Shown piece by piece: positions 1 through 64,000 of a DNA stretch of 64,000 bases. Each line of letters starts with the position of its first letter. The first letter of the stretch is position 1. The stretch spans positions 310,001 to 374,000 of the forward strand of contig JAZKBK010000002.1 in NCBI GenBank assembly GCA_040388625.1, read 5' to 3'. The notes under the pieces were generated by a model. The model saw nothing but the letters and a program-made list of their open reading frames with translations. It was not told the DNA's origin and did no database searches. The position numbers were made by a program, and so were the translations under genes. Source of the stretch: Gemmatimonadota bacterium. GTDB taxonomy: Bacteria > Gemmatimonadota > Gemmatimonadetes > Gemmatimonadales > Gemmatimonadaceae.

Positions 1-57
1 TTGCCAAGGCAGCCGAAATTATCACAAGAATGCGCAGCTGACGATCCTCGGCTGGAA

Positions 58-951
58 CTAAGCGCATTTGGATATCCATCCCGGTTGGGCACTCACGGGC
101 CGGAATGACCGCAGGGTGGCTACGTGTGGAAGGATCAACTCCTCCCTGAATTTGCGCAGCATCTTCTCCCCGTCGTACGCTTCACGAAAACGCACAGGCG
201 ACATACCGAGCACGCAGCGTACATGCCTGCTGAAGGCCTGAGGGGAAGAGTAATCCAGCTTTCGTGCCACACTCGTAACCGAAAGTCCAGCGTTCTCGAG
301 TAGCCGCGCCGCTCGCACCAGACGCCCAACGTCGATGTAACGCTTGGGCGACGGCAGATTCGCACGATAGAACCGACTCATCAACGTCCCCGGAATAACG
401 TTGAGATGGCGTCCCATCTGACGGACGTTCGCGATGTAAGGTTTGTGGGTGAATAGAAGCTCGAAGAACTTCCAGCAGTCAGGCGCTACCCCTGCAAGAT
501 CCAGGTTCAGCGCGCCCAGCATCTGCCGTTGGACGTCAGTCGAGCGCTCATGAGTCAACAGATCGCGCAATGCCGACCATCCAGCCGGCGATCGTGCATC
601 GATCAGCGTGCGTACGCCGACCCGACCTAGCTCGAGAACCGAATGCGGAGTGGAGCGCTGTACATCCGTGAGAAGCGCAAATGTCGGCACAGTTGGAAAC
701 TCCCTCACCATCGCTGCCATTCGCGCCGTGCTTCCGGTATCGTACCTGGCAACCGACAGGATTACAGCGTCCACTTCCTGCGACCGGACATCCTCAGCCA
801 GCTCATCCACTGAACCGCGATGCAGGACCTCGAAGACTCCACTGGAAGCGACGTCTACCCTGATTCGCTCCAATGGTGTGAGCACCGTTGCAATTACCGG
901 CGCTCGAACAGCGACAGACGGGACATGTGTGCGTGGCTTGTCAGACGGCAA
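58..951 (-). CDS. AraC-family regulator with a receiver-like N-terminal domain
   Basis: A 297-residue predicted transcription factor. The last third (about residues 175-265) is an AraC-type double helix-turn-helix: a first helix pair around LSVTSVARKLDYSSPQAFSR, then the family's closing pattern VLGMSPVRFR. The first 130 residues read like a receiver domain fold (alternating hydrophobic strands, VDAVILSV, then PTFALLTDV), but the usual acidic pocket and phospho-acceptor Asp are not evident, so it may sense something other than a phosphate. The start is a TTG at 951; no in-frame ATG is nearby, so the exact start is uncertain. It is transcribed away from rnpB. No target or partner kinase is visible next to it. 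Confidence 0.75.
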   Translation of the reverse strand: MPSDKPRTHVPSVAVRAPVIATVLTPLERIRVDVASSGVFEVLHRGSVDELAEDVRSQEVDAVILSVARYDTGSTARMAAMVREFPTVPTFALLTDVQRSTPHSVLELGRVGVRTLIDARSPAGWSALRDLLTHERSTDVQRQMLGALNLDLAGVAPDCWKFFELLFTHKPYIANVRQMGRHLNVIPGTLMSRFYRANLPSPKRYIDVGRLVRAARLLENAGLSVTSVARKLDYSSPQAFSRHVRCVLGMSPVRFREAYDGEKMLRKFREELILPHVATLRSFRPVSAQPGWISKCA

Positions 952-1089
952 TGACGCATCCTCGGGATGATGGTAAACGGAGCGGATGTTCGCTCACGAG
1001 CACGATCATATAGCGGCACATCATCACGACATCATCGTTCCATCACCACTGGATCATCACACTGTACTCTTCGACTCCGTTAGATTCAG

Positions 1090-1486
1090 GCAGTGCCACC
1101 GGCTGGACGGTCGCGGAATAGTATCATTGCGATACTATTCCGAGGAAAGTCCGGGCTCCATGGACACACTGCCAGGTAACGCCTGGGCACGAGGCGGTAA
1201 AACGCCAAGTGACGGACAGCGCAACAGAAAACAAACCGCCAACGGGAAACCGTTGGTAAGGGTGAAACGGCGAGGTAAGAGCTCACCGCGTACGTGGTAA
1301 CACGTACGGCTTGGCAAACCCCAGTGGGAGCAAGGCCAAATAGGCGGCGAAGGGTGTCCACCCTGACAAAGACGCCGCGGGTAGGCTGCTGGAACGCGTG
1401 GGTGACTACGCGTCGAGAGAAATGACCGTCAGCCAGTCGAAAGACTTGGCGTACAGAACCCGGCTTATAGGCCGGTGGCACCTCTC
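1090..1486 (+). ncRNA. rnpB: RNase P RNA, bacterial type A (rnpB)
   Basis: Catalytic RNA of RNase P, which cuts the 5' leader from pre-tRNA. The universal blocks appear in order: GAGGAAAGTCCGGGCTCC (1141 onward), GCCAGGTAACGCCTGG, ACAGCGCAACAGA, AAACCGCC, GTAAGGGTGAAACGG, GGTAAGAGCTCACCGC, GGAGCAAGGCCAAATA, GGGTAGGCTGCT and ACAGAACCCGGCTTATAGGC. The outer P1 stem is an 11-bp perfect pairing of 1093-1103 with 1471-1481, which sets the ends to within a few bases. P3 is an unusually regular 12-bp helix (1114-1125 with 1131-1142). The matching protein gene, rnpA, lies about 4 kb downstream on the other side of dnaA. Confidence 0.96.
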
Positions 1487-1499
1487 TCTTCAAGGTCCG

Positions 1500-2297
1500 A
1501 TGATGAAACTGTCCGGGATGGCGAGCGTGTTGGGCGCGGTATTCATGGCTGCATGTGTGGCCGCATCGCCAGCAATCGAGCCAACACCCGTAAACAAGCC
1601 TGAAGTCAATCCGGCTCAGCCCAAGTCGCAACCAGTGCCCGTGGCTCCTGCACTCCCAGCCCGCATGTCACGAGGTGGCCCGTGGAGTTTCACGTATGCG
1701 CCAGGAACTTACGCATACACGATCATCACTGATGCTGTCATAGCACCGGCTCTCGATACGACCCAGAAACGGCAGATTCCAGAGCTCAGTCAGAAAACAA
1801 CTATCTCTCTTTCCGCGTCGGGTGATTTACAGGTAGTAGATCCAGCTCCTAGTACTACAGCGTCGTGCGACAGCAGCTCCGCGTTGATAACACGCGCCCA
1901 GCAACTTATCCCAAAGTTGCCCAACCAGCTCGCAGTCGGCGATCGGTGGCGAGACTCAACCACTACGACAGGGTGCAGGGGGACCGTTCCCGCCGAGTCA
2001 ACCGTGATCAGTAATTACATCGTGGTTGGAGACACAGCTTTCACAAATGCAGTCGCGCTTCAGATACATCGTACGGATTCTCTATCCGCAGCTGGCGAAG
2101 GTACTGAAGGTCAACATCGAATCATCGTTACAGCAACTGGAACCGGCGTGATGGATCTCTTCCTGGACACTGCCGCCGGCAGATTGCTCAGCTCCCGTGG
2201 GTTGCAGACCACCCTCGTGAGCATCACCACGTCGGGAAAGCTGACACAGTTCATTCAACACGTTACCGACACGGCGACAATTGCCGGTTTTCGGTAA
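1500..2297 (+). CDS. Exported protein of unknown function, probable lipoprotein
   Basis: A 265-residue protein I do not recognise. The N-terminus is a hydrophobic signal ending in VFMAAC, which could be a lipobox, followed by a Pro-rich linker (about residues 25-55) and a globular part with two cysteines that could form a disulfide. An in-frame start at 1398 lies inside rnpB and is rejected; ATG 1500 has AAGG five bases ahead. It begins 14 bases after the mature rnpB end, so it may share the rnpB transcript. Its stop is 3 bases from the dnaN stop (convergent). Confidence 0.7.
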   Translation: MMKLSGMASVLGAVFMAACVAASPAIEPTPVNKPEVNPAQPKSQPVPVAPALPARMSRGGPWSFTYAPGTYAYTIITDAVIAPALDTTQKRQIPELSQKTTISLSASGDLQVVDPAPSTTASCDSSSALITRAQQLIPKLPNQLAVGDRWRDSTTTTGCRGTVPAESTVISNYIVVGDTAFTNAVALQIHRTDSLSAAGEGTEGQHRIIVTATGTGVMDLFLDTAAGRLLSSRGLQTTLVSITTSGKLTQFIQHVTDTATIAGFR

Positions 2298-2300
2298 GAC

Positions 2301-3413
2301 TCAATCCATCAATCGTAGCGGCATTACGAGGCACATATACGTCGCTGGATCGGTCCAGCCTTCTGGCTCGATTGTGGCAGCGCGCTCTGGTGCTTTGAAG
2401 GTGAGTTTTATCTCATCGGTCGGCATGAAGCGCAGGATCTCGAGCAGATAGCTCGCGTTGAATCCAATCTCCAGTTGATCGCCATCGTAGCGAATCGGAA
2501 GTTCGTCCTGGGCTTCGCCCAGATCCGGAGTCGTGACGCTGAACTTGAGCATTCCGGAGTTGAAGGCCATACGGATCCTGTGCGTCTGATCACTGGCGAT
2601 CACTGACATGCGCTTGAGTGCACTGATCAACGCATTCTTATCGGCGATTGCGTACTTGTCGTTGTCGCGAGGAATTACCTGATCGTAGTTGGGATAGGGT
2701 CCTTCGATCAGCCGCGTGTATACGGCAGTGAGCGGTGAGCGAAAACCAATGTGATTCTCTCCACGTGCAACTTCCAGCTCCTCTTCAGCCGGGAAAAGAC
2801 GGCGTACCTGCTCTAACGCCTTGGGTGGAACAATCAGATCACTCGCCGGCGCGCTGCTCGCAACGATCGGAGTTTCCATCTTCGCGAGACGATGCCCATT
2901 GGTGGCAACCATCCGCATCTGCTCCGGGCGAAGCTCCCAGAGCACACCATTCAAAATCGGCCGGCTCTCCTCCGTCGAAACGGCAAATACCGTCGCGCCA
3001 ATGAGCTTCTGAAGATCACCTGACTTGATACGCCAACTCTCGTTGAAACGCACAACCGGAAAGGTTGGAAATTCATCCCTCGGAAGGCCGAGCAATTTGA
3101 ACTTCGACCGGCCGCACTCGAGCGTGATTCGCTGCTCGCCGAGAGCTGCAATTTTTACTGGCGCTGGTGGCAATTCACGGGCGAGCTCGCTCAGTTTCTT
3201 CGCCGGAATCGTAACAGCACCCGAAGCTTCGACATCAGCTGCGACTTCGGTGCTGACGGCTATATCCAGGTCGGTCCCGGAAAGCCGTATACCGCGGTCA
3301 GTCGTCTCGACCAGGATATTCGCCAGGACCGGGAGAGTTGTCTTCGTGGGAATGCTTGCCGAGACGGCATTGAGGCCTTCCTGAAGCTTCTCACGAGAGA
3401 TCGTAAAGCGCAT
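2301..3413 (-). CDS. dnaN: DNA polymerase III beta subunit (sliding clamp)
   Basis: The ring-shaped processivity clamp that holds replicative polymerase, MutS and other partners on DNA. The 370-residue length is standard. The start MRFTISREKLQEGLNAVSA, the SIPTKTTLPVLANIL segment and the C-terminal end VMPLRL are typical of the family; the C-terminal region forms the peptide-binding pocket. It is the second gene after dnaA on the minus strand, separated by about 300 bases that may hold origin sequences. GAGGAG lies close ahead of the ATG at 3413. Confidence 0.98.
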   Translation of the reverse strand: MRFTISREKLQEGLNAVSASIPTKTTLPVLANILVETTDRGIRLSGTDLDIAVSTEVAADVEASGAVTIPAKKLSELARELPPAPVKIAALGEQRITLECGRSKFKLLGLPRDEFPTFPVVRFNESWRIKSGDLQKLIGATVFAVSTEESRPILNGVLWELRPEQMRMVATNGHRLAKMETPIVASSAPASDLIVPPKALEQVRRLFPAEEELEVARGENHIGFRSPLTAVYTRLIEGPYPNYDQVIPRDNDKYAIADKNALISALKRMSVIASDQTHRIRMAFNSGMLKFSVTTPDLGEAQDELPIRYDGDQLEIGFNASYLLEILRFMPTDEIKLTFKAPERAATIEPEGWTDPATYMCLVMPLRLMD

Positions 3414-3712
3414 CCGTATTCCTTGACTTCCGAGGAGGAGAGTAAACGTACCATGTCGCTTGTCGGGGGGTCTTCGTGTGGAAGACTCGCCGGCTCTAAT
3501 ACAGCCTAAATGATATAGAAATCTAGCAGTCGTAGTAGAGGAGTGTTCAGAAGCGGATAACCTCTGTAAGTATCGATTCTATATGGAGTTCCAGCGATAT
3601 GACGCTGTGGAACACTGGTGGAGAACATTTGATTTCAACAGTTGTCAACACTGGGCCTGTCGGAGTAATACGTTCGCGTATTGATATACGTGGATAACTG
3701 ACAGGGGTTTGT
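3414..3712. other. dnaA-dnaN intergenic region, candidate part of oriC
   Basis: A 299-base non-coding stretch between dnaA and dnaN. It contains a near-consensus DnaA box on the minus strand at 3689-3697 (TTATCCACG, 8 of 9) and weaker candidates at about 3551-3559 (TTATCCGCT) and 3605-3613 (TGTTCCACA). There is a locally AT-richer patch around 3497-3535. The promoter of dnaN may also be here. The number of good boxes is low, so the functional origin could instead, or also, lie upstream of dnaA. Confidence 0.5.
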
Positions 3713-5116
3713 TCATATCCTGAGAGATGCCAACAGTCCGCGGATCCTGCTGATTCTCGTTCCGGTATCTGCATCTGCAGCGATCATCTCGGCGACTTTA
3801 TCCAGGCTGTGGATTACGGTCGAATGATCTCTACCTCCGAAGGCTGCACCAATCTCTACAAGCTGCATGCCGAGCAGGTCGCGCGTCAGGTACATCGCAA
3901 TCTGCCTGGGCACTGTGAGGGCCTTGGTTCGCGTTTTTGACCGCAATCCGTCGACTGTAGTTCCCCACTCCTTTGCGACAGCAACCTGAATTGCGCTGAC
4001 TGTAAGACCGAGCGGTTCTGTGTCAGCTGTCAGGCTCTCGGAAGCTTTGAGCTTGTCTCGTAAGGCTTCCTTGGCTACTTCGACGCTTACGGGTTTGTGC
4101 CTGAGTGACGCGTAAGCCAGCAGCTTGATTATGGACCCTTCGAGCTCGCGGACACTCGACCGCACGTGCTCCGCGATAAAACGGATCACATCGTCCGGAA
4201 TCGTGGTTTCGAGATCATCCTGTTGAGATTTCTGTTGCAGGATCGCGATTCTGTGCTCGAAATCGGGCAGCTCGATATCGGCGACCATACCCCACTGGAA
4301 GCGGCTTACAAGTCTGGCCTCGAGTCCTGCTATGTCAGAGGGAGGACGATCACTCGTGAGGATTATCTGACGGCCGGCCTCATACAACGCGTTGAAGGTG
4401 TGAAAGAACTCCTCCTGGGTGCCCTCCTTTCCCTTCAGGAAGTGCACATCGTCGATGAGAAGGAGATCTGTTTCGCGATAACGACGCCGGAACTCGTGAT
4501 TGGTCCGAGTCTGGATTGCGTTGACCATTTCGTTGGTGAACTGTTCCGTTCCAACGAAGGTGATACGTGTGGACGGGTCGCGTTCGTAGATCGCGTGTCC
4601 TACGGCCTGCATGAGATGGGTCTTTCCGAGGCCGGTGTCGCCGTAGATGAAAAACGGGTTGTAGATCTTTCCAGGAGCCTCGGCGATTGCATGTGCGGCA
4701 GCAGCGGCGAGCTCGTTGGATTTGCCGATTACAAATTGCGCGAACGTGTATCTATCGTTAAGTGGCGCCTCGGTGGCGCGCTGTGGTCGCGATCGTGTCG
4801 CTGTTTCTTCGGGTTTTGGGGCTACGAAGAAATCCATCTGGGGGCGAGCCTGGCGCTCTTCGGTGACGCGGAATGCGACCTTGACCGGATGGCCCAGGGC
4901 GACTGGTCCAAACGAGCTCAGCAAGGCTGCGTGTTTTGACTCGTTCCAGTCAGCTGCGAAGCGATCAGGGGCTCCGACTATGAGCGTGTCGCCGATTATT
5001 TCGAGAGCTTCGGTTGGCTCGAGCCAGGTTTTGAAGGTTTGTTCGGGCAACTCGCGCCGAGCGCGCTCCAGAAGGCGTGACCAGATTTCGGCGGGGAGAA
5101 GATCGAGCGATTCCAT
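3713..5116 (-). CDS. dnaA: Chromosomal replication initiator DnaA
   Basis: AAA+ initiator that binds DnaA boxes and opens the origin. At 467 residues it has the normal domains: a short helical domain I (WSRLLERARRELPEQTFKTW), a variable linker, the AAA+ core from about residue 125 starting at YTFAQFVIG with Walker A GDTGLGKTH and Walker B LLLIDDVHFL, and a C-terminal DNA-binding domain containing GGRDHSTVIHSL, the DnaA signature that reads the box. It is divergent from rpmH with a 178-base gap and heads the dnaA-dnaN pair. Confidence 0.99.
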   Translation of the reverse strand: MESLDLLPAEIWSRLLERARRELPEQTFKTWLEPTEALEIIGDTLIVGAPDRFAADWNESKHAALLSSFGPVALGHPVKVAFRVTEERQARPQMDFFVAPKPEETATRSRPQRATEAPLNDRYTFAQFVIGKSNELAAAAAHAIAEAPGKIYNPFFIYGDTGLGKTHLMQAVGHAIYERDPSTRITFVGTEQFTNEMVNAIQTRTNHEFRRRYRETDLLLIDDVHFLKGKEGTQEEFFHTFNALYEAGRQIILTSDRPPSDIAGLEARLVSRFQWGMVADIELPDFEHRIAILQQKSQQDDLETTIPDDVIRFIAEHVRSSVRELEGSIIKLLAYASLRHKPVSVEVAKEALRDKLKASESLTADTEPLGLTVSAIQVAVAKEWGTTVDGLRSKTRTKALTVPRQIAMYLTRDLLGMQLVEIGAAFGGRDHSTVIHSLDKVAEMIAADADTGTRISRIRGLLASLRI

Positions 5117-5130
5117 ATGGTGGGGAGGCG

Positions 5131-5159
5131 AAGCTACGGAACGAATGTGGATAAGTCAA
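5131..5159 (-). promoter_or_regulatory. Likely dnaA promoter with an embedded perfect DnaA box
   Basis: On the minus strand TTGACT (5159-5154), a 17-base spacer and TAGCTT (5136-5131) form a sigma-70-like promoter; the -10 match is weak. The consensus DnaA box TTATCCACA occupies 5146-5154, overlapping the end of the -35 and the start of the spacer. DnaA binding there would block its own transcription, the known autoregulation logic of dnaA. The start codon at 5116 leaves only a very short leader with no Shine-Dalgarno sequence. Confidence 0.55.
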
Positions 5160-5294
5160 TCACCCGCGGCCAAGGGTCCGGATCCGTAGTGAGGCGGCAC
5201 ATTTATGCTATTGTTGCATCTTGTTGCCGCCATTAGATTTAACGGTCTTTCGCTAAAGTTGTTCAAGAGCCGTTTAGAGCACTGAGGATCATAT

Positions 5295-5459
5295 ATGGGT
5301 AAGCCGACTTATCGTCCGCGTAATAAGCGCCGGATCAAGACGCATGGGTTTCGCGAGCGTATGTCAACGCGTTGGGGACGTGAAGTACTTGCACGTCGCC
5401 GCAAGAAGGGTCGCAAGCGCCTGACGGTTCAGTTGCCGTCGAAGTACGCCGGCGCGTAA
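5295..5459 (+). CDS. rpmH: 50S ribosomal protein L34
   Basis: A 54-residue, very basic ribosomal protein of the large subunit. The sequence starts [20 protein letters not shown] and contains the L34 signature [18 protein letters not shown]; it carries a short C-terminal tail (QLPSKYAGA). GAGGA at 5283-5287 is a well-placed ribosome binding site for the ATG at 5295. It opens the conserved rpmH-rnpA-yidD-yidC string, divergent from dnaA. Confidence 0.97.
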
Positions 5460-5566
5460 GCAAGCGAAGCAAGCAGCCGGCTGACAGGTCGCAGCACGTA
5501 CCTGCAGACGAGGCGGGAGAGAGGGGTTTTCGGCTTTCGAACTCAACGGCACAACCAACGTCACAT

Positions 5567-5908
5567 CTGAGGTTTTCTCGCGCGCAGCGTTTGTCACGCG
5601 CGCCGGATATCGAGTCCGTCAGGCGAACGGGGAAGCGGGTGAAGTCTGGACTGCTGGACGTCCGGGTCACTGCTTCCCCGTCTTCGTGTGCGCGGGTTGG
5701 GATTGTTGTGCCGAAGTACGGGCACATCATTGTCGATCGGAACCGCCTTCGGCGGCGCATACGGGAGATCGTGCGCCTGCGCGTGCTTCCAGTGCTTTTG
5801 TCAGTGCCGCCGATGGACGTGCTATTCCGCGCGCTTCCGCGGGCCTATTCGGCTAGCTTTGAGGTGCTGGAGCGGGAGATAGATGGGATTGTCGCACGAA
5901 TCACATGA
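5567..5908 (+). CDS. rnpA: RNase P protein subunit, start codon unresolved
   Basis: Protein partner of rnpB that aids pre-tRNA binding. The family core is clear: [10 protein letters not shown] followed by the RNR motif region [15 protein letters not shown]. The first conventional start in the frame is TTG at 5591, but the frame is open back to 5384, and the residues just ahead of 5591 (LRFSRAQRL) match the conserved RnpA N-terminus, usually F-R--RL. No ATG, GTG or TTG exists upstream in this frame. I place the start at the CTG at 5567 as the best guess. It overlaps yidD by 26 bases. Function is sure, start is not. Confidence 0.85.
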
Positions 5909-6215
5909 TGGTCTGGAGGCCGGTACGCATCTACACGAGCATCCGACCGACGGTCATCATGCACTGAAGAAAGAACGAGCTTTGACGGATCGCAGGCGGT
6001 CTGTGGCGGTTTGGATGCTACGCGGACCGATCCGATTCTATCAGCTCGCCATATCGCCAATGACGCCGTCCGTATGTCGTTACTATCCCAGTTGCTCCAA
6101 CTACGCGATCGAGGCCATCGACAAGTACGGTGCCTTGAAAGGCGGCTGGCTGGCGATACGGCGCATACTGAGATGTCATCCTTTTCGGCCGGGCGGCTTC
6201 GATCCGGTCCCTTGA
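5883..6215 (+). CDS. yidD: Membrane protein insertion efficiency factor YidD
   Basis: A small protein (110 residues) that assists YidC-dependent insertion at the inner membrane. The whole family signature is present: [14 protein letters not shown], then [15 protein letters not shown], then [18 protein letters not shown]. The first 40 residues are an unusual His-rich extension ([17 protein letters not shown]) before the usual beginning at about residue 45; a later start at 6015 is possible, but GGGAG just before 5883 supports the longer form. It overlaps the end of rnpA and ends 14 bases before yidC. Confidence 0.93.
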
Positions 6216-6229
6216 GCTCGCACTGATTC

Positions 6230-7993
6230 ATGGATACAAGCAAGCGAATCGTTCTCGCCATCGTACTGGCCCTGGCTGTCATCTTTGGAATGCAGTTTCT
6301 GTTTCCTCAGAAGCCTCAACCCAAGCCAGCCAGTAGCGCTGACAGCGCTGCGGTACACAATCCGGCAGGAACCGCAAAGGCAAGTGCCGAGACGTCGAGG
6401 GTCGATTCGACAAAGGCGGCAGCGGCAATTTCTGCAGCAGTCGCTGCATCGGTTCCGGCCGCAGTGGCTGAAACAACGATCGTGGCGCCTGTCGCTGCGC
6501 GACGGGACAGTGGCGCGACCTTCGAGATGAGCAACGTTGGCGCTGCGCCCAGCGTGGTGGTGATGAACACCTACGCCAATCGTGTAAGTGGCAGCAATGG
6601 CGCGAAGGTGCGACTGGGCTCTGCTGGCAATCCGGTACTTAAGTACCAATTAGTTACCAATGGTGGCCAGCCGACGGACCTGTCCGGGACTGCATTTCAG
6701 ACGGCACGGTCCGGGGACGTCGTCACGTATACCGCCGATGTAGCTGGCTCGACCGTTACGATCAATTATGCGATCGTGCCGGACAGCTTCGTGTCGCATG
6801 TCACGGGTTCTGTGAGTGGCGCCAAGTCAGGGAGCTATCTCATCGTCCAATTGCCGCAAACCTTTGCGGCTACGGAACCAGACACAAACGACGATCGTAA
6901 TTCGCTGGCGTTTGCGTTCCTCACCAAGCGCGAGGCGGCGCGGAATGTGTCGTTCCATTCGCTCGATCCGGGTGAGAGGCAGCTGGTAGAGGGACCGGTT
7001 ACGTGGATCGTGGCCAAGTCGAAGTATTTCGTGGTGGGACTGCTGGCGCCCAAGAAGGGACCGGAGTTCACCGAGGCAACGCTCGTCGGCGGGCCGCGTA
7101 CGACGAAAGTCGCAACTCGTGCCTCCGGTACTGTCGTGATACCGATAGCGAATGGCGCATTCGGATTCGACATATACGCCGGTCCGCAGGAGTGGAAGAA
7201 ACTCAACGCGCTGGGTCGCGACTTCGACCAGGTGAACCCGTACGGCTGGGCGTTCGTGCGGCCGTTGATGCAACCAATTGCGACGTCGGTGATTCGCCTG
7301 GTGCTGTGGATGCACAGCGCGCTCAATCTGAGCTATGGGCTGGTTCTCATCGCACTCGGGCTTCTCATCCGTCTGCTGATGTGGCCGCTGTATCAGACGT
7401 CGATGAAGACATCGATCAAGATGCAGATCCTGCAGCCGGAACTGACGGCCGTGCAGGACAAGTTCAAGGACGATCCGGAGAAGCAACGGACGGAAATCAT
7501 GAAGGTGTACCAGAGCCACGGGATGAATCCGCTCTCGCCGCTGCTCGGATGTCTTCCATCGCTATTGCCGATGCCGATTCTGCTCGCGTTGTTCTTCGTG
7601 TTCAGGAACACGATCGAATTTCGCGGAGTTCCGTTCTGGTGGATGAGCGACCTGTCGGTGCGTGACCCGTACTACATTCTGCCGTTGCTGATGGGCGCAT
7701 CAATGTATCTCATCTCATGGATGGGAATGCGGAACACACCGCCGAATCCGCAGGCGAAGATGATGAGCTACATAATGCCGGCGATGTTCACGCTCTTTCT
7801 CTACAGAGAGGCTGCGGGACTCAACCTGTATTACGCGACTCAGAACCTTGCGACCCTGCCACAGCAGTGGCACCTGTCACGGACGCGCGGGATGAGCAAG
7901 CCAAAAGCTGCTGCCGGGGCAAAGGAAGTCGCGGCGACACCGGCGACACCTGCGCTAGCGAAGGGCAAAGCGAAGGGAAAGGGCAAGGGGTAG
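6230..7993 (+). CDS. yidC: Membrane protein insertase YidC
   Basis: Inserts and folds inner-membrane proteins, with or without the Sec translocon. At 587 residues it is the long Gram-negative form: an N-terminal anchor (residues 6-26), an Ala/Thr-rich linker, a large periplasmic beta domain (about 100-345), then the conserved insertase core with LSYGLVLIALGLLIRLLMWP, the cytoplasmic hairpin rich in K and Q (MKTSIKMQILQPEL), and PLLGCLPSLLPMPILLALFF. The C-terminus ends in a basic Lys/Gly/Ala tail, as is common for ribosome contact. Last gene of the rpmH string. Confidence 0.97.
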   Translation: MDTSKRIVLAIVLALAVIFGMQFLFPQKPQPKPASSADSAAVHNPAGTAKASAETSRVDSTKAAAAISAAVAASVPAAVAETTIVAPVAARRDSGATFEMSNVGAAPSVVVMNTYANRVSGSNGAKVRLGSAGNPVLKYQLVTNGGQPTDLSGTAFQTARSGDVVTYTADVAGSTVTINYAIVPDSFVSHVTGSVSGAKSGSYLIVQLPQTFAATEPDTNDDRNSLAFAFLTKREAARNVSFHSLDPGERQLVEGPVTWIVAKSKYFVVGLLAPKKGPEFTEATLVGGPRTTKVATRASGTVVIPIANGAFGFDIYAGPQEWKKLNALGRDFDQVNPYGWAFVRPLMQPIATSVIRLVLWMHSALNLSYGLVLIALGLLIRLLMWPLYQTSMKTSIKMQILQPELTAVQDKFKDDPEKQRTEIMKVYQSHGMNPLSPLLGCLPSLLPMPILLALFFVFRNTIEFRGVPFWWMSDLSVRDPYYILPLLMGASMYLISWMGMRNTPPNPQAKMMSYIMPAMFTLFLYREAAGLNLYYATQNLATLPQQWHLSRTRGMSKPKAAAGAKEVAATPATPALAKGKAKGKGKG

Positions 7994-8036
7994 CATCGAT
8001 CTGCGTATCCAGCTGCGTAGCGCCTGAAGGGCGCCC

Positions 8037-8140
8037 GGCGCGGATACATCGGTGGACATCCAGATCCAATTACGCCGAAATGGGCCAGGCGCGGATTTAT
8101 CCGCGCCCTACGCGGGCGTACCGGATCGGCGTGTGGTTGG
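8037..8140. repeat. Dispersed palindromic repeat, copy 1, with an adjacent half copy
   Basis: Core GGCGCGGATTTATCCGCGCC at 8088-8107 is a near-perfect palindrome. It is followed by CCTACGCGGGCGTACC and GGATCGGCGTGTGG, the same right flank as the copy at 62617. A truncated left half (GGCGCGGATACATC) lies at 8037-8050. The element fills the gap between yidC and the next gene and could fold as a transcript-ending hairpin. Confidence 0.85.
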
Positions 8141-8153
8141 TGTAGCTTAAGAG

Positions 8154-8933
8154 ATGCGCATCACGTACATCGGGCATGCGACTCTGCTGATCGAGATTGG
8201 CGGGAAGACGATTCTTACCGACCCCAATTTCGATCCAGCACTGGGGCGGTTTCTGGCTCGGGTAAGTGCACCGGGAATTGCGATCGACAAGCTACCGAAG
8301 CTGGACATGATTCTGTTGACGCATGCACATGCCGATCATCTGTCGTTCCGGTCGCTCGCTGAAATCAAATCCGTACCGCTCTACGCCCCACCTCCCGTTG
8401 CGCGATGGATCCGCCGGCATGGAGTGACGAATGCGATCGAGCTCGGGCCTGGCGAGTCACTTACAAGTGGAAGCCTTACGGTACAGGTGGAGGCGGCAAC
8501 TCACTCCGGCAACCGGTACGTGATAGATCGGTGGCGCAAGCAGGCTAATATGTATCTAGTCGCTACTAATCGCGAGAGCGTGTTCTTTGCTGGCGATACC
8601 GCGCTTGCGGAGGATACGACTGCGCTCGTGGAGCGCGAGCTGAAGGGGCGCCAACTGGATGTCGCGCTGCTTCCGATTGGGTACGCACCCGCGTGGAAGG
8701 CTAAGAGCTTCAACAAGGGACACCTTACAAGCCTGGGTGCGCTGACGCTGTTCGAGCGACTCGATGCGCGATACCTGATTCCCTATCACTGGGGGACGTT
8801 CAACCATGTGACCGCGTCGGCATATGATGCGATACGTGAAATGCGGGAGCATGTCGAGACGCATGCACGTGGTACAGACGTGCGCATTCTCGAACCCGGG
8901 GAGTCCCTGCAAGTGCCGTCGCCGTCTGCTTGA
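8154..8933 (+). CDS. Metallo-beta-lactamase-fold hydrolase (UlaG/NAPE-PLD-like)
   Basis: A 259-residue predicted metal-dependent hydrolase. It starts MRITYIGHATLLIEIGGK, typical of the UlaG-like branch, and has the metal-binding motif LTHAHADHLS near residue 60, a further His in EAATHSGNRY, an Asp in FFAGDTALAED, and IPYHWGTFNH toward the end. Substrate is unknown; relatives act on phosphoesters, lactones or N-acyl phospholipids. No signal peptide, so cytoplasmic. Its TGA overlaps the TTG start of mnmE, suggesting translational coupling. Confidence 0.85.
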   Translation: MRITYIGHATLLIEIGGKTILTDPNFDPALGRFLARVSAPGIAIDKLPKLDMILLTHAHADHLSFRSLAEIKSVPLYAPPPVARWIRRHGVTNAIELGPGESLTSGSLTVQVEAATHSGNRYVIDRWRKQANMYLVATNRESVFFAGDTALAEDTTALVERELKGRQLDVALLPIGYAPAWKAKSFNKGHLTSLGALTLFERLDARYLIPYHWGTFNHVTASAYDAIREMREHVETHARGTDVRILEPGESLQVPSPSA

Positions 8934-10267
8934 GTAGCGGCGAAGAAGACACGATTGCAGCAGAGGCGACGGCTCACGGAAGGGGTGCCATCGCCGTGAT
9001 TCGCATTTCCGGGCCGGCCGCGTTCACGATCGTGAAGCGTCACGTGGCAACGTGGCCGGCAAATCAGCGCCAGGCAACGTTATGCACCATACGAGACCGG
9101 GATGGCGACGTCCTGGACGAGGCGCTTGTCACCACGTTCGTGGGTCCAGCGTCGTTCACCGGCGAGGATGTGGTCGAGATCGCCACACATGGCGGTACGA
9201 CTGTACCGACGCTGGTGCTGGCTGCACTCGTTGCCTCAGGGGCGCGCGTTGCACTACCGGGCGAATTCACGCGCCGGGCGGTGCTGAACGGCAAGCTCGA
9301 TCTGGTACAGGCAGAGGCGATCGGGGATCTGATCGATTCCACTTCGCGCGCAATGCAGCGAGTGGCGATGACTCAGCTCGACGGCGGCTTGTCGCGGCGG
9401 ATCGAGGAGCTACGCGACCGTGTGATCGGTCTGGAAGCGCTCCTTGCATACGACATCGACTTTCCGGAAGAGGACGACGGCCCGATTCCGAAGTCGAGAA
9501 TTACTGTGGCGACGGCAAGCGTCATCGCATCGCTGAACGATCTGCTCGCGACGGCACCGGCGGGGGAGCTGGTGCGGAACGGGGCACTGGTTGTAATCGC
9601 GGGGGCGCCAAACGCGGGGAAGTCATCGTTGTTCAATGCAATGCTGGGCCGGTCGCGTGCCATCGTAACCGAGATTCCCGGGACAACCAGGGATGCGATC
9701 GAGGCCGTGCTCGATGCCGGCCCGTGGCCGATTCGCCTGGTGGACACGGCGGGCTTGCGCGAAACGACGGACGCCGTCGAGCAACTCGGGATCGAGGTCG
9801 CAACGCGATATCTCGCATCGGCGGATGCCGTGCTCGCATGCGGTGACAGTGCCGACGGCGTGTTACGGACAACGACCGCTGTATCACAGCTGACGGATGC
9901 GCCGGTGATCCCGGTGCGGACGAAGGGTGATCTCGCACACTCTGTCGACGTGAACACCGTAAGCGCAACAACTGGACAGGGCATACGCGAGCTTCTCGAC
10001 AGGGTCACGGAGGTGGTATCCGAGCGCTACGGAAGAGCGCCACTGGATGCTCCCATCCTTACGCGAGAGCGGCAGCGTTTTTGTGTGGAACAGGCACGTG
10101 AGGAAATGGTCGCCTTTGCAGCCGCGATTGAAGATAAAGCATTGCCAGCGTCGATCGCGGCGGTGCATCTTCGCAGTGCCGTCAACGCGCTGGCGGACGT
10201 AACGGGCACAATCGACGTGGAGGACGTTCTGGATCGTCTCTTCCGAACTTTCTGCGTGGGCAAATGA
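8930..10267 (+). CDS. mnmE: tRNA U34 modification GTPase MnmE
   Basis: With MnmG, adds the aminomethyl-type group to U34 of certain tRNAs. The 445 residues show the N-terminal folate-binding domain (AAEATAHGRGAIAVIRISGP), a central helical domain, an inserted G domain with G1 GAPNAGKSS (about residue 225), G2 TEIPGTTRD, G3 DTAGLRET, and the essential C-terminal motif FCVGK (family: C-[IV/L]-GK). The G4 motif, normally NKxD, reads TKGD, somewhat degenerate. The TTG start at 8930 overlaps the previous stop. mnmG is not in the window. Confidence 0.97.
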   Translation: MSSGEEDTIAAEATAHGRGAIAVIRISGPAAFTIVKRHVATWPANQRQATLCTIRDRDGDVLDEALVTTFVGPASFTGEDVVEIATHGGTTVPTLVLAALVASGARVALPGEFTRRAVLNGKLDLVQAEAIGDLIDSTSRAMQRVAMTQLDGGLSRRIEELRDRVIGLEALLAYDIDFPEEDDGPIPKSRITVATASVIASLNDLLATAPAGELVRNGALVVIAGAPNAGKSSLFNAMLGRSRAIVTEIPGTTRDAIEAVLDAGPWPIRLVDTAGLRETTDAVEQLGIEVATRYLASADAVLACGDSADGVLRTTTAVSQLTDAPVIPVRTKGDLAHSVDVNTVSATTGQGIRELLDRVTEVVSERYGRAPLDAPILTRERQRFCVEQAREEMVAFAAAIEDKALPASIAAVHLRSAVNALADVTGTIDVEDVLDRLFRTFCVGK

Positions 10268-12078
10268 CAACTTCCGCACCGATTGCAACAAACCCACCGT
10301 TTGTGCCGGCATCGAGCCTGGACATCTCGCTGGAGGTGGAGACTCCGGAGCAGATCGCTCTATCCTACTCCATTGCCGGGATAGGATCACGCGGTGCTGC
10401 AGCGGCGATCGACACATTGATCACCCTGGCGATACTCGTTGGACTGACCGTGATACTGCTGATCGCAGCCAATCACATGGGGCCCCGGCTGGCGAAGGCA
10501 CCTCCGTCATCGGCATGGGTGCTCGCATTCTATTTCATCGCGCAGTTCGTGATAATGTGGGGCTACTACGTGATATTCGAGGGAATCTGGGATGGCCAGA
10601 CTCCTGGTAAAAGGATCATGAAGCTGCGTGTCGTTCGTGACGGGGGTTTTTCGGTCACGTTCGGTGCGTCTGCGGTGCGGAATCTACTACGCGTCGTCGA
10701 TGCATTTGGAGTCTATCTCGTCGCAATCGTCGTCGCGCTCATGAACAGCTCGCGCAAGCGGCTTGGGGACATCGTCGCCGGCACGTTCGTCGTGAAGGAG
10801 GAGCGGGTGCAGGCTCGCTCCGCGCCGTTGCCCGCGACCGCACGGGATCGCAACTTGTTTGCCCGCCTCAGCGATGACGAGTACTCGGTGCTCGAGCGTT
10901 ATATCGAACGGCGCGGCACACTTGACCCGGCGCACAGGGACGTCATTGTCGCGCAGCTGGCGGCCAGGTTTGCGGAGCATCTGCCATCAGCAACGTCGCC
11001 GAGGGGCGCGCTCGTGCGGTTGTATGAATCCGAACGAGATACAAGGGCAAGTGGTGTTGCGTCACGAAGCGATACCGGCGCTCAGCGAGAGCAGCACGCA
11101 ATTGTCGCATTGGGCCTCAAACGCTGGAATGATTTCGCAGCTGCGCTCGATGCCGCATACAAGAAGCGGCTATCACGAATGGCGCCCGAAGACGTATCGG
11201 CTCTTGTCGCGCGCTACAGGGAGATGACGACCGATCTGGCGCGCCTTCAGACTGCGAGCCGCGGCCGCAACAACGAGTCTCTGTTCTACGTGAGTCGTCT
11301 GGTTGCGCGTGGGCACAATCTGTTGTACCGCCAGCGTGGGCGCACCATCGCAACGGTCTTTGATTACATGACGGACACCGTGCCGTCGGAAGTACGAAGG
11401 TCATGGAGGCCTATCGCGCTGGCTGCGCTGTTGCTGTTCGGGCCAGCCGCCGCCGCGTACACCAGCATCGTTCAGAATCCGGCAATTGCCAGCCGGATCC
11501 TGCCAGATGAGATGATAAGCAGAGCGACGATGGGCAGTGAGCGAGAAAAGCGCGGCGAAGGGTATGTATCCATACCAGAGGAGATTCGGCCAGTCGTAGC
11601 AAGCAGGATCATCTCGAACAATGTGACGGTGACGTATCTCACATTCGCGATGGGGTTGACGGCAGGAATCGGAACGATCCTCATGCTCGTATTCAACGGT
11701 GTCGCAATTGGAAGCGGCGTCGGCCTGTTTGCATCGCGCGGTGTGGCGAGACTCATCTTTGCGTTCATAGCGCCACACGGTGTTCTCGAGCTGAGCGCAA
11801 TCTGCATCGCCGGTGGTGGTGGGTTGCTGATCGCCAAGGGAATTCTGCTTCCGCTCAATAGAACCCGACGAGACGCGCTGGTGGAAAATGGAAGGCGTGC
11901 AATCGATCTCATTGCAGCGTCGACTCTGTTACTGATCGTTGCGGGAACACTGGAGGGATTGGTGTCGCCGCGAGTATGGCCGCTGACCTGGAAGCTCACG
12001 ATCTCCGGTGTGACGGCGCTTTTGATGCTCGGCTATCTGTCGCTGGGACGGCGGGTCAAAGCGTCGAGCGTTCCTTGA
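10264..12078 (+). CDS. Fused RDD domain-SpoIIM (DUF95) membrane protein
   Basis: A 604-residue membrane protein joining two families usually coded separately. Residues about 35-180 are an RDD domain (GSRGAAAAIDTLI, WDGQTPGKRIMKLRVV, KRLGDIVAGTFVV). A charged middle part follows (about 190-370). Residues about 375-600 are SpoIIM/DUF95-like with several membrane segments and the motif APHGVLELSAI. RDD and SpoIIM genes commonly sit beside moxR, DUF58, DUF4129 and DUF4350 genes, exactly what lies head-on downstream. The ATG overlaps the mnmE stop (ATGA), and the 3' end overlaps the DUF58 gene by 23 bases on the other strand. Confidence 0.88.
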   Translation: MTTSAPIATNPPFVPASSLDISLEVETPEQIALSYSIAGIGSRGAAAAIDTLITLAILVGLTVILLIAANHMGPRLAKAPPSSAWVLAFYFIAQFVIMWGYYVIFEGIWDGQTPGKRIMKLRVVRDGGFSVTFGASAVRNLLRVVDAFGVYLVAIVVALMNSSRKRLGDIVAGTFVVKEERVQARSAPLPATARDRNLFARLSDDEYSVLERYIERRGTLDPAHRDVIVAQLAARFAEHLPSATSPRGALVRLYESERDTRASGVASRSDTGAQREQHAIVALGLKRWNDFAAALDAAYKKRLSRMAPEDVSALVARYREMTTDLARLQTASRGRNNESLFYVSRLVARGHNLLYRQRGRTIATVFDYMTDTVPSEVRRSWRPIALAALLLFGPAAAAYTSIVQNPAIASRILPDEMISRATMGSEREKRGEGYVSIPEEIRPVVASRIISNNVTVTYLTFAMGLTAGIGTILMLVFNGVAIGSGVGLFASRGVARLIFAFIAPHGVLELSAICIAGGGGLLIAKGILLPLNRTRRDALVENGRRAIDLIAASTLLLIVAGTLEGLVSPRVWPLTWKLTISGVTALLMLGYLSLGRRVKASSVP

Positions 12079-13426
12079 TTTCCAGATAGCGATTGATCAG
12101 AGCAGCAGTCATGCCCCTGGGCGCTGTATCGAGGACTGCGACTCCGGCCTGGCGCATGATCTGAAGCGCTTCGTCCCGTGCGGAGAGAAGCTCCTCGGCG
12201 GCGGCGCTCTCGTAGGTCTGCTCGTCACTGGCATCCGGCGATGGAACGGAGGCCAGAACCAGCTGCTCATTGCGCAAGGCCACGACCAGCGGAAGATGAC
12301 GTTCGGCGCTTCTTGCAGTCAGTGCTATCACGGCGCGTGAAGATCGAACGTCTATCACATCGGTGAAGAGGACAATGAGTGAGCGGCGCCGATTGCGCTC
12401 GGTGAGGGTACGGAATGCAGCTGCGTAATCCGGTTCCGTCATCGTTGCCGTGACGCCGGTCAATGCGTCCCGGAGGGCACCGAGGGTGCCGGGCGCGCGC
12501 GTCGGCGCGATGTAACGGCGGACAAGCGAGTCGAAGACAATGAGACCGACGCGATCGCCGGTGGAGAGAGCGATATCCGCAAGAGTCAGTGCTGACGCGA
12601 GAGCATACTCGAAGCGCGGTCTGTCGCCGGCGAGCTGAGTCATCATTCTGCCGCAGTCGATCGCGATCATGATGGTCTGGCCCTGCTCCACCGTGAACTC
12701 GCGCGAGATGAGGCGGTGACGGCGCGCGGTCGCCTTCCAGTCGATGCGGCGCGGGTCATCGCCCGGTACATAGTCGCGGAGATTGGCGAACGATGTTCCT
12801 GCACCGCGCCGACGTATCACACGCTGGCCCGCGGTTCTCACGCGGTACTGCGCAGCGAGGAGACGATACCGGCCAGCGTTAGCCATGGACGGGATTATCG
12901 AAATAGTATCACTTGGATAATAAATCACCGAGCGCCGGACTAACTTCCACGGGCCAGAGATGGTGATTGCAACCGGGCCGAGCGGGAACGTGCCGCGGGC
13001 TCGTCCTGTAACCGTAAGAGTGGTAAGAACCGAGCTACCCGGACCGACTTCCATCTCTTTTGCGTCGAGGTTGGTGGCAAGGAGCGCCGAGGGAAGTTGC
13101 TGAGTCATGAAGACGCTCAGTGGGCCAGGCCACGACGACGTGATCGTGCATGTTCCCATTCTGCTGTCACCGACACCGATCGTGGCCGGGAAATCACGCG
13201 TCAGCTTCACGTAACGTGCGCCGGGAATCCGTAGTGCATCGACAAGGGCTGCGATCGCGACGATTGCAGTTACTGCAGTCGCGACTACCTGACCAGCCGT
13301 GCTCGAGGAAAAGATCCAGACCGGTGCAGTTATCGCTACCACCAATGCCAGTCTCGGCGTGGGAGCATACCTCGCCAGCGAGCGCAATGGCCGGGCGATA
13401 CGGCCAAACAACCGCGATAGAATCAT
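12056..13426 (-). CDS. DUF58 (VWA-like) protein of the MoxR cluster
   Basis: A 456-residue protein with two N-terminal membrane segments (about residues 20-65), an outer Ig-like part, and a C-terminal von Willebrand-type fold. The DUF58 signature is YVPGDDPRRIDWKATARRH followed by EFTVEQGQTIMIAIDCGRMM (a divergent MIDAS start) and SLIVLFTDVIDVRSS. These proteins act with MoxR ATPases, probably as metal-binding adaptors or scaffolds at the membrane. It is the last gene of the minus-strand operon, 37 bases after moxR. Confidence 0.9.
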   Translation of the reverse strand: MILSRLFGRIARPLRSLARYAPTPRLALVVAITAPVWIFSSSTAGQVVATAVTAIVAIAALVDALRIPGARYVKLTRDFPATIGVGDSRMGTCTITSSWPGPLSVFMTQQLPSALLATNLDAKEMEVGPGSSVLTTLTVTGRARGTFPLGPVAITISGPWKLVRRSVIYYPSDTISIIPSMANAGRYRLLAAQYRVRTAGQRVIRRRGAGTSFANLRDYVPGDDPRRIDWKATARRHRLISREFTVEQGQTIMIAIDCGRMMTQLAGDRPRFEYALASALTLADIALSTGDRVGLIVFDSLVRRYIAPTRAPGTLGALRDALTGVTATMTEPDYAAAFRTLTERNRRRSLIVLFTDVIDVRSSRAVIALTARSAERHLPLVVALRNEQLVLASVPSPDASDEQTYESAAAEELLSARDEALQIMRQAGVAVLDTAPRGMTAALINRYLEIKERSTL

Positions 13427-13463
13427 CGCAGGTGCACTCTGGCTGGACGGACCCGCGCAGGAC

Positions 13464-14423
13464 TCATTGCGGTGCAGGCACTCGTGCGAGGATCGCCGTA
13501 ATCACGTCGTCTGTCGAGCGACCCTCGACCTGCAGCTCGGGAGCGAGAAGAATGCGGTGACGCAACACTGGAAGTGCGTGCTGTTTCACGTCGTCAGGGG
13601 TGGCGAAGTCGCGGCCTGCCACGAGCGCAGCGGCCCGCGCGATACGGAAAAGTGCGACTGCCGCGCGTGGCGATGCTCCAAGTGTCAGTGACGTATCCTC
13701 GCGCGTGGCTCGTACGATGTCGGTGATGTATTCGCGGACGTCGACCGTCACATTGACGCTATCCGTCATCATGCGAAGGTGTGACACTTCCGCACCTGTC
13801 ACGACGGGCGTGGGCATGAATGTACTCGTACGTTCCGCGTCGAATCCTTCGGAATAGTTCTCGAGCATTGCGAGCTCGGCGCTCTTTGCCGGATAGCCGA
13901 TTCGCACGTTGACGAGAAAACGGTCCAGCTGCGCTTCCGGGAGTGGGTAGGTGCCTTCGTATTCCACGGGGTTCTGCGTCGCAAATACGCTGAACATGTC
14001 ACCGAGTGAATGCGTCACACCATCGACGGTGACCTGCCGTTCCTGCATCGCTTCGAGCAAAGCCGACTGAGTCTTGGCAGGGGCGCGGTTGATCTCATCC
14101 GCCAGGAGGAGATCGGTGAATATCGGGCCTGGACGAAACTCGAACGCGCGCGACGATTCCTGATAGACACTCACGCCAGCCACGTCGGATGGCATGAGGT
14201 CGGGCGTGAACTGAACACGTCCGAAGCGCACATCCAATGCGCCGGCGAGTACTCGAACAAGCAATGTCTTCGCCGTGCCGGGAACGCCTTCGAGCAGAAT
14301 GTGTCCCCGGGCAACGAATGCGGCGAGGATCTGATCGATCACGTCTTCCTGGCCAAGGACACGGGCTGCGACGGTATCGCGAATGCGCTGGAGCGCGGCG
14401 GATGTAGCGGTGAGATCAGTCAC
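13464..14423 (-). CDS. MoxR-type AAA+ ATPase
   Basis: A 319-residue chaperone-like ATPase. Walker A is GVPGTAKT, Walker B with sensor is LLLADEINRAPAKTQSALLEAMQE-type (LLLADEINR), and the MoxR sequence TQNPVEYEGTYPLPEAQLDR follows. MoxR proteins remodel or mature client complexes together with VWA-domain proteins; DUF58 next door is the likely partner. Its ATG overlaps the TGA of the upstream DUF4350 gene (ATGA), so the two are translationally coupled. Confidence 0.93.
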   Translation of the reverse strand: MTDLTATSAALQRIRDTVAARVLGQEDVIDQILAAFVARGHILLEGVPGTAKTLLVRVLAGALDVRFGRVQFTPDLMPSDVAGVSVYQESSRAFEFRPGPIFTDLLLADEINRAPAKTQSALLEAMQERQVTVDGVTHSLGDMFSVFATQNPVEYEGTYPLPEAQLDRFLVNVRIGYPAKSAELAMLENYSEGFDAERTSTFMPTPVVTGAEVSHLRMMTDSVNVTVDVREYITDIVRATREDTSLTLGASPRAAVALFRIARAAALVAGRDFATPDDVKQHALPVLRHRILLAPELQVEGRSTDDVITAILARVPAPQ

Positions 14424-15694
14424 TCTCGAAATGCCCTCTCGATGTTCGCGACCGCAGCGCCGACGGCGGCGAGATGGTCTGATGAGTTCGGGGAATCTGG
14501 TACAAGAGCCGTCGCTATGCGATCGATATCCGGGGACGTCGCCGGTAGCCGGTCCCGTAGTGCCGACAGATAGGTCGAATTCGATACCGATCGAGGCAGA
14601 CCAAGCGAATGGCGCCGCCGGAGGCCGCGGACCAGCATGCCGGTACCGAGACTACGCGCATCGACCTGCGAATAAGCATGCGCGAGTGCGCCAACGTGCT
14701 CGAGCGGGGAGCGACGCGAGATCAGAGGCACCGGTAACGGTCCAAGCGGTCGCACGGCGAACGCAAGGAGAAGCACCAGGGCAGCGGCGACGATCCCAAG
14801 CGTTACCCGTCCTAACGGGGTATCTGTGAGCGCATGCGAGATGGCAGCTGGCATGTCGGCGTGAATTCCGAAGCCGTGATGATATTCGTCGAAGACGACA
14901 CTCCCAGGCCGTTTCGGGGAAGATCCGGAGCCATTCGCGAACTGGAGTGCGCGCACGATCGCGATGGCTGCCTGCGGGTTACGCATGACCTGATTCATCA
15001 GGATCTCGGCCGGCGCGACGGCGATCACATAGCCCTGACCAAGTCGGTGCCCGAGCACCAATGCCGGTCGCAGAGCCGAGTCGGCTTTTGCGCCATCGCC
15101 GTCGCGCAATGACTGGAGCCAGAGGAATGTCTGGTTGTCCGACTTGGATTTCGACGCGACGGTCACAGATATGGGAAAGGCAGCCTGAAAGGCAGCGCGT
15201 GGATCCTGTATTGCCGGAGTCGGTGGATTACCTCCGGCGACGGTTGTTCGGCTCAATGTGTAGAATCCACTCGGCGCTGAATTCAGCTCGAAGCCCAGCG
15301 AATCGGTGAGTTCGTCGTCGTCCGGGGTGAATAGGAGAACCATACCGCGACGCACTGCCGCCAGAATTTGCGCCTGCTCGATCGTCGTGAGCGGTTGCGC
15401 GGGTTGTATGAGAGCGTAAGCCGAGGTCGAATCGAGGGTGGCGGGTGAAGTGAGCGGCTTTTCGTTGCGACTCGTGATGAAGCCGAGCCGGCCCAGCGTT
15501 TCGTAGAGCGCTCTGACGCCACCCGCTCCTACGGCCTGGGAGCTGTACGCCGTTCCCACATCTTCTCGTTCCTGTGGAGCGAAGAGGACAAAGATGACCA
15601 GCAGGATTGCTACAGCGGAGAGAACGCGGGCAGCCGTAAATAGACTACCGCCAGCTCGTGTCTTGAATCCGGTGATGGATGGCGCGTCGCTCAT
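14420..15694 (-). CDS. DUF4350 membrane protein of the MoxR cluster
   Basis: A 424-residue protein with a membrane segment near the N-terminus (about 20-42) and another around 300-320, enclosing an extracytoplasmic domain that resembles a ThuA/GATase-like fold: GGVRALYETLGRLGF, then RGMVLLFTPDDDELTD and GSVVFDEYHHGFG. The C-terminal part is cytoplasmic. The function is unknown; the family is defined by linkage to moxR and DUF58. It overlaps both neighbours by 4 bases. Confidence 0.85.
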   Translation of the reverse strand: MSDAPSITGFKTRAGGSLFTAARVLSAVAILLVIFVLFAPQEREDVGTAYSSQAVGAGGVRALYETLGRLGFITSRNEKPLTSPATLDSTSAYALIQPAQPLTTIEQAQILAAVRRGMVLLFTPDDDELTDSLGFELNSAPSGFYTLSRTTVAGGNPPTPAIQDPRAAFQAAFPISVTVASKSKSDNQTFLWLQSLRDGDGAKADSALRPALVLGHRLGQGYVIAVAPAEILMNQVMRNPQAAIAIVRALQFANGSGSSPKRPGSVVFDEYHHGFGIHADMPAAISHALTDTPLGRVTLGIVAAALVLLLAFAVRPLGPLPVPLISRRSPLEHVGALAHAYSQVDARSLGTGMLVRGLRRRHSLGLPRSVSNSTYLSALRDRLPATSPDIDRIATALVPDSPNSSDHLAAVGAAVANIERAFRE

Positions 15695-16350
15695 TGTCCG
15701 AGACCGGGTGCGGTATTACCGGTACCGTCCAGGGCAGCATTCGCAGCGGACTTCGATGGAGGAGCTTGCAGGAGGCTACCTGCCAGCGTGTTGAGTGTGG
15801 TGAAGCGGTCTCGATCGCAGATGCCAATGCCGTAGATCACCGTTTCGTACGAGCGTGTGAAGTCGGTGAAGCGCGGCAGGTCGATCGCGCCTGGCTTTCT
15901 GCGAAGCTCGCGCAGGTAGTCGCCTGTGGTCTTGGATTCATGGAGGGACACGAGTCCGCGGCGTGCGGCTGCCCCTATGAGCGCGAGATAGAGAGCGTGT
16001 GCTGCGCCGGTATAGTCGTTCTGCGCGGCGAGCGTCTGTGCGGTGGCCCACCAATCGGTGCCGCGGTTGGACTCGGACCTCCGCAATCCGATTGTGGATG
16101 GTGCGAAACGCAGCAGGAGGCCATACACGATGCGAGCGAGTATGGCCAGCAGGGACAATCCGAGGGCGATGCGAAATACGATGCCGACCGCCGGATGACT
16201 CTGGGCAAAGCCAAAGAATCGAAGAACCAGATTCCATATCCATTGTGCGATCAACTCTCTGATGGAAACAGAGCCACGACCGGCGAAGGTGCTGCTGCGG
16301 AAGACGGCGGCGACTGTATCCGCGATGGCGGCGTTATCGAGCGGGCCCAT
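15691..16350 (-). CDS. DUF4129 protein of the MoxR cluster
   Basis: A 219-residue protein with one clear membrane segment (about residues 55-80) and the conserved C-terminal DUF4129 region: LAAQNDYTGAAHALYLALI, then ARRGLVSLHESKTTGDYLRE and FTRSYETVIYG. This part resembles a regulatory or adaptor domain and has no catalytic residues that I recognise. The start codon lies on the edge of an inverted repeat (see 16350-16370). The gene overlaps the DUF4350 gene by 4 bases. Confidence 0.85.
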   Translation of the reverse strand: MGPLDNAAIADTVAAVFRSSTFAGRGSVSIRELIAQWIWNLVLRFFGFAQSHPAVGIVFRIALGLSLLAILARIVYGLLLRFAPSTIGLRRSESNRGTDWWATAQTLAAQNDYTGAAHALYLALIGAAARRGLVSLHESKTTGDYLRELRRKPGAIDLPRFTDFTRSYETVIYGIGICDRDRFTTLNTLAGSLLQAPPSKSAANAALDGTGNTAPGLGQ

Positions 16351-16370
16351 TAGTATCGATTAGATACTAA
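16350..16370. promoter_or_regulatory. Inverted repeat TTAGT-N11-ACTAA at the DUF4129 start
   Basis: A perfect palindrome with 9-bp arms (ATTAGTATC 16349-16357 and GATACTAAT 16363-16371) around a 5-base centre. It fills most of the 27-base gap between two operon genes and touches the DUF4129 ATG. It shares the 5-11-5 pattern with the operator of the NrtR-like gene at 48910-48930. It could be a protein-binding site or an RNA hairpin that hides the start. Confidence 0.5.
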
Positions 16371-16377
16371 TATTGAA

Positions 16378-17133
16378 TCAGGATGCCGGATGCAACTGCG
16401 GTGCTCCGAGGGCCTGTGCCATGAGCTCGATGTCATAGCCTTCTCTGCGTATCCGGATGTCGTAGTACAGCAGAGTCGCGACGATGCTGGAGAACGGCGA
16501 TATCGCGGTAGTCAGCACGAGAGTAGCGATGGCGGTAGCTGCTGCGCTGTGCGCGAAAGCCTGAACGAGTTGCAGCAATATGCCCGTTGCGATGAGCACA
16601 AAGAGAAAGACTCCGCCGAGGAGGGCGAATATGCGAGTGCCATTGCCATTGGCGAGCTCGCGCGAGCGCGACATGGCGTCACCGACCTTGTTATCCTCGA
16701 ACAATACGGTCATGGGAAGCGCAAAGTAGCGTTTGAAGACCACAAGTCCGGGTGCTATGAAGAGGACGAGACCGAAGCCGATGAGAATCCACTTGGTGAT
16801 CATGGCGACGAACAGTCTGCCGGGGTGGCTGAACGCTGCGCGCACGGACTGCTCGAAATCGACCTGATTACCGAGGTATGCAGCCGAGGTGGCGCAAGCG
16901 ATGGCGCCCTCGGCGAAAGGCGATACGAGGACGCCAGCGAAGCGGATGAGTGCGGAAGTGAATAGCCCGTCCGTCTGCTGCAGCAAGACCGCTGTCTGGC
17001 CAAAATAGGACGAGACGGCCCAGGGTACTGCTGCCAGGACGTTGATCGCTATGAAGACCGTGAAGTGGCGTCGGTAGATCTCGAATGCTGCATCGAGTAT
17101 CTCGGAGTTGGAACGCGGGCGGAAGTCGGACAT
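16378..17133 (-). CDS. Multi-spanning membrane protein of the MoxR cluster
   Basis: A 251-residue integral membrane protein with about five or six hydrophobic segments (first near residues 25-45). It begins FRPRSNSEILDAAFEIYRRHF, the usual opening of the glycerophosphodiester phosphodiesterase membrane-domain/DUF975-like proteins often found with DUF4129 genes, and ends with YYDIRIRREGYDIELMAQAL, also typical. It has no catalytic phosphodiesterase domain. I chose the ATG at 17133, which puts the conserved opening at the N-terminus, rather than the upstream in-frame start at 17178. Confidence 0.75.
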   Translation of the reverse strand: MSDFRPRSNSEILDAAFEIYRRHFTVFIAINVLAAVPWAVSSYFGQTAVLLQQTDGLFTSALIRFAGVLVSPFAEGAIACATSAAYLGNQVDFEQSVRAAFSHPGRLFVAMITKWILIGFGLVLFIAPGLVVFKRYFALPMTVLFEDNKVGDAMSRSRELANGNGTRIFALLGGVFLFVLIATGILLQLVQAFAHSAAATAIATLVLTTAISPFSSIVATLLYYDIRIRREGYDIELMAQALGAPQLHPAS

Positions 17134-17199
17134 CAGCGCTGCGGGCTGGCGCTGGGGTCTGGCAGCGATGCAAGCCAAGCTGCCATGATGGATGTCAGG

Positions 17200-18147
17200 T
17201 CAGGCGCTTGCGGCGGACGACTGCTGGCCTGCGGCCGCGGCCGCAATCTGTGACGCGTCTGCGCGGATCGCCCAGGCGAGGCCGCGACTGTTGACGGCTG
17301 CGTCGGTAAGGCGAGCTCCGACGAAGTAGCCACTGCGTTCGGGGATGACGTTACGATCGACGGTACGTGCGTCGTCGCTCATTCCCCCGGATAGATAGCG
17401 CAGCCGTAGACCAAGTCCCGCCCGGTCGAAATGCTTGGCTACGGTGCGCATTATGAAGGGCTCTGCTTCGCGTACTCGAGCGTATTCCTTGCGGGCGTAG
17501 CCGAAGTATTCCCAGGCTGCGTGGCCGGGACTGACGATTCGGCTGGTCTGCACGGCGAGGCCTTCGTTGACTATGAGCTCGCGGAGCGATGCGCGTCGGC
17601 CGGTTTCCCAGTAGTCGTAGTATCCGCCGGCTTCCGTGATGAGCTGGCGCATCTCACTCTGGCTGGTGGGCGACGTGTACCGGACTGCGTGCGCGATCTC
17701 GTGTGCAAGCCAGAGGGGAATCAGCTCCGGCTCGAGACCCAGAGCGCTCGTATCGGGATTGGGTTGTCCGGTGAAATGCTCGAGGGCGATGAATGCCATT
17801 CCGCGGCCACCGACGACGAGTTCACCTGCGTTCGCTGCACCGACACCGACCATGAGGACGACATCGGTGTCGACGTCGGCTTCGAGGACTCGCCGGCTTT
17901 CGGTCTCGGCGAGACGAGCCAGTGCGACGACATCGATGCGTGCGAGCATGGCACGGAGGTCATCGCGATTAGCGTGGGTCGTAGCTCGAACTACTTCCTG
18001 GAAGTGCGGGCCTTCGGGATCGAGGACGTAGTTCGTCCAGTACGACTCCAGTATTCGGCGATGCGCTTCGAAGTAGCGCAGATAAGCTGCGACGCGATCT
18101 GAGCTGTCTATGACAGCGAAAAAATCGGGGAGCAAGTTGATCAGCAT
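17200..18147 (-). CDS. Predicted zinc metalloprotease (DUF2268-like)
   Basis: A 315-residue protein with a zinc-binding HEIAHAVRYT motif in its middle (LWLAHEIAHAV) and an acidic region downstream (LRELIVNEGLAVQTSR) where the third ligand would be expected, the layout of DUF2268-type predicted proteases. GRGMAFIALEHFTG precedes the motif. No clear signal peptide. The C-terminal 100 residues are less conserved. It stands first in the minus-strand run that continues into the MoxR cluster, with a 66-base gap to the next gene. I prefer ATG 18147 over an upstream one at 18186. Confidence 0.7.
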   Translation of the reverse strand: MLINLLPDFFAVIDSSDRVAAYLRYFEAHRRILESYWTNYVLDPEGPHFQEVVRATTHANRDDLRAMLARIDVVALARLAETESRRVLEADVDTDVVLMVGVGAANAGELVVGGRGMAFIALEHFTGQPNPDTSALGLEPELIPLWLAHEIAHAVRYTSPTSQSEMRQLITEAGGYYDYWETGRRASLRELIVNEGLAVQTSRIVSPGHAAWEYFGYARKEYARVREAEPFIMRTVAKHFDRAGLGLRLRYLSGGMSDDARTVDRNVIPERSGYFVGARLTDAAVNSRGLAWAIRADASQIAAAAAGQQSSAASA

Positions 18148-18324
18148 CGGCGCCAAGAAAATACCGCGTTGGGAAATGCACAACAAGAGTAAACGGCCAA
18201 CTCGGCGAATATTCTCGAGCTGCCGATCGTCCCGTCGAGTATCGGCTGGCGGCAGTGACGATCAAATCCGCGCCTTGGCACAGAAATTCCTTACGTGCCC
18301 ACAGGGGAGGCGATTGAAGATCCT

Positions 18325-18975
18325 ATGACTGCATTGCGCAAGATCGAGCTGCGGTGTCCATCATGTAGCCATGAGTTTCCGTCCGAGACGGTGGTGTCCA
18401 CCAACTGGTTTGGTGGCAAGCGAACGGATTTTCATGAACGTGCGGCTGGGGCGCAGCCATGGGCGTATCAGGTGCACATGTGCGACCGATGCGGCTACTC
18501 CGGCGCGGAGCGAGATTTTACCGATCAGACCGATATCAGCCCGCTCGTGCGGGAGCGAGTGTGGAGCGAGCTATCGCCGCATGCTCATGGAGCGGTGACT
18601 GGATCGGAGAAGTACGAAGCCGCGGCCAAGGTGGCGCAGTGGCAGAGCGCCGACCAACGTTACATCGGTGACTTGTGGCTGCGTGCCGCCTGGTGTTGCG
18701 TGGACGAAAGCGACATCGAAGCGGAGCGGTATTTCAGGCGGCTGGCGGCGTGGTCATTCGAGCAGGCCCTGGAATTCTACGATACGGTTCCACGTGAAGA
18801 TCGTGCAGTTCTCGTGTATCTGGTCGGCGAGCTGTGGCGTCGCATTGGTGACCTGACGCAGGCGAATGCGTGGTTCGATCTGGTGCCGGACGAGATTACC
18901 GATCCGGTCGCGCAACGGTGGGTGATAGAGGCAGCGCGGCGACAGCAAGCCGATCCTCGCGAGTGGTTTGCCTAG
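18325..18975 (+). CDS. DUF2225 zinc-ribbon protein with TPR-like helices
   Basis: A 216-residue protein of the DUF2225 family. The N-terminus has a split zinc ribbon, CPSC at residues 9-12 and CDRC near residue 52, around the stretch VVSTNWFGGKRTDFH. The rest is helical with tetratricopeptide-like repeats (AERYFRRLAAWSFEQALEFY, DLTQANAWFDLV). Cellular role unknown. I use ATG 18325, though an in-frame GTG exists at 18295. A strong inverted repeat at the 3' end likely stops transcription. Confidence 0.75.
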   Translation: MTALRKIELRCPSCSHEFPSETVVSTNWFGGKRTDFHERAAGAQPWAYQVHMCDRCGYSGAERDFTDQTDISPLVRERVWSELSPHAHGAVTGSEKYEAAAKVAQWQSADQRYIGDLWLRAAWCCVDESDIEAERYFRRLAAWSFEQALEFYDTVPREDRAVLVYLVGELWRRIGDLTQANAWFDLVPDEITDPVAQRWVIEAARRQQADPREWFA

Positions 18976-18984
18976 GATCGGCTT
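18947..18984. terminator. Bidirectional terminator-like hairpin between DUF2225 and upp
   Basis: AAGCCGATCCT at 18947-18957 pairs perfectly with AGGATCGGCTT at 18974-18984 across a 16-base loop, followed by a short T run. It overlaps the stop codon of the DUF2225 gene and sits between two convergent genes, so it may serve both strands. Confidence 0.6.
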
Positions 18985-19009
18985 TGGTACAGCTGGCTTC
19001 GGCGTGCGT

Positions 19010-19645
19010 TCAGCGCGTGCCGAAGAGTCTGTCTCCTGCGTCGCCCAGACCGGGAAGTATGTAACCCACGGAATTCAGCTCGCGATCGAGCGATGCTGCG
19101 TAGACCTGCACGTCCGGATGTGAGTCGAGGAGTTTCTGGACCCCTTCCGGTGCCGCGACGAGGCAGAGGAAGCGAATACGTGTTGCGCCGGTTCTCTTGA
19201 GTGACGAGACTGCGGCGACTGCGCTCCCGCCGGTTGCGAGCATCGGATCGAGAAGAAAGAAATCGCGCTCGGCGGCATCGCCGGGAATCTTGAAGTAGTA
19301 GTCGACGGGCTGGAGAGTCTCGTGATCGCGGTAGAGGCCGATGTGGCCCACGCGTGCCGACGGGACGAGTCGGAGAACTCCCTCAACCATTCCCAGGCCG
19401 GCGCGCAGGATTGGAACGAGTGTGAGCTTCTTGCCACTTATATGGTGACCCGTCGTGTGCTCCAGGGGCGTATCCACTTCCCGGGGCTCGATACCGAGAT
19501 CCTTGGTAGCTTCGTAAGCCATCAGGGTCGCTATCTCATCCACCAATTCCTTGAAGATCTTGGTGGGTGTGCGCCTGTCCCGAAGCAGCGTGAGCTTGTG
19601 GAGGACCAGCGGGTGACGGATAATAGTGAGGTTCGAAAACTCCAT
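19010..19645 (-). CDS. upp: Uracil phosphoribosyltransferase
   Basis: Salvages uracil to UMP using PRPP. At 211 residues it is the standard length. It opens with the UPRT N-terminal region ([20 protein letters not shown]), has [16 protein letters not shown], the PRPP-binding loop [12 protein letters not shown], and the uracil-binding end [20 protein letters not shown]. Every block expected for the family is intact. It is divergent from the small gene at 19653, with only 7 bases between start codons. Confidence 0.97.
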
Positions 19646-19652
19646 AATTCCA

Positions 19653-19823
19653 ATGAAAGAATATCAGGCAGTAGTGGTCAAGCTTACGCGCCACACGCGT
19701 GAGAATGAAGATACCCTGACAGATCTGCTCAACGAGCGGATCCGTGGCGGCTGGGAGCCTGCGCTCATAAGTCAGGACAAAGACCAGCTGGTTCTGATAT
19801 TCTGCAGGTCAGCCGAGGGCTGA
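19653..19823 (+). CDS. Small DUF4177-like protein
   Basis: A 56-residue protein, [19 protein letters not shown] and so on, with [22 protein letters not shown] toward the end. The pattern (MxEY-V, then GWE-v, then a strand) resembles DUF4177. No known function. An in-frame start at 19626 would run into upp; ATG 19653 is preferred. It lies just upstream of the beta-CASP nuclease gene. Confidence 0.6.
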
Positions 19824-19835
19824 CCGATCCCCCAA

Positions 19836-19856
19836 TTAGTACCAACTAGCCACTAA
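19836..19856. promoter_or_regulatory. TTAGT-N11-ACTAA element just before the beta-CASP gene
   Basis: The arms TTAGT (19836-19840) and ACTAA (19852-19856) have the same 5-11-5 spacing as the two other sites in the window (16350 and 48910), although here the inner bases are not symmetric. It ends two bases before the ATG at 19859, replacing any Shine-Dalgarno sequence, so a bound protein here could control expression of the operon starting at 19859. Confidence 0.35.
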
Positions 19857-19858
19857 AT

Positions 19859-21241
19859 ATGGAAATCGAGTTCTACGGCGCAGCCCGGGAGGTTACCGGG
19901 TCGTGCCACATTCTGCGCGTGAACGGCAAGGTCGTGATTCTGGACTGCGGAATGTTCCAGGGGCGGCGGAGCGAATCCACCGCGAAGAACAAGACACTGC
20001 CCGTGGCGATAGCGGAGATCGATGCCGTGGTGTTGTCGCATGCGCACATCGACCATTCCGGGCGACTGCCATACCTGGTTCGAAAGGGCTATTCCAAGAG
20101 CATATTCGCGACGTCGGCGACCCGGGACCTGTGTGCGGTGATGCTGGCCGACTCGGCGCACATACAGGAGAGCGACGCCAAACATCTGGCGAAGAACCAC
20201 AAGCAGTTCGTAGAGCCGCTGTACACGATGCAGGATGCAGTGCGGACGCAGGATCTGATTATCGGGATCCCGTACAACAAGACCTTCGACGTCGTACCGG
20301 GAGTGCGGTGCACATACATCGACGCCGGCCACATTCTGGGCTCGGCATCGGTGCTGCTGGACATCACCGAGCACGGGAAGACAAGGCGGCTGGTGTTCTC
20401 CGGTGACATCGGCCGGCCCGGTCTGTCGATCATTCGTGACCCGGTAGTGCCGGAGGGGGCGGACGTTGTGATCATGGAATCGACGTACGGCAACCGTGAT
20501 CATGAGACCGTAGTCGACGCACGGGCTCAGCTTGCCGCGGTCGTGCGGGATACGGCAGCGCGTGGCGGCCGGGTTCTGATTCCCTCGTTCGCCGTCGGGC
20601 GCACGCAGGAGCTGCTCTACAACCTGAATGGACTTTCACGGGAGGGGGCGATTCCCCCGATTCCGATTTACGTGGACAGCCCGCTCGCGACCGACACCAC
20701 CACGGTATTCGAGCTGCATCCGGAGGTGTTCGACCACACGGAAGATCTGGTGAACAAGGCGAAGAACCTATTCCAGTTTCCGCAGGTGCACTTCACGCGG
20801 AGCGTGGAGGAGTCAAAGGCGCTGAACACAGCGCACGGGCCAATGGTGATCATCGCCGCGTCGGGAATGGTGGAAGCAGGCCGCATCCTGCACCATCTGG
20901 TGCAGGGGGCTGGGGATCCCAAGAACACGATTCTATTCGTGGGTTATCAGGCCGAGGGAACGCTTGGCAGGAGAATCGAGGCGAGCCCGCCTACGGTGCG
21001 TATTTATGGGGATGATATTCCATTGCGGGCCGAGGTGAAGATCATCGATGGGTACAGCGCCCACGCCGATCGGGCGGAGCTGACAGCATGGATCGACGGT
21101 GTGAAGGCGACATCGCCCCAACTGAGCGAAATATTTCTGGTGCACGGAGAGGCGGACGTACAGGACGTCTTCAAGACAGCGCTAACTGCGAAGGGGTACA
21201 TGGTAGAATGCCCGGAACCCCGTGTAAAGCGAACGGTCTGA
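19859..21241 (+). CDS. Beta-CASP metallo-beta-lactamase ribonuclease (CPSF-like)
   Basis: A 460-residue predicted RNA-cleaving enzyme of the CPSF73/TTHA0252 type. It has the metallo-beta-lactamase motifs (SHAHIDHSGRLPYL near residue 61, AGHILGSA, FSGDIGR), the beta-CASP insert (VLIPSFAVGRTQELL, IYVDSPLA) and the RMMBL end (FVGYQAEGTLGR, IDGYSAHADR, LVHGE). It probably processes or degrades RNA in the cytoplasm. It leads a plus-strand run: the first M16 gene starts one base after its stop. Confidence 0.92.
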   Translation: MEIEFYGAAREVTGSCHILRVNGKVVILDCGMFQGRRSESTAKNKTLPVAIAEIDAVVLSHAHIDHSGRLPYLVRKGYSKSIFATSATRDLCAVMLADSAHIQESDAKHLAKNHKQFVEPLYTMQDAVRTQDLIIGIPYNKTFDVVPGVRCTYIDAGHILGSASVLLDITEHGKTRRLVFSGDIGRPGLSIIRDPVVPEGADVVIMESTYGNRDHETVVDARAQLAAVVRDTAARGGRVLIPSFAVGRTQELLYNLNGLSREGAIPPIPIYVDSPLATDTTTVFELHPEVFDHTEDLVNKAKNLFQFPQVHFTRSVEESKALNTAHGPMVIIAASGMVEAGRILHHLVQGAGDPKNTILFVGYQAEGTLGRRIEASPPTVRIYGDDIPLRAEVKIIDGYSAHADRAELTAWIDGVKATSPQLSEIFLVHGEADVQDVFKTALTAKGYMVECPEPRVKRTV

Positions 21242-21242
21242 C

Positions 21243-22631
21243 ATGGTAAGATCCCGGTACGCCGCTCTACGGCTGCTCTCTGTGGCTACCGCCGCCGCAG
21301 TGGTGTTTGCTGCGACGGGTGGTGCGCAGTCCATACCGCGCATTCCATTCGAGAAGTACACGCTGCCAAACGGGTTGGAGGTGATCCTTCATCAGGATCA
21401 CACGACGCCGATGATAGCGGTGGATACGTGGTATCATGTCGGTTCGGGGGACGAGAAGCCAGGTCATACAGGGTTCGCACATCTCTTCGAGCATCTGATG
21501 TTCATGGGGTCGCAGCACGTGCCTACCGGACAGTTCGACCAGCTTCTGGAAGGTGCGGGCGCGAACAACAACGGCTCGACCACAGAGGATCGTACGAACT
21601 ATTACGAAACGATGCCGTCGAACGCACTCCCCCTGGCGCTGTATCTCGATAGCGATCGAATGGGCTTCCTGCTTCCGGCTCTGGACAGCGCGAAGGTGGA
21701 TTTGCAGAGGGACGTGGTGAAGAATGAACGCCGCCAACGTGTGGACAACGTGCCGTACGGAAAGTCGGACGAAACGATTCTGGCAGCGTTGTATCCGAAA
21801 GGCCATCCGTATTCGTGGCCTGTGATCGGGTCGATGGCGGATCTCTCTGCGGCGACGCTCGCGGACGTCAAGAATTTCTTCAGGACGTATTACGCACCGA
21901 ACAACGCGACACTGGTTATCGCCGGGGATTTCAACATCGATTCGGCGAAGGCGTTGGTGAAGCATTACTTCGGTGACATCCCGCGTGGTCCACAGATTCC
22001 GTCGAGGCCATCGCCGGCACCGGTTGTGATCCCGCGTGACACATTTCTGGTGTTGCAGGACAGGGTTCAGCTCCCACGGGTGTACTATACCTGGCCGTCG
22101 GTGAAAAACTTCGCGCACGATGACGCGGCGCTGAACGTGCTTGCCTCGGTACTAGCTGAGGGCAAGAACTCGCGGCTGTACAAGCGGCTCGTTTACGACA
22201 TGCAGATCGCCCAGGATGTGAATGCATATCAGAACGGCGAGCATCTGGCGGGTTACTTCCAGATCATCGTGACACCGAGAAAGGGAATTGCACCGGCCAG
22301 AATCGACTCGCTGGTTCGTGAGGAGCTCGTCAAGCTGCAAAAGGACGGAATAACCGCGCGCGAACTGGCGCGTGTGCAGAACTCCACGCGGTCCGATTTT
22401 CTCAGATCGCTTGCCACGGATCTCGGCAAAGCCGAGCTGTTGAATCAGTACAATTACTTCGTGGGAGATCCGGACTATGTGCAACGTGATGCAGCCAGAT
22501 ATGACGCTGTGACCAGAGCTGACGTTCAACGTGTTGCACGGATGTACCTCGGCAAGCCGAAAGTCGTGTTGACGGTTGTGCCAGACGGGATGACAGCACT
22601 GATGGTCAAGGGAGGGGGAGGGTCCAGATGA
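21243..22631 (+). CDS. Exported M16 zinc peptidase, catalytic subunit
   Basis: A 462-residue protease with a signal peptide (residues 1-29, ending GGAQS). The inverted zinc motif HxxEH is HLFEH at residues 80-84, with the second Glu region VVKNERRQRV downstream, so the site is complete. The second half holds the usual non-catalytic M16 domain. It is paired with a non-catalytic partner whose ATG overlaps its stop, the arrangement of two-subunit M16B proteases that digest small peptides in the periplasm. Confidence 0.93.
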   Translation: MVRSRYAALRLLSVATAAAVVFAATGGAQSIPRIPFEKYTLPNGLEVILHQDHTTPMIAVDTWYHVGSGDEKPGHTGFAHLFEHLMFMGSQHVPTGQFDQLLEGAGANNNGSTTEDRTNYYETMPSNALPLALYLDSDRMGFLLPALDSAKVDLQRDVVKNERRQRVDNVPYGKSDETILAALYPKGHPYSWPVIGSMADLSAATLADVKNFFRTYYAPNNATLVIAGDFNIDSAKALVKHYFGDIPRGPQIPSRPSPAPVVIPRDTFLVLQDRVQLPRVYYTWPSVKNFAHDDAALNVLASVLAEGKNSRLYKRLVYDMQIAQDVNAYQNGEHLAGYFQIIVTPRKGIAPARIDSLVREELVKLQKDGITARELARVQNSTRSDFLRSLATDLGKAELLNQYNYFVGDPDYVQRDAARYDAVTRADVQRVARMYLGKPKVVLTVVPDGMTALMVKGGGGSR

Positions 22632-24076
22632 GATATCGTATCCCGAGCACCATCGCAGGAGCGATCCTCGTCGTACTCGCGGCGACCATGCCGGTGATGG
22701 CGCAGGCGCCGGTCGATCGCAGCAAGCCGCCGGAGCTTGGTCCTCCCCCGGCGTTGCACATACCGCCTGTCGTGGTGCGTGAGCTTGCGAACGGACTCAA
22801 GCTGATGGTTGTAGAGCGCCACAATCTGCCCGTAGCTGATTTCGTTCTCGTGATTCCTTCCGGGGCGACAGCGAATCCGGCGGATCGGGCCGGTGCCGCG
22901 GATCTCGTCGCGAACATGCTGACGGAAGGGACGACCAGTCGTAGTGCGCTGCAGATCGCGGATCAAACCGCTTATCTGGGCATCTCGTTGTTCAGCTCGA
23001 GCGGATGGGACGCGACGACGGTTCGACTGTCGACACCAACAGCGCAACTGGACAGTGCGCTCGCGTTGTTCGCAGACGTAGCGTTGCACCCGTCGTTCCC
23101 ACCGACCGAGTTTGCGCGTGTGAAGCAGGAGCGACTGACCGCGCTGCTCCAGTTGAAGGACAGAGGTCCAGCGATAGCGAACCTTGTGTATCCAACGCTT
23201 CTGTACGGAAAGGACAATCCTTACGGTCGTTCGGTGGTAGGCACGGATGCGTCGGTGGGTGCAATGACCGTGACGGATCTCAGCACTTTCTACCACCACC
23301 ATTTCGCTCCGAATGGTGCGACGCTCGTTGCCGTAGGCGATGTAACGCCGGCGGAGGTTGAACAGAAGGTGAGCGCGTTGTTCAGCGGATGGGCGCGCGA
23401 GACTGTACCAACTACAGATGTGGGTGCTGGCCTTCCTGCGCTGGCGACGACGATTTATCTGATAGACAAGCCCGGTGCCGCGCAGTCGTCGTTCAGGATC
23501 GGCTCCGTGGGGGTGGCGCGGTCTACGGCCGACTACTTCCCGATCCAGGTGATGAACACGGCGCTCGGTGGGTCGTTCACCAGCCGTCTGAACCAGGTGC
23601 TGCGTGAGGACAAGGGTTATACGTATGGCGCGTCGTCCAGGTTCGACATGCGGAAGCATGGCGGGCTGTTCGTCGCGTCGGCGGAGATTGTATCGGCGAA
23701 GTCGGATTCCGCGCTAGTAGATTTCATGCAGCAATTGAAGGCCATTCGGGATACGATCCCAGCGACGGAGCTGAGCAAGACAAAGCGCTACCTTCAACTG
23801 GAGTTGCCGAGCGCGTTCGAAACCACAGGCCAGATCGCGACACGTCTGGGTGACGTCGCGCTATATGGCCTGCCGCTCGACTACTACAATCACGTTGTCG
23901 ACCGGATCGGCGCGGTTACACAGGGTGAAGCCCAGCAAGTGGCGGAGAAATACATCGACCCGTCGCATCTGACCGTGTTGATTGTGGGAGACAGAAAGAC
24001 AATCGAAGGGCCAATCAGAGCGCTCAACATCGGACCGATCGTATTTCGTGATACGAATGGCAACCCGGTTCAATAA
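22628..24076 (+). CDS. Exported M16 family protein, non-catalytic partner
   Basis: A 482-residue M16-fold protein with a signal peptide (ending VMAQA). In the place of the zinc motif it reads AADLVANMLTEGT, with no HxxEH, so it cannot bind zinc in the normal way. It keeps the R/Y-type motif DKGYTYGASSRF that positions substrate in the partner's site. Together the two proteins should form an M16B heterodimer. Coupled to the upstream gene by a 4-base overlap. Confidence 0.92.
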   Translation: MRYRIPSTIAGAILVVLAATMPVMAQAPVDRSKPPELGPPPALHIPPVVVRELANGLKLMVVERHNLPVADFVLVIPSGATANPADRAGAADLVANMLTEGTTSRSALQIADQTAYLGISLFSSSGWDATTVRLSTPTAQLDSALALFADVALHPSFPPTEFARVKQERLTALLQLKDRGPAIANLVYPTLLYGKDNPYGRSVVGTDASVGAMTVTDLSTFYHHHFAPNGATLVAVGDVTPAEVEQKVSALFSGWARETVPTTDVGAGLPALATTIYLIDKPGAAQSSFRIGSVGVARSTADYFPIQVMNTALGGSFTSRLNQVLREDKGYTYGASSRFDMRKHGGLFVASAEIVSAKSDSALVDFMQQLKAIRDTIPATELSKTKRYLQLELPSAFETTGQIATRLGDVALYGLPLDYYNHVVDRIGAVTQGEAQQVAEKYIDPSHLTVLIVGDRKTIEGPIRALNIGPIVFRDTNGNPVQ

Positions 24077-24099
24077 TCAGTGAGGGGCCAGGAGCACCT

Positions 24100-24639
24100 A
24101 TGTCGAGGAGAATCACCTCAGGGGTAGCAGTAATGTCACTGCTTCTGACGGCGGGATGCAAGCAGGCTGAGAATTCACATGCACCGCCGCGAAGCGCGTC
24201 TGAAGCAGCAGGAGCTGCTGCGGCATCTCGCGACAGTGTGGCGATTCGAACGACTGACGGTTCCATACAACTTGGGCTGGCACGTGACACCGTTTACATG
24301 GGACTTACGGATTCGGTGTTAGCGGTGGCGCGGACGGACATGGCGCGCGACACGGAGGAAACGAAGAGTGTCATCGCGGGTACAATCGAGCGATTCGTCA
24401 AGAAGCGTGTGAGCTCCGCGCTGGAGACGCGACTGAAGTATCCACTTGCCGATCTGGACAGTGTTACGTACAACGGGGGAGCCATCAAGTTCGCGTATCG
24501 GGACAAGCGGCGCATGGGGTTCGAGGATGTAACTCAGAACGGTCACAAGGCATTGCAGTCCTTCACGCCGGATGATGCGCAACACTTCGTCAGCGTAGTC
24601 AACTCCGCGATTCGTGAGAGTCGGGCTTCCTTCCAATGA
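24100..24639 (+). CDS. Predicted lipoprotein of unknown function
   Basis: A 179-residue protein with a lipoprotein signal: MSRRITSGVAVMSLLLTAGC, the lipobox being LTAGC. A low-complexity Ala/Ser linker follows, then a domain of about 130 residues I do not recognise. Its 3' end overlaps the bstA-like gene by 4 bases, so it belongs to the same operon as the M16 pair. Confidence 0.75.
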   Translation: MSRRITSGVAVMSLLLTAGCKQAENSHAPPRSASEAAGAAAASRDSVAIRTTDGSIQLGLARDTVYMGLTDSVLAVARTDMARDTEETKSVIAGTIERFVKKRVSSALETRLKYPLADLDSVTYNGGAIKFAYRDKRRMGFEDVTQNGHKALQSFTPDDAQHFVSVVNSAIRESRASFQ

Positions 24640-25178
24640 CATCGATGATTCAGGATATGCGGTACCCGATCGGACGATTCAAGTATGACGGTGACTCGTC
24701 CCGTGAAGCAATCGATCGCTCGATTGCCGACATCGCCCGATTGCCGGCTCTGCTGCGCGCATCAGTCGATGGATTGAGTACCGATCAACTGAATACGCCA
24801 TATCGTGAAGGAGGCTGGACGGTAAGGGAAGTGGTGCATCACGTTCCCGACAGCCACATGAACGCATACGTACGCTGCAAGCTTGCTCTGACCGAGCAAT
24901 CACCGTTGGTGAAACCGTATGACGAAGCTGCCTGGTCCAGGCTTGGCGACGTAAAAGCTGTGCCGATAGACGTATCGCTGGTACTTCTCGAAGCTCTTCA
25001 CACCAGATGGGTAGCGCTATTAGAGTCCTTGTCAGATGCCGACTTCGAGCGCAGCTACGTTCATCCTGAGCAGCAGCGCCAGGTGCCACTGCGAGAAGTT
25101 GTAGCGTTGTATGCATGGCATGGCCGGCATCATACGGCACACATATCGTCATTGCGTGAGCGAAACGGGTGGGCCTGA
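24636..25178 (+). CDS. DinB/YfiT-family thiol S-transferase (BstA-like)
   Basis: A 180-residue protein with the full BstA/YfiT pattern: MRYPIGRFKYDG near the start, EGGWTVREVVHHVPDSHMNAY, KPYDEAAWSRLGD, LHTRWVALLESL, and YAWHGRHHTAHI. The three histidines that bind the metal in this four-helix fold are present (in VVHHV and HGRHHTAH). In Firmicutes BstA joins bacillithiol to toxic electrophiles; if this organism makes a thiol of that kind, this would be its detoxifying transferase. It overlaps both neighbours. Confidence 0.88.
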   Translation: MTSMIQDMRYPIGRFKYDGDSSREAIDRSIADIARLPALLRASVDGLSTDQLNTPYREGGWTVREVVHHVPDSHMNAYVRCKLALTEQSPLVKPYDEAAWSRLGDVKAVPIDVSLVLLEALHTRWVALLESLSDADFERSYVHPEQQRQVPLREVVALYAWHGRHHTAHISSLRERNGWA

Positions 25179-27145
25179 CGCAGCGATTTGCGTTGGCAGT
25201 CGTTGCATTACTGTTCGCAACCTCGTCGCCCGGTATCGCGCAGGGCATCAAAGTTCCCTCAGTAGCTCCAACTCCAGCTGACGATTCACTCTATCGTCTC
25301 GTGGTCGATCCGGCGACGCACGAAGGCGAGACCACACATCCCATTGCAGATCTGGCGACAGTAACGGTCGAGAGCGATGGGCGGGTTCTCAAGACCTTCC
25401 GGCGGGTCATTCAGGTTTTGACGGATGCTGGTGCATCGCAGCTGCGCGAGCAGCAGTTCGGGTACGTCCCGGGGCATCAGAGCTTCGACGTGCACTGGAT
25501 TCGAGTAGTGCGGCCGAATGGATCCGTCATCAGCGCGGCTCCGACGCAGATTCAGGAGTCCGACGTTCCCGCACCCGTATCGACGTCACCGATCTACAGT
25601 GATCAGAAAGTTGTGCGCATGTCTCTTTCCGGCATTGCAGTCGGGACCATTCTAGACGTGGAATTCACGGTCGAGGAGCGCAAGCCAGTATTGAAGGATG
25701 ACTTTGCGCAGACATACGTATTTACTCCTGGTGTATCGATAGGGAGAGCGCGGTTGGTTCTGGATGTGCCGTCTTCGATGAAGCCTCTGATTCGAGAGGA
25801 GAATCTCGATTTCAAGCACATCATGCATACGTCGGGCGGGCGAACGCGGTATATGTGGTCACGTGACACGACGCCAAAGGTGCGGCCGGAGCCCTTTGCC
25901 TCCGACTCGAATGGTGTGGTGATGCGCGTTCGTATCGGAGGCCCGCTCAGCTGGAACGACGTATCTCACTGGTACGCGGATCTCGCACGTGACCGGTACA
26001 AGGCGACAGCCACACTCAGCAGGACTGTAGACTCTCTTGTAGCCGGCGCAAAGACACGAGATGATTCCATTCGGGCCGTTCACAGGTGGGTCGCTCAGGA
26101 TATCAGATATGTCGGCATAGAGCTCGGAATTGGCGGCTATCAGCCGCGCGTGCCTGAGACTGTGATAGCCACCGGTTATGGCGACTGCAAGGACAAGGCT
26201 ACATTGTTCGTTGCCGCACTGACGCATCTGGGCATACGTGCATATCCGGTGTTGTTGAGCATCAATGCAACCGCTCGGCGCGATCTACCGACACCGCAGC
26301 AGTTCAATCATGAGATTGCGGCTGTCGCGCTCAGCTCCGGTGGGTATCGGTTCGTAGATCTCACCTCTTCGTTCAACGCGTACGGGGAGCTACCACGCAG
26401 CATTCAGGGTGGATTCGGCCTCCTGGTCTTTCCCGATGGGCGGAATGAAGAGGTAACGATACCAGTGGACGCACCCGCATCGGATGTTCAGACTACTGCA
26501 ATTACCGGAACGTTGTCGGCCGATGGGAAATTCGAAGGCCATTATGTAGAAACGGCTGTAGGGTCGATCGCGGCTGCGATGCGGGCATCGTTCGCATCAC
26601 CGCTAGATTCCACACAACGAGTGAATGCCGCACGCACAGTTGCGCGCAAGTATTTCTCGAACGCTGATGGAGATTCGCTATTGGCGTTCAATGGGAAGGA
26701 CTACGCGGCGCCGGCCCGCGTGAGCGTTCGAATCATCAATGCGGACGCGACGACAAAAGCAGGCACGGTAGAGCTGCTGAACAACCCATTCGCCAGTTTT
26801 GCGAAAATGACGACGGCCGCTGACGACATTGCGCGGCTTCCGACCCGGCGTTTCCCGATCGACGCGTCGAAGATCGTGGGACGATTGACCGGGATCTCGG
26901 AGTTTCGTGTGACACTTCCTGAAGGCTGGCGCGCTCGGCTTCCAGTCAATGTGACGGCGACGAGTGTATTCGGCAGCTATACGGCGACATACTCTCAGGA
27001 TGGCCGCGATCTACTCATCGATCGCCGCATCGTCGGCGGGACGGGGATATACCCGCCGAGTCGCGTGGATGAACTTGTAACTTGGTTGCGCGCGATTGGT
27101 CGTGATGATACCAAGTTCATCGTCCTGGAAAAGCCGGCGAACTGA
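25169..27145 (+). CDS. Exported DUF3857-transglutaminase-like protein
   Basis: A 658-residue protein with a signal peptide (ending PGIAQG), a DUF3857 beta domain (about 55-230, with RRVIQVLTDAGASQL), and a transglutaminase-like core: Cys in ATGYGDCKDKATLF (about residue 347), His in QFNHEIAAV, Asp in RFVDLTSS, a complete triad. The C-terminal 200 residues form a DUF3858-like part. Role in the periplasm is unknown; the family may be a protease or cross-linker. GTG start overlaps the previous gene. Last of its operon. Confidence 0.85.
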   Translation: MGLTQRFALAVVALLFATSSPGIAQGIKVPSVAPTPADDSLYRLVVDPATHEGETTHPIADLATVTVESDGRVLKTFRRVIQVLTDAGASQLREQQFGYVPGHQSFDVHWIRVVRPNGSVISAAPTQIQESDVPAPVSTSPIYSDQKVVRMSLSGIAVGTILDVEFTVEERKPVLKDDFAQTYVFTPGVSIGRARLVLDVPSSMKPLIREENLDFKHIMHTSGGRTRYMWSRDTTPKVRPEPFASDSNGVVMRVRIGGPLSWNDVSHWYADLARDRYKATATLSRTVDSLVAGAKTRDDSIRAVHRWVAQDIRYVGIELGIGGYQPRVPETVIATGYGDCKDKATLFVAALTHLGIRAYPVLLSINATARRDLPTPQQFNHEIAAVALSSGGYRFVDLTSSFNAYGELPRSIQGGFGLLVFPDGRNEEVTIPVDAPASDVQTTAITGTLSADGKFEGHYVETAVGSIAAAMRASFASPLDSTQRVNAARTVARKYFSNADGDSLLAFNGKDYAAPARVSVRIINADATTKAGTVELLNNPFASFAKMTTAADDIARLPTRRFPIDASKIVGRLTGISEFRVTLPEGWRARLPVNVTATSVFGSYTATYSQDGRDLLIDRRIVGGTGIYPPSRVDELVTWLRAIGRDDTKFIVLEKPAN

Positions 27146-27172
27146 GAGCTACGATGTCAGTCGGATCTCTCA

Positions 27173-27958
27173 TCAGCTGATTTGAGATGTCGGGGGAACG
27201 TCCGGCGTGGAGGTAACGCGCGCGCCTTCTGCAACGAGGGGGGCGACGAAATTGAAACTGTCCAGGATCAGCTTGCCAACCGGACCCTGGCTCATGTCCA
27301 CGTCAAAGCGGGTGACCGAGCAATTGGCCACCTCGTTCTCGCGATCGATCTTCAGTATCTCTTCCTCGGTGAGGCTTTCGACGATGTAGCGCATGCAGAG
27401 CACGACGACCGAGTGTGCTACGACGAGAATGCGCTCGCCATGGTACTCCCGGGACATCATCTCGAAGGCGCTTCTCAGCCGTAGAATCACGTCGCACCAA
27501 CTCTCGCCACCCGGCGGGCGGTGATAGAACTTTCCGAGTGATGTACGGAACGCAGCCTGCTCCGGAAAGCGCTCGGCGATTCCGTACCGTGTCAGGCCAT
27601 CCAGAATCCCGAACTCCTTTTCGCGAAAGCGCTCATCCACCAGGAGGCTCGTCACGTCGCTTGCGTAGGGGAAATCACCCAGCTCCTTGATTATGGCTGT
27701 GGTCTGTCGGGCACGGACGTAGGGAGAGGTGATGACAATGGTGGGCCGCTGGTTTACAGGTAGCGCGCCGAACCAGTGACCCAGTGCCGTGGCCTGACGC
27801 TCGCCAAGCGGGGACAGTGGGACATCGACATCACGGGATGAGGATCTGCGTATGACAGGCTCACGTGCCGCATTTGCCTCATCGCGGGCCACGTTGCCAG
27901 CCGATTCGCCGTGTCGCACGATGAACAGCGTGCTTGGCCAGACAGATGCATCGGTCAT
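27173..27958 (-). CDS. Histidine phosphatase superfamily protein
   Basis: A 261-residue phosphoglycerate-mutase-type phosphatase. The catalytic signature is FIVRHGESAGN near the N-terminus; the second conserved His is in RILVVAHSVVVLCMRY, and Arg in ITSPYVRARQTT. The substrate is not evident. An insertion after the RHG motif (about residues 23-42, Arg-rich) is longer than in minimal members. It is divergent from the second M16 pair. Confidence 0.85.
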   Translation of the reverse strand: MTDASVWPSTLFIVRHGESAGNVARDEANAAREPVIRRSSSRDVDVPLSPLGERQATALGHWFGALPVNQRPTIVITSPYVRARQTTAIIKELGDFPYASDVTSLLVDERFREKEFGILDGLTRYGIAERFPEQAAFRTSLGKFYHRPPGGESWCDVILRLRSAFEMMSREYHGERILVVAHSVVVLCMRYIVESLTEEEILKIDRENEVANCSVTRFDVDMSQGPVGKLILDSFNFVAPLVAEGARVTSTPDVPPTSQIS

Positions 27959-28028
27959 TCTGAAGAGGTTGCCAGGGGAAGAAGTAAGGGTGGATACATT
28001 CTATATTACCCGGAAACCAATCACTGTC

Positions 28029-29354
28029 ATGCGCATTCCGATAGAGACATTCCGACTCGGGAACGGCTTGTTAGTAACCCTTTCCGAGGATCATACCGCG
28101 CCGATCGTCGCGGTAAACTTGTGGTATCACGTGGGGTCGGCGAACGAGCGTCCCGGGCGTACCGGCTTCGCCCATCTGTTCGAGCACATGTTGTTCCAGG
28201 GATCGGAGCATGTGGGGGCGAACGAGCATTTCGAGCTGGTGCAACGCGCCGGCGGCACGCTTAACGGATCCACATGGCTGGACCGGACGAACTACTTCGA
28301 GACCGTACCCTCCAATCAGTTGGCGATCGCACTGTGGCTCGAGGCAGACCGAATGGGTGCTCTTCTGCCGGCCATGACTCAGCAGAAGCTCGACACACAG
28401 CGCGATGTCGTTTCGAATGAGCGGCGCTGGTCGGTCGACAATCAGCCATATGGCACGTGGTGGGAAAAACTTCCGGCGCTCACATACCCCGACCCGCATC
28501 CGTTCCATCATTCTCTGATCGGATCGTTCGAGGATCTGAATGCCGCGTCGCTGGACGATATTGCGCACTTCTTCGCGACGTACTACACACCAGACAACGC
28601 AGTGCTGACCATCGCGGGCGACTTCGATCCGCGGGAGGCACGCGAGCTGGTGCAGTCGTACTTCGCGGCAATCCCGCGCGGCAAGGGCAAGCCTGCACTT
28701 CCGGACATGTCGTTACCCACAACATTCGGCGGCACGCTGCGTGAGGTGGTGAAGGATGACGTAAGTCTTCCGCGTCTGTATCTGGCGTTCCGGTCGCCGG
28801 CGTTCGGAAGCAGCGAGTACTATGCCGCGTCCATAGCTGGTGCAATTCTCGGAATGCGCAAAGGGAGCAGATTGCAGCGAGCGCTGGTGCGTGAGCGTGA
28901 AGTTGCGACCGATGCGGCCGCGTTCACGTTCGATCTCCCGAAGGGTGCCGACATTCTGGTGGTCGATGTCACGGCGCGACCGGGTATCACGCCGGCGCAC
29001 CTGGAGGCGGAGGTAACACGCGAGATCGACCGCATGCGATCAGACGGCGTGACGCAGAGCGAGGTCGATCGCGCAATCTCGCTTATCGGCACCGATTTCG
29101 TTGTATCGATGCAACAGGCGTCGGAGCGCGCCGACCAGCTGTCGCGCTTTGCCACGTACTTCGGTGATCCATCGTTCATCAACGATCAGATGAACCGTTA
29201 CCGCTCCGTCACAGTCGAAGATGTAGATCGATTCGCTGCAACGCGACTGGGTGAGGACAACCGTGCCTTCCTGATGTATGTACCACGTGATGATAGTGAA
29301 AACGCAGAATCGAGAGACACAGTAGGTACCGATGCAGCTCTGGTGACCGCATGA
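28029..29354 (+). CDS. M16 zinc peptidase, catalytic subunit (second pair)
   Basis: A 441-residue protease with HLFEH at residues 49-53 (GFAHLFEHMLFQGS) and the downstream Glu region VSNERRWSVDN. Unlike the pair at 21243 it has no signal peptide when started at ATG 28029, so this pair may be cytoplasmic. An upstream start at 27852 would run through the divergent phosphatase gene and is rejected. The stop overlaps the start of the next gene (ATGA). Confidence 0.9.
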   Translation: MRIPIETFRLGNGLLVTLSEDHTAPIVAVNLWYHVGSANERPGRTGFAHLFEHMLFQGSEHVGANEHFELVQRAGGTLNGSTWLDRTNYFETVPSNQLAIALWLEADRMGALLPAMTQQKLDTQRDVVSNERRWSVDNQPYGTWWEKLPALTYPDPHPFHHSLIGSFEDLNAASLDDIAHFFATYYTPDNAVLTIAGDFDPREARELVQSYFAAIPRGKGKPALPDMSLPTTFGGTLREVVKDDVSLPRLYLAFRSPAFGSSEYYAASIAGAILGMRKGSRLQRALVREREVATDAAAFTFDLPKGADILVVDVTARPGITPAHLEAEVTREIDRMRSDGVTQSEVDRAISLIGTDFVVSMQQASERADQLSRFATYFGDPSFINDQMNRYRSVTVEDVDRFAATRLGEDNRAFLMYVPRDDSENAESRDTVGTDAALVTA

Positions 29355-30700
29355 CGACAGCCATACGTCCGCAACCCGGTCCGGCGCGCGATTATCATTT
29401 TCCGTCGTTCGAGCGTCGCTTGCTCTCCAATGGACTCACACTCCTCGTTGCGCCAGCGCACAACCTGCCGGTAGTCACGCTTCTTGCGATCGTCGATGCA
29501 GGCGCTGTCGCGGAGCCATCAGGGCAGGAAGGAGTCGCGCATCTGGCAGCGCTCGCGCTCAACGAGGGGACACCGAAGTATGATGGCGAAGCGCTCACGG
29601 AGTATCTGGAGCGGCTTGGTACATCGGTCGGTGGATCGGCTGGATGGGATTCGGCGTCACTCGCAATGACGGTATTGCGTGACAATCTCGAGAACGCGTT
29701 TGTACACTTCGCCGAAATCCTTGTCACGCCGACCTTTCCGGTAGCGGCAATCGAGCGACTCAAGGGTGAACGGATTGCCGAGCTGATGCAGATAGAGTCA
29801 GAGCCACGAGAGCTCGCCGATGAGAAGTTCGACGAGTACATCTACGACGTGACGTCCCGCTTCCGCCTTCCGCTCGGCGGCAGTCGGCAGTCGGTAAGTA
29901 ATCTTACGCGTGATGACGTGGCGGAATTTCACGCGTCGAGATACCAGCCATCCGCGACGACGCTGATCGTGGTCGGCGACGTGGACGTGGCTGAAGTCGA
30001 GAGGATGGTAAGTGGCGAGCTGGACGGGTGGAATGGATCCATCGTTCTCTCGTCGAAAGCGAACGACAAACCGGTGCGGACGTCGCGCGCCGTGAGGATC
30101 GTGCGGAAGGAAGACGCTCCGCAATCGGAGGTACGGATCGGACACGTGGGGGTTCCACGCACACATCCGGATTACTTCTCGATAACGGTGATGAACGCTG
30201 TGTTGGGAGGGCTGTTCTCGTCGCGCATCAATCTCAATTTGCGGGAAGCGCACGGGTACACTTATGGTGCCTCGTCATCGTTCGACTGGCGACGCGAGGC
30301 AGGTCCGTTCGTCATCGGCACCGCGGTTGCAAGCGACGTCACCGTGCCTGCGATTCAGGAGACACTCAAGGAGATCGATCGGATGCGCGCGGAGCCGATC
30401 GGTGAGAGCGAGTTGTCGCTGGCAACAAGCTATCTCGAAGGTGTTTTCCCGATTCGATACGAGACGACGGCTGCCATTGCTGCCGCACTCGCGACGCTAG
30501 TGATATACGACCTGCCTTCTGACTGGTACGACTGCTATCGTGCGCACATGGGTGCTGTGACGGTGAAGGATGTCCTGGCAGCGGCCCGTGCCTACGTACA
30601 TCCGGATTCGTTGCAGATCGTGATCGTGGGCGACGCCGGTGCCATTCGCGAGCCCCTCGAAGCACTTGCGTTCGGTCCTGTAGATGTCGTGAATCCGTAG
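29351..30700 (+). CDS. M16 family protein, non-catalytic partner (second pair)
   Basis: A 449-residue M16-fold protein. The position of the zinc motif reads EGVAHLAALALNEGT: one His remains but the Glu-His pair is lost, so it is inactive as a protease. The substrate-positioning motif HGYTYGASSSF is kept. It is expected to dimerise with the gene product just upstream. No signal peptide. Confidence 0.9.
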   Translation: MTTAIRPQPGPARDYHFPSFERRLLSNGLTLLVAPAHNLPVVTLLAIVDAGAVAEPSGQEGVAHLAALALNEGTPKYDGEALTEYLERLGTSVGGSAGWDSASLAMTVLRDNLENAFVHFAEILVTPTFPVAAIERLKGERIAELMQIESEPRELADEKFDEYIYDVTSRFRLPLGGSRQSVSNLTRDDVAEFHASRYQPSATTLIVVGDVDVAEVERMVSGELDGWNGSIVLSSKANDKPVRTSRAVRIVRKEDAPQSEVRIGHVGVPRTHPDYFSITVMNAVLGGLFSSRINLNLREAHGYTYGASSSFDWRREAGPFVIGTAVASDVTVPAIQETLKEIDRMRAEPIGESELSLATSYLEGVFPIRYETTAAIAAALATLVIYDLPSDWYDCYRAHMGAVTVKDVLAAARAYVHPDSLQIVIVGDAGAIREPLEALAFGPVDVVNP

Positions 30701-30719
30701 AACTTCAACCATTGGGCTC

Positions 30720-31271
30720 ATGTCTGATCCACTGATTGCATCGCACCGCATCTACACCGGCAAGGTTGTATCCCTGGATGTGGATCAGGTTCGTTTTCCC
30801 GATGGGACGACGGGCGAGATGGAGATCATCCGGCATTCCGGCGCCGCTGCGATTCTGCCATTCCTGACCGATCCAGCGGGCGAAGATCCGCAGATAATGC
30901 TGCTCAGGCAATACAGATATGCCGCCGGCGGCTATCTGTACGAAGTGCCGGCTGGAAAGCTGGAAAAGGACGAGAGTCCCAGGCATTGCGCTGAGCGGGA
31001 ATTGCGTGAAGAGACCGGCTGCAGCGCGCAACGTATCGAGCCGATGTTCAGCTTCCTGACGACGCCGGGCTTCACGGACGAGGTAATTCACTCGTTCATG
31101 GCGACTGGACTGACGACCGGTGAGAAGCATCTCGAAGCGGATGAGTTCAGCGAGGTCGTGACGTTCAAGTTGTCGCACGCCCTCAGGATGATTCAGACGA
31201 ACGAGATCCGGGATGCGAAGACTGCGTTGATAATTCTGTATGCGGCAGGATTCGGAGCGGAGCTCCGGTAG
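30720..31271 (+). CDS. NUDIX hydrolase, ADP-ribose pyrophosphatase type
   Basis: A 183-residue NUDIX enzyme. The Nudix box is complete: G-KLEKD-E, then RELREETGC, giving the metal-binding glutamates. The N-terminal strands (VVSLDVDQVRFPDGTTG) and the QYRYAAGGYLYEVPAG stretch before the box are those of ADP-ribose/NudF-type members, which split ADP-ribose into AMP and ribose 5-phosphate. It follows the second M16 pair by 19 bases and is probably co-transcribed. Confidence 0.88.
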   Translation: MSDPLIASHRIYTGKVVSLDVDQVRFPDGTTGEMEIIRHSGAAAILPFLTDPAGEDPQIMLLRQYRYAAGGYLYEVPAGKLEKDESPRHCAERELREETGCSAQRIEPMFSFLTTPGFTDEVIHSFMATGLTTGEKHLEADEFSEVVTFKLSHALRMIQTNEIRDAKTALIILYAAGFGAELR

Positions 31272-31295
31272 ATCACGCTCGCTCCGGTATCACGA

Positions 31296-31634
31296 TCATA
31301 TTACGCCTTCCTCGTTCGTGACCAGAAACTGCGTCTGATCCATGTCGGCAAAGATACGCTCGTCGGGAGCGACTATCGCCAGGTAATCAGGATCGGAGAA
31401 GAAAGCGTTCTTGTCCTCCACTGAATCGAACCAGAGTTCGGCGGTGCCGTCGTACGCAGGATTGCCAGCGGCGTATTCGGTGTCGAGTGTGTGCGCCTGT
31501 ACATAGCGCCGGATATATCTCGACGTGGCGGCAAGCGAACGCACCTTCGCGGCGTGCTCGGTGCGCCAGTATCTGTGAAATTCTTCGGGCGACATGGCGG
31601 CGTTACGCTTTATGACAACAATCAACTTGATCAC
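31296..31634 (-). CDS. EthD-domain protein
   Basis: A 112-residue dimeric alpha-beta barrel of the EthD type. It opens IKLIVVIKRNAAMSPEEFHRYWRTEHA, the family signature, and ends in the paired strand region FADMDQTQFLVTNEE. Members protect or assist oxidative pathways, but no substrate can be named. A GTG at 31634, directly after the histidine kinase stop, fits the family N-terminus; an ATG at 31664 inside the kinase gene is less likely. The two genes form an operon. Confidence 0.75.
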   Translation of the reverse strand: MIKLIVVIKRNAAMSPEEFHRYWRTEHAAKVRSLAATSRYIRRYVQAHTLDTEYAAGNPAYDGTAELWFDSVEDKNAFFSDPDYLAIVAPDERIFADMDQTQFLVTNEEGVI

Positions 31635-31635
31635 T

Positions 31636-33636
31636 TTATACTCTGTGTGACGGATATGATGCAATGCTGGCTTCCCGCGCTGCTTCGGTCTGATGCGGTA
31701 GCCAGAGCGTGAATGTAGAACCGTGCTGCAGGCGGCTTTCCACCGTGATGTCGCCGCCCATCATGCGGGCGAGATGACGACTGATCGAGAGACCCAAACC
31801 GGCACCACTCTTCTGGCGTGTATACGGATTGCCGTTATCCGCCTCGAGCTGTGTGAACGGTTGAAATAGTTTGTCGAGTTTTTCCTGGTCGATTCCGATT
31901 CCGGTATCCGCGACGCGTATCGCTACATACATCGAATTGCGATCCATCGTCACGTTTGCGCCTACTGGCTTGGACAGTGAGCATGTGATCAGGATCTCGC
32001 CACCGGAATTGGTGAACTTCACCGCGTTGGAGAGAAGATTGGCGAGTGCCTGACGCACACCACGTTCGTCACCTCTGTAGACCGATGCGGCAGGGTCGCT
32101 CGCGCTGACTACAATCCTGATATCCTTGGCGGTTGCCTGTGGCTCTACAAGCGCCACGGCGGCGTCGATCGACGGTTGCGTCTCGGCGCGTGCGGTGTGC
32201 ATCTGCATTGTACCGGACTCGATCCTGGACAGGTCAAGCACGTCGTTGACCAGCGCAAGCAGATGGCTGCTGCTTGTTCTGATGCGGCGCAGATTCTCGT
32301 GCTGTTTCGCGTTGAGCGGGCCGGAAATACCAAGATCGAGAATGTCAGCGTAACCGATGATGGCGTTGATCGGCGTCCTGATCTCGTGAGACATCGTGGC
32401 GAGGAAGTTGGATTTCGCCTGGCTTGCGCTCACAGCCACTTCCCTTGCGTGATCCAGCTCGTCCGCCAATCGTTGTGCTTCCTGAACCTGCCCCGCCAGT
32501 CGCGCCTGCGAAGCCGCGACCTTGCCAGCCATCTCGTTGAACGAGGCGCCGAGTCGCCCGACTTCGTCGGCATTCTGAACGGCAACGCGCGTAGAGTAGT
32601 CTCCACGCGCCATCGATGTGGCGGCTCGTGTGACGTCGACGAGTGGTCCTATTGCGCCGCGAATCAACAGCCACGATGCGGCTGCTGCAGCGATCAGGAG
32701 CAGAGAACTCAGCAGTGTGAATCGCACGAGCATCGACCTGGCGGGGGCGACCACCGCTGCGTGCTCGACCTCCACTACCAACGCCCACGGTGTTCCGTCA
32801 ATCGGAATAGTGGTCGCCAGTACGGTACCGTGTTGCGCGTGGTCGTATGACGCAACGCGGAGCGTATCTGTTGCAGTCACCCTGGAAAGTGCCGGTGCAT
32901 GGGCCGGTGCAGTGGTCGGAATGCCGCCGACCGTGGTCCAGAACGCACCGGTGTCGTTTCGGAAATACGCGGCTGTGTGGTCGCCGATCAAGCCGTTGAT
33001 TTGCCGATCGGCATTCGGGCGCGACTTGATGCGTGCCTGTTCCGCGATCCAGCCGACAGGCTTGCCGGCATCGATCACCGCCACGGTCATCCAGTAATAG
33101 ACCTCATTGTCGCGACCTGCGAAGAACGGCAGGAATTGCACGTTGCTGCCCTTCGGCATCGTGGTCTGCGGCGTGTCATTTCCCGGAATTGGAAAGGACT
33201 GATGGGTATCGCTGATCGTGCCGGGTGTTGCGGGGGGGCCACCAACGCTATCGATCAGCTGCCCGTCCGCTGACCACAGTTCTATTGCGAGCGTCGAGTC
33301 ACTGGGGATGACCAGCCGGTGCAGCGCAGCATATGCCTCCGAGTGATTCGGTGCACCGGCTGTCGTGGGGGAGCGCGAAGTCGGCGACGCGACGGCGCGT
33401 CCGACCGCAGGTGTCGCCGCAACCTCGCGCAGCAGTTTCGCGCGCTGAGTTACCGATAAGGAAGACAGCGACGCGAGTTGTCGGGACGCTGTTTGAATGC
33501 GCGCACCCGCCGCGAGCTCTGCCGAGTGGCGAACCTCGCGATACGCCAGGCCCACTGATGTTGCCAGTGTTGCCACGAGAACCGCGATGACGAGCAGGGG
33601 GAGCTTTCGCTCCAGGGACATATTCCGAATGGACAT
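31636..33636 (-). CDS. Membrane sensor histidine kinase
   Basis: A 666-residue sensor. Two membrane segments (about 11-32 and 303-325) frame a 270-residue extracytoplasmic Cache-like sensor domain. Then come HAMP (about 326-378), the HisKA helix with the phosphorylated His at 417 (FLATMSHEIRTPINAIIGYA) and the ATPase domain with N box NLLSNAVKFTNSG, G1 VADTGIGID, F box LFQPFTQLE and G2 GAGLGLSISRHL. There is no receiver domain and no adjacent response regulator gene, so it is an orphan in this window. Confidence 0.93.
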   Translation of the reverse strand: MSIRNMSLERKLPLLVIAVLVATLATSVGLAYREVRHSAELAAGARIQTASRQLASLSSLSVTQRAKLLREVAATPAVGRAVASPTSRSPTTAGAPNHSEAYAALHRLVIPSDSTLAIELWSADGQLIDSVGGPPATPGTISDTHQSFPIPGNDTPQTTMPKGSNVQFLPFFAGRDNEVYYWMTVAVIDAGKPVGWIAEQARIKSRPNADRQINGLIGDHTAAYFRNDTGAFWTTVGGIPTTAPAHAPALSRVTATDTLRVASYDHAQHGTVLATTIPIDGTPWALVVEVEHAAVVAPARSMLVRFTLLSSLLLIAAAAASWLLIRGAIGPLVDVTRAATSMARGDYSTRVAVQNADEVGRLGASFNEMAGKVAASQARLAGQVQEAQRLADELDHAREVAVSASQAKSNFLATMSHEIRTPINAIIGYADILDLGISGPLNAKQHENLRRIRTSSSHLLALVNDVLDLSRIESGTMQMHTARAETQPSIDAAVALVEPQATAKDIRIVVSASDPAASVYRGDERGVRQALANLLSNAVKFTNSGGEILITCSLSKPVGANVTMDRNSMYVAIRVADTGIGIDQEKLDKLFQPFTQLEADNGNPYTRQKSGAGLGLSISRHLARMMGGDITVESRLQHGSTFTLWLPHQTEAAREASIASYPSHRV

Positions 33637-33670
33637 GGCGGGGACGATGAGAAGTTATCCCCGCCGCGTG

Positions 33671-34624
33671 TCATCCGGCAGTCGTCAGGCTGATGTCCCC
33701 ATGTCCCGTTGACAGTCGTACGGAACGGCCGCCCGAGCCCAGAACGCCGTGCGCCGATCCCGTCCTCGAGTGCCTGCTCTGATCGCTGATCGTGAGTGGA
33801 AAATCCGACGATACCCGACCACGGCCGGTATGCAGATCCACATCGCCGCTCAGGGCTTTTGGAGCAACGACACGCACGTTGCCGTGTCCCGTCTCGAACA
33901 TCATGTCGTTGGAGCCAACGGCAGCAGCACCAGCCAACTCCGCAACGATGTCTCCGTGGCCCGTGTTTGCACGCACCGCACCGACGTTGGACACGTGGAT
34001 ATTGCCGTGGCCCGTTCTGGCGCTGACCTGCTTCGCGGCGTTGACTATTTCCATGTCGCCATGGCCAGTGTTTGCGTCGATGGTGCCAGCGACGTTTCGG
34101 ATGGCGATGCTGCCATGTCCAGTGCGAGCGATGACGTCCGCCCCCGCATCTGTGATGTGGAGGTCACCATGTCTCGTCGCCGCCTGGAGCGAGACGCCGG
34201 CAGGCAGCAGCACGACGATGCGCATCGGCTGTGGATGCCAATCATCATCGTCGTCGGGAGAAGAAAGGTCGTTTGCCTTGCAGGTTGGCTTCTCATCAGA
34301 AATGGCGCAGATCACCACATCCGAGCCCCGGCGCTCAGTGATGAATCTGACCGGTTGGACAGAATTACCGAACCAGATCCAACGATCGGAGCTCGGCTCC
34401 TTCGTAGCCTGAACGTCGATGGTCTTTCCGGATGTCCGTCTCACCTCGACTGTGCCGGCAAGGTTGCGTATTCGGAGCCAGCCGCCATCAGTCACGGTTC
34501 CGGTCCACGTGAAATCCGCCGAAGTGTCGGCGACAGTGGTGACCGTCGTTAATGTTGAAGGGTCGTTGGCAGGTAATCCGTGAAGGAGCACGACGGATAG
34601 GGCAGTAATGGCGGTTTTCAGCAC
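33671..34624 (-). CDS. Exported DUF4097 protein with TGHG repeats
   Basis: A 317-residue secreted or membrane-associated beta-helical protein of the DUF4097 type. From about residue 170 a motif of the form TGHGxIxxxN recurs about every 15-25 residues (at least six copies: TGHGSIAI, TGHGDMEI, TGHGNIHV, TGHGDIVA, TGHGNVRV, TGHGDISL). The start is GTG 34624 with AGGAG five bases ahead and yields a signal peptide (LKTAITALSVVLLHG); the in-frame ATGs further upstream lack this. Such proteins are often near ECF sigma factors, and here it diverges from one. Confidence 0.8.
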   Translation of the reverse strand: MLKTAITALSVVLLHGLPANDPSTLTTVTTVADTSADFTWTGTVTDGGWLRIRNLAGTVEVRRTSGKTIDVQATKEPSSDRWIWFGNSVQPVRFITERRGSDVVICAISDEKPTCKANDLSSPDDDDDWHPQPMRIVVLLPAGVSLQAATRHGDLHITDAGADVIARTGHGSIAIRNVAGTIDANTGHGDMEIVNAAKQVSARTGHGNIHVSNVGAVRANTGHGDIVAELAGAAAVGSNDMMFETGHGNVRVVAPKALSGDVDLHTGRGRVSSDFPLTISDQSRHSRTGSAHGVLGSGGRSVRLSTGHGDISLTTAG

Positions 34625-34998
34625 GCGAACTCCTGTGGCAGGGCCAGGGATGGCAGCTACGTGCATTGGATGCAATCCGCGTCGGGATGGTTGCAAGGGA
34701 ACAAAGTTCCATTCTTGTGTTAACGAAATGAGCGCTGCGAGCGTCTAATTGGCGTTGAGGGACGGCGTGCGCAGTCGATTCAGTCAAAATGGCAGACAGA
34801 ACGGCAGTCCAAGAACCTTGAGATAGTGGCTAAATCATTGCTACATAAGGTGTTAGCCGACTTTATCAACGACAGGCAACCCGGCACGGGTGGTGCTTGT
34901 CTAACATCAGAGCGAAGCACCTGTCCGGAGGGACTTCGCATGGGCCGGCCAACCCCGACCCCGCCCCGTTGAACAGTTGTCCCAAAAAAGGGGATTTT
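34625..34998. other. Divergent intergenic region of the DUF4097 and sigma factor genes
   Basis: A 374-base gap that should hold the promoters of both genes. A 6-bp inverted repeat GGCTAA/TTAGCC lies around 34828-34857. A possible promoter TTGAGA at 34818 and TACATA at 34842 (18-base spacer) is weak. Directly at the sigma factor start, TCCC, six A and GGGGA (34980-34994) could fold so that the Shine-Dalgarno bases are paired. No coding potential was recognised. Confidence 0.4.
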
Positions 34999-35652
34999 AT
35001 GGCCATTGCCGCTCGTAAGACCTTACCAGCACTCGCCCATGCCGAGCTCGTCGGATCCACGATCCGCGACAGACTTCGCACGGCTGAAGATTCCGAAGTC
35101 GTCTCGGCGTTTCTAAACGGCGAGGAGCGTGCATTCTCGGAGCTCGTGGAGCGCTATCAAACGCGCCTCCTGAATTTCATCTACCGGACGATCGGCGACA
35201 GGGAGAAAGCCGAGGACCTGGTGCAGGAAGTGTTCATCCGCGTGTACCGGCATCTGCACCGTTTCGACAGGTCGAAGAAGTTCTCGACCTGGGTCTATAC
35301 CATTGCGTCCAACCTCGCCAAGAACGAGCTGCGGAATCGCTCGCGCAACCCGCTGGTTCTATTTCAGACGATCACCAAGAACTGGCAGGATGAGGAGCGT
35401 CCGTTGCAGTTCGAGGATCCTGGCAACCGGCCCGACGACCTGTTCCGGAAGCGTGACATCCGGGAAAAGGTCGAGGAAGCCGTCGGTCAGCTTCCGGAGC
35501 ATCACAGGAACGTCTTCGTCCTCCGTGAGCTCGAGGGGAAGTCGTACGAGGAGATTGCGGAGATAACCCATACGAACCTCGGAACCGTCAAGTCGCGCCT
35601 GAATCGGGCGCGAAACAGTTTCGCCGAGATAATCGGACCCTGGCTGGGCTAG
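34999..35652 (+). CDS. ECF-type RNA polymerase sigma factor
   Basis: A 217-residue alternative sigma factor. Region 2 runs ERAFSELVERYQTRLLNFIY, GDREKAEDLVQEVFIRVYRH and FSTWVYTIASNLAKNELRNR; region 4 is VGQLPEHHRNVFVLRELEG with SYEEIAEITHTNLGTVKSRLNRAR. ATG 34999 has AAGGGG just ahead; an upstream start at 34897 is rejected. A likely anti-sigma factor lies 236 bases downstream, beyond a terminator. The divergent DUF4097 gene is a plausible target. Confidence 0.94.
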   Translation: MAIAARKTLPALAHAELVGSTIRDRLRTAEDSEVVSAFLNGEERAFSELVERYQTRLLNFIYRTIGDREKAEDLVQEVFIRVYRHLHRFDRSKKFSTWVYTIASNLAKNELRNRSRNPLVLFQTITKNWQDEERPLQFEDPGNRPDDLFRKRDIREKVEEAVGQLPEHHRNVFVLRELEGKSYEEIAEITHTNLGTVKSRLNRARNSFAEIIGPWLG

Positions 35653-35671
35653 AAGGGCCGGAGTGGGTGAG

Positions 35672-35712
35672 AAACGCGTGACTGGGGCTACTGGTCACGC
35701 GTTTTCTGTTTA
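35672..35712 (+). terminator. Intrinsic terminator after the sigma factor gene
   Basis: AAACGCGTGAC (35672-35682) pairs perfectly with GTCACGCGTTT (35694-35704) over an 11-base loop, followed by TTCTGTTTA. It is 19 bases past the stop codon. Confidence 0.8.
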
Positions 35713-35740
35713 GGGGCGATAGGTGTGGATGGATCCCACG

Positions 35741-35809
35741 AATATCCGATTCCGATTGCACCCGAACGGGCCAGGCGCGGATACATCCGCGCCCTACGGG
35801 GTCGGATCG
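35741..35809. repeat. Dispersed palindromic repeat, copy 2
   Basis: Core GGCGCGGATACATCCGCGCC at 35774-35793. The left flank TCCGATTCCGATTGC and the GGGCCAG before the core match the copy at 62617; the right flank is CCTACGGGGTCGGATCG. It sits between the sigma factor terminator and the anti-sigma gene. Confidence 0.88.
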
Positions 35810-35888
35810 CCATCAGGCCGGACGGCTAGCCACCTGTACGGCGCGTTTTGGGGGAACTATTATTGACGCCGCCCGGTATCCTTATTCG

Positions 35889-36401
35889 ATGCGCTGTTCA
35901 GAGTTCAAAGATCTTCACTGCTCCTTCGTAGACGACACCCTGGCAGGGGTCGAGCTGGTACGTATGCAGCGTCACATCGCTGAGTGCGCCGACTGTGCTC
36001 GTCTGGATGCCAGTGTGCGGCGCTCGCTCATGCTCGTACACAATCTTGCACCGATCGAGCCCTCTGCGGACTTTGCGTTCCGGCTCAATGCGCGGCTGAG
36101 AGAATGCCGGCTGAACCAGGCGGCTGCATCCGGGGGACGATTCCGAACAGTAGCGGCGATTGGCGCAATCGCATCGTTGATAATGCTGGGTTACGTGGCT
36201 GAAACGATGAGAGTGGCGGAGCAACAGCGGGCACTGCCGGAGATCGTTCTGCCACCCGCAGTTGCAATGGCGGTTCCGCCCGACACGACTCCAGTACCTT
36301 CGATAGTTGCGTCGGTTTCTGCTGGAATGCCGATCTGGCCGGCTGCGTTGCTGGTGGAACAGGGCGGTCTTCAGACCGTGAGCTACACGCAACCGCGATA
36401 G
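35889..36401 (+). CDS. Zinc-finger (zf-HC2) anti-sigma factor candidate
   Basis: A 170-residue single-pass protein. The N-terminal zinc site HIAECADC (H-x3-C-x2-C) and an earlier Cys near residue 11 are typical of zf-HC2 anti-sigma domains. One membrane segment (about 85-106, VAAIGAIASLIMLGYVAE) follows, then a Pro-rich outer part. It would hold the ECF sigma factor upstream at the inner membrane until a signal releases it. The pair is separated by a terminator and a repeat, so it may have its own promoter. Confidence 0.8.
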   Translation: MRCSEFKDLHCSFVDDTLAGVELVRMQRHIAECADCARLDASVRRSLMLVHNLAPIEPSADFAFRLNARLRECRLNQAAASGGRFRTVAAIGAIASLIMLGYVAETMRVAEQQRALPEIVLPPAVAMAVPPDTTPVPSIVASVSAGMPIWPAALLVEQGGLQTVSYTQPR

Positions 36402-36424
36402 TCTTCGCTCCGCGAAATTAGATT

Positions 36425-37489
36425 TTGGGCATGGCAACCGACGCTGCCCTCAAGACGCTCCGTGACGCCGTGAAAAAACGGCAGTTTGACGGGGCGTATT
36501 ACGTTTACGGGGACGATGAGTACCAGAAGAACGAAGCGGTGAAGCAGCTCGTTCTCGCCGCGGTCGATCCGGCAACGCGCGACTTCAATCTGGACACGCG
36601 TCGGGCTGCTGATCTGGATGCCGAATCACTGGGATCGCTGCTCGACACGCCACCGATGATGGCGGAGCGCCGGGTCGCGATAATTCGCGAGGTGGGCGCG
36701 CTCAGGAAGGACGCGCGCAGCGCACTCGACAGATATCTCAAGCATCCGTCGCACGAGACACTGGTCCTGCTCGTAGCGGCTCCTGGTGCCAAGGCAGACA
36801 AGGCTCTGCAGATGTCGACCACGCCGATGGAATTCAGTCCGCTCGACGGCAGCCGCGTCTCGAAGTGGATTGCGCATCATGCCAAATCGGAGCTTGGCGT
36901 CGAGATAACGGAATCGGCGGCGGATCTATTGCACGAAGCAGTGGGCAACGATCTGTATCAACTGGCATCGGAGCTGGACAAGCTCGCCAGTTACACCAAC
37001 GGCGCGCCGATCACTGAAGATGCAATTGGCGCGGCCGTAGGAATTCGGCGTGGCGAAACCGTGTCCGATTTTCTCGACAAGGTGCTGCAGCGGGATGCTA
37101 CAGGAGCGCTCAATCTCATTCCGCATGTTCTGTCGCAACCCAAGACGAGCGGGGTGAGCGTCGTCATGGCGCTGTCTACGCAGATGTTGGCACTCGCGTG
37201 GGGTCGCTGCCGGCTGGATTCCGGACTACCGGCGGGACGACTGGAAGGCGAGTATTTTCAGCTCCTCAAGTCGACCGGTGCTTACCCGGGCCGTCCGTGG
37301 AGCGGGGCCGCACGCGCCTGGGCAATGGCGGCTCGGGAGTGGAAGACATCCGAGTGCGACAGGGCGGTGACCGCGCTTCTAGCGGCGGACGTCGCGCTCA
37401 AGGAGTCACGTGTATCATCTGAAAACCAGATCCTTGCAACGACAGTTCTTGCCATCTGCGCGGCATCTGGTCGTCGTCGGGCAGCATAG
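36425..37489 (+). CDS. holA: DNA polymerase III delta subunit
   Basis: Clamp-loader subunit that opens the DnaN ring. The 354 residues fit: GAYYVYGDDEYQKNEAVKQL near the start, FNLDTRRAADLD, LDTPPMMAERRVAIIRE, SRVSKWIAHHA, GNDLYQLASELDKLASY, and the end domain with LRVA-like helices. It begins a long plus-strand series of conserved genes up to the rhomboid gene. Confidence 0.92.
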   Translation: MGMATDAALKTLRDAVKKRQFDGAYYVYGDDEYQKNEAVKQLVLAAVDPATRDFNLDTRRAADLDAESLGSLLDTPPMMAERRVAIIREVGALRKDARSALDRYLKHPSHETLVLLVAAPGAKADKALQMSTTPMEFSPLDGSRVSKWIAHHAKSELGVEITESAADLLHEAVGNDLYQLASELDKLASYTNGAPITEDAIGAAVGIRRGETVSDFLDKVLQRDATGALNLIPHVLSQPKTSGVSVVMALSTQMLALAWGRCRLDSGLPAGRLEGEYFQLLKSTGAYPGRPWSGAARAWAMAAREWKTSECDRAVTALLAADVALKESRVSSENQILATTVLAICAASGRRRAA

Positions 37490-37545
37490 ATTCGCGGCAT
37501 AATTCGCGACAGTAACACGCCATCTTAGAAGCATTCTCGCGACAA

Positions 37546-38853
37546 ATGAGCCAAATCATGAGTTTCACAAATTTCTGCAGAGTTTCGTTCATCGGCCGCG
37601 GAGCGCCACGGGCTGGGCAGGGGACGGCATTCCCGAGGCGCGGATATATCCGCGCGCTGCAACTCTGTCTGTTGCTTCCGGCTGTAGCCGGAGCGCAGTC
37701 GGCGAAGGACAGTACACTGTACCTTCGAGCCCAGCAGATGGTCGCGAATGGGGATGCCGCCGGCGGACGCAAGCTGGCTGATTCGGTCGCCAATGCCGCG
37801 CCTGCCGGGACGGCGGCGTACGCCGAGGGGCTTTACTGGCGCGCCACACTGGCTGCCAACGCGAGGGATTCGGAGCACGCGTACCGGCAGATCATCGTGG
37901 ACTATCCGCTCTCCGGTAGAGTGCCAGACGCGCTGCTTCGGATCGGTCAGCTGGAGTCGGCGCGTGGTGAGAACGCAGCGGCGCTGCAACACTTTCAGCG
38001 ACTCGTACTGGAGCATCCGCTGAGTCCGCTGCACGCGGAAGCGAGCTACTGGGTGGCGAGAATGTACTTCGATGCGAACGACGCACCGCATGCATGCGCG
38101 GCCAACAGCGACGCAATGGCGAATGCTCCGGCGTCCAACGTGGAGCTCAGGAATCGCATCGATTTTCAGCAGCAGCGTTGCAGAGGCGTAACGCTCGCGA
38201 CGAATGCGCCTGCAGCGCCGGCTCCGGTGAAGAATGTGCCGGTCGTGAATTCGCCGAAGCCGCCGGTCAAGCCTGCTCCAGGAGTTGCGGCAACCAGCAA
38301 GGAAGCTCCGAAGAATGCTGTTCCGGAACGTCACGATACCGTAGCCAGACCGGTGGAGCCGGTGGTTGCGCCAAGCGCACCCACGGCAGTTAGGACCTCG
38401 CCTGCGAGCGCGGCTGCTCCGACGGCGGCTGTGGGCACAACGCCAGGTAGCGTTTCAGCTGCTGGCAGCGGCGTTGTTTCCCGCCCTCCTACGAAAGAGG
38501 AGGTCGATCGCGCACTTGCATCGGCTGCGCAATCGAAACTCCTGATGAAGACGCCAGCAGCGCCGGCGAAAGCGACCGCGAGATCAGCGGCGAAATCAGC
38601 GGCGAAATCAACTAACGAGGCGCCGAGCACATCGAGTGGTCGGTACGCGGTTCAGGTTGCAGCGTTCCGTACCAGGGCAGCGGCGGCAGAGTTGGCCACA
38701 GGGCTGCATGGACGCGGTTACGATGCTTACGTCGATGGCACGAGTGCGCCGTATCGTGTGCGTATTGGACATTACGCGACTCATGCGGCGGCAGCTCAGG
38801 AGCTGGAGAAGCTGAAAGCCAGGCATATAGACGGGTTCGTGGCAGAGAGGTAG
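37546..38853 (+). CDS. Exported SPOR-domain protein with TPR-like repeats
   Basis: A 435-residue exported protein. After a signal peptide whose core is LQLCLLLPAVAGAQS come about 160 residues of TPR-like helices (YADEAYWRATLA-type, ALQHFQRLVLEHPLSPLHAEA), a long Pro/Ala/Val-rich linker (about 220-360), and a C-terminal SPOR domain (RYAVQVAAFRTRAAAAELA to the end), which binds denuded peptidoglycan at division sites. The signal peptide is oddly long (about 50 residues) because a copy of the genome's palindromic repeat is embedded in it (37637-37656). Confidence 0.85.
   Translation: MSQIMSFTNFCRVSFIGRGAPRAGQGTAFPRRGYIRALQLCLLLPAVAGAQSAKDSTLYLRAQQMVANGDAAGGRKLADSVANAAPAGTAAYAEGLYWRATLAANARDSEHAYRQIIVDYPLSGRVPDALLRIGQLESARGENAAALQHFQRLVLEHPLSPLHAEASYWVARMYFDANDAPHACAANSDAMANAPASNVELRNRIDFQQQRCRGVTLATNAPAAPAPVKNVPVVNSPKPPVKPAPGVAATSKEAPKNAVPERHDTVARPVEPVVAPSAPTAVRTSPASAAAPTAAVGTTPGSVSAAGSGVVSRPPTKEEVDRALASAAQSKLLMKTPAAPAKATARSAAKSAAKSTNEAPSTSSGRYAVQVAAFRTRAAAAELATGLHGRGYDAYVDGTSAPYRVRIGHYATHAAAAQELEKLKARHIDGFVAER
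37637..37656. repeat. Dispersed palindromic repeat, copy 3, inside a coding sequence
   Basis: GGCGCGGATATATCCGCGCG, differing from the consensus core only at the variable centre and last base. It codes for part of RRGYIRAL in the N-region of the SPOR protein's signal peptide. Confidence 0.8.
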
Positions 38854-38856
38854 GGC

Positions 38857-41454
38857 GTGGCCAAGCCGGTGGCCACGCCACTCATGCAGCAGTACCGGGA
38901 AATCAAGGCGAGACATCCCGGCACCATCCTCTTTTTCAGGATGGGCGACTTCTACGAGACGTTCTACGAAGACGCCGAGTTGATCGCGCGTGTTCTTGGG
39001 ATCACGCTCACGTCTCGCAACAACGGCGGAGCGTCGCAGGTTCCACTCGCCGGTGTGCCCGTGAAGGCGGGCCCGGAATACGTGCGCAGGCTGGTGCAGC
39101 TGGGCCATCGCGTTTCGATCTGCGAGCAGGTAGAAGATCCGAAAACTGCGAAGGGGGTCGTGCGGCGCGAAGTTGTCGAGACGATCACACCCGGCGCCGC
39201 ATTCTCGGATGAGCTGCTGGACGGATCGCGCAACAACTTCCTCTGCGCGATGGCGGCTGGCGTGAAGGGCGATGCGTCACGAGCGGGCATCGCAGCGCTG
39301 GACCTCTCGACTGGTGAGCTGCGGCTGTTCGTCGTTGCTGGAGCGGAGATCGAAGCGATGCTGGCGCGATTGTCTCCGCGCGAGATGGTCATTCCGGAAG
39401 ATATGGCCGCGGGAACCAATACTATTCTCGATTCCATACTCGTGTCGCATCGCCCCGTGTGGGAGTTCGACTCGGCGATGGCGCGTGAGGATCTGCAGCG
39501 CCATTTCGGTGTGCGCTCGCTGGACGGATTCGGCGTGGAATCGTCGGACGACATTGCGGTGGGCGCGGCGGGCGCACTGCTGCGCTATGTACGCGAGCTG
39601 CAACCGGGCGGAGTCCCGCATCTCCGTGCGCCTGTGATCGAGCGCTCGGGCGGCACGATGCCGCTGGACGAGATGACTCGCCGGAATCTCGAGCTCACCG
39701 AATCATTGCGTGGCGGCGCGGGTCAGGAAGGAACTCTGATCAGCGTGCTGGATCGCACGCTCACTCCAATGGGTGCGCGACTGTTGCGTCAGTGGGTACT
39801 TGCACCGCTCACGCAGGTGGACCGCATAGAAACGCGTCTCGATGCCGTCGCCGCGTTCGCTTCCGATGCGATGACCCGGGCAACGATGCGCGCGGCACTT
39901 GATGGCGTGCGCGACATCGAGCGACTTGCAGCCAAAGTCGCGGCGAGTCGCATCACTCCACGGGAATTGCGTGCGCTCGGCGATTCGATCGCGCGATTGC
40001 CGGACGTCGAAAGCGCTGCACGTCGCATCAGTGGCAACGCATTGCAGACGGTTCTCGAAAGCTGGGATGCGTGCAGGGAGCTGGGCGACGATATCATCAA
40101 CCTGCTGGTCGAGCGTCCGCCGATTGCGCTGGGTGAAGACCCAACCATTCGCGCAGGCTTTGACGGCGAGCTGGATGAACTGCGCTCGTTGCGCGATGGA
40201 GGCAAGGACGGAATCGCACGCATCCAGAGTGAGGAGCGCGCGCGTACCGGAATCAACTCGCTCAAGGTCGGTTACAACCGTGTGTTCGGTTACTACATAG
40301 AAGTGAGTAACACGCACGGCCACAAGATTCCGGACGACTACCAGCGCCGCCAAACGCTCACAGGTGCGGAGCGGTACGTGACACCGGCACTCAAGGAATA
40401 CGAAGAGCATGTCCTCACGGCTGCCGACAGGATCGAGTCGCGCGAGCGCGCGTTGTTCGAAGCATTACGCGGACGGATAGCGCGGGAAGTTTCGCGTTTG
40501 CAGTGCGCTGCGCGAGTACTGGCCGAGCTCGATGTATTGTCGACGTTCGGTGAGGTCGCGGAGATCGAGGCATATGTACGTCCGCGACTCGGCGATGGAT
40601 TCGATCTCCGCATAGAGGGCGGACGCCATCCGGTGGTCGAGCGCATGATGCCGCGTGAGAAGTTCATTCCAAACGACGTGACGCTCACGGGCGATGCACG
40701 GGTAATAATTCTCACCGGCCCCAACATGGCCGGCAAGTCGACCATCCTGCGCCAGATCGGGCTCATCGTGCTCATGGCGCAGATCGGCAGCTTCGTTCCA
40801 GCGCGGTCGGCGGAAATCGGAGTGGTGGACAGACTGTTCACCCGCGTTGGCGCGAGTGACAATCTCGTACGCGGCCAATCTACCTTCATGGTCGAGATGA
40901 GCGAGACGAGTGCGATCCTGCACTCTGCCACTTCCAGATCGCTTGTTCTGCTGGACGAGATAGGGCGTGGCACTTCGACGTACGATGGTGTATCCATCGC
41001 ATGGGCTGTGACCGAGCACATTCATGATGAGCTTGGTTGCAAGACCGTATTCGCCACGCATTACCATGAGCTGACACAGTTGTCGGACGAGCTCGCGGCA
41101 GTCCGGAACTTCAACGTGCGTGTGAGGGAAGTGGGGGAGGAGATTCTCTTTTTGCACACGCTGGAGCCGGGTGGTGCGGATCGTTCGTACGGAATCGAGG
41201 TAGGGCGTCTGGCTGGCCTGCCGCGCCCGGTGTTGAAACGCGCACGGACGCTGTTGCGTCAATTGGAGGGGGACCACCGGATGCCACCGCGCGAGCGGCC
41301 GGGTGACGAAATGGCGGGCCAACTCGCATTATTCGGATCGGAGCCGGATCCTATCATGGAAGAACTGAGAGGGATCGACCCAAACACCATGACACCGTTG
41401 CAAGCGCTCGACACACTCGCGCGACTGGTTTCGGATGCTCAGCAAAAGACGTGA
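38857..41454 (+). CDS. mutS: DNA mismatch repair protein MutS
   Basis: Recognises mispairs and starts mismatch repair. All 865 residues match: N-terminal mismatch-reading domain with FRMGDFYETFYEDA (the Phe-x-Glu wedge), connector and lever domains, and the ABC ATPase end with Walker A TGPNMAGKST, MVEMSETSAIL, Walker B SLVLLDEIGRGTSTYDG, and FATHYHELTQL. The C-terminus carries QLALFG, a likely beta-clamp binding motif. GTG start at 38857, four bases after the SPOR gene. mutL is not in the window. Confidence 0.98.
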   Translation: MAKPVATPLMQQYREIKARHPGTILFFRMGDFYETFYEDAELIARVLGITLTSRNNGGASQVPLAGVPVKAGPEYVRRLVQLGHRVSICEQVEDPKTAKGVVRREVVETITPGAAFSDELLDGSRNNFLCAMAAGVKGDASRAGIAALDLSTGELRLFVVAGAEIEAMLARLSPREMVIPEDMAAGTNTILDSILVSHRPVWEFDSAMAREDLQRHFGVRSLDGFGVESSDDIAVGAAGALLRYVRELQPGGVPHLRAPVIERSGGTMPLDEMTRRNLELTESLRGGAGQEGTLISVLDRTLTPMGARLLRQWVLAPLTQVDRIETRLDAVAAFASDAMTRATMRAALDGVRDIERLAAKVAASRITPRELRALGDSIARLPDVESAARRISGNALQTVLESWDACRELGDDIINLLVERPPIALGEDPTIRAGFDGELDELRSLRDGGKDGIARIQSEERARTGINSLKVGYNRVFGYYIEVSNTHGHKIPDDYQRRQTLTGAERYVTPALKEYEEHVLTAADRIESRERALFEALRGRIAREVSRLQCAARVLAELDVLSTFGEVAEIEAYVRPRLGDGFDLRIEGGRHPVVERMMPREKFIPNDVTLTGDARVIILTGPNMAGKSTILRQIGLIVLMAQIGSFVPARSAEIGVVDRLFTRVGASDNLVRGQSTFMVEMSETSAILHSATSRSLVLLDEIGRGTSTYDGVSIAWAVTEHIHDELGCKTVFATHYHELTQLSDELAAVRNFNVRVREVGEEILFLHTLEPGGADRSYGIEVGRLAGLPRPVLKRARTLLRQLEGDHRMPPRERPGDEMAGQLALFGSEPDPIMEELRGIDPNTMTPLQALDTLARLVSDAQQKT

Positions 41455-41459
41455 ATAGC

Positions 41460-41957
41460 ATGGCCATCGATGATTCCAGATCAGTCGCGTTGCGCACGGT
41501 CGCAGCTACCGTGGCAGTCACGATTCTCACACTGTTCGCCGCATGCTCGAAGGGTGACGGCACCAAGACGGCGTTCGACGCCGGCATGGCGCATCCTGAT
41601 ACCTATCCGATCATGCTGAACAAGGAGATGCCGTTCCGGTATCCACCGGCGTTGTACGCCGAGAAGGTACAGGGCAACGTGACGCTGCGATTGTTCGTGG
41701 ACAAGGATGGATCGGTGGTCGACGATTCGACGCGCGTGATCGAATCGTCCAACGTCGCGCCGCTGGATTCAGCGGCGATCAAGGGGTCGCGCGAGCTCAA
41801 GTTCGTTCCCGCCAAGCTGCGCGGCACACCCATGCCGGTGTCGATCCTGTTCCCGGTATATTTCCGCCATCCAGACGCGCCGCCACCGCCAGGGGATTCC
41901 ATTCTCAAGAAGAACGCCGCGGGCACCGATAGTGCGGCGAAGGGTCCCGCGAAGTAG
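41460..41957 (+). CDS. TonB C-terminal-domain lipoprotein
   Basis: A 165-residue protein. The signal ends in TLFAAC, a lipobox, so it is probably lipid-anchored rather than held by the usual TonB membrane helix. The rest is the TonB-type C-terminal domain: FRYPPALYAEKVQGNVTLRLFVDKDGSV and LDSAAIKGSRELKFVPAKLRGTPM. It may join to a receptor or act in envelope transport. The frame could start at GTG 41451, overlapping mutS; ATG 41460 is also plausible. Confidence 0.75.
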   Translation: MAIDDSRSVALRTVAATVAVTILTLFAACSKGDGTKTAFDAGMAHPDTYPIMLNKEMPFRYPPALYAEKVQGNVTLRLFVDKDGSVVDDSTRVIESSNVAPLDSAAIKGSRELKFVPAKLRGTPMPVSILFPVYFRHPDAPPPPGDSILKKNAAGTDSAAKGPAK

Positions 41958-42017
41958 GCAGCGTCAAAATGTCGCCGTGCCCGGTAAGCAGGCGCAAAAA
42001 ATCGAGATAGTAGCAAT

Positions 42018-43412
42018 ATGTCAATAAAACGAAACGAGCGGCCATACGACAACGTTCTCGAGACGATCGGGTGGACGCCGCTGATCCGGCTGCATCGGGT
42101 GACGCGCGGTATTCGCACGCCGGTGTACGGCAAGGCCGAGTTCTTCAATCCGGGCGGATCGGTCAAGGATCGCATCGGGCTTCCGATCATCGAGCGGGCC
42201 GAGCGTGAGGGAAAGCTCAAGCCGGGGGGAACGATCGTCGAGGGTACGAGTGGCAACACCGGTGTGGGTCTCGCGCTTGCCGCTGCATTGCGCGGCTACA
42301 AGTGCATCTTCACGCTGCCCGACAAGATGTCGCAGGAGAAGGTGCGGCTGCTCAAGGCGTTCGGTGCAGAAGTGATCGTGACGCCGACCGCCGTCGCACC
42401 GGATCATCCGGACAACTACGTGATGATGGCGAAGCGTATCGCGGAGCAGACACCGAACGCCATCCTGGCGAATCAGTTCTACAATGAGGCGAACCCCGAT
42501 GCGCATTACGCGACGACCGGTCCCGAGCTGTGGGAACAGAGCGAAGGAAGGATCACACACTTTGTAGCATCAGCGGGAACCGGCGGCACGATCACCGGCG
42601 TCGGGCGTTATCTCAAGGAGCGCAATCCCGACATCAAGATCATTGCTGGTGATCCGACGGGATCGATACTGGCTGAGTACTGGCGCAGTCATGGCGAGCA
42701 CAAGATAGAGGGGGCTCCGTACAAGGTCGAGGGAATCGGCCAGGACAAGGTTCCGGGAACGCTCGACATGAGTGTGATCGACGAGTATCACACAGTGAGT
42801 GACCGCGACGCATTCGCCATGTCACGTCGTCTCACGCGTGAGGAAGGATTGTTCGTTGGCGGATCGTCGGGGTTGATCGCGAAAGTCGCTCTGGACCTCG
42901 CGCGACGCATCGACGATCCGGACGCGTTCGTGGTGACGTTCCTGTGCGACACTGGCGAGCGGTATCTCTCCAAGCTGTACAGCGACGAATGGATGCGTGA
43001 GAATCAGATGCTCGAAGCCGAGCACGTCACACTCGGCGACATGCTCGGCCGCAAGGATGCCAATGCGCCGGCGATAGTGAGTGTTGCGCCTGCGGCGGGG
43101 GTACGACAGGCACTCAATCTCATGGCGCTACACGACGTGTCGCAGCTTCCGGTGATGGATGGCGATGAGTGTGTCGGATCGGTTGTCGAGGCAACGTTGT
43201 CGCAACGGGGACTGGAAACGCCGGCATTGCTGGAAGCGACTGTGCGCGAGGTCATGGATGCACCGTTTCCGTCGCTGACGAGTGACGAGGCGATCGAGTT
43301 CGCGGTGAAGCTGCTGTCAAAGAGTACACCAGCTGTGCTGGTGCTCGAGCATGGTCATGTCGAGGGGATCGTCACGCGATCGGACATGCTGAGATTCATG
43401 ATGGGGCGGTAG
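42018..43412 (+). CDS. Cystathionine beta-synthase
   Basis: A PLP enzyme that joins serine and homocysteine to cystathionine (transsulfuration). The 464 residues have the catalytic domain with Lys50 in FFNPGGSVKDRIG, the cofactor-phosphate loop SAGTGGTITGVGRYLK and TSGNTGVGLA, followed by two C-terminal CBS domains (about 340-464), which usually bind adenosyl compounds. Cysteine synthases lack the CBS pair, so this is more likely the beta-synthase type, though some enzymes of this layout also make cysteine. Confidence 0.92.
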   Translation: MSIKRNERPYDNVLETIGWTPLIRLHRVTRGIRTPVYGKAEFFNPGGSVKDRIGLPIIERAEREGKLKPGGTIVEGTSGNTGVGLALAAALRGYKCIFTLPDKMSQEKVRLLKAFGAEVIVTPTAVAPDHPDNYVMMAKRIAEQTPNAILANQFYNEANPDAHYATTGPELWEQSEGRITHFVASAGTGGTITGVGRYLKERNPDIKIIAGDPTGSILAEYWRSHGEHKIEGAPYKVEGIGQDKVPGTLDMSVIDEYHTVSDRDAFAMSRRLTREEGLFVGGSSGLIAKVALDLARRIDDPDAFVVTFLCDTGERYLSKLYSDEWMRENQMLEAEHVTLGDMLGRKDANAPAIVSVAPAAGVRQALNLMALHDVSQLPVMDGDECVGSVVEATLSQRGLETPALLEATVREVMDAPFPSLTSDEAIEFAVKLLSKSTPAVLVLEHGHVEGIVTRSDMLRFMMGR

Positions 43413-43417
43413 GGATT

Positions 43418-44434
43418 GTGCCGATCCTGTCCCCACTCCGGATCACTGTGCTCATGGGCGGGGCGTCCGCCGAGCGTGATGTGTCGCTTGCCTCGGGACT
43501 CCGGATCGCCGACGCATTGGCGACACGAGGGCACATGGTTACCGCGCTGGATCCGGCCGTTGGTGTCCTGTCGCCAGCCTACCTCGATGAGTTGCGGCGG
43601 AGCAACGTTGGGACGAGGCCACCGGCACTGGAAGAGCTCGCCGGCCTGGGGAGCGCCCGTCTGCGTGATGGCCTGACAGCAATGCCGGAGATTCGAGATG
43701 CGGACGTCGTTTTTCTGGCGCTGCATGGGGGCCAGGGCGAGGACGGTACGATCCAGGCTCTGCTGGACATGGCTGGTGTGCGATATACCGGAAGCGGCCA
43801 CCTGGCGAGCGCGCTCGCGATGGACAAGGACCTGTCCAAGGTCCTTTTCAGGGCGGCTGGAGTTCAGACTGCGGATTGGCTGATGGCTCCGCAGCCGGGC
43901 AAACTCGTCGAACAGTCGCTCGGGCTACCGGTTGTCGTGAAGCCGTCGAAGCAGGGCTCGACTGTCGGGCTGTCGATCGTGCGCGACATTTCGGAGCTGG
44001 ACGCCGCTGTCGCCGAAGCTTTCAGATATGACGACGAGGTGATGATCGAGCGATTCATCGCCGGTCGCGAGCTGACGGTTGGAGTGCTGGGGGACGAGAC
44101 TTTCCCGGTAGGCGAGATCAAGCCTGTGAAAGAGCTGTACGACTACGAGTGCAAGTACACGGCGGGAATGGCGGTCGAGGAATTTCCTGCGAATTTATCG
44201 CAAAGTGTTACTAATAAACTGCGGGAGCAATCCTTGCGGGCGTTCAGGGCACTGAAACTGCGAGGGTACGCGCGAGTGGATTTCCGTCTGGATGATCGCG
44301 GTGAGTGCTTCTGTCTCGAGGCGAACACGTTACCGGGAATGACGAGGACGAGTCTGATTCCGCAGGGCGCCGCCGCCGCGGGAATGGGATTTGAAGAGCT
44401 GTGCGAGAGGATCGTTCAGCTGGCAATTGTGTAG
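43418..44434 (+). CDS. ddl: D-alanine-D-alanine ligase
   Basis: Makes the D-Ala-D-Ala dipeptide for peptidoglycan. The 338 residues show the ATP-grasp features: LMGGASAERDVSLASG near the start, LALHGGQGEDGTIQALLD, YTGSGHLASALAMDK, VVVKPSKQGSTVGLS, and FCLEANTLPGMTRTSLIPQGA for the metal site. The GTG start at 43418 is five bases after the preceding stop, suggesting co-transcription with the cbs gene. Confidence 0.96.
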   Translation: MPILSPLRITVLMGGASAERDVSLASGLRIADALATRGHMVTALDPAVGVLSPAYLDELRRSNVGTRPPALEELAGLGSARLRDGLTAMPEIRDADVVFLALHGGQGEDGTIQALLDMAGVRYTGSGHLASALAMDKDLSKVLFRAAGVQTADWLMAPQPGKLVEQSLGLPVVVKPSKQGSTVGLSIVRDISELDAAVAEAFRYDDEVMIERFIAGRELTVGVLGDETFPVGEIKPVKELYDYECKYTAGMAVEEFPANLSQSVTNKLREQSLRAFRALKLRGYARVDFRLDDRGECFCLEANTLPGMTRTSLIPQGAAAAGMGFEELCERIVQLAIV

Positions 44435-44457
44435 GACGAAAGGTCGCGCAGGGATCC

Positions 44458-45390
44458 ATGGAAACGTCAACCGAATTCAACGCAGCGGATTTCGAGCCTG
44501 GCGTCGGTATAACACCGGCTGTCCAGTGGCTCATCGCGCTCAACGTACTGGTTTATTTCATCCAGCTGACGTCGCCAGTCGGGACGGCAGACGTTGCGGC
44601 GTGGCTGGGTCTGTCGGCGACGGAGTTTCCGGCCCACTGGTGGGCGATCGGCACCTACATGTTCGTACACGCAGGCTTCGCGCACATCGCGACGAACATG
44701 ATCATGCTGTGGATGTTCGGCCCACGCGTGGAACGCGCGTTCGGAACGCGTGCATTCACCTACTTCTATCTGTGGTGCGGACTCGGCGGCGGAATATTCC
44801 ATCTGCTGTTCGAGCAGCACAGCGGAGTGATCGGTGCGTCCGGCGCGGTGGTCGGTGTGGTTCTCGCCTACGCGCTAAAGTGGCCCGACGACGAGGTCTA
44901 CATACTCGGCGTCATGCCGATTCGTGCAGTGTGGCTCGCAGTGTGGACGATCGCGTGGAACGTGGGGATGGCGTTCGCGGACTTCACGGGATATTCCAGC
45001 GGGTCGGTCGCGTTCATGACGCACGTCGGCGGCCTCGTCTTCGCGTGGATCTATCTGCACGCGCCGAACAGCTCGAGCTTCGACAAGATTCGCCGTCACG
45101 TCGCGACTGTGCCGGATGATTCCAACCCGCAACCGATTCCCAAGATGCAACGTCCGCAGAAGCGTCGCGACGGATTGCCAAGTGCGGATGAAGCGGTGGC
45201 GCGCAGCAACGCGATAGTGAAACGGCGCCCGCAGACTCCGATGATATCAGCGCCGAATCCGAATCCAAAACAGCGCGCCGAAGACGTGAACGGATTGCTG
45301 GACAAGATTTCGCGGGAAGGCATGGGGAGTCTGTCCGGTGACGAGCGAGCGCTGCTGCAGGAGATTTCGAGGAAGCTGCGCGGGTCCTGA
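44458..45390 (+). CDS. Rhomboid intramembrane serine protease with C-terminal extension
   Basis: A 310-residue six-helix rhomboid protease. The catalytic dyad is visible: Ser128 in IGASGAVVG and His189 in MTHVGG; the HIATNMIMLW stretch with the oxyanion residues precedes it. The last 100 residues are a soluble tail ending in DKISREGMGSLSGDERALLQEISRKL, the DUF6576-like motif found on many such rhomboids. ATG 44458 is 24 bases after the ddl stop; an earlier frame start overlaps ddl and is rejected. Confidence 0.9.
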   Translation: METSTEFNAADFEPGVGITPAVQWLIALNVLVYFIQLTSPVGTADVAAWLGLSATEFPAHWWAIGTYMFVHAGFAHIATNMIMLWMFGPRVERAFGTRAFTYFYLWCGLGGGIFHLLFEQHSGVIGASGAVVGVVLAYALKWPDDEVYILGVMPIRAVWLAVWTIAWNVGMAFADFTGYSSGSVAFMTHVGGLVFAWIYLHAPNSSSFDKIRRHVATVPDDSNPQPIPKMQRPQKRRDGLPSADEAVARSNAIVKRRPQTPMISAPNPNPKQRAEDVNGLLDKISREGMGSLSGDERALLQEISRKLRGS

Positions 45391-45451
45391 GCGCGCGTTT
45401 CGTTCCGGAGAACGGGACATCAATCCAATCTCGATCGCATTTTACGTGACA

Positions 45452-45471
45452 GGCAGGGATGCATCCCTGCC
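45452..45471. repeat. Diverged palindromic repeat, copy 4
   Basis: GGCAGGGATGCATCCCTGCC, a perfect palindrome with the same design as the family core (arm, GATNNATC centre, arm) and followed by the same CCTAC. Both arms changed in step, which keeps the hairpin. Confidence 0.65.
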
Positions 45472-45542
45472 CTACAGTAGTCCGGCATCGCTGTCGATGG
45501 CCGGCGTCGTTGTTCCGGAGATCCATAACAATCGATGACCGA

Positions 45543-45562
45543 GGCGCGGACACATCCGTGCC
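45543..45562. repeat. Diverged palindromic repeat, copy 5
   Basis: GGCGCGGACACATCCGTGCC with right flank CCTGCAGCGGG. It follows copy 4 by 71 bases in the rhomboid-queF gap. The one imperfect arm base pair leaves a G-T wobble. Confidence 0.65.
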
Positions 45563-45605
45563 CTGCAGCGGGAATCACGGCCCCATGTCAGCTTAGATTT
45601 GTAGG

Positions 45606-46016
45606 ATGCCAAAGCCACAACTGCTCGAAGTGTTTCCGAATCCATACGTTGATCGGGACTATGAGATTCACATGGACTGTCCCGAGTTCACGTCGCTGTG
45701 TCCGCTTGGCGGGATCGAAGGCGATGCGAGTGATCTGACTGCACTCGAAGGCGGCGCTCCGGATTTCGCGACCATTCGAATCACGTACTTCCCTGGCGAT
45801 TCCTGCGTGGAGCTGAAGAGCCTCAAGCTCTATCTGTGGAGCTTCCGCAATGACGGGATCTTCTACGAGCGCGCAGTCAATCGAATTCTGGATGATATCG
45901 TCGAGCGCGTGAAGCCGAAGTGGATGCGTGTTGTCGGTGACTTCAATCTGCGTGGCGGGATCAAGTCGGTGATCACTGCGTCGAACGGAACCAGACCGGA
46001 TACACGGAATCTCTGA
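45606..46016 (+). CDS. queF: NADPH-dependent preQ0 reductase QueF
   Basis: Reduces preQ0 to preQ1 for queuosine in tRNA. The 136 residues have the family core: PEFTSLCP with the nucleophilic Cys32, then PDFATIRITYFPGDSCVELKS and LYLWSFRNDGIFYE. One odd point: about 14 extra residues (IEGDASDLTALEGG) lie between the Cys motif and PDFATI, which are normally a few residues apart. Other queuosine genes are not in the window. Confidence 0.93.
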   Translation: MPKPQLLEVFPNPYVDRDYEIHMDCPEFTSLCPLGGIEGDASDLTALEGGAPDFATIRITYFPGDSCVELKSLKLYLWSFRNDGIFYERAVNRILDDIVERVKPKWMRVVGDFNLRGGIKSVITASNGTRPDTRNL

Positions 46017-46022
46017 ACGGCG

Positions 46023-46523
46023 TTACATCGATCCAAAGGCGAGATCGGCGCAGGCGACTGGAGCGCTAGCAGAAGGAGCTCGGGACGCTGCGGGAGTCGC
46101 GACGACGGCGTAGGAAGCCGAAGGAGATAGCGTTTCCGGAATGGCGGCTTCGGCAGCGCCAGAGCCATCTGCATGGATATTGAAGTCCGCGTATCTGTTG
46201 GCCGGACCAATGATGTTGCCCTGCGACGCGCAGGTGCCGGACTTGAGACTCCAGGCGTACGTTTCGCCGGCCACACTATTCTCCAGCGACATGAGGATGT
46301 GTACCCATCCAGGCGTGGGGCTCGGCGTTACGGATGCAGCTCCGGCGATGCCGCCCGTTCCGGCACTGTGCATGGCGCCGAGCCACAGCGGAGTTGGCTT
46401 GGGCGGCGGTAGAACGCCGAGTGTGTTGGGCGCATCGTAGGACTGGGCCGCGCACGAGGCACAGGCAGCTCCAATCGCTGCTACGACGGCAAAGTTGCGA
46501 AGGACATTGGAAAACAGTGGCAT
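46023..46523 (-). CDS. Small exported protein, probable lipoprotein
   Basis: A 166-residue protein with a signal ending in ACASC, a possible lipobox. The mature part is Ala/Pro-rich, with two further cysteines (GTCASQG, VACADL) and a beta-sandwich-like repeat pattern reminiscent of CHRD-like anti-sigma or superoxide-dismutase-like envelope domains, but the similarity is too weak to assign. ATG 46523 gives the signal peptide; an in-frame start at 46634 overlaps the next gene on the other strand. Convergent with queF. Confidence 0.6.
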   Translation of the reverse strand: MPLFSNVLRNFAVVAAIGAACASCAAQSYDAPNTLGVLPPPKPTPLWLGAMHSAGTGGIAGAASVTPSPTPGWVHILMSLENSVAGETYAWSLKSGTCASQGNIIGPANRYADFNIHADGSGAAEAAIPETLSPSASYAVVATPAASRAPSASAPVACADLAFGSM

Positions 46524-46599
46524 TTCGGCCAGATTAATGCAATTTCCGGGCACAGCGCTCGCGACGGTCCCGTCGTCGATCAATTCAATCCGATTCCCA

Positions 46600-46983
46600 A
46601 TGCCAACCAGGTTCTTCGGATTACGTACTGTCATTTACCACGTGGCGGATCTACAGGCCGCGAAGAAATGGTACGCGCTCGCGATGGGCGTCGAGCCTTA
46701 CTTCGACGAGCCATTCTACGTGGGCTTCAACATCGGTGGCTTCGAGCTGGGGCTGGATCCGGATTCCGCGAGTGGCATGAGCGGCACCGGCGGGACGACG
46801 GCTTACTGGGGAGTGGAGAGTGTCGAGCGTGCACTCGTGGATCTCGTCGAGGCAGGAGCAACGCTCAAGGCGCCAGCGACGGACGTCGGCGATGGGATTC
46901 GTGTGGGGACCGTGCTGGATCCGTTCGGCAACGAGCTGGGCGTGATAGAGAATCCACACTTCAAGCTCGTCGACGTGCGCTGA
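46600..46983 (+). CDS. Glyoxalase/VOC-superfamily protein
   Basis: A 127-residue vicinal-oxygen-chelate fold protein: FGLRTVIYHVADLQAAKKWY opens a beta-alpha-beta-beta-beta unit, with a second unit ending DPFGNELGVIENP. The His and the Glu near the end occupy usual metal-ligand positions. Members include glyoxalase, antibiotic-resistance and dioxygenase types; the substrate cannot be told. ATG 46600 gives the natural N-terminus. The gene meets the MFS gene head-on, 11 bases apart. Confidence 0.8.
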   Translation: MPTRFFGLRTVIYHVADLQAAKKWYALAMGVEPYFDEPFYVGFNIGGFELGLDPDSASGMSGTGGTTAYWGVESVERALVDLVEAGATLKAPATDVGDGIRVGTVLDPFGNELGVIENPHFKLVDVR

Positions 46984-46994
46984 CCGCTGGAGCT

Positions 46995-48224
46995 CTAGCG
47001 CACCTCTCCCGTCGTTCCAAACATCACTCCGTGCTTCTCCGGCCCGAAGTAAGTCAGGACTGCAATCACCACGGCAGCACACGCGGCGACAACCGCCAGC
47101 GCATACGCGTAGTTCCCACCGTGGCTCGCAGCAAATCCCGCCTGCAACGCAGCGTTCCCCGAGGCCAGCAGATTGCCAAGCTGATACGCGAAACCGGGGA
47201 AGGTTCCGCGCACCTCGTCCGGTGACAGCTCGTTGAGATGAACCGGAACGACACCCCACGCTCCCTGCACCGCGACCTGCATCAGGAACGCACCGAGTCC
47301 AAGTAGAATCGGTGTCGCGCTGAACGCCCACAACGGTATGATCGGCAACGCTATCAGCGCTCCAAACACGATCGCCTTTCTTCGTCCGATGCGCTGTGAC
47401 AGTGCACCAAACGCGAGGCCACCGGTTATCGCTCCGACGTTGCCGATGATCGACACGATACTCACCGTGTGCGTCGTGAACTTGTGCTGGATCTGCAGGA
47501 AGGCCGGATACAGATCCTGCGTGCCGTGACTGAAGAGATTGAACGCGGTCATTAGCACAACCACGTAGATGAACAACGGCCAACGCTTCTTCAATACGCT
47601 CATCAGACTCTGCGTCGGTCGCTCGCGCATCCTGTTCCACGCAGGCGATTCCTGCACATTGCGGCGAATGAACAGCACCAGCAACGCCGGCAGCACACCG
47701 ACCATGAACATGCCGCGCCATCCTATACGGTCGAACAGCAAGCCGTACACGACAGACGCGAGCAGATAGCCGAACGGATAGCCGGTCTGAAGAATTCCCG
47801 ATGCTATGCCGCGTGCCTTCGCTGGAATGGTCTCCATGGTGAGAGACGCGCCGAGTCCCCACTCACCGCCCATCGCGAATCCGAATGCGGTACGCAACAC
47901 CAGCAGTGCAACGATCGATGGCGCGAATGCCGACGCGAATTCCAGTATCGAGAACAGCAGGATGTCGATCATGAGCACTGGTCTGCGGCCAAACCGGTCG
48001 GCCAACATTCCGAACACCAGCGCTCCGGCGGGGCGCGCAGCGAGTGTCAACGTTATCGCGACGGCTACTGCCTTGACATCAGTCCCGAACTCCTTCGCGA
48101 TGGCGGCGAGCATGAACACCATGAGAAAGAAATCGAATGCGTCGAGAGTCCAGCCGAGGAAGCTTGCGACGAGCGCGCTTCGCTGGTTACGGTCGAACTC
48201 CTTCCACTCGCTCATCACACTCAT
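46995..48224 (-). CDS. MFS transporter, sugar-acid/carboxylate type
   Basis: A 409-residue inner-membrane transporter with about twelve helices. SFLGWTLDAFDFFLMVFML in the first helix and GMLADRFGRRPVLMIDI in the 2-3 loop are MFS hallmarks; the opening resembles sialic acid (NanT) and monocarboxylate symporters. The start is ATG 48224, whose bases overlap the TGA of the upstream regulator gene (ATGA), so the two are translationally coupled. An in-frame start at 48323 lies inside the regulator. The regulator probably controls this transport according to a cell metabolite. Confidence 0.88.
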   Translation of the reverse strand: MSVMSEWKEFDRNQRSALVASFLGWTLDAFDFFLMVFMLAAIAKEFGTDVKAVAVAITLTLAARPAGALVFGMLADRFGRRPVLMIDILLFSILEFASAFAPSIVALLVLRTAFGFAMGGEWGLGASLTMETIPAKARGIASGILQTGYPFGYLLASVVYGLLFDRIGWRGMFMVGVLPALLVLFIRRNVQESPAWNRMRERPTQSLMSVLKKRWPLFIYVVVLMTAFNLFSHGTQDLYPAFLQIQHKFTTHTVSIVSIIGNVGAITGGLAFGALSQRIGRRKAIVFGALIALPIIPLWAFSATPILLGLGAFLMQVAVQGAWGVVPVHLNELSPDEVRGTFPGFAYQLGNLLASGNAALQAGFAASHGGNYAYALAVVAACAAVVIAVLTYFGPEKHGVMFGTTGEVR

Positions 48225-48901
48225 CCGAGCAGGTCGAACCTCACCCCGCGCCTTGCCCGGCGGCGTTTTCTGGGACCGTACCTGAAGAGTTGCGCAGGCC
48301 GTCCGCGACCCTCGCTGCGCCATTCATCCGTCGGCTCGACGAGTGCGGCGGCGGTGAGCGCGCGACGAAAGCTCGCCTTGTGCAGTCTCCGTCCAAGCAG
48401 CAGCTCGTACATGTGCTGCAGCTCGCTCAACGTGAACGTTGCCGGCAACAACCTGAAGGCGACCGGATACAGATCCAGCCGATCGCGGACGGCGTTCACG
48501 GACTCCTGCAGCATCTGATTCTGTCGCTCGGTGAGCGGCGGGAGTTCGCTCAGGAGAAACCACTGGAACTCGGCACCCTGCACCGTTGCTTCGCCCATCG
48601 GAACGAGGGCGACGTACACGATCGACAGATCGGAGCCGCCAGGATGGGGACCTTCGCTGAAAGCGCCGACCTGTGTGCTCCAGATGGATGCGGCGCCCGC
48701 GCTTCGCCTGATCGCATGCTGTGCAAGATCGTCGAGTCCCTCGCCATTCCGTGATGCACTCCACGGAAGCACCCAGCGCACAGACTTCTCTCGACCTTCG
48801 CTGCGCCGCTCGAGCAACACCGCGAGCTGGTTGTCGCGTGGAGTAAGTGCGACTACGTCAACGGTATAATGCTGACGTTTTTCCCGGGGCTCTCTGGTCA
48901 C
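48221..48901 (-). CDS. NUDIX-type transcriptional regulator (NrtR-like)
   Basis: A 226-residue protein with an N-terminal NUDIX fold (about 10-140) and a C-terminal winged helix (about 145-226) with FRLLPATFTLSELQHMYELL and LHKASFRRAL, the NrtR signature. The Nudix box is broken (no REUxEE; SRNGEGLDDLAQHAIRR stands there), so it should bind a nucleotide-like effector without cutting it. NrtR members repress NAD or sugar metabolism genes and sense ADP-ribose or related compounds. GTG start; the promoter upstream carries a palindromic operator. The MFS gene follows in the same operon. Confidence 0.85.
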   Translation of the reverse strand: MTREPREKRQHYTVDVVALTPRDNQLAVLLERRSEGREKSVRWVLPWSASRNGEGLDDLAQHAIRRSAGAASIWSTQVGAFSEGPHPGGSDLSIVYVALVPMGEATVQGAEFQWFLLSELPPLTERQNQMLQESVNAVRDRLDLYPVAFRLLPATFTLSELQHMYELLLGRRLHKASFRRALTAAALVEPTDEWRSEGRGRPAQLFRYGPRKRRRARRGVRFDLLG

Positions 48902-48906
48902 GCAGC

Positions 48907-48936
48907 ATATTAGTCACATATTGTGACTAATGTCAA
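48907..48936 (-). promoter_or_regulatory. Promoter with operator of the NrtR-like regulator operon
   Basis: On the minus strand, TTGACA (48936-48931) is a perfect -35; TAATAT (48912-48907) is a -10 with 18-base spacing. The spacer is filled by a palindrome with 10-bp arms, ATTAGTCACA and TGTGACTAAT (48909-48918 and 48922-48931), which contains TTAGT-N11-ACTAA. A repressor here would block polymerase directly. The predicted start of transcription is at or next to the GTG start codon 48901, so the mRNA may be leaderless. Confidence 0.8.
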
Positions 48937-48987
48937 GGATAGAATACGAATGCGTTGTGACAACTTCGGTGCAGGTGATATACGACT

Positions 48988-50802
48988 TCAGGGAGTGATG
49001 GTCAACCCGTCGCCGCGCTTCGCGACTGGCGGTATTGTGATCGGAAGATGGCCCGATGCAGGCAAGAGGCCAGTTATGACTTGAGCTGCCGACTGCTGGC
49101 TTACGTTTGCACCATCCCAGCCGACGACGTAGGTAGGAGTGCTGGGAATCTGAGAAAGCAGGTACGGATTTCCGAACGAAACCACAACAACCTTGCGGCC
49201 CCTGGCGACGAGACTGGAGAGCCAGTCGGCGAACGCCTGCGGCGCATCGACGCTCGTGACGTTCCAGCTCTGCCCTACGTAGGATGAAACGATGGTCACA
49301 TCTGCAGAGTCGGCCATCGCTGCGAGGCGGGGATAGTTGACGGCTGGATCGTCCGACATGACGAATTCCATACGAGTTGCGGGTGCCAGCTTGGCGAGCT
49401 CGGCGTTGAAGATCTGGCCAGCGCCGAGATCTGTACGACGCGCAACCGTCACCGAGAGGACCTTCGTGTTGGTCGAGAGCTTGAGCGGCAGGATGTGCGA
49501 TGAATCGCGGACGATCGTTATCGATCTGTTCGCCGCCTGCTGTGCCAGCGCGAGATGCGCGCTGTCGCCCACCGTTGTGCGCAGCGAGTCGAGGTTCGCG
49601 AAACGGTTGCGGTCGAGATTCAGCTTGCGCTTCATGGCGAGTATGCGCCTCGCCGCCTCCGATACGCGAGTCTCGCTGTAGCGTCCCTCGCTCACGCCGG
49701 CCACCACCGCGTCGATCGCGGCGGGAACGTCGAGGGGCTGGATCAGCACGTCGACGCCGGCTGCTACGGCGCGCTTGATTGCTTCCGTCGAGCCGTACTT
49801 GTCGGTCACGCCCTTCATGTCCATGGCATCGGAGATGACGAGTCCGTTGAATCCCAGCTCATTGCGCAGCAGTCCGGTTACCACGTTGGATGAGAGGGTT
49901 CCTGGCGCGCCGCTGCTATCGAGCGCCGGCATGGAGCCGTGGAATGTCATCACAGCGCCGACTCCCGCCTTGATCGCCGCGCGGAACGGGACAAGCTCCA
50001 CCGTATCGAGCCGAGCTCGGCTCACGTTCACGATTGGGAGAGCGAGGTGAGAGTTGGTCTCGGTGTCGCCGTGCCCCGGGAAGTGTTTCGCGGTGGCGAT
50101 CATCCCGTTGTCCTGCAACCCATGGATGAACGAGACTCCGAGGCGCGCGACCTCGTGTGGATCCTCGCCGTACGAGCGGGTGTTGATGACGGGGTTCGCG
50201 GGGTTGTTGTTGACGTCGAGGACCGGGGAAAAGTCGATGTGGATACCGAGTGCGCGGCCTTCGATCGCGGTGACCCGTCCCTCGGTGTACGTGAGCGCCG
50301 TGTCATTCGCCGCGCCGTACGCCATTTCTGATGGAAAGACCGTGGCGCCGCCGAGGTCGATGCCGTTGGGGACGAAGTAGCCGCCGCGGGCACGCATGCC
50401 TGCGCCCGTTTCGAGATCGGCGCCAACCAGTAGCGGAAGGGCGCTCATGCGCTGGAGCGCGTTGAGCTTGACGGCCATCTCGATGGGTGATCCGATGGAC
50501 ATCAGGATCCCGCCCACCTTTTGATCGGCGACGTACGACGTGACCTTGCGCCAGGTCTTCGCATCGGCCGGTACGTAGTCGGCGTAGATGTTGGGCCAGA
50601 CCATCTGGGCAGCGCGATCTCTGAGCGTCATGGTGGTCAGAACCGAGTCTGCCCACCGGTTGGCGTCAGATTCGACTGCTGCCCGCGACTTGCCAGCCGC
50701 CTGCGCAGCGGCGGACGATACTGGCACTGCCAGCGGGCAGAGCGCGGCGATAGCCACAAACATGGCGGCTGTCAGATGAGTGGTCGCAAGTCTCGAATGC
50801 AT
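48988..50802 (-). CDS. Exported glycoside hydrolase family 3 enzyme (NagZ-like)
   Basis: A 604-residue secreted hydrolase. After a signal peptide (ending SSAAAQAAG) comes the GH3 TIM barrel: LLVGADLETGAGMR, FSPVLDVNNNPANPVINTRSYGEDP, and the NagZ-type motif KHFPGHGDTETNSH, with the nucleophile region GLVISDAMDMKGV. A second GH3-C-like domain follows (about 390-600, VVVVSFGNPYLL). It probably removes N-acetylglucosamine from peptidoglycan fragments or chitin-like glycans. ATG 50802 is chosen, since longer in-frame starts add no signal-like sequence. Confidence 0.9.
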   Translation of the reverse strand: MHSRLATTHLTAAMFVAIAALCPLAVPVSSAAAQAAGKSRAAVESDANRWADSVLTTMTLRDRAAQMVWPNIYADYVPADAKTWRKVTSYVADQKVGGILMSIGSPIEMAVKLNALQRMSALPLLVGADLETGAGMRARGGYFVPNGIDLGGATVFPSEMAYGAANDTALTYTEGRVTAIEGRALGIHIDFSPVLDVNNNPANPVINTRSYGEDPHEVARLGVSFIHGLQDNGMIATAKHFPGHGDTETNSHLALPIVNVSRARLDTVELVPFRAAIKAGVGAVMTFHGSMPALDSSGAPGTLSSNVVTGLLRNELGFNGLVISDAMDMKGVTDKYGSTEAIKRAVAAGVDVLIQPLDVPAAIDAVVAGVSEGRYSETRVSEAARRILAMKRKLNLDRNRFANLDSLRTTVGDSAHLALAQQAANRSITIVRDSSHILPLKLSTNTKVLSVTVARRTDLGAGQIFNAELAKLAPATRMEFVMSDDPAVNYPRLAAMADSADVTIVSSYVGQSWNVTSVDAPQAFADWLSSLVARGRKVVVVSFGNPYLLSQIPSTPTYVVGWDGANVSQQSAAQVITGLLPASGHLPITIPPVAKRGDGLTITP

Positions 50803-51105
50803 GAAGTCAAAGGTAATTGCCGGCAAAGTCGTCGGAAAAGATCGTCGACCACTGTGGCACTCGTGCAACAGATGGCGCTGTTTTGGCCATATGCAGCCAC
50901 ACTTTCCAAGACCAGACCGTCGTAGGTCGCAAGGTTTTCGGTACTTTCGGCGATTTTCGTTGCTCAACCGGCCAATTTGTTGATGCGCGATGTGGAATCC
51001 AGGACTATTTTACTCGTAACCTTTTGTTTTCGACGCGTGGCCCAGAGTGTGTTTACTGGAACGCTACAGTCGGCGCTGCGCGCTCTTTTTGGCAATTCGG
51101 TTCAT
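50803..51105. other. Divergent intergenic region, GH3 and PEP-CTERM genes
   Basis: About 300 bases that should hold two divergent promoters. Sequences resembling a sigma-54 site (TGGCAC followed by TGCAA) were seen near 50853, but GG and GC are 7 rather than 10 bases apart. AT-richer parts lie at 51000-51035 (TTTTACTCG, CTTTTGTTTTCG). No riboswitch, repeat or small gene was recognised. Confidence 0.4.
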
Positions 51106-51975
51106 ATGAAGCACCATATTCTCACGGCAGGATCATTAGCGGTACTTCTCGTTGCTGCCTTTCTGGCTGCAACGCCGGTATCTGCGCAGGCCGTGAGGCG
51201 CGATACTGTACCGCGTGCGGGTCAGAAGCCGGTCGCGCGACGAGCGTCCGTCGACTCGCTGGTCGAGTGCTCGCCGGTTGCGACTTCGGTCAAGAAGAAG
51301 CCGGCTGTGCGGCGCAAGGCTCCGGTCCGCAAGGTGGCCTCGAACGTGGCACCCAAGCCGAAGCCGACGACAGCGAGCAAGGAGCACCGTCCGGTAGTAC
51401 GTCGCGCGCGGCGTGTCGTCCCCAAGGCCAAGCCCGCTGCCGCGCATTCGACGACCGTCGTCATGTGCCGTCCGGTTGGTCCAACGCCGGCGCTCGCCGA
51501 GGGTACGCCTACGGAGCAATCGGTGATTCCAGTGCCGCAGCTTGCCACCGCAACGCCGCCCGCAGCGCCGGTTGTCGAGGAAGAGGGGCCGCCGATCTTC
51601 GTATCGACGGCGCCTGGAATGCCGATGGCTGCGGCTGGTGGTGGGCGGTCGTGGCTGCCGTTTGGGCTCGTTCCGGCGATCTTCATCCCATTCGTTCACA
51701 ACGGCAAGACCCACAACGGGTTTACTACGCCGATCGATACGACGGGGACGCCACCGGATACGACGAAGACGCCAACTACGCCACCAGACACGACGAAGAC
51801 GCCAACTACTCCGCCAGACACGACGCCGGTGATTCCACCGCCGGGCGACACGGTACCGGTCATACCTCCTCCGGTCGTACCTCCCACAACTGTACCGGAG
51901 CCGGGCACTCTGGTATTGCTAGGATCAGGATTGCTGGGACTGGCGGGGGTAGTGCAGCGCAGGCGCAGGAAGTAG
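51106..51975 (+). CDS. PEP-CTERM surface protein
   Basis: A 289-residue exported protein. A signal peptide (LAVLLVAAFLAATPVSAQA) is followed by a region very rich in Lys and Arg (about 30-120), a central part with Pro/Ala, then tandem PDTTKTPTTP-type repeats (about 205-240) and the sorting signal PEPGTLVLLGSGLLGLAGV followed by a basic tail RRRRK. PEP-CTERM proteins are cleaved and transferred by an exosortase, usually in bacteria making exopolysaccharide. No exosortase gene is in the window. ATG 51106 gives the signal peptide. Confidence 0.85.
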   Translation: MKHHILTAGSLAVLLVAAFLAATPVSAQAVRRDTVPRAGQKPVARRASVDSLVECSPVATSVKKKPAVRRKAPVRKVASNVAPKPKPTTASKEHRPVVRRARRVVPKAKPAAAHSTTVVMCRPVGPTPALAEGTPTEQSVIPVPQLATATPPAAPVVEEEGPPIFVSTAPGMPMAAAGGGRSWLPFGLVPAIFIPFVHNGKTHNGFTTPIDTTGTPPDTTKTPTTPPDTTKTPTTPPDTTPVIPPPGDTVPVIPPPVVPPTTVPEPGTLVLLGSGLLGLAGVVQRRRRK

Positions 51976-51992
51976 TCGTTGGTTACGACTTT

Positions 51993-52049
51993 AATATCCG
52001 GGTTCGATCGCACGTAAATGGACCAGGCGCGGATATATCCGCGCCCTAC
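51993..52049. repeat. Dispersed palindromic repeat, copy 6
   Basis: Core GGCGCGGATATATCCGCGCC at 52026-52045 with left flank AATATCCGGGTTCGATCGCACGT... shortened here to AATATCCG, and GGACCAG before the core; right flank CCTAC. It separates two convergent genes and its last bases supply the stop codon (TAG) of the TMEM175-like gene. Confidence 0.85.
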
Positions 52050-52672
52050 CGCGGCAGTCGCGTTTCGATCCGCCGGTCCGGGACCAGCCAGATGAGTGCG
52101 ACGGTGGCGTAGGTGGCATCGGCGATCCAGGGGCGCACAAAGGCCAGGGCGATTCCCGAGGCGTAGAGCAGCAGCGATACGAGGCCTTTCGTGTCCTGTC
52201 CGATAGCGATGGCGAGACGCGAGTCTCGTCCTTCTTCCCGGATTATCCCCGTCTGAAGAATCGTGTATGCCAGCGCGGCCATGATGAGCACGGCACCGTA
52301 GAGCACTGTTGGCACCGACTCTTCATAGTTTCGGCCCATCCACGCGGTGACGAACGGCACGAGCGAGAGCCAGAACAGCAGATGCAGATTGGCCCACAGG
52401 ATTGCGCCGTTGACGCTATCCGTTGCCTGGAGCATGTGGTGGTGATTATTCCAGTAGATGCCGAGGTATATGAAGCTCAGCACGTACGTGAGCACTGATG
52501 GAATGATCGGTCTGAGCGCAGCCCAGTCGTAGCCTACGGGCGGGTGCAGCTCGAGGATCATGATGGTTATCAGAATCGCGACGACTCCGTCGCTGAACGC
52601 TTCCATTCGGTGCTTGTCCAAGAAAGTGTTCCTCGTTCGTCGACCGCTGGAGAGCTGTGCAGGTGTCGTCAT
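52046..52672 (-). CDS. TMEM175-family potassium channel (DUF1211)
   Basis: A 208-residue membrane protein of the prokaryotic TMEM175/DUF1211 family, which form tetrameric K+-selective channels. The signature RMEAFSDGVVAILITIMILEL (positions around residue 22 onward) is in the first helix, and five further hydrophobic segments follow (e.g. VLTYVLSFIYLGIYW, LLFWLSLVPFV). The region before the signature is read from a dRS3-like repeat, so the true start may be ATG 52672 or slightly downstream. The stop is provided by a palindromic repeat. Confidence 0.8.
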   Translation of the reverse strand: MTTPAQLSSGRRTRNTFLDKHRMEAFSDGVVAILITIMILELHPPVGYDWAALRPIIPSVLTYVLSFIYLGIYWNNHHHMLQATDSVNGAILWANLHLLFWLSLVPFVTAWMGRNYEESVPTVLYGAVLIMAALAYTILQTGIIREEGRDSRLAIAIGQDTKGLVSLLLYASGIALAFVRPWIADATYATVALIWLVPDRRIETRLPR

Positions 52673-52803
52673 TCCCGCGAAGCGGGAATCCATCTGTTGC
52701 CGATGCGCTTACTGATGCTACTGCATCAGGGAGATCGATAACATGGATTCCCGCGTTCGCGGGAATGACGAGGGACACATGGATTCCCGCTTTTCGCAGG
52801 AAT
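52668..52803. repeat. Three dRS3-like repeats, two forming a mini-element
   Basis: ATTCCC-N7/8-GGGAAT units occur at 52671-52689, 52747-52766 and, with one mismatch, 52783-52803. The first has the opposite orientation to the other two (flanks GTC and CCAT versus ATGG and GACG), so 52668-52769 is a 102-base structure with about 26-base terminal inverted repeats and a central CTGATGC/GCATCAG hairpin. The pattern equals the dRS3 element known from Neisseria and other genomes. Confidence 0.8.
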
Positions 52804-52810
52804 GACGAGC

Positions 52811-55747
52811 TTACCCTTCAAAATACGGCTGAGTCGGTGCGGTTGGGCTTCGCGGATCAGGTTTGACGAGGAAGCTCTGTGTGTAGCTCTTTCCGTTAAC
52901 GGTGAGCTTTGCGGTGAAGGTGCCTGATATCGGCGTGCCGCGACGACGGAAGCCGCCGCCACCTGCACCTGCTTCCACCTTGATCGGATCCCAGACGACG
53001 CGGTGCATTCCAGCGGCGGTTGCAAACGGTGCTGGCGGCTCACGCCACAGTGCAGACGTGTTTGGAATGCCACCTGCGTTGCCGCGCCGTCCGCCTGCTG
53101 CCGGTTCGCGTTGCGGCTCGCTCGAGAACGTGTGCAACACGGCACCTGTGGAATCGAGGATGTCGATTGTCACTGGACCGGTTGCGGCAGTCCTGAGATA
53201 GTAGTCGATGGCTGCGCCATTCGGCGGGTTCGGGGCCTGCGGCTCATCCTTCTGCAATGGCGTGCCGTTGTCGCCGCCTTCGATCATGTTGATCGAATCG
53301 CCGGGCTTGAACAGATATGCTTCGGCATTTCCGATCGTGTCGTTGATCTGACGCAGGGGGCTGATGTCATCGATTACCCAGAAGCCGCGGCCATGCGTCG
53401 CCAGGATGAGATCGTTCTCGTAGATCTCGAAGTCGCGCATCGACGTGACGGGGAGATTCAACTGGAACGGTTCCCAGCTCTCTCCGTCATCGAACGAGAT
53501 GTGAACACCGAGCTCGGTGCCGGCAAAAAGAAGTCCCTGGCGCTTGGGATCTTCCTTGATGGTGTGCACGTAGCCATTTGCAGGGAGACCGGTCGTGATC
53601 TTCTGCCATGTCTTGCCCGCGTCGCGAGTACGATAGATGTACGGCGTGAAATCCTGGAGCTGATGCCTGTCGACGCTCGCGTACGCAACGTTGAAGTCGA
53701 AGTGTGACGCTTCGATCATGGTGACGCGACTCCACGGCGTCATCGCCTTTGGTGTCACGTCTGTCCAGCTCTTGCCGTCGTTCATGGTGAGCTGGATCAA
53801 TCCGTCATCGGTGCCGATCCAGACCATCGGTACAAACAACGGCGACGGCGCGATTGTGTAGATGACACCGCGCTTGTCGTTACCGACGTCCGCTGCGGCC
53901 GCTGCATCGAGTGTGCGCGGCACACCGGGATCCTTGCGTGTGAGATCGGGGCTTATCTGATTCCACGTTACTGCGTTGTCGGTGGTCTTGAACAGGAACT
54001 GGTTTCCGTAGTACAACGCCCGCGGATCTGCACGTGAGAATACCAGCGGCTGAGTCCAGTCCTTGCGGCCGGTCTCCGGTGATTTCTGCACCGTGGTGCC
54101 GGCTATCATGCGATTCTCTTCCATGTTGTAGCGTTCGCCGGTACCGCCGAAGATGATGCCGGGGTGCAGCACATCACCTGCGGTGTAACCGCTCTCGCCA
54201 CCGGCCGCGACGGGCTCCCAGTCGCGCATCGAGATCTCTGCGAACTTGCCGCGCGATCGTACTGCAACCGCGCCACTGTCCTGCTGCGCGCCGGTGACCC
54301 AGTACGGGAATCGGTAATCGACCGAAACATGATAGATCTGCGCGATAGGCTGATTGTACCACGAGCTCCACGTCACCTCGCGCGGATCTTCGGTCTTTGC
54401 GTTGCGCGTGATGATGGTGCCCTGATCGCTCGCGGAGATCATAGTATTGCTATCGTCCGGCGAGACCCAGACCTGGTGATAATCATCGCCGCCGGGCGAG
54501 CCGCGCAGCGCAACCCAGCTCTTGCCGCCGTCCATCGAGCGTGAGATCGAAACGTTCGCGACATACACGATGTCGGCGTTCTTCGGATCGACGTCGATGT
54601 GCTCGAAGTACCAGCCGCGTCCCCAGAGCGCCTGGTCCGACGACAGTTTGCTCCACGTTTCGCCGCCGTCATCGGATCGGAAGAAGCCGCCAAGACCGGC
54701 TGGCGAGCCGAATGGATTGGGTGGTCCCGGTGGTGGCTTGGGTGCAGATGGATCGGGATTGAGATTGTCGATCACCGCGTAAACGCGCTGCGGGTTGGAT
54801 GGGCATACCGCAATTCCAGACTTGCCCATTCCTTCGTTCGGAAGGCCCTTGGTGAGCTGCTTCCACGTATTTCCACCATCGGTCGACTTGTAGATTCCGC
54901 CGCCCGGCCCGTTGCTCGGCGCGTACACGAACCACGGTGGCCGGCGTGTGTTCCACAGGCCCGCGTACACGATGTCCGGATTGGTCTTGTCGATCACGAC
55001 TTCGATTGCGCCTACATCTTCGTTCTTGTAGAGAACCTTTTCCCAGTTCTTGCCGCCGTCTTTCGAGCGGAAAATTCCACGGTCGGGGTTTCCGGCGTAG
55101 AAGTGACCGATGGCTGCGACGTAAACGATGTCAGGATTGTGCGGATGAACGGCGATCTTGCCGATGTGCTGTGTGTTCTCGAGGCCGATGTGCGTCCACG
55201 TCTTGCCGGCGTCGGTGGATTTGTACATGCCGTTGCCGTATCCGGTGGAATCGCGCAACGTGCATTCGCCACTTCCGACGTACACAACGTCAGGTGCGGA
55301 AGCGGCAACCGCGATCGCGCCGATCGATGCAACCGGTTGGGAATCGAAAACCGGCAGCCAGACTCGACCCGCGTCGATCGTCTTCCACACGCCGCCATTC
55401 ACTGATCCGAAGTAGAACTCGTTCGGACGACCAGGCACGCCCGTGACTGCATCGGTGCGACCGCCACGGAATGGCCCAAGCATGCGCCAACGGAGACCGG
55501 AGTAAAGGTCAGCGTAGCTCTTGGGTGCGGGGTCGGCTGCCAGCGGTCGGTGCGCTAGCGAACCCTGCGCGCCTGCTGTTTGCAGGAAGTGGCCGATGCC
55601 AGGAGAAGCGACGGAGAGCGCCGCACCTACCTGCGTGGCTCTTACGAAGAAGCCACGACGTGAAAGAACATGCTGGTCCGGCGGCTGCGCACCGGCACCT
55701 GCGAGATGAGTATCTGGTTGGTCGGACGTCGAGCGCTTTTTCTTCAC
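52811..55747 (-). CDS. Tat-exported BNR/sortilin-like beta-propeller protein
   Basis: A 978-residue exported protein. The N-terminus has the twin-arginine signal SRRGFFVRATQVGAALS. The main part is made of BNR/Asp-box repeats (GGVWKTIDAGRVW, GMYKSTDAGKTW, GIFRSKDGGKNWEK, GIYKSTDGGNTWKQ), a VPS10/sortilin-type propeller. A C-terminal part (about 800-978) has an Ig-like feel. Such proteins are abundant in Gemmatimonadota-like genomes; function unknown (glycan or protein binding). I prefer GTG 55747, which has GGAG six bases ahead. Confidence 0.82.
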   Translation of the reverse strand: MKKKRSTSDQPDTHLAGAGAQPPDQHVLSRRGFFVRATQVGAALSVASPGIGHFLQTAGAQGSLAHRPLAADPAPKSYADLYSGLRWRMLGPFRGGRTDAVTGVPGRPNEFYFGSVNGGVWKTIDAGRVWLPVFDSQPVASIGAIAVAASAPDVVYVGSGECTLRDSTGYGNGMYKSTDAGKTWTHIGLENTQHIGKIAVHPHNPDIVYVAAIGHFYAGNPDRGIFRSKDGGKNWEKVLYKNEDVGAIEVVIDKTNPDIVYAGLWNTRRPPWFVYAPSNGPGGGIYKSTDGGNTWKQLTKGLPNEGMGKSGIAVCPSNPQRVYAVIDNLNPDPSAPKPPPGPPNPFGSPAGLGGFFRSDDGGETWSKLSSDQALWGRGWYFEHIDVDPKNADIVYVANVSISRSMDGGKSWVALRGSPGGDDYHQVWVSPDDSNTMISASDQGTIITRNAKTEDPREVTWSSWYNQPIAQIYHVSVDYRFPYWVTGAQQDSGAVAVRSRGKFAEISMRDWEPVAAGGESGYTAGDVLHPGIIFGGTGERYNMEENRMIAGTTVQKSPETGRKDWTQPLVFSRADPRALYYGNQFLFKTTDNAVTWNQISPDLTRKDPGVPRTLDAAAAADVGNDKRGVIYTIAPSPLFVPMVWIGTDDGLIQLTMNDGKSWTDVTPKAMTPWSRVTMIEASHFDFNVAYASVDRHQLQDFTPYIYRTRDAGKTWQKITTGLPANGYVHTIKEDPKRQGLLFAGTELGVHISFDDGESWEPFQLNLPVTSMRDFEIYENDLILATHGRGFWVIDDISPLRQINDTIGNAEAYLFKPGDSINMIEGGDNGTPLQKDEPQAPNPPNGAAIDYYLRTAATGPVTIDILDSTGAVLHTFSSEPQREPAAGGRRGNAGGIPNTSALWREPPAPFATAAGMHRVVWDPIKVEAGAGGGGFRRRGTPISGTFTAKLTVNGKSYTQSFLVKPDPRSPTAPTQPYFEG

Positions 55748-55862
55748 GATCCACTCCACACGGTGGGCTAGGGTTCAACAAAACATACGGGAAAAGTCTT
55801 TACGGCGTTCGGACTTTGTGGAGGGGCGCGGGTCTCCGCTTTCGCGGGGCCGACGCGCGTGG

Positions 55863-58193
55863 TCACCGCCCGCTGAGTGGCTCGAACAGGTAGCTCAGCT
55901 TCACGAAGAATCCGTCCTGCGTGCGGCGCAGGCGTCGGAACGCCAGCGCATCGGGCTCGGTCATCGAGTTTCCGTAGCCGGCGAAGAACACCGTGCCTGG
56001 CGATGGGCGGTACGAGAAGAGCCAGTCGGTGCGTAATCCGTTCGCGATGTTTTCGATCGACGGGACGTATGACGTGTCGTTGCGGATCAACAGAGGAAGC
56101 CCGGTGCGCGGATCCAGCAATGATGACCGCAGGGTCGCGGTGTATTGCGTGACGACGCGCACAAAGATCGATCGCGTAACCTGGTACTCCATCTTCACCC
56201 GCGGAATTCGCGTCGACGTCGAGAGTGCTCCGTCACTGCGACGCGTGAACCTGCTGCTCACGTACGTCGCGCCGACGCGCAGTTGCTGGGTCGGGCGCAG
56301 ATTGACACTGGCGTTGTAATCCAGTCGCCGAACGCGTGACGTCTCGAGGAAATCGACGTCGTTGCCGGTGGTGACACCGAGCGATGCGTCGTACTTCGCG
56401 AACTGCGGTGTTGAAATCTTGAACGCGTTTGTGAATGTAGTGATTCGAGGGGACGGCTGGAACGGGATATTGCTTCCCTGTGTCGTGCTAACGAAATCAC
56501 CGAGATACGCCGCAGGATCGAATGCATACGTCGCGATCGTGGGTGTAACGCCGAGCGACCATCCACCACGCAATGTAAAGCTGGTATTCGCGGATGCATT
56601 GTCTTCGAGCAAGCTCTTTGCGGCGAAGAAATCGTCATAGCGCCAGACGGCCTTTGTCGAAAAGAATAGATTGAACTTTTCGATCAGTGCGCCGGGTGGT
56701 CCGTACAAACTAAGGCGATTGGAAATGCCCGGCGCGACAATTCCGGTGCGTGACACGAATCCGTTATCAGCCGCGAATGTTCTGCCTACACCGAGAACGT
56801 TGTAGTGAAATCCGAAGGCGCGTCCGGTGCGATCCAGGACGAGCTCCCACATTGGCGCTGTCTTGGTCGATCCATTCTGTGTCGTATTGCTGATGGCAGC
56901 CTGCGCCTGAGCGTAGTACAATTTTCCGAACACGTAGTGAACGTCGCCATCGATAACGCGATTGGATCTGCCACCGCCGACGCGACCACTGTAAAGCATT
57001 CCGGCGGTGCTCTGCCCACCGAATCCGGTGTTGAGTCGTATGATGTCAACCAGCGGCTGATCGCCATTCAGCGTAGTACTCCCCGCGTCGAGCGCGGATA
57101 GCACCGCGACGTCTGCGCGGCCGAGCTTGCCGGTGAGCTTCATTGCAGCATTGGGCTGCACGATGGTCCGCGTGTACACGAGCGTGTTGGGCACGTTGAA
57201 CTGGTCGCTGCCTTCCACGAAGAACGGGCGCTTCTCGGGATAGAACAATGCGAAACGCGCATCTGCCGCTATCTGTGTCGCGTCTGCTTCGACCTGCGAG
57301 AAGTCGGGCTTCACGGTTCCGTTTAGCACGAAGTTGCTGCCCAGTGCCCAGCGAACGTTGCCACCCAGCTGAGGCTTGGAAGTGTACTTCCAGCCAGTGA
57401 GCGATGAATTGCAGCACGGCTTCCCGATGACAGTGTTGGTCAGCTCCGGGTTGAGTCCAATCACCTGACCGTGATGCATGTCGTGCATTCCCACGAGCGT
57501 TCCCGCCTGATTGGCGAAGCTTGCCGCACCGCTTCGCGCTTCAGTCCACGTTTCCTTGTAACCGCTGTGCTGCACGTTTCGCTGGATCTGAATTCCCCAG
57601 TCCTCGATCGACTTGTTGGGATAGCGCAGGCTGCTGAACGGGATTCGGATCTCGACCTCGTAACCCCACGGCGTGACGTGACCCTTGGACTCCCAGAGGA
57701 AGTCCGCGCTCAGGTCTATCTGTCCCGGCCCGACGTTGGAGCCGGGTATGAATCCGCCGGTCTCGTTCGTGGTGCCGTCGGCCTGGACACCCAACGGATT
57801 GACCGCGAATACGAGCGAGCGGTTGCGTTCGTTATACGGGTCAAGACGAATCTCGATGTTGTCACCTGAGCTGATGTTGTCACGATCGGCGAGCGTGGCG
57901 CGCACGGGGCCGTGTGGCTCATACGCGCGAATGCCGAAGTAGATCGCGGTTCGTGAGTACCAGACGTACACGTCAGTCGAATCCGGCGAGGGGCGCTGAT
58001 CAGCTGGAGAGTACTCGGAAAAGCCAGTGAGCACGGCTGCGCGGCTCCAGACTGGCTCATCGAGATTGCCATCTATAGTTATAGTCGTATCAATGCGCGG
58101 AGCCTGCGCGGTGATCTGGCCCGCGCGTCCATTATACACGGGAGCCGGCTGGGCCGCGGCGATCTGAAACGCGCCGAGAAATGCTAGGAGCAT
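55863..58193 (-). CDS. DUF5916 outer-membrane protein with CBM9-like domain
   Basis: A 776-residue exported protein. After a short signal (ending IAAAQP) the first 220 residues form a carbohydrate-binding family 9-like domain (TITIDGNLDEPVWSRAAVL, FGIRAYEP, WGYEVEIRIPFSSLRYP). The rest is the DUF5916 region with EKRPFFVEGSDQFNV and alternating hydrophobic strands ending in FFVKLSYLFEP, an outer-membrane beta barrel. It may import or bind glycans or glycopeptides. It lies between two BNR proteins and diverges from an M20 peptidase. Confidence 0.85.
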   Translation of the reverse strand: MLLAFLGAFQIAAAQPAPVYNGRAGQITAQAPRIDTTITIDGNLDEPVWSRAAVLTGFSEYSPADQRPSPDSTDVYVWYSRTAIYFGIRAYEPHGPVRATLADRDNISSGDNIEIRLDPYNERNRSLVFAVNPLGVQADGTTNETGGFIPGSNVGPGQIDLSADFLWESKGHVTPWGYEVEIRIPFSSLRYPNKSIEDWGIQIQRNVQHSGYKETWTEARSGAASFANQAGTLVGMHDMHHGQVIGLNPELTNTVIGKPCCNSSLTGWKYTSKPQLGGNVRWALGSNFVLNGTVKPDFSQVEADATQIAADARFALFYPEKRPFFVEGSDQFNVPNTLVYTRTIVQPNAAMKLTGKLGRADVAVLSALDAGSTTLNGDQPLVDIIRLNTGFGGQSTAGMLYSGRVGGGRSNRVIDGDVHYVFGKLYYAQAQAAISNTTQNGSTKTAPMWELVLDRTGRAFGFHYNVLGVGRTFAADNGFVSRTGIVAPGISNRLSLYGPPGALIEKFNLFFSTKAVWRYDDFFAAKSLLEDNASANTSFTLRGGWSLGVTPTIATYAFDPAAYLGDFVSTTQGSNIPFQPSPRITTFTNAFKISTPQFAKYDASLGVTTGNDVDFLETSRVRRLDYNASVNLRPTQQLRVGATYVSSRFTRRSDGALSTSTRIPRVKMEYQVTRSIFVRVVTQYTATLRSSLLDPRTGLPLLIRNDTSYVPSIENIANGLRTDWLFSYRPSPGTVFFAGYGNSMTEPDALAFRRLRRTQDGFFVKLSYLFEPLSGR

Positions 58194-58254
58194 GGTGCAG
58201 TAAATGTAGCCTGGCGCGTGACGGCGACCATCTGTTGTCGCACTACATTTCAGT

Positions 58255-59589
58255 ATGCGTACATCCCGATTCCGTTGTGGCCTGGCCGCGCTCCCGGTGG
58301 CGGGCGCGTTGTTCCTTACCCCCTCGCCAGCCGGCGCTCAGAAGGCCGCCGTCGCACTCACGAAGCAGGAACGAGCTATCGCCAAGGCGGTGGACTCGCA
58401 CAACGCCGCAGCTCTTGCCCTGCTCGAGCGCACTGTCAACATCAACAGCGGCTCGCTCAACTTTGCCGGCGTGCGTCAGGTTGGCGACATCTTCCGCGCA
58501 CAGTACGATTCGCTCGGATTCACCACACGCTGGGTCGATGGCGCGGCGTTCCATCGCGCGGGACATCTCGTCGCCGAGCATCCAGGGCCGGGTCCCAAGA
58601 TCCTGCTGATAGGCCATCTGGATACGGTGTTCGAGCCGAGCAGCCCGTTTCAGAAGTTCACGATGGTGAACGATTCGACGGCTACAGGGCCGGGCGTCAT
58701 CGACATGAAGGGGGGCGACGTCATCGCGCTGTACGCGTTGCGCGCGCTCAAGGACGCCGGTCTGCTGGACAGGATGAACGTGACTGTCGTGTACCACGGC
58801 GACGAGGAAGAGTCGGGCACACCTTTGAGTCTCGCGCGCAAGACACTGATCGACGCTGCTCATGGCGCAACTGCCGCACTCGGCTTCGAGGACGCCGCCG
58901 GCGATCCGCACACGCTGGTGATATCGCGGCGCGGAGATGACGGATGGACGCTGCGCACGACCGGAGTTCCGGCGCACTCGTCGCAGATATTCACGAGCGA
59001 TGTCGGAGCGGGCGCGGTGTACGAGGCGTCGCGCATCCTGAATCAGTTCTATCAAAAGCTTTCGAGTGAACAGTATCTCACCTTCAATCCCGGCCTTGCA
59101 CTCGGCGGCACTTCGGTGAAAGCCGATACCAGCGGCACTGAAGGGAGTGCGGCTGGCAAAAGCAATGTCGTTGCGAAGGAGATGATCGTCACGGGGGATC
59201 TGCGCACGCTATCGCCCGAACAGCTGGCGCGCGCGCGCAAGACGATGAGCGATATCGTGGCCGATCATCTTCCGCACACGACTGCGGAGATAACGTTCGC
59301 CGATGGCTATCCACCGATGGCACCGACCGACGGCAATCGCAGACTGCTCGCGATGTACAGCAAGGTGAGCACCGACCTCGGATTCTGGCCCGTCACAGCC
59401 GTCGATCCGTCACGTGCCGGCGCGGCCGATGTGTCGTTCGTCGCGAAACTGGTACCAATGGCCATAGATGGACTTGGCCTATCGGGCCGTGACGATCACA
59501 CCGAGAAGGAAACCGCTGATCTACGCATGCTGCCCGTGCAGACGAAGCGCGCGGCAGTGTTGATGTACAGGCTCAGCAACCCGAAGTGA
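58255..59589 (+). CDS. Exported M20-family zinc peptidase
   Basis: A 444-residue secreted peptidase with signal peptide (ending PAGAQK). The M20 metal site is intact: GHLDTVFEP, GPGVIDMKGGDV, VYHGDEEESGTP. It resembles glutamate carboxypeptidase-type exopeptidases (dimerisation domain from about 215). It would release amino acids from peptides outside the cytoplasm. It diverges from the DUF5916 gene with 61 bases between the starts. Confidence 0.9.
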   Translation: MRTSRFRCGLAALPVAGALFLTPSPAGAQKAAVALTKQERAIAKAVDSHNAAALALLERTVNINSGSLNFAGVRQVGDIFRAQYDSLGFTTRWVDGAAFHRAGHLVAEHPGPGPKILLIGHLDTVFEPSSPFQKFTMVNDSTATGPGVIDMKGGDVIALYALRALKDAGLLDRMNVTVVYHGDEEESGTPLSLARKTLIDAAHGATAALGFEDAAGDPHTLVISRRGDDGWTLRTTGVPAHSSQIFTSDVGAGAVYEASRILNQFYQKLSSEQYLTFNPGLALGGTSVKADTSGTEGSAAGKSNVVAKEMIVTGDLRTLSPEQLARARKTMSDIVADHLPHTTAEITFADGYPPMAPTDGNRRLLAMYSKVSTDLGFWPVTAVDPSRAGAADVSFVAKLVPMAIDGLGLSGRDDHTEKETADLRMLPVQTKRAAVLMYRLSNPK

Positions 59590-59631
59590 TCCAGGAAGTG
59601 ATGTAGTCTTTCCACGCTCTCACGCACTACA

Positions 59632-62424
59632 ATGAACCGTAAGACGCTCGCACCGACAGTCATCGCTGCACTCGCATCTGTGATGTTCATCAGCCTCCCG
59701 CTCGCCGCGCAGGTCGTTCGACAGCCAGTGAAAAAGGCGCGAGGAGATACGGTACTCCGGCAACCGTCACCAACGGGGAATGACACGAGCCGAGCGCGAC
59801 AGGATACAGCCGCTGGCAAGGTGCCCATAGGCGATTCGCTTACGCGCTTCATCGACAAGTTTTCATTTCGAAATCTCGGGCCCGCTGCATACAGCGGGCG
59901 CGTGACGGCGATCGCGGTGCCAAAGCCATTTCGCAAGACGATCTACATAGGCTCCGCCGGCGGCGGCGTGTGGAAGACATCCAACGCCGGTATAACGTGG
60001 CACTCCATCTCCGACTCACTCGGCAACGGATCGATTGGCGACATTGCCATCGCACCGTCCGACAGCAACGTCATCTGGGTCGGCACAGGTGAGAAGAATT
60101 CATCGCGCTCCACGCTGTGGGGCAACGGCGTGCACAAGTCCACCAACGGCGGCCGCAAGTGGCAACACATGGGCCTCACGGACACGCGATCGATCGCGAA
60201 GATCGTCATCAGTCCGACCGATCCGAATACAGTGTACGTCGCTGCACTCGGACACCTGTGGGGGCCGAACGCCGAGCGCGGAGTCTTCAAGACGACGAAC
60301 GGCGGCACGTCGTGGAGCAAGGTTCTGTTCGTCGACGACACCACGGGCGCAGTCGATCTCGCAATGGATCCATCCAATCCCGAGGTGCTCTATGCAGCGA
60401 TGTGGCACCGGATACGTGAAGGCGGGTCGCACATGCAGGGAGTTGGCGCGGGAAGCGGGATCTACAAGACGGTGGATGGTGGACGCACATGGACGAAACT
60501 CACCGATCCAGCACGCGCCAACGGATTGCCAACCGGCGACATCGGTCGCGTCAGCATTTCGATATCCGCGAAGCACCCGTCGACAGTATACGCGATGATC
60601 GCCGTGGATCGTGGCGTCACCAACACGTCTGCGGCACCATTCGGTGGAGTTTTCAAATCCGACGATGCCGGCGCGCACTGGACACACGTCAACGACCTGG
60701 CAGCAAATCCACATTACTACTACGACGAAATAGTCACCGACCCGACCAACGACAGCCACGTGTACATGCTCGCGTCGCCGCTGATGGTTTCAAAGGACGG
60801 CGGCCATTCATTCGAGAATGATTCACTGTACAACGTTCACGTCGACAACCACGCACTCTGGATCGATCCTGCCGACAGCGCCCACATGATACTCGGCAAC
60901 GATGGCGGTGTGTACACCACGTTCGACGGCGGGAAGGCGTGGGAGCACGCCGAGATTCCCATCGGCCAGTTCTACACCGTCGCTATCGACAGCACGTCCA
61001 AGCCGTATCGCATCTGCGGGGGCCTGCAGGACAACGGTGTCTGGTGTGGACCGAGCAGTACGCGTGACACGATCGGAGTTACCGACGCTGACTGGTACAG
61101 CGTCAATGGCGGCGATGGAATGTGGGTGCAGATATCGCGCACCAACCCCAACATCATCTACTCGGAATCACAATTCGGCAGCATGTCGCGTCTCGACATG
61201 CGCACATGGAAGCGCGATCACATCCAGCCGATAGCGCTCGATGCGGGCGGCGACTCCGGCTATGGCTATACCTGGGGCTGGACGACGCCACTTGCGCTGT
61301 CGCAGCACGACACCGCGACGTTGTACGCAGGCGGAAACCATCTCTTCCGCATCCACGATCACGGCGACAAGAGCGTTGATTGGGAAGTGGTCGGTCCCGA
61401 CATGACGCGGGCCACTCGCGAACATCCCGAGGGTGAAGGACCAAACACGTCATACCACGCGTTGTTCTCGATCGCCGAGAGCCCGCGCACGCGCGACGTG
61501 ATATGGACGGGCAGCGATGATGGACTGGTCTGGCTGACACGCGATTACGGCAAGACATGGACGAACGTCACCGCAAACTTTCCGGCGAAGGCGCCGACAC
61601 GCTGTTTCGTATCGACGATCGCCGCCAGCCATTTCGCGGAAGGTACTGCGTACATGACGTACGACTGTCACAGTCGCGACGACTACGCACCGCATGTGTA
61701 CAAAACCACGAACTTTGGAAAGAGCTGGAGCTCGATTTCGACCGGTCTGCCTACCGACGCTGGCAGTCTCACCGTGTTCGAGGACCCGTACAACGCGCAA
61801 CTGTTGTTGGTCGGGACCGAGATCGGTGTCTACGTATCCATCGATGGTGGAGCGAAGTGGCGGAAATTCGGTCATGGGCTACCGCCGGTATCCGCGGACA
61901 AGCTCGCGATGTCATACGATCAGCGCGATCTCGTGGTCGGCACGCACGGCCGCGGAATCTGGGTGGTGAACGTCGGTCCGCTCGAGGAGATGACGGACAC
62001 GTTGCTGCGCGAACGCGCGCACCTGTTTCGCGTTTCGCCAGCGCTTCAATTCCGCTACACTGATACGTATCCATCCTTCGGAAGCCGCCCGTTCGTCGCA
62101 AAGAATCCACCGCGTGGCGCGATCATTTCCTACTATCTGCGTGACGCGCTCACAGGTCCGGTGGACGTGTACATCCTTACCGCGAAGGGCGACACGGTGC
62201 GCAAGTTGAGCGGGCCGGGTTACGCCGGCCTCAATCAGGCTACATGGGATCTCACGAGCAGCAAGCCGCGTCCGCGCGCGCTTGGGGATCCGACGTCACC
62301 CGCGGATCTCAAGCGCGTCGAGCCTGGTGACTACGTCGTCACGATGAAGGTTGCGGGTAAGACGTTCAGGCAGGAGATCCGGGTGGAGGCGCGGCCGGAC
62401 GATCTGGTGCGACCACCGCGGTAG
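59632..62424 (+). CDS. Exported BNR/sortilin-like beta-propeller protein
   Basis: A 930-residue exported protein with a Sec signal (ending LPLAAQ), related in design to the protein at 52811-55747: BNR repeats such as GGVWKTSNAGITWHS, GVHKSTNGGRKWQH, GIYKTVDGGRTWTK and GLVWLTRDYGKTWTN make two propellers, followed by a small C-terminal domain (about 790-930) with AKGDTVRKLSGPG. Here export is by Sec, not Tat. Function unknown; the pair with DUF5916 and peptidases points to surface-bound degradation. Confidence 0.85.
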   Translation: MNRKTLAPTVIAALASVMFISLPLAAQVVRQPVKKARGDTVLRQPSPTGNDTSRARQDTAAGKVPIGDSLTRFIDKFSFRNLGPAAYSGRVTAIAVPKPFRKTIYIGSAGGGVWKTSNAGITWHSISDSLGNGSIGDIAIAPSDSNVIWVGTGEKNSSRSTLWGNGVHKSTNGGRKWQHMGLTDTRSIAKIVISPTDPNTVYVAALGHLWGPNAERGVFKTTNGGTSWSKVLFVDDTTGAVDLAMDPSNPEVLYAAMWHRIREGGSHMQGVGAGSGIYKTVDGGRTWTKLTDPARANGLPTGDIGRVSISISAKHPSTVYAMIAVDRGVTNTSAAPFGGVFKSDDAGAHWTHVNDLAANPHYYYDEIVTDPTNDSHVYMLASPLMVSKDGGHSFENDSLYNVHVDNHALWIDPADSAHMILGNDGGVYTTFDGGKAWEHAEIPIGQFYTVAIDSTSKPYRICGGLQDNGVWCGPSSTRDTIGVTDADWYSVNGGDGMWVQISRTNPNIIYSESQFGSMSRLDMRTWKRDHIQPIALDAGGDSGYGYTWGWTTPLALSQHDTATLYAGGNHLFRIHDHGDKSVDWEVVGPDMTRATREHPEGEGPNTSYHALFSIAESPRTRDVIWTGSDDGLVWLTRDYGKTWTNVTANFPAKAPTRCFVSTIAASHFAEGTAYMTYDCHSRDDYAPHVYKTTNFGKSWSSISTGLPTDAGSLTVFEDPYNAQLLLVGTEIGVYVSIDGGAKWRKFGHGLPPVSADKLAMSYDQRDLVVGTHGRGIWVVNVGPLEEMTDTLLRERAHLFRVSPALQFRYTDTYPSFGSRPFVAKNPPRGAIISYYLRDALTGPVDVYILTAKGDTVRKLSGPGYAGLNQATWDLTSSKPRPRALGDPTSPADLKRVEPGDYVVTMKVAGKTFRQEIRVEARPDDLVRPPR

Positions 62425-62766
62425 CGTTTTACCGGGGTGGTCGCAAAATGGATCCGGGGTTCATGCGGGTTCGGTTGCGCGTAAATGGATCGGATGCGTT
62501 GCGTGGTGAATCGACGACGTGGTCGTCCGATTCCGATTGCGCGTAAACGGGTTAGGCGTGTGGCGTGGTGAATCGACGACGTGGTCATCCGATTCCGATT
62601 GCGCCTGACGGGGCCAGGCGCGGATACATCCGCGCCCTACGCAGGCGTACCAATTCGGCGCGTGGAGGGAATCGTTGCGAACGCAGGCGTACCGAATCGG
62701 CGCGTGGGTGGAATCGTTGCGAACGTGGGATCACCAATTCGGCGCGTGCGACGCGTCGTTATCGCG
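62425..62766. repeat. Nested repeat region: palindromic repeat copy 7 between two tandem arrays
   Basis: A 342-base region with no gene. Two 62-base units (62476-62537, 62538-62599) share a right-hand half that ends TCCGATTCCGAT; a third, partial unit leads into the palindrome core GGCGCGGATACATCCGCGCC (62617-62636). Then come 42-base units at 62641-62682, 62683-62724 and a diverged third at 62725-62766, beginning GCAGGCGTACC. The flanks of the other copies of the palindrome are single pieces of these tandem units. The array runs 8 bases into the M1 peptidase gene. Confidence 0.85.
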
Positions 62767-64000
62767 GCCATACGTTGTCGCTGGGATTACGATCCGGGAA
62801 CCTGCGGCCGGGATCCAGCGTTATCGATTCTATCTTGCGTCCGCCGAAGTCCAGCACTGCGTTGTAGGTTCTGCTGCCATTGAACCAGACGTCAACGGGC
62901 CACGTAACTATTGCTGTGTTCGCATCTGTCATCCGCGCGTTCTTCATTGTGCGGATCGCTGGGCCGGTTGTGGCGAACTTGACTTTGAGAACCACTGGCG
63001 ATGGCATTCCGCCGTCCTGACGAACTACAACCGTCGTTCGCGCACCGGTCGTCTTCACGCTCGCAATCGAGCCGTCAACCGCTTCGTCGGTGAACAGCCA
63101 GTAGTACCAGAACCAGCTGAGATCCTTGTGCAGCGCGTTGTCCATGAACAGCGCGTAATCCCATGGCGTTGGATGCTTGAAGCGCCATGCTTTCGCGTAA
63201 CCACTCATCGCATTCCAGACCGCGGTATCGCCGACGATGCCGCCGAGCATCGACAGCATTAGCGGCGCCTTGCCGTAGGCCTGGAAGGAATACATCGGGC
63301 CGCCGTAGTTCGCGTCCGACATCAGCGGGTGCTCACGCTCATCACCACTCGTGCGGCCGTATGACTGTCCCAGGCTGTCGACGTTTGGAGTCTGACCGAG
63401 TCGATCGAAACGCGAGAGACGATTCATGTACTGATTGAATCCTTCGTCCATGAAGCCGTACCACGTCTCGTTGGTGCCGACCATCATCGGCCACCACTGA
63501 TGACCCGTTTCGTGATCCGACGCGCCAGCGCTCGACATGATGAACATTGGATATTCCATTCCGCCTTCGGGACCGTCCACCATCGTGAGCAACGGATAGG
63601 TGTACGGCATCCACAACTTGGAATAGAACTCGAGCGCGTGACGCGCCGTTGGGCCAGCGGTGACGTACTTCTGCGTGTTACCTGGCTCGTAGAAGATGTT
63701 GATCGGGATGACACCCTTCCCCGGAATCGTCGCGCGCGTAGCATCCCAGACGAAACGGTCCGACGTTCCCCATGCGACGTCGCCAACGCTGTCAGCGACG
63801 AAGTGCCAGACGAGTCTGTCGCCTGCAGCGGTCGACTTGCCGGGACCGCGCTCATCGGCGCTCACGATGTTGATCGTCGAGTCGGATTGCAGAACACGCG
63901 ACAGCTTCTCGCGTGCGCTCGCGGTGAGCACCTGCTCAGGGTTCTGTAGCACACCGGTCGATCCGACGAGCCAGCCTGCGGGCATGTCGAGCTTCACATC
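62759..64000 (-). CDS. M1-family aminopeptidase, partial at the window edge
   Basis: The C-terminal 414 residues of an M1-type zinc peptidase; the reading frame continues beyond 64000. The zinc site is HETGHQWWPMMVG with the third ligand in WYGFMDEGFNQYMNR; the substrate loop is EGGMEYPMF (family GxMEN). The last part (about 330-412) is a beta-sandwich domain with VKTTGARTTVVVRQDGG. The third tandem unit of the neighbouring repeat overlaps its last codons. A GTG at 63997 is probably internal. Confidence 0.85.
   Translation of the reverse strand, partial: DVKLDMPAGWLVGSTGVLQNPEQVLTASAREKLSRVLQSDSTINIVSADERGPGKSTAAGDRLVWHFVADSVGDVAWGTSDRFVWDATRATIPGKGVIPINIFYEPGNTQKYVTAGPTARHALEFYSKLWMPYTYPLLTMVDGPEGGMEYPMFIMSSAGASDHETGHQWWPMMVGTNETWYGFMDEGFNQYMNRLSRFDRLGQTPNVDSLGQSYGRTSGDEREHPLMSDANYGGPMYSFQAYGKAPLMLSMLGGIVGDTAVWNAMSGYAKAWRFKHPTPWDYALFMDNALHKDLSWFWYYWLFTDEAVDGSIASVKTTGARTTVVVRQDGGMPSPVVLKVKFATTGPAIRTMKNARMTDANTAIVTWPVDVWFNGSRTYNAVLDFGGRKIESITLDPGRRFPDRNPSDNVWPR

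Follow-up and report, generated by a model that had tools for sequence, protein, structure and literature searches.

The window (the whole stretch of 64,000 nucleotides analysed here) carries on its minus strand a gene for an NrtR/AraR-fold regulator of 226 aa, P0001 (48221..48901, GTG start). Upstream of it, also on the minus strand, lies a glycoside hydrolase family 3 (GH3) gene (48988..50802, start near 50802). It is followed on the same strand by the gene for an MFS transporter of 409 aa, sialate/lactate-symporter-like (46995..48224). The genes dnaN, dnaA, yidC and mnmE were identified in the window by sequence inspection. Together with the profile match of DnaA (Bac_DnaA_C, at G000:C2:313794), they indicate that the window is the replication-origin region, which is marked by dnaA (3713..5116, minus strand). 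Elsewhere in the same genome, a 139-aa open frame (G000:C7:10790-10975) codes for another protein, a short one, with a DnaA C-terminal domain.

The promoter of the regulator gene (48907..48936, minus strand) consists of a −35 TTGACA (48936-48931), an 18-bp spacer (TTAGTCACAATATGTGAC) and a −10-like TAATAT (48912-48907). After it come GCTGC and, 5 nt past the −10, the GTG start (48901). This short distance from the −10 to the start codon, the one feature considered here, suggests a probably leaderless mRNA for the regulator, in the window and across the family. Superimposed on the promoter is a 23-bp palindrome, ATTAGTCACA-ATA-TGTGACTAAT (48909..48931, minus strand), made of 10-bp arms around a 3-bp centre; it has a 21-bp core (48910-48930) and scores 31.5 bits on the family matrix (see below). 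The promoter, the palindrome and the −10 of the original prediction were all found again in the minus-strand sequence, and shuffled windows contained 0.00 such palindromes. Its statement that the palindrome exactly fills the spacer was slightly loose: besides filling the spacer, the palindrome reaches into the −35 (its final base) and into the −10 (four bases). Even with 3 mismatches allowed, the 21-bp core has no further copy in the genome (3.84 Mb).

P0001 matches the Pfam profiles NrtR_WHD (77 bits, cut-off 27) and AraR_C (40 bits, cut-off 24). Among PDB sequences, AraR (5bs6) was the best match and NrtR (3gz5) the second, and an AlphaFold model computed from the family alignment (pLDDT 87, pTM 0.83) returned the same two in the same order. 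The Nudix box has lost its catalytic Glu residues, both in P0001 and in the family alignment. Among 40 orthologues, all have NrtR_WHD, and 18 are recognised by the NUDIX profile. Profiles, PDB matches, model and missing glutamates thus bear out the view of P0001 as an NrtR-like protein with a broken Nudix box. It belongs to the NrtR family at the level of the fold (Nudix-like N-terminal domain, NrtR winged helix, impaired catalytic motif), and stays far below the equivalog level (74.1 bits with the NCBIfam NrtR equivalog, cut-off 400). Such a protein would be a dimeric DNA-binding protein recognising the 21-bp palindrome, with consensus TTAGTAnC-N5-GnTACTAA, and its non-catalytic Nudix domain would probably be used chiefly to dimerise or to sense a ligand weakly.

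An ADP-ribose-like or sugar-derived signal had been proposed for this regulator, and no positive evidence was obtained for it. Across the 40 orthologues, hardly any variation is seen in the winged helix or in the basic tail, which ends in GVRFDLL, whereas the Nudix domain is variable, with little conservation in the presumed effector pocket. This is the reverse of what is expected for a conserved ligand pocket, but a ligand may nevertheless exist. AraR, which has an inactive Nudix box and binds a palindrome, contacts arabinose through Arg34, Arg86 and His131 (PMC4666351). The residues aligned to these are R33, P85 and Q127 in P0001, and A, R and Q in the family consensus, so that R33 is the sole counterpart in P0001, and across the family the three are not kept together. 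The conserved C-terminal tail, RKRRxxRRGVRFDLL (window 48221-48270; RFDLLG at the very end of P0001), was not seen in AraR or NrtR, and could be a partner-binding motif.

The ATG of the transporter gene (48224) overlaps the regulator stop codon (ATGA), and therefore the two genes are probably co-translated in the window genome. The transporter itself is nearest to sialate/lactate-type symporters, yet well under the family cut-off (387 bits versus 553). The original prediction saw in this pair a switch for transport. When conservation of the pair was checked, the MFS gene was found to adjoin the regulator in no more than three genomes, all of the same genus (G000, G021 and G190), unlike the regulator and its operator, which are family-wide. 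A transporter switch is therefore not supported as the main function, nor outside this genus, and was rejected as the conserved function. The GH3 gene often neighbours the regulator at orthologous loci across the family; peptidoglycan recycling was considered on this ground, but gave no regulatory link.

Conservation of the operator and a small neighbouring gene

The operator is kept upstream of about 40 of the 45 orthologous loci that were read. Nearly all of them show CTTGAC(A/T), then TTAGT-N11-ACTAA, then the start codon after 7-12 nt. Absence of the palindrome upstream of orthologues had been named beforehand as a result that would speak against the prediction; the prediction survived this check. 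Based on the conservation of the operator within the same promoter geometry, autoregulation is likely and, in our view, well supported. The operator overlaps both promoter elements, which means that bound regulator would repress its own, probably leaderless, transcript. A symmetric family matrix was built from 41 operators upstream of orthologues, and used for the scans described below.

About 35 orthologous loci have a small gene close to the regulator gene, usually directly downstream (for example L085:7268-7573). Its promoter bears a related, less symmetric site, TTAGTTGCAAnGTGTA. Alignment of 27 of the products revealed a helical N-terminal part, a variable linker and, in nearly all, the end QMELPLSA, QIELPL or QLDLPL. 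This end resembles QLSLPL, the clamp-binding hexapeptide of Hda (PMC3836487), and hints at a link with replication. The product had no PDB match and belonged to no known family, and its fold model was weak. No such gene was found beside the regulator gene in the window genome.

Operator-like sites around oriC

Scanning the window with the family matrix yielded nine sites of at least 18 bits, compared to a Markov expectation of 0.0. With 300 column-permuted palindromic matrices, the mean was 0.05 site and the maximum 3. Besides the operator, these are eight less perfect copies around oriC that the original prediction had overlooked, all described here on the plus strand. Four lie within genes: 6640..6660 in yidC, 8549..8569 in an MBL-fold gene (a site is present at the same codons in G016), 12903..12923 in a gene of the minus strand (12056-13426), and 44194..44214 in ddl (43418-44434), where synonymous variants are kept in two congeners. 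Three are at start codons: a strong site, TTAGTATCGATTAGATACTAA (16350..16370), abuts that of the minus-strand gene 15691-16350, another (19836..19856) lies 2 nt ahead of that of gene 19859-21241, and the third (42007..42027) spans that of gene 42018-43412. The last one, ATAGTATCATTGCGATACTAT (1118..1138), falls on the apparent P3 hairpin of RNase P RNA. The same coincidence of an operator-like palindrome with this hairpin was seen in two genera (window 1118-1138, G016:C26:321721 and G190:C19:115153). The site near ddl had raised the idea of a dcw (division/cell-wall) regulon, which was dropped, as dnaA, dnaN, yidC and mnmE show that this is the oriC region.

Over the window genome as a whole, the motif was found at 15 places with up to 2 mismatches. 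The window contig holds 11 of these, and 9 are grouped around oriC in a stretch of about 68 kb. A reversed-pattern control gave as many matches genome-wide. This means that the signal in this genome is in the clustering and in the promoter conservation, not in the total.

To place the sites of the family relative to dnaA, genomes were scanned for TTAGTNNCNNNNNGNNACTAA with 1 mismatch allowed, leaving out the sites of the regulator's own promoter and of the small gene. Within 30 kb of dnaA we counted 43 of the 145 sites (29 genomes), versus 2.0 expected under a uniform spread; binomial p-values for this excess assume independent sites and, the genomes being related, overstate its significance, while the effect size is unaffected. 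In the 3.5-Mb genome G064, with the own operator and the small-gene site included, 13 of 13 sites are on a single 700-kb contig, within 300 kb of dnaA. Members of genus g20 have 17 to 24 sites per genome, spread over many contigs and not placeable relative to oriC. One of the recurrent sites is found at the same codons (LVAxRNY) of a mutS-like gene in about a dozen genomes.

Synonymous codons were then shuffled within each gene, which preserves both the protein and the codon usage. In ten contiguous origin regions from regulator-bearing genomes, 24 coding sites of at least 18 bits were observed, versus 0.18 expected; the 24 include a few regulator promoters, put by our simple gene caller in an extended ORF, whose removal leaves the picture unchanged. 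In G019, a genome without the regulator gene, there were 0 coding sites, and 0 after the shuffle. The sites are thus selected within coding sequence. A composition artefact was ruled out by the Markov, column-permutation and synonymous-shuffle controls.

Of 85 sites that were classified, 53 are coding, 26 are close to a start codon and 6 lie between genes, whereas about 92% of random positions are coding. Coding sites are the majority, yet the non-coding or start-adjacent ones (32 of 85, the regulator's own promoters included, versus about 8% of random positions) are over-represented, so that the role may in part be ordinary control of promoters. P0001 could even be an ordinary local transcription factor, repressing itself and several origin-proximal genes through operators at start codons, with intragenic sites acting as roadblocks or weak operators, and with the MFS gene recruited in this genus under the control of a metabolite. 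The textbook geometry of the operator at its own promoter, the excess of non-coding sites, the position of 4 of the 9 window sites at a promoter or a start codon, and the ATGA overlap coupling regulator and MFS all fit such a factor. Yet most sites lie within coding sequence, far from starts, with the same codons conserved between species; the clustering at the origin extends over many genera whose neighbouring genes differ; and the MFS pairing is confined to one genus. We consider this explanation rather unlikely.

Sites and the presence of the regulator gene

In the 20 genomes of the family without a detected regulator gene, the mean number of matches was 0.3, compared to 5.3 in the 35 genomes with the gene (4.4 once one operator is subtracted from each). 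Within genera 2, 5, 8 and 10, 0 or 1 site is present in members that lack the gene, and at least 2 in most members that have it. G248, whose copy of the regulator gene carries an in-frame TGA, has 0 sites. There are exceptions: G158, G134 and G039 have the gene but 0 matches at this stringency, and G079 has its own operator only. Origin sites are therefore not universal among genomes with the gene.

The fact that site numbers follow the regulator gene points to the regulator as the reader of the sites, rather than ParB, which is present in G019, where both the gene and the sites are missing. The palindromes near the origin could in principle have another reader, such as ParB or some other origin-binding factor, the regulator promoter merely carrying one of them. 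Consistent with this, four genomes (G000, G021, G190 and G254) have many palindromes and lack, genome-wide, any canonical parS (1 mismatch allowed); in several genera, one site recurs 0.4-1.1 kb from a canonical parS, upstream of parA. But canonical parS and these sites occur together in G128, G072, G026, G101 and G064, ParB is kept in G019, and sites vanish with the regulator gene within four genera; another reader is thus very improbable. As to the particular case of a new parS read by ParB, it is ruled out by the coexistence with canonical parS in several genomes and by the sites tracking the regulator gene, not parB. No canonical 16-bp parS was found at the sites, their motif is unrelated to it, and no parS-like site of the window was better than 3 mismatches.

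Some further observations were made around parS and parAB. The three genomes of genus g1 (G000, G021 and G190) have parB although they lack a canonical parS (1 mismatch allowed), and in G000 two degenerate repeats, TTTTTTCACGTTCCAC, precede parA. The site near parS, in G072, G004 and other genera, sits at the gene preceding parA-parB, which by eye is SIMPL/DUF541-like.

Clustering at the origin could also serve titration. Sites close to oriC are doubled early on copying; they would draw the repressor off its own promoter, producing a pulse of the regulator and, in most genera, of the small gene with the clamp motif, so that both would be coupled to replication initiation. An autoregulatory operator, origin-clustered sites, and a neighbouring gene with a clamp-binding-like tail and a related site of its own are the ingredients for this. 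Site numbers going from none to 24 between genomes, and the missing small gene beside the regulator in the window genome, speak against such a device, and we hold it to be improbable.

Known systems and the proposed role at the origin

AraR of Bacteroides thetaiotaomicron (PDB 5bs6, 5deq) has the same two-domain fold, Nudix-like plus winged helix, and is the best match of P0001 in sequence and structure. The two differ by the arabinose-contacting set, which is not kept, and by the clustering of the sites at oriC; no arabinose genes were present at the sites inspected. NrtR, the ADP-ribose-responsive regulator of NAD (PDB 3gz5, 3gz6), shares the fold and the winged-helix family (Pfam NrtR_WHD). 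No NAD metabolism genes were found at the inspected sites, which were all but four weaker genomic ones.

In the layout of its sites, the regulator resembles nucleoid occlusion factors. SlmA of Escherichia coli has a transcription-factor fold and binds palindromic sites that are more common near the origin (PMC4117426). It is a TetR-family protein acting on FtsZ; fold, motif and partner differ from those of the present system as far as these are established, and the likeness is one of layout. Noc with its NBS, and ParB with parS, use origin-enriched 16-bp palindromes, partly within genes (PMC4331003, PMC7333895), and in these two respects they are like the sites described here. Here again the protein family and the motif differ. 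Enrichment of sites near the origin is common to SlmA, Noc and the sites attributed to P0001, but the fold of P0001 is that of NrtR/AraR, neither TetR nor ParB.

The best-supported account, drawn by analogy with SlmA and Noc, is that this NrtR-family protein represses itself and binds the selected sites clustered at oriC, acting on the origin domain rather than as an ordinary promoter switch; we regard it as moderately probable. Besides its operator, the regulator would bind the further sites concentrated around oriC, many of them within genes, where it would probably act on origin-domain organisation, replication control or division. More tentatively, and as a possibility to which we give distinctly less credit, the Nudix-fold protein would be a marker of the origin domain in Gemmatimonadaceae, reading intragenic palindromes around oriC. 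With its small clamp-binding partner, in most genera, it would couple replication or division to the state of the origin, possibly under the control of a nucleotide-like ligand.

We found no paper in the open-licence literature linking an NrtR-type family to the origin. To our knowledge, few protein folds (those of ParB, Noc and SlmA) read origin-centred sets of sites on the chromosomes of bacteria. With the functional claim set aside, the site motif, the positions and the gene-loss series still make the hypothesis directly testable. If it is true, metabolite-sensing repressors can turn into chromosome-domain factors, and one could then examine directly, in a phylum that has received little study, whether control of the origin responds to a metabolic signal.
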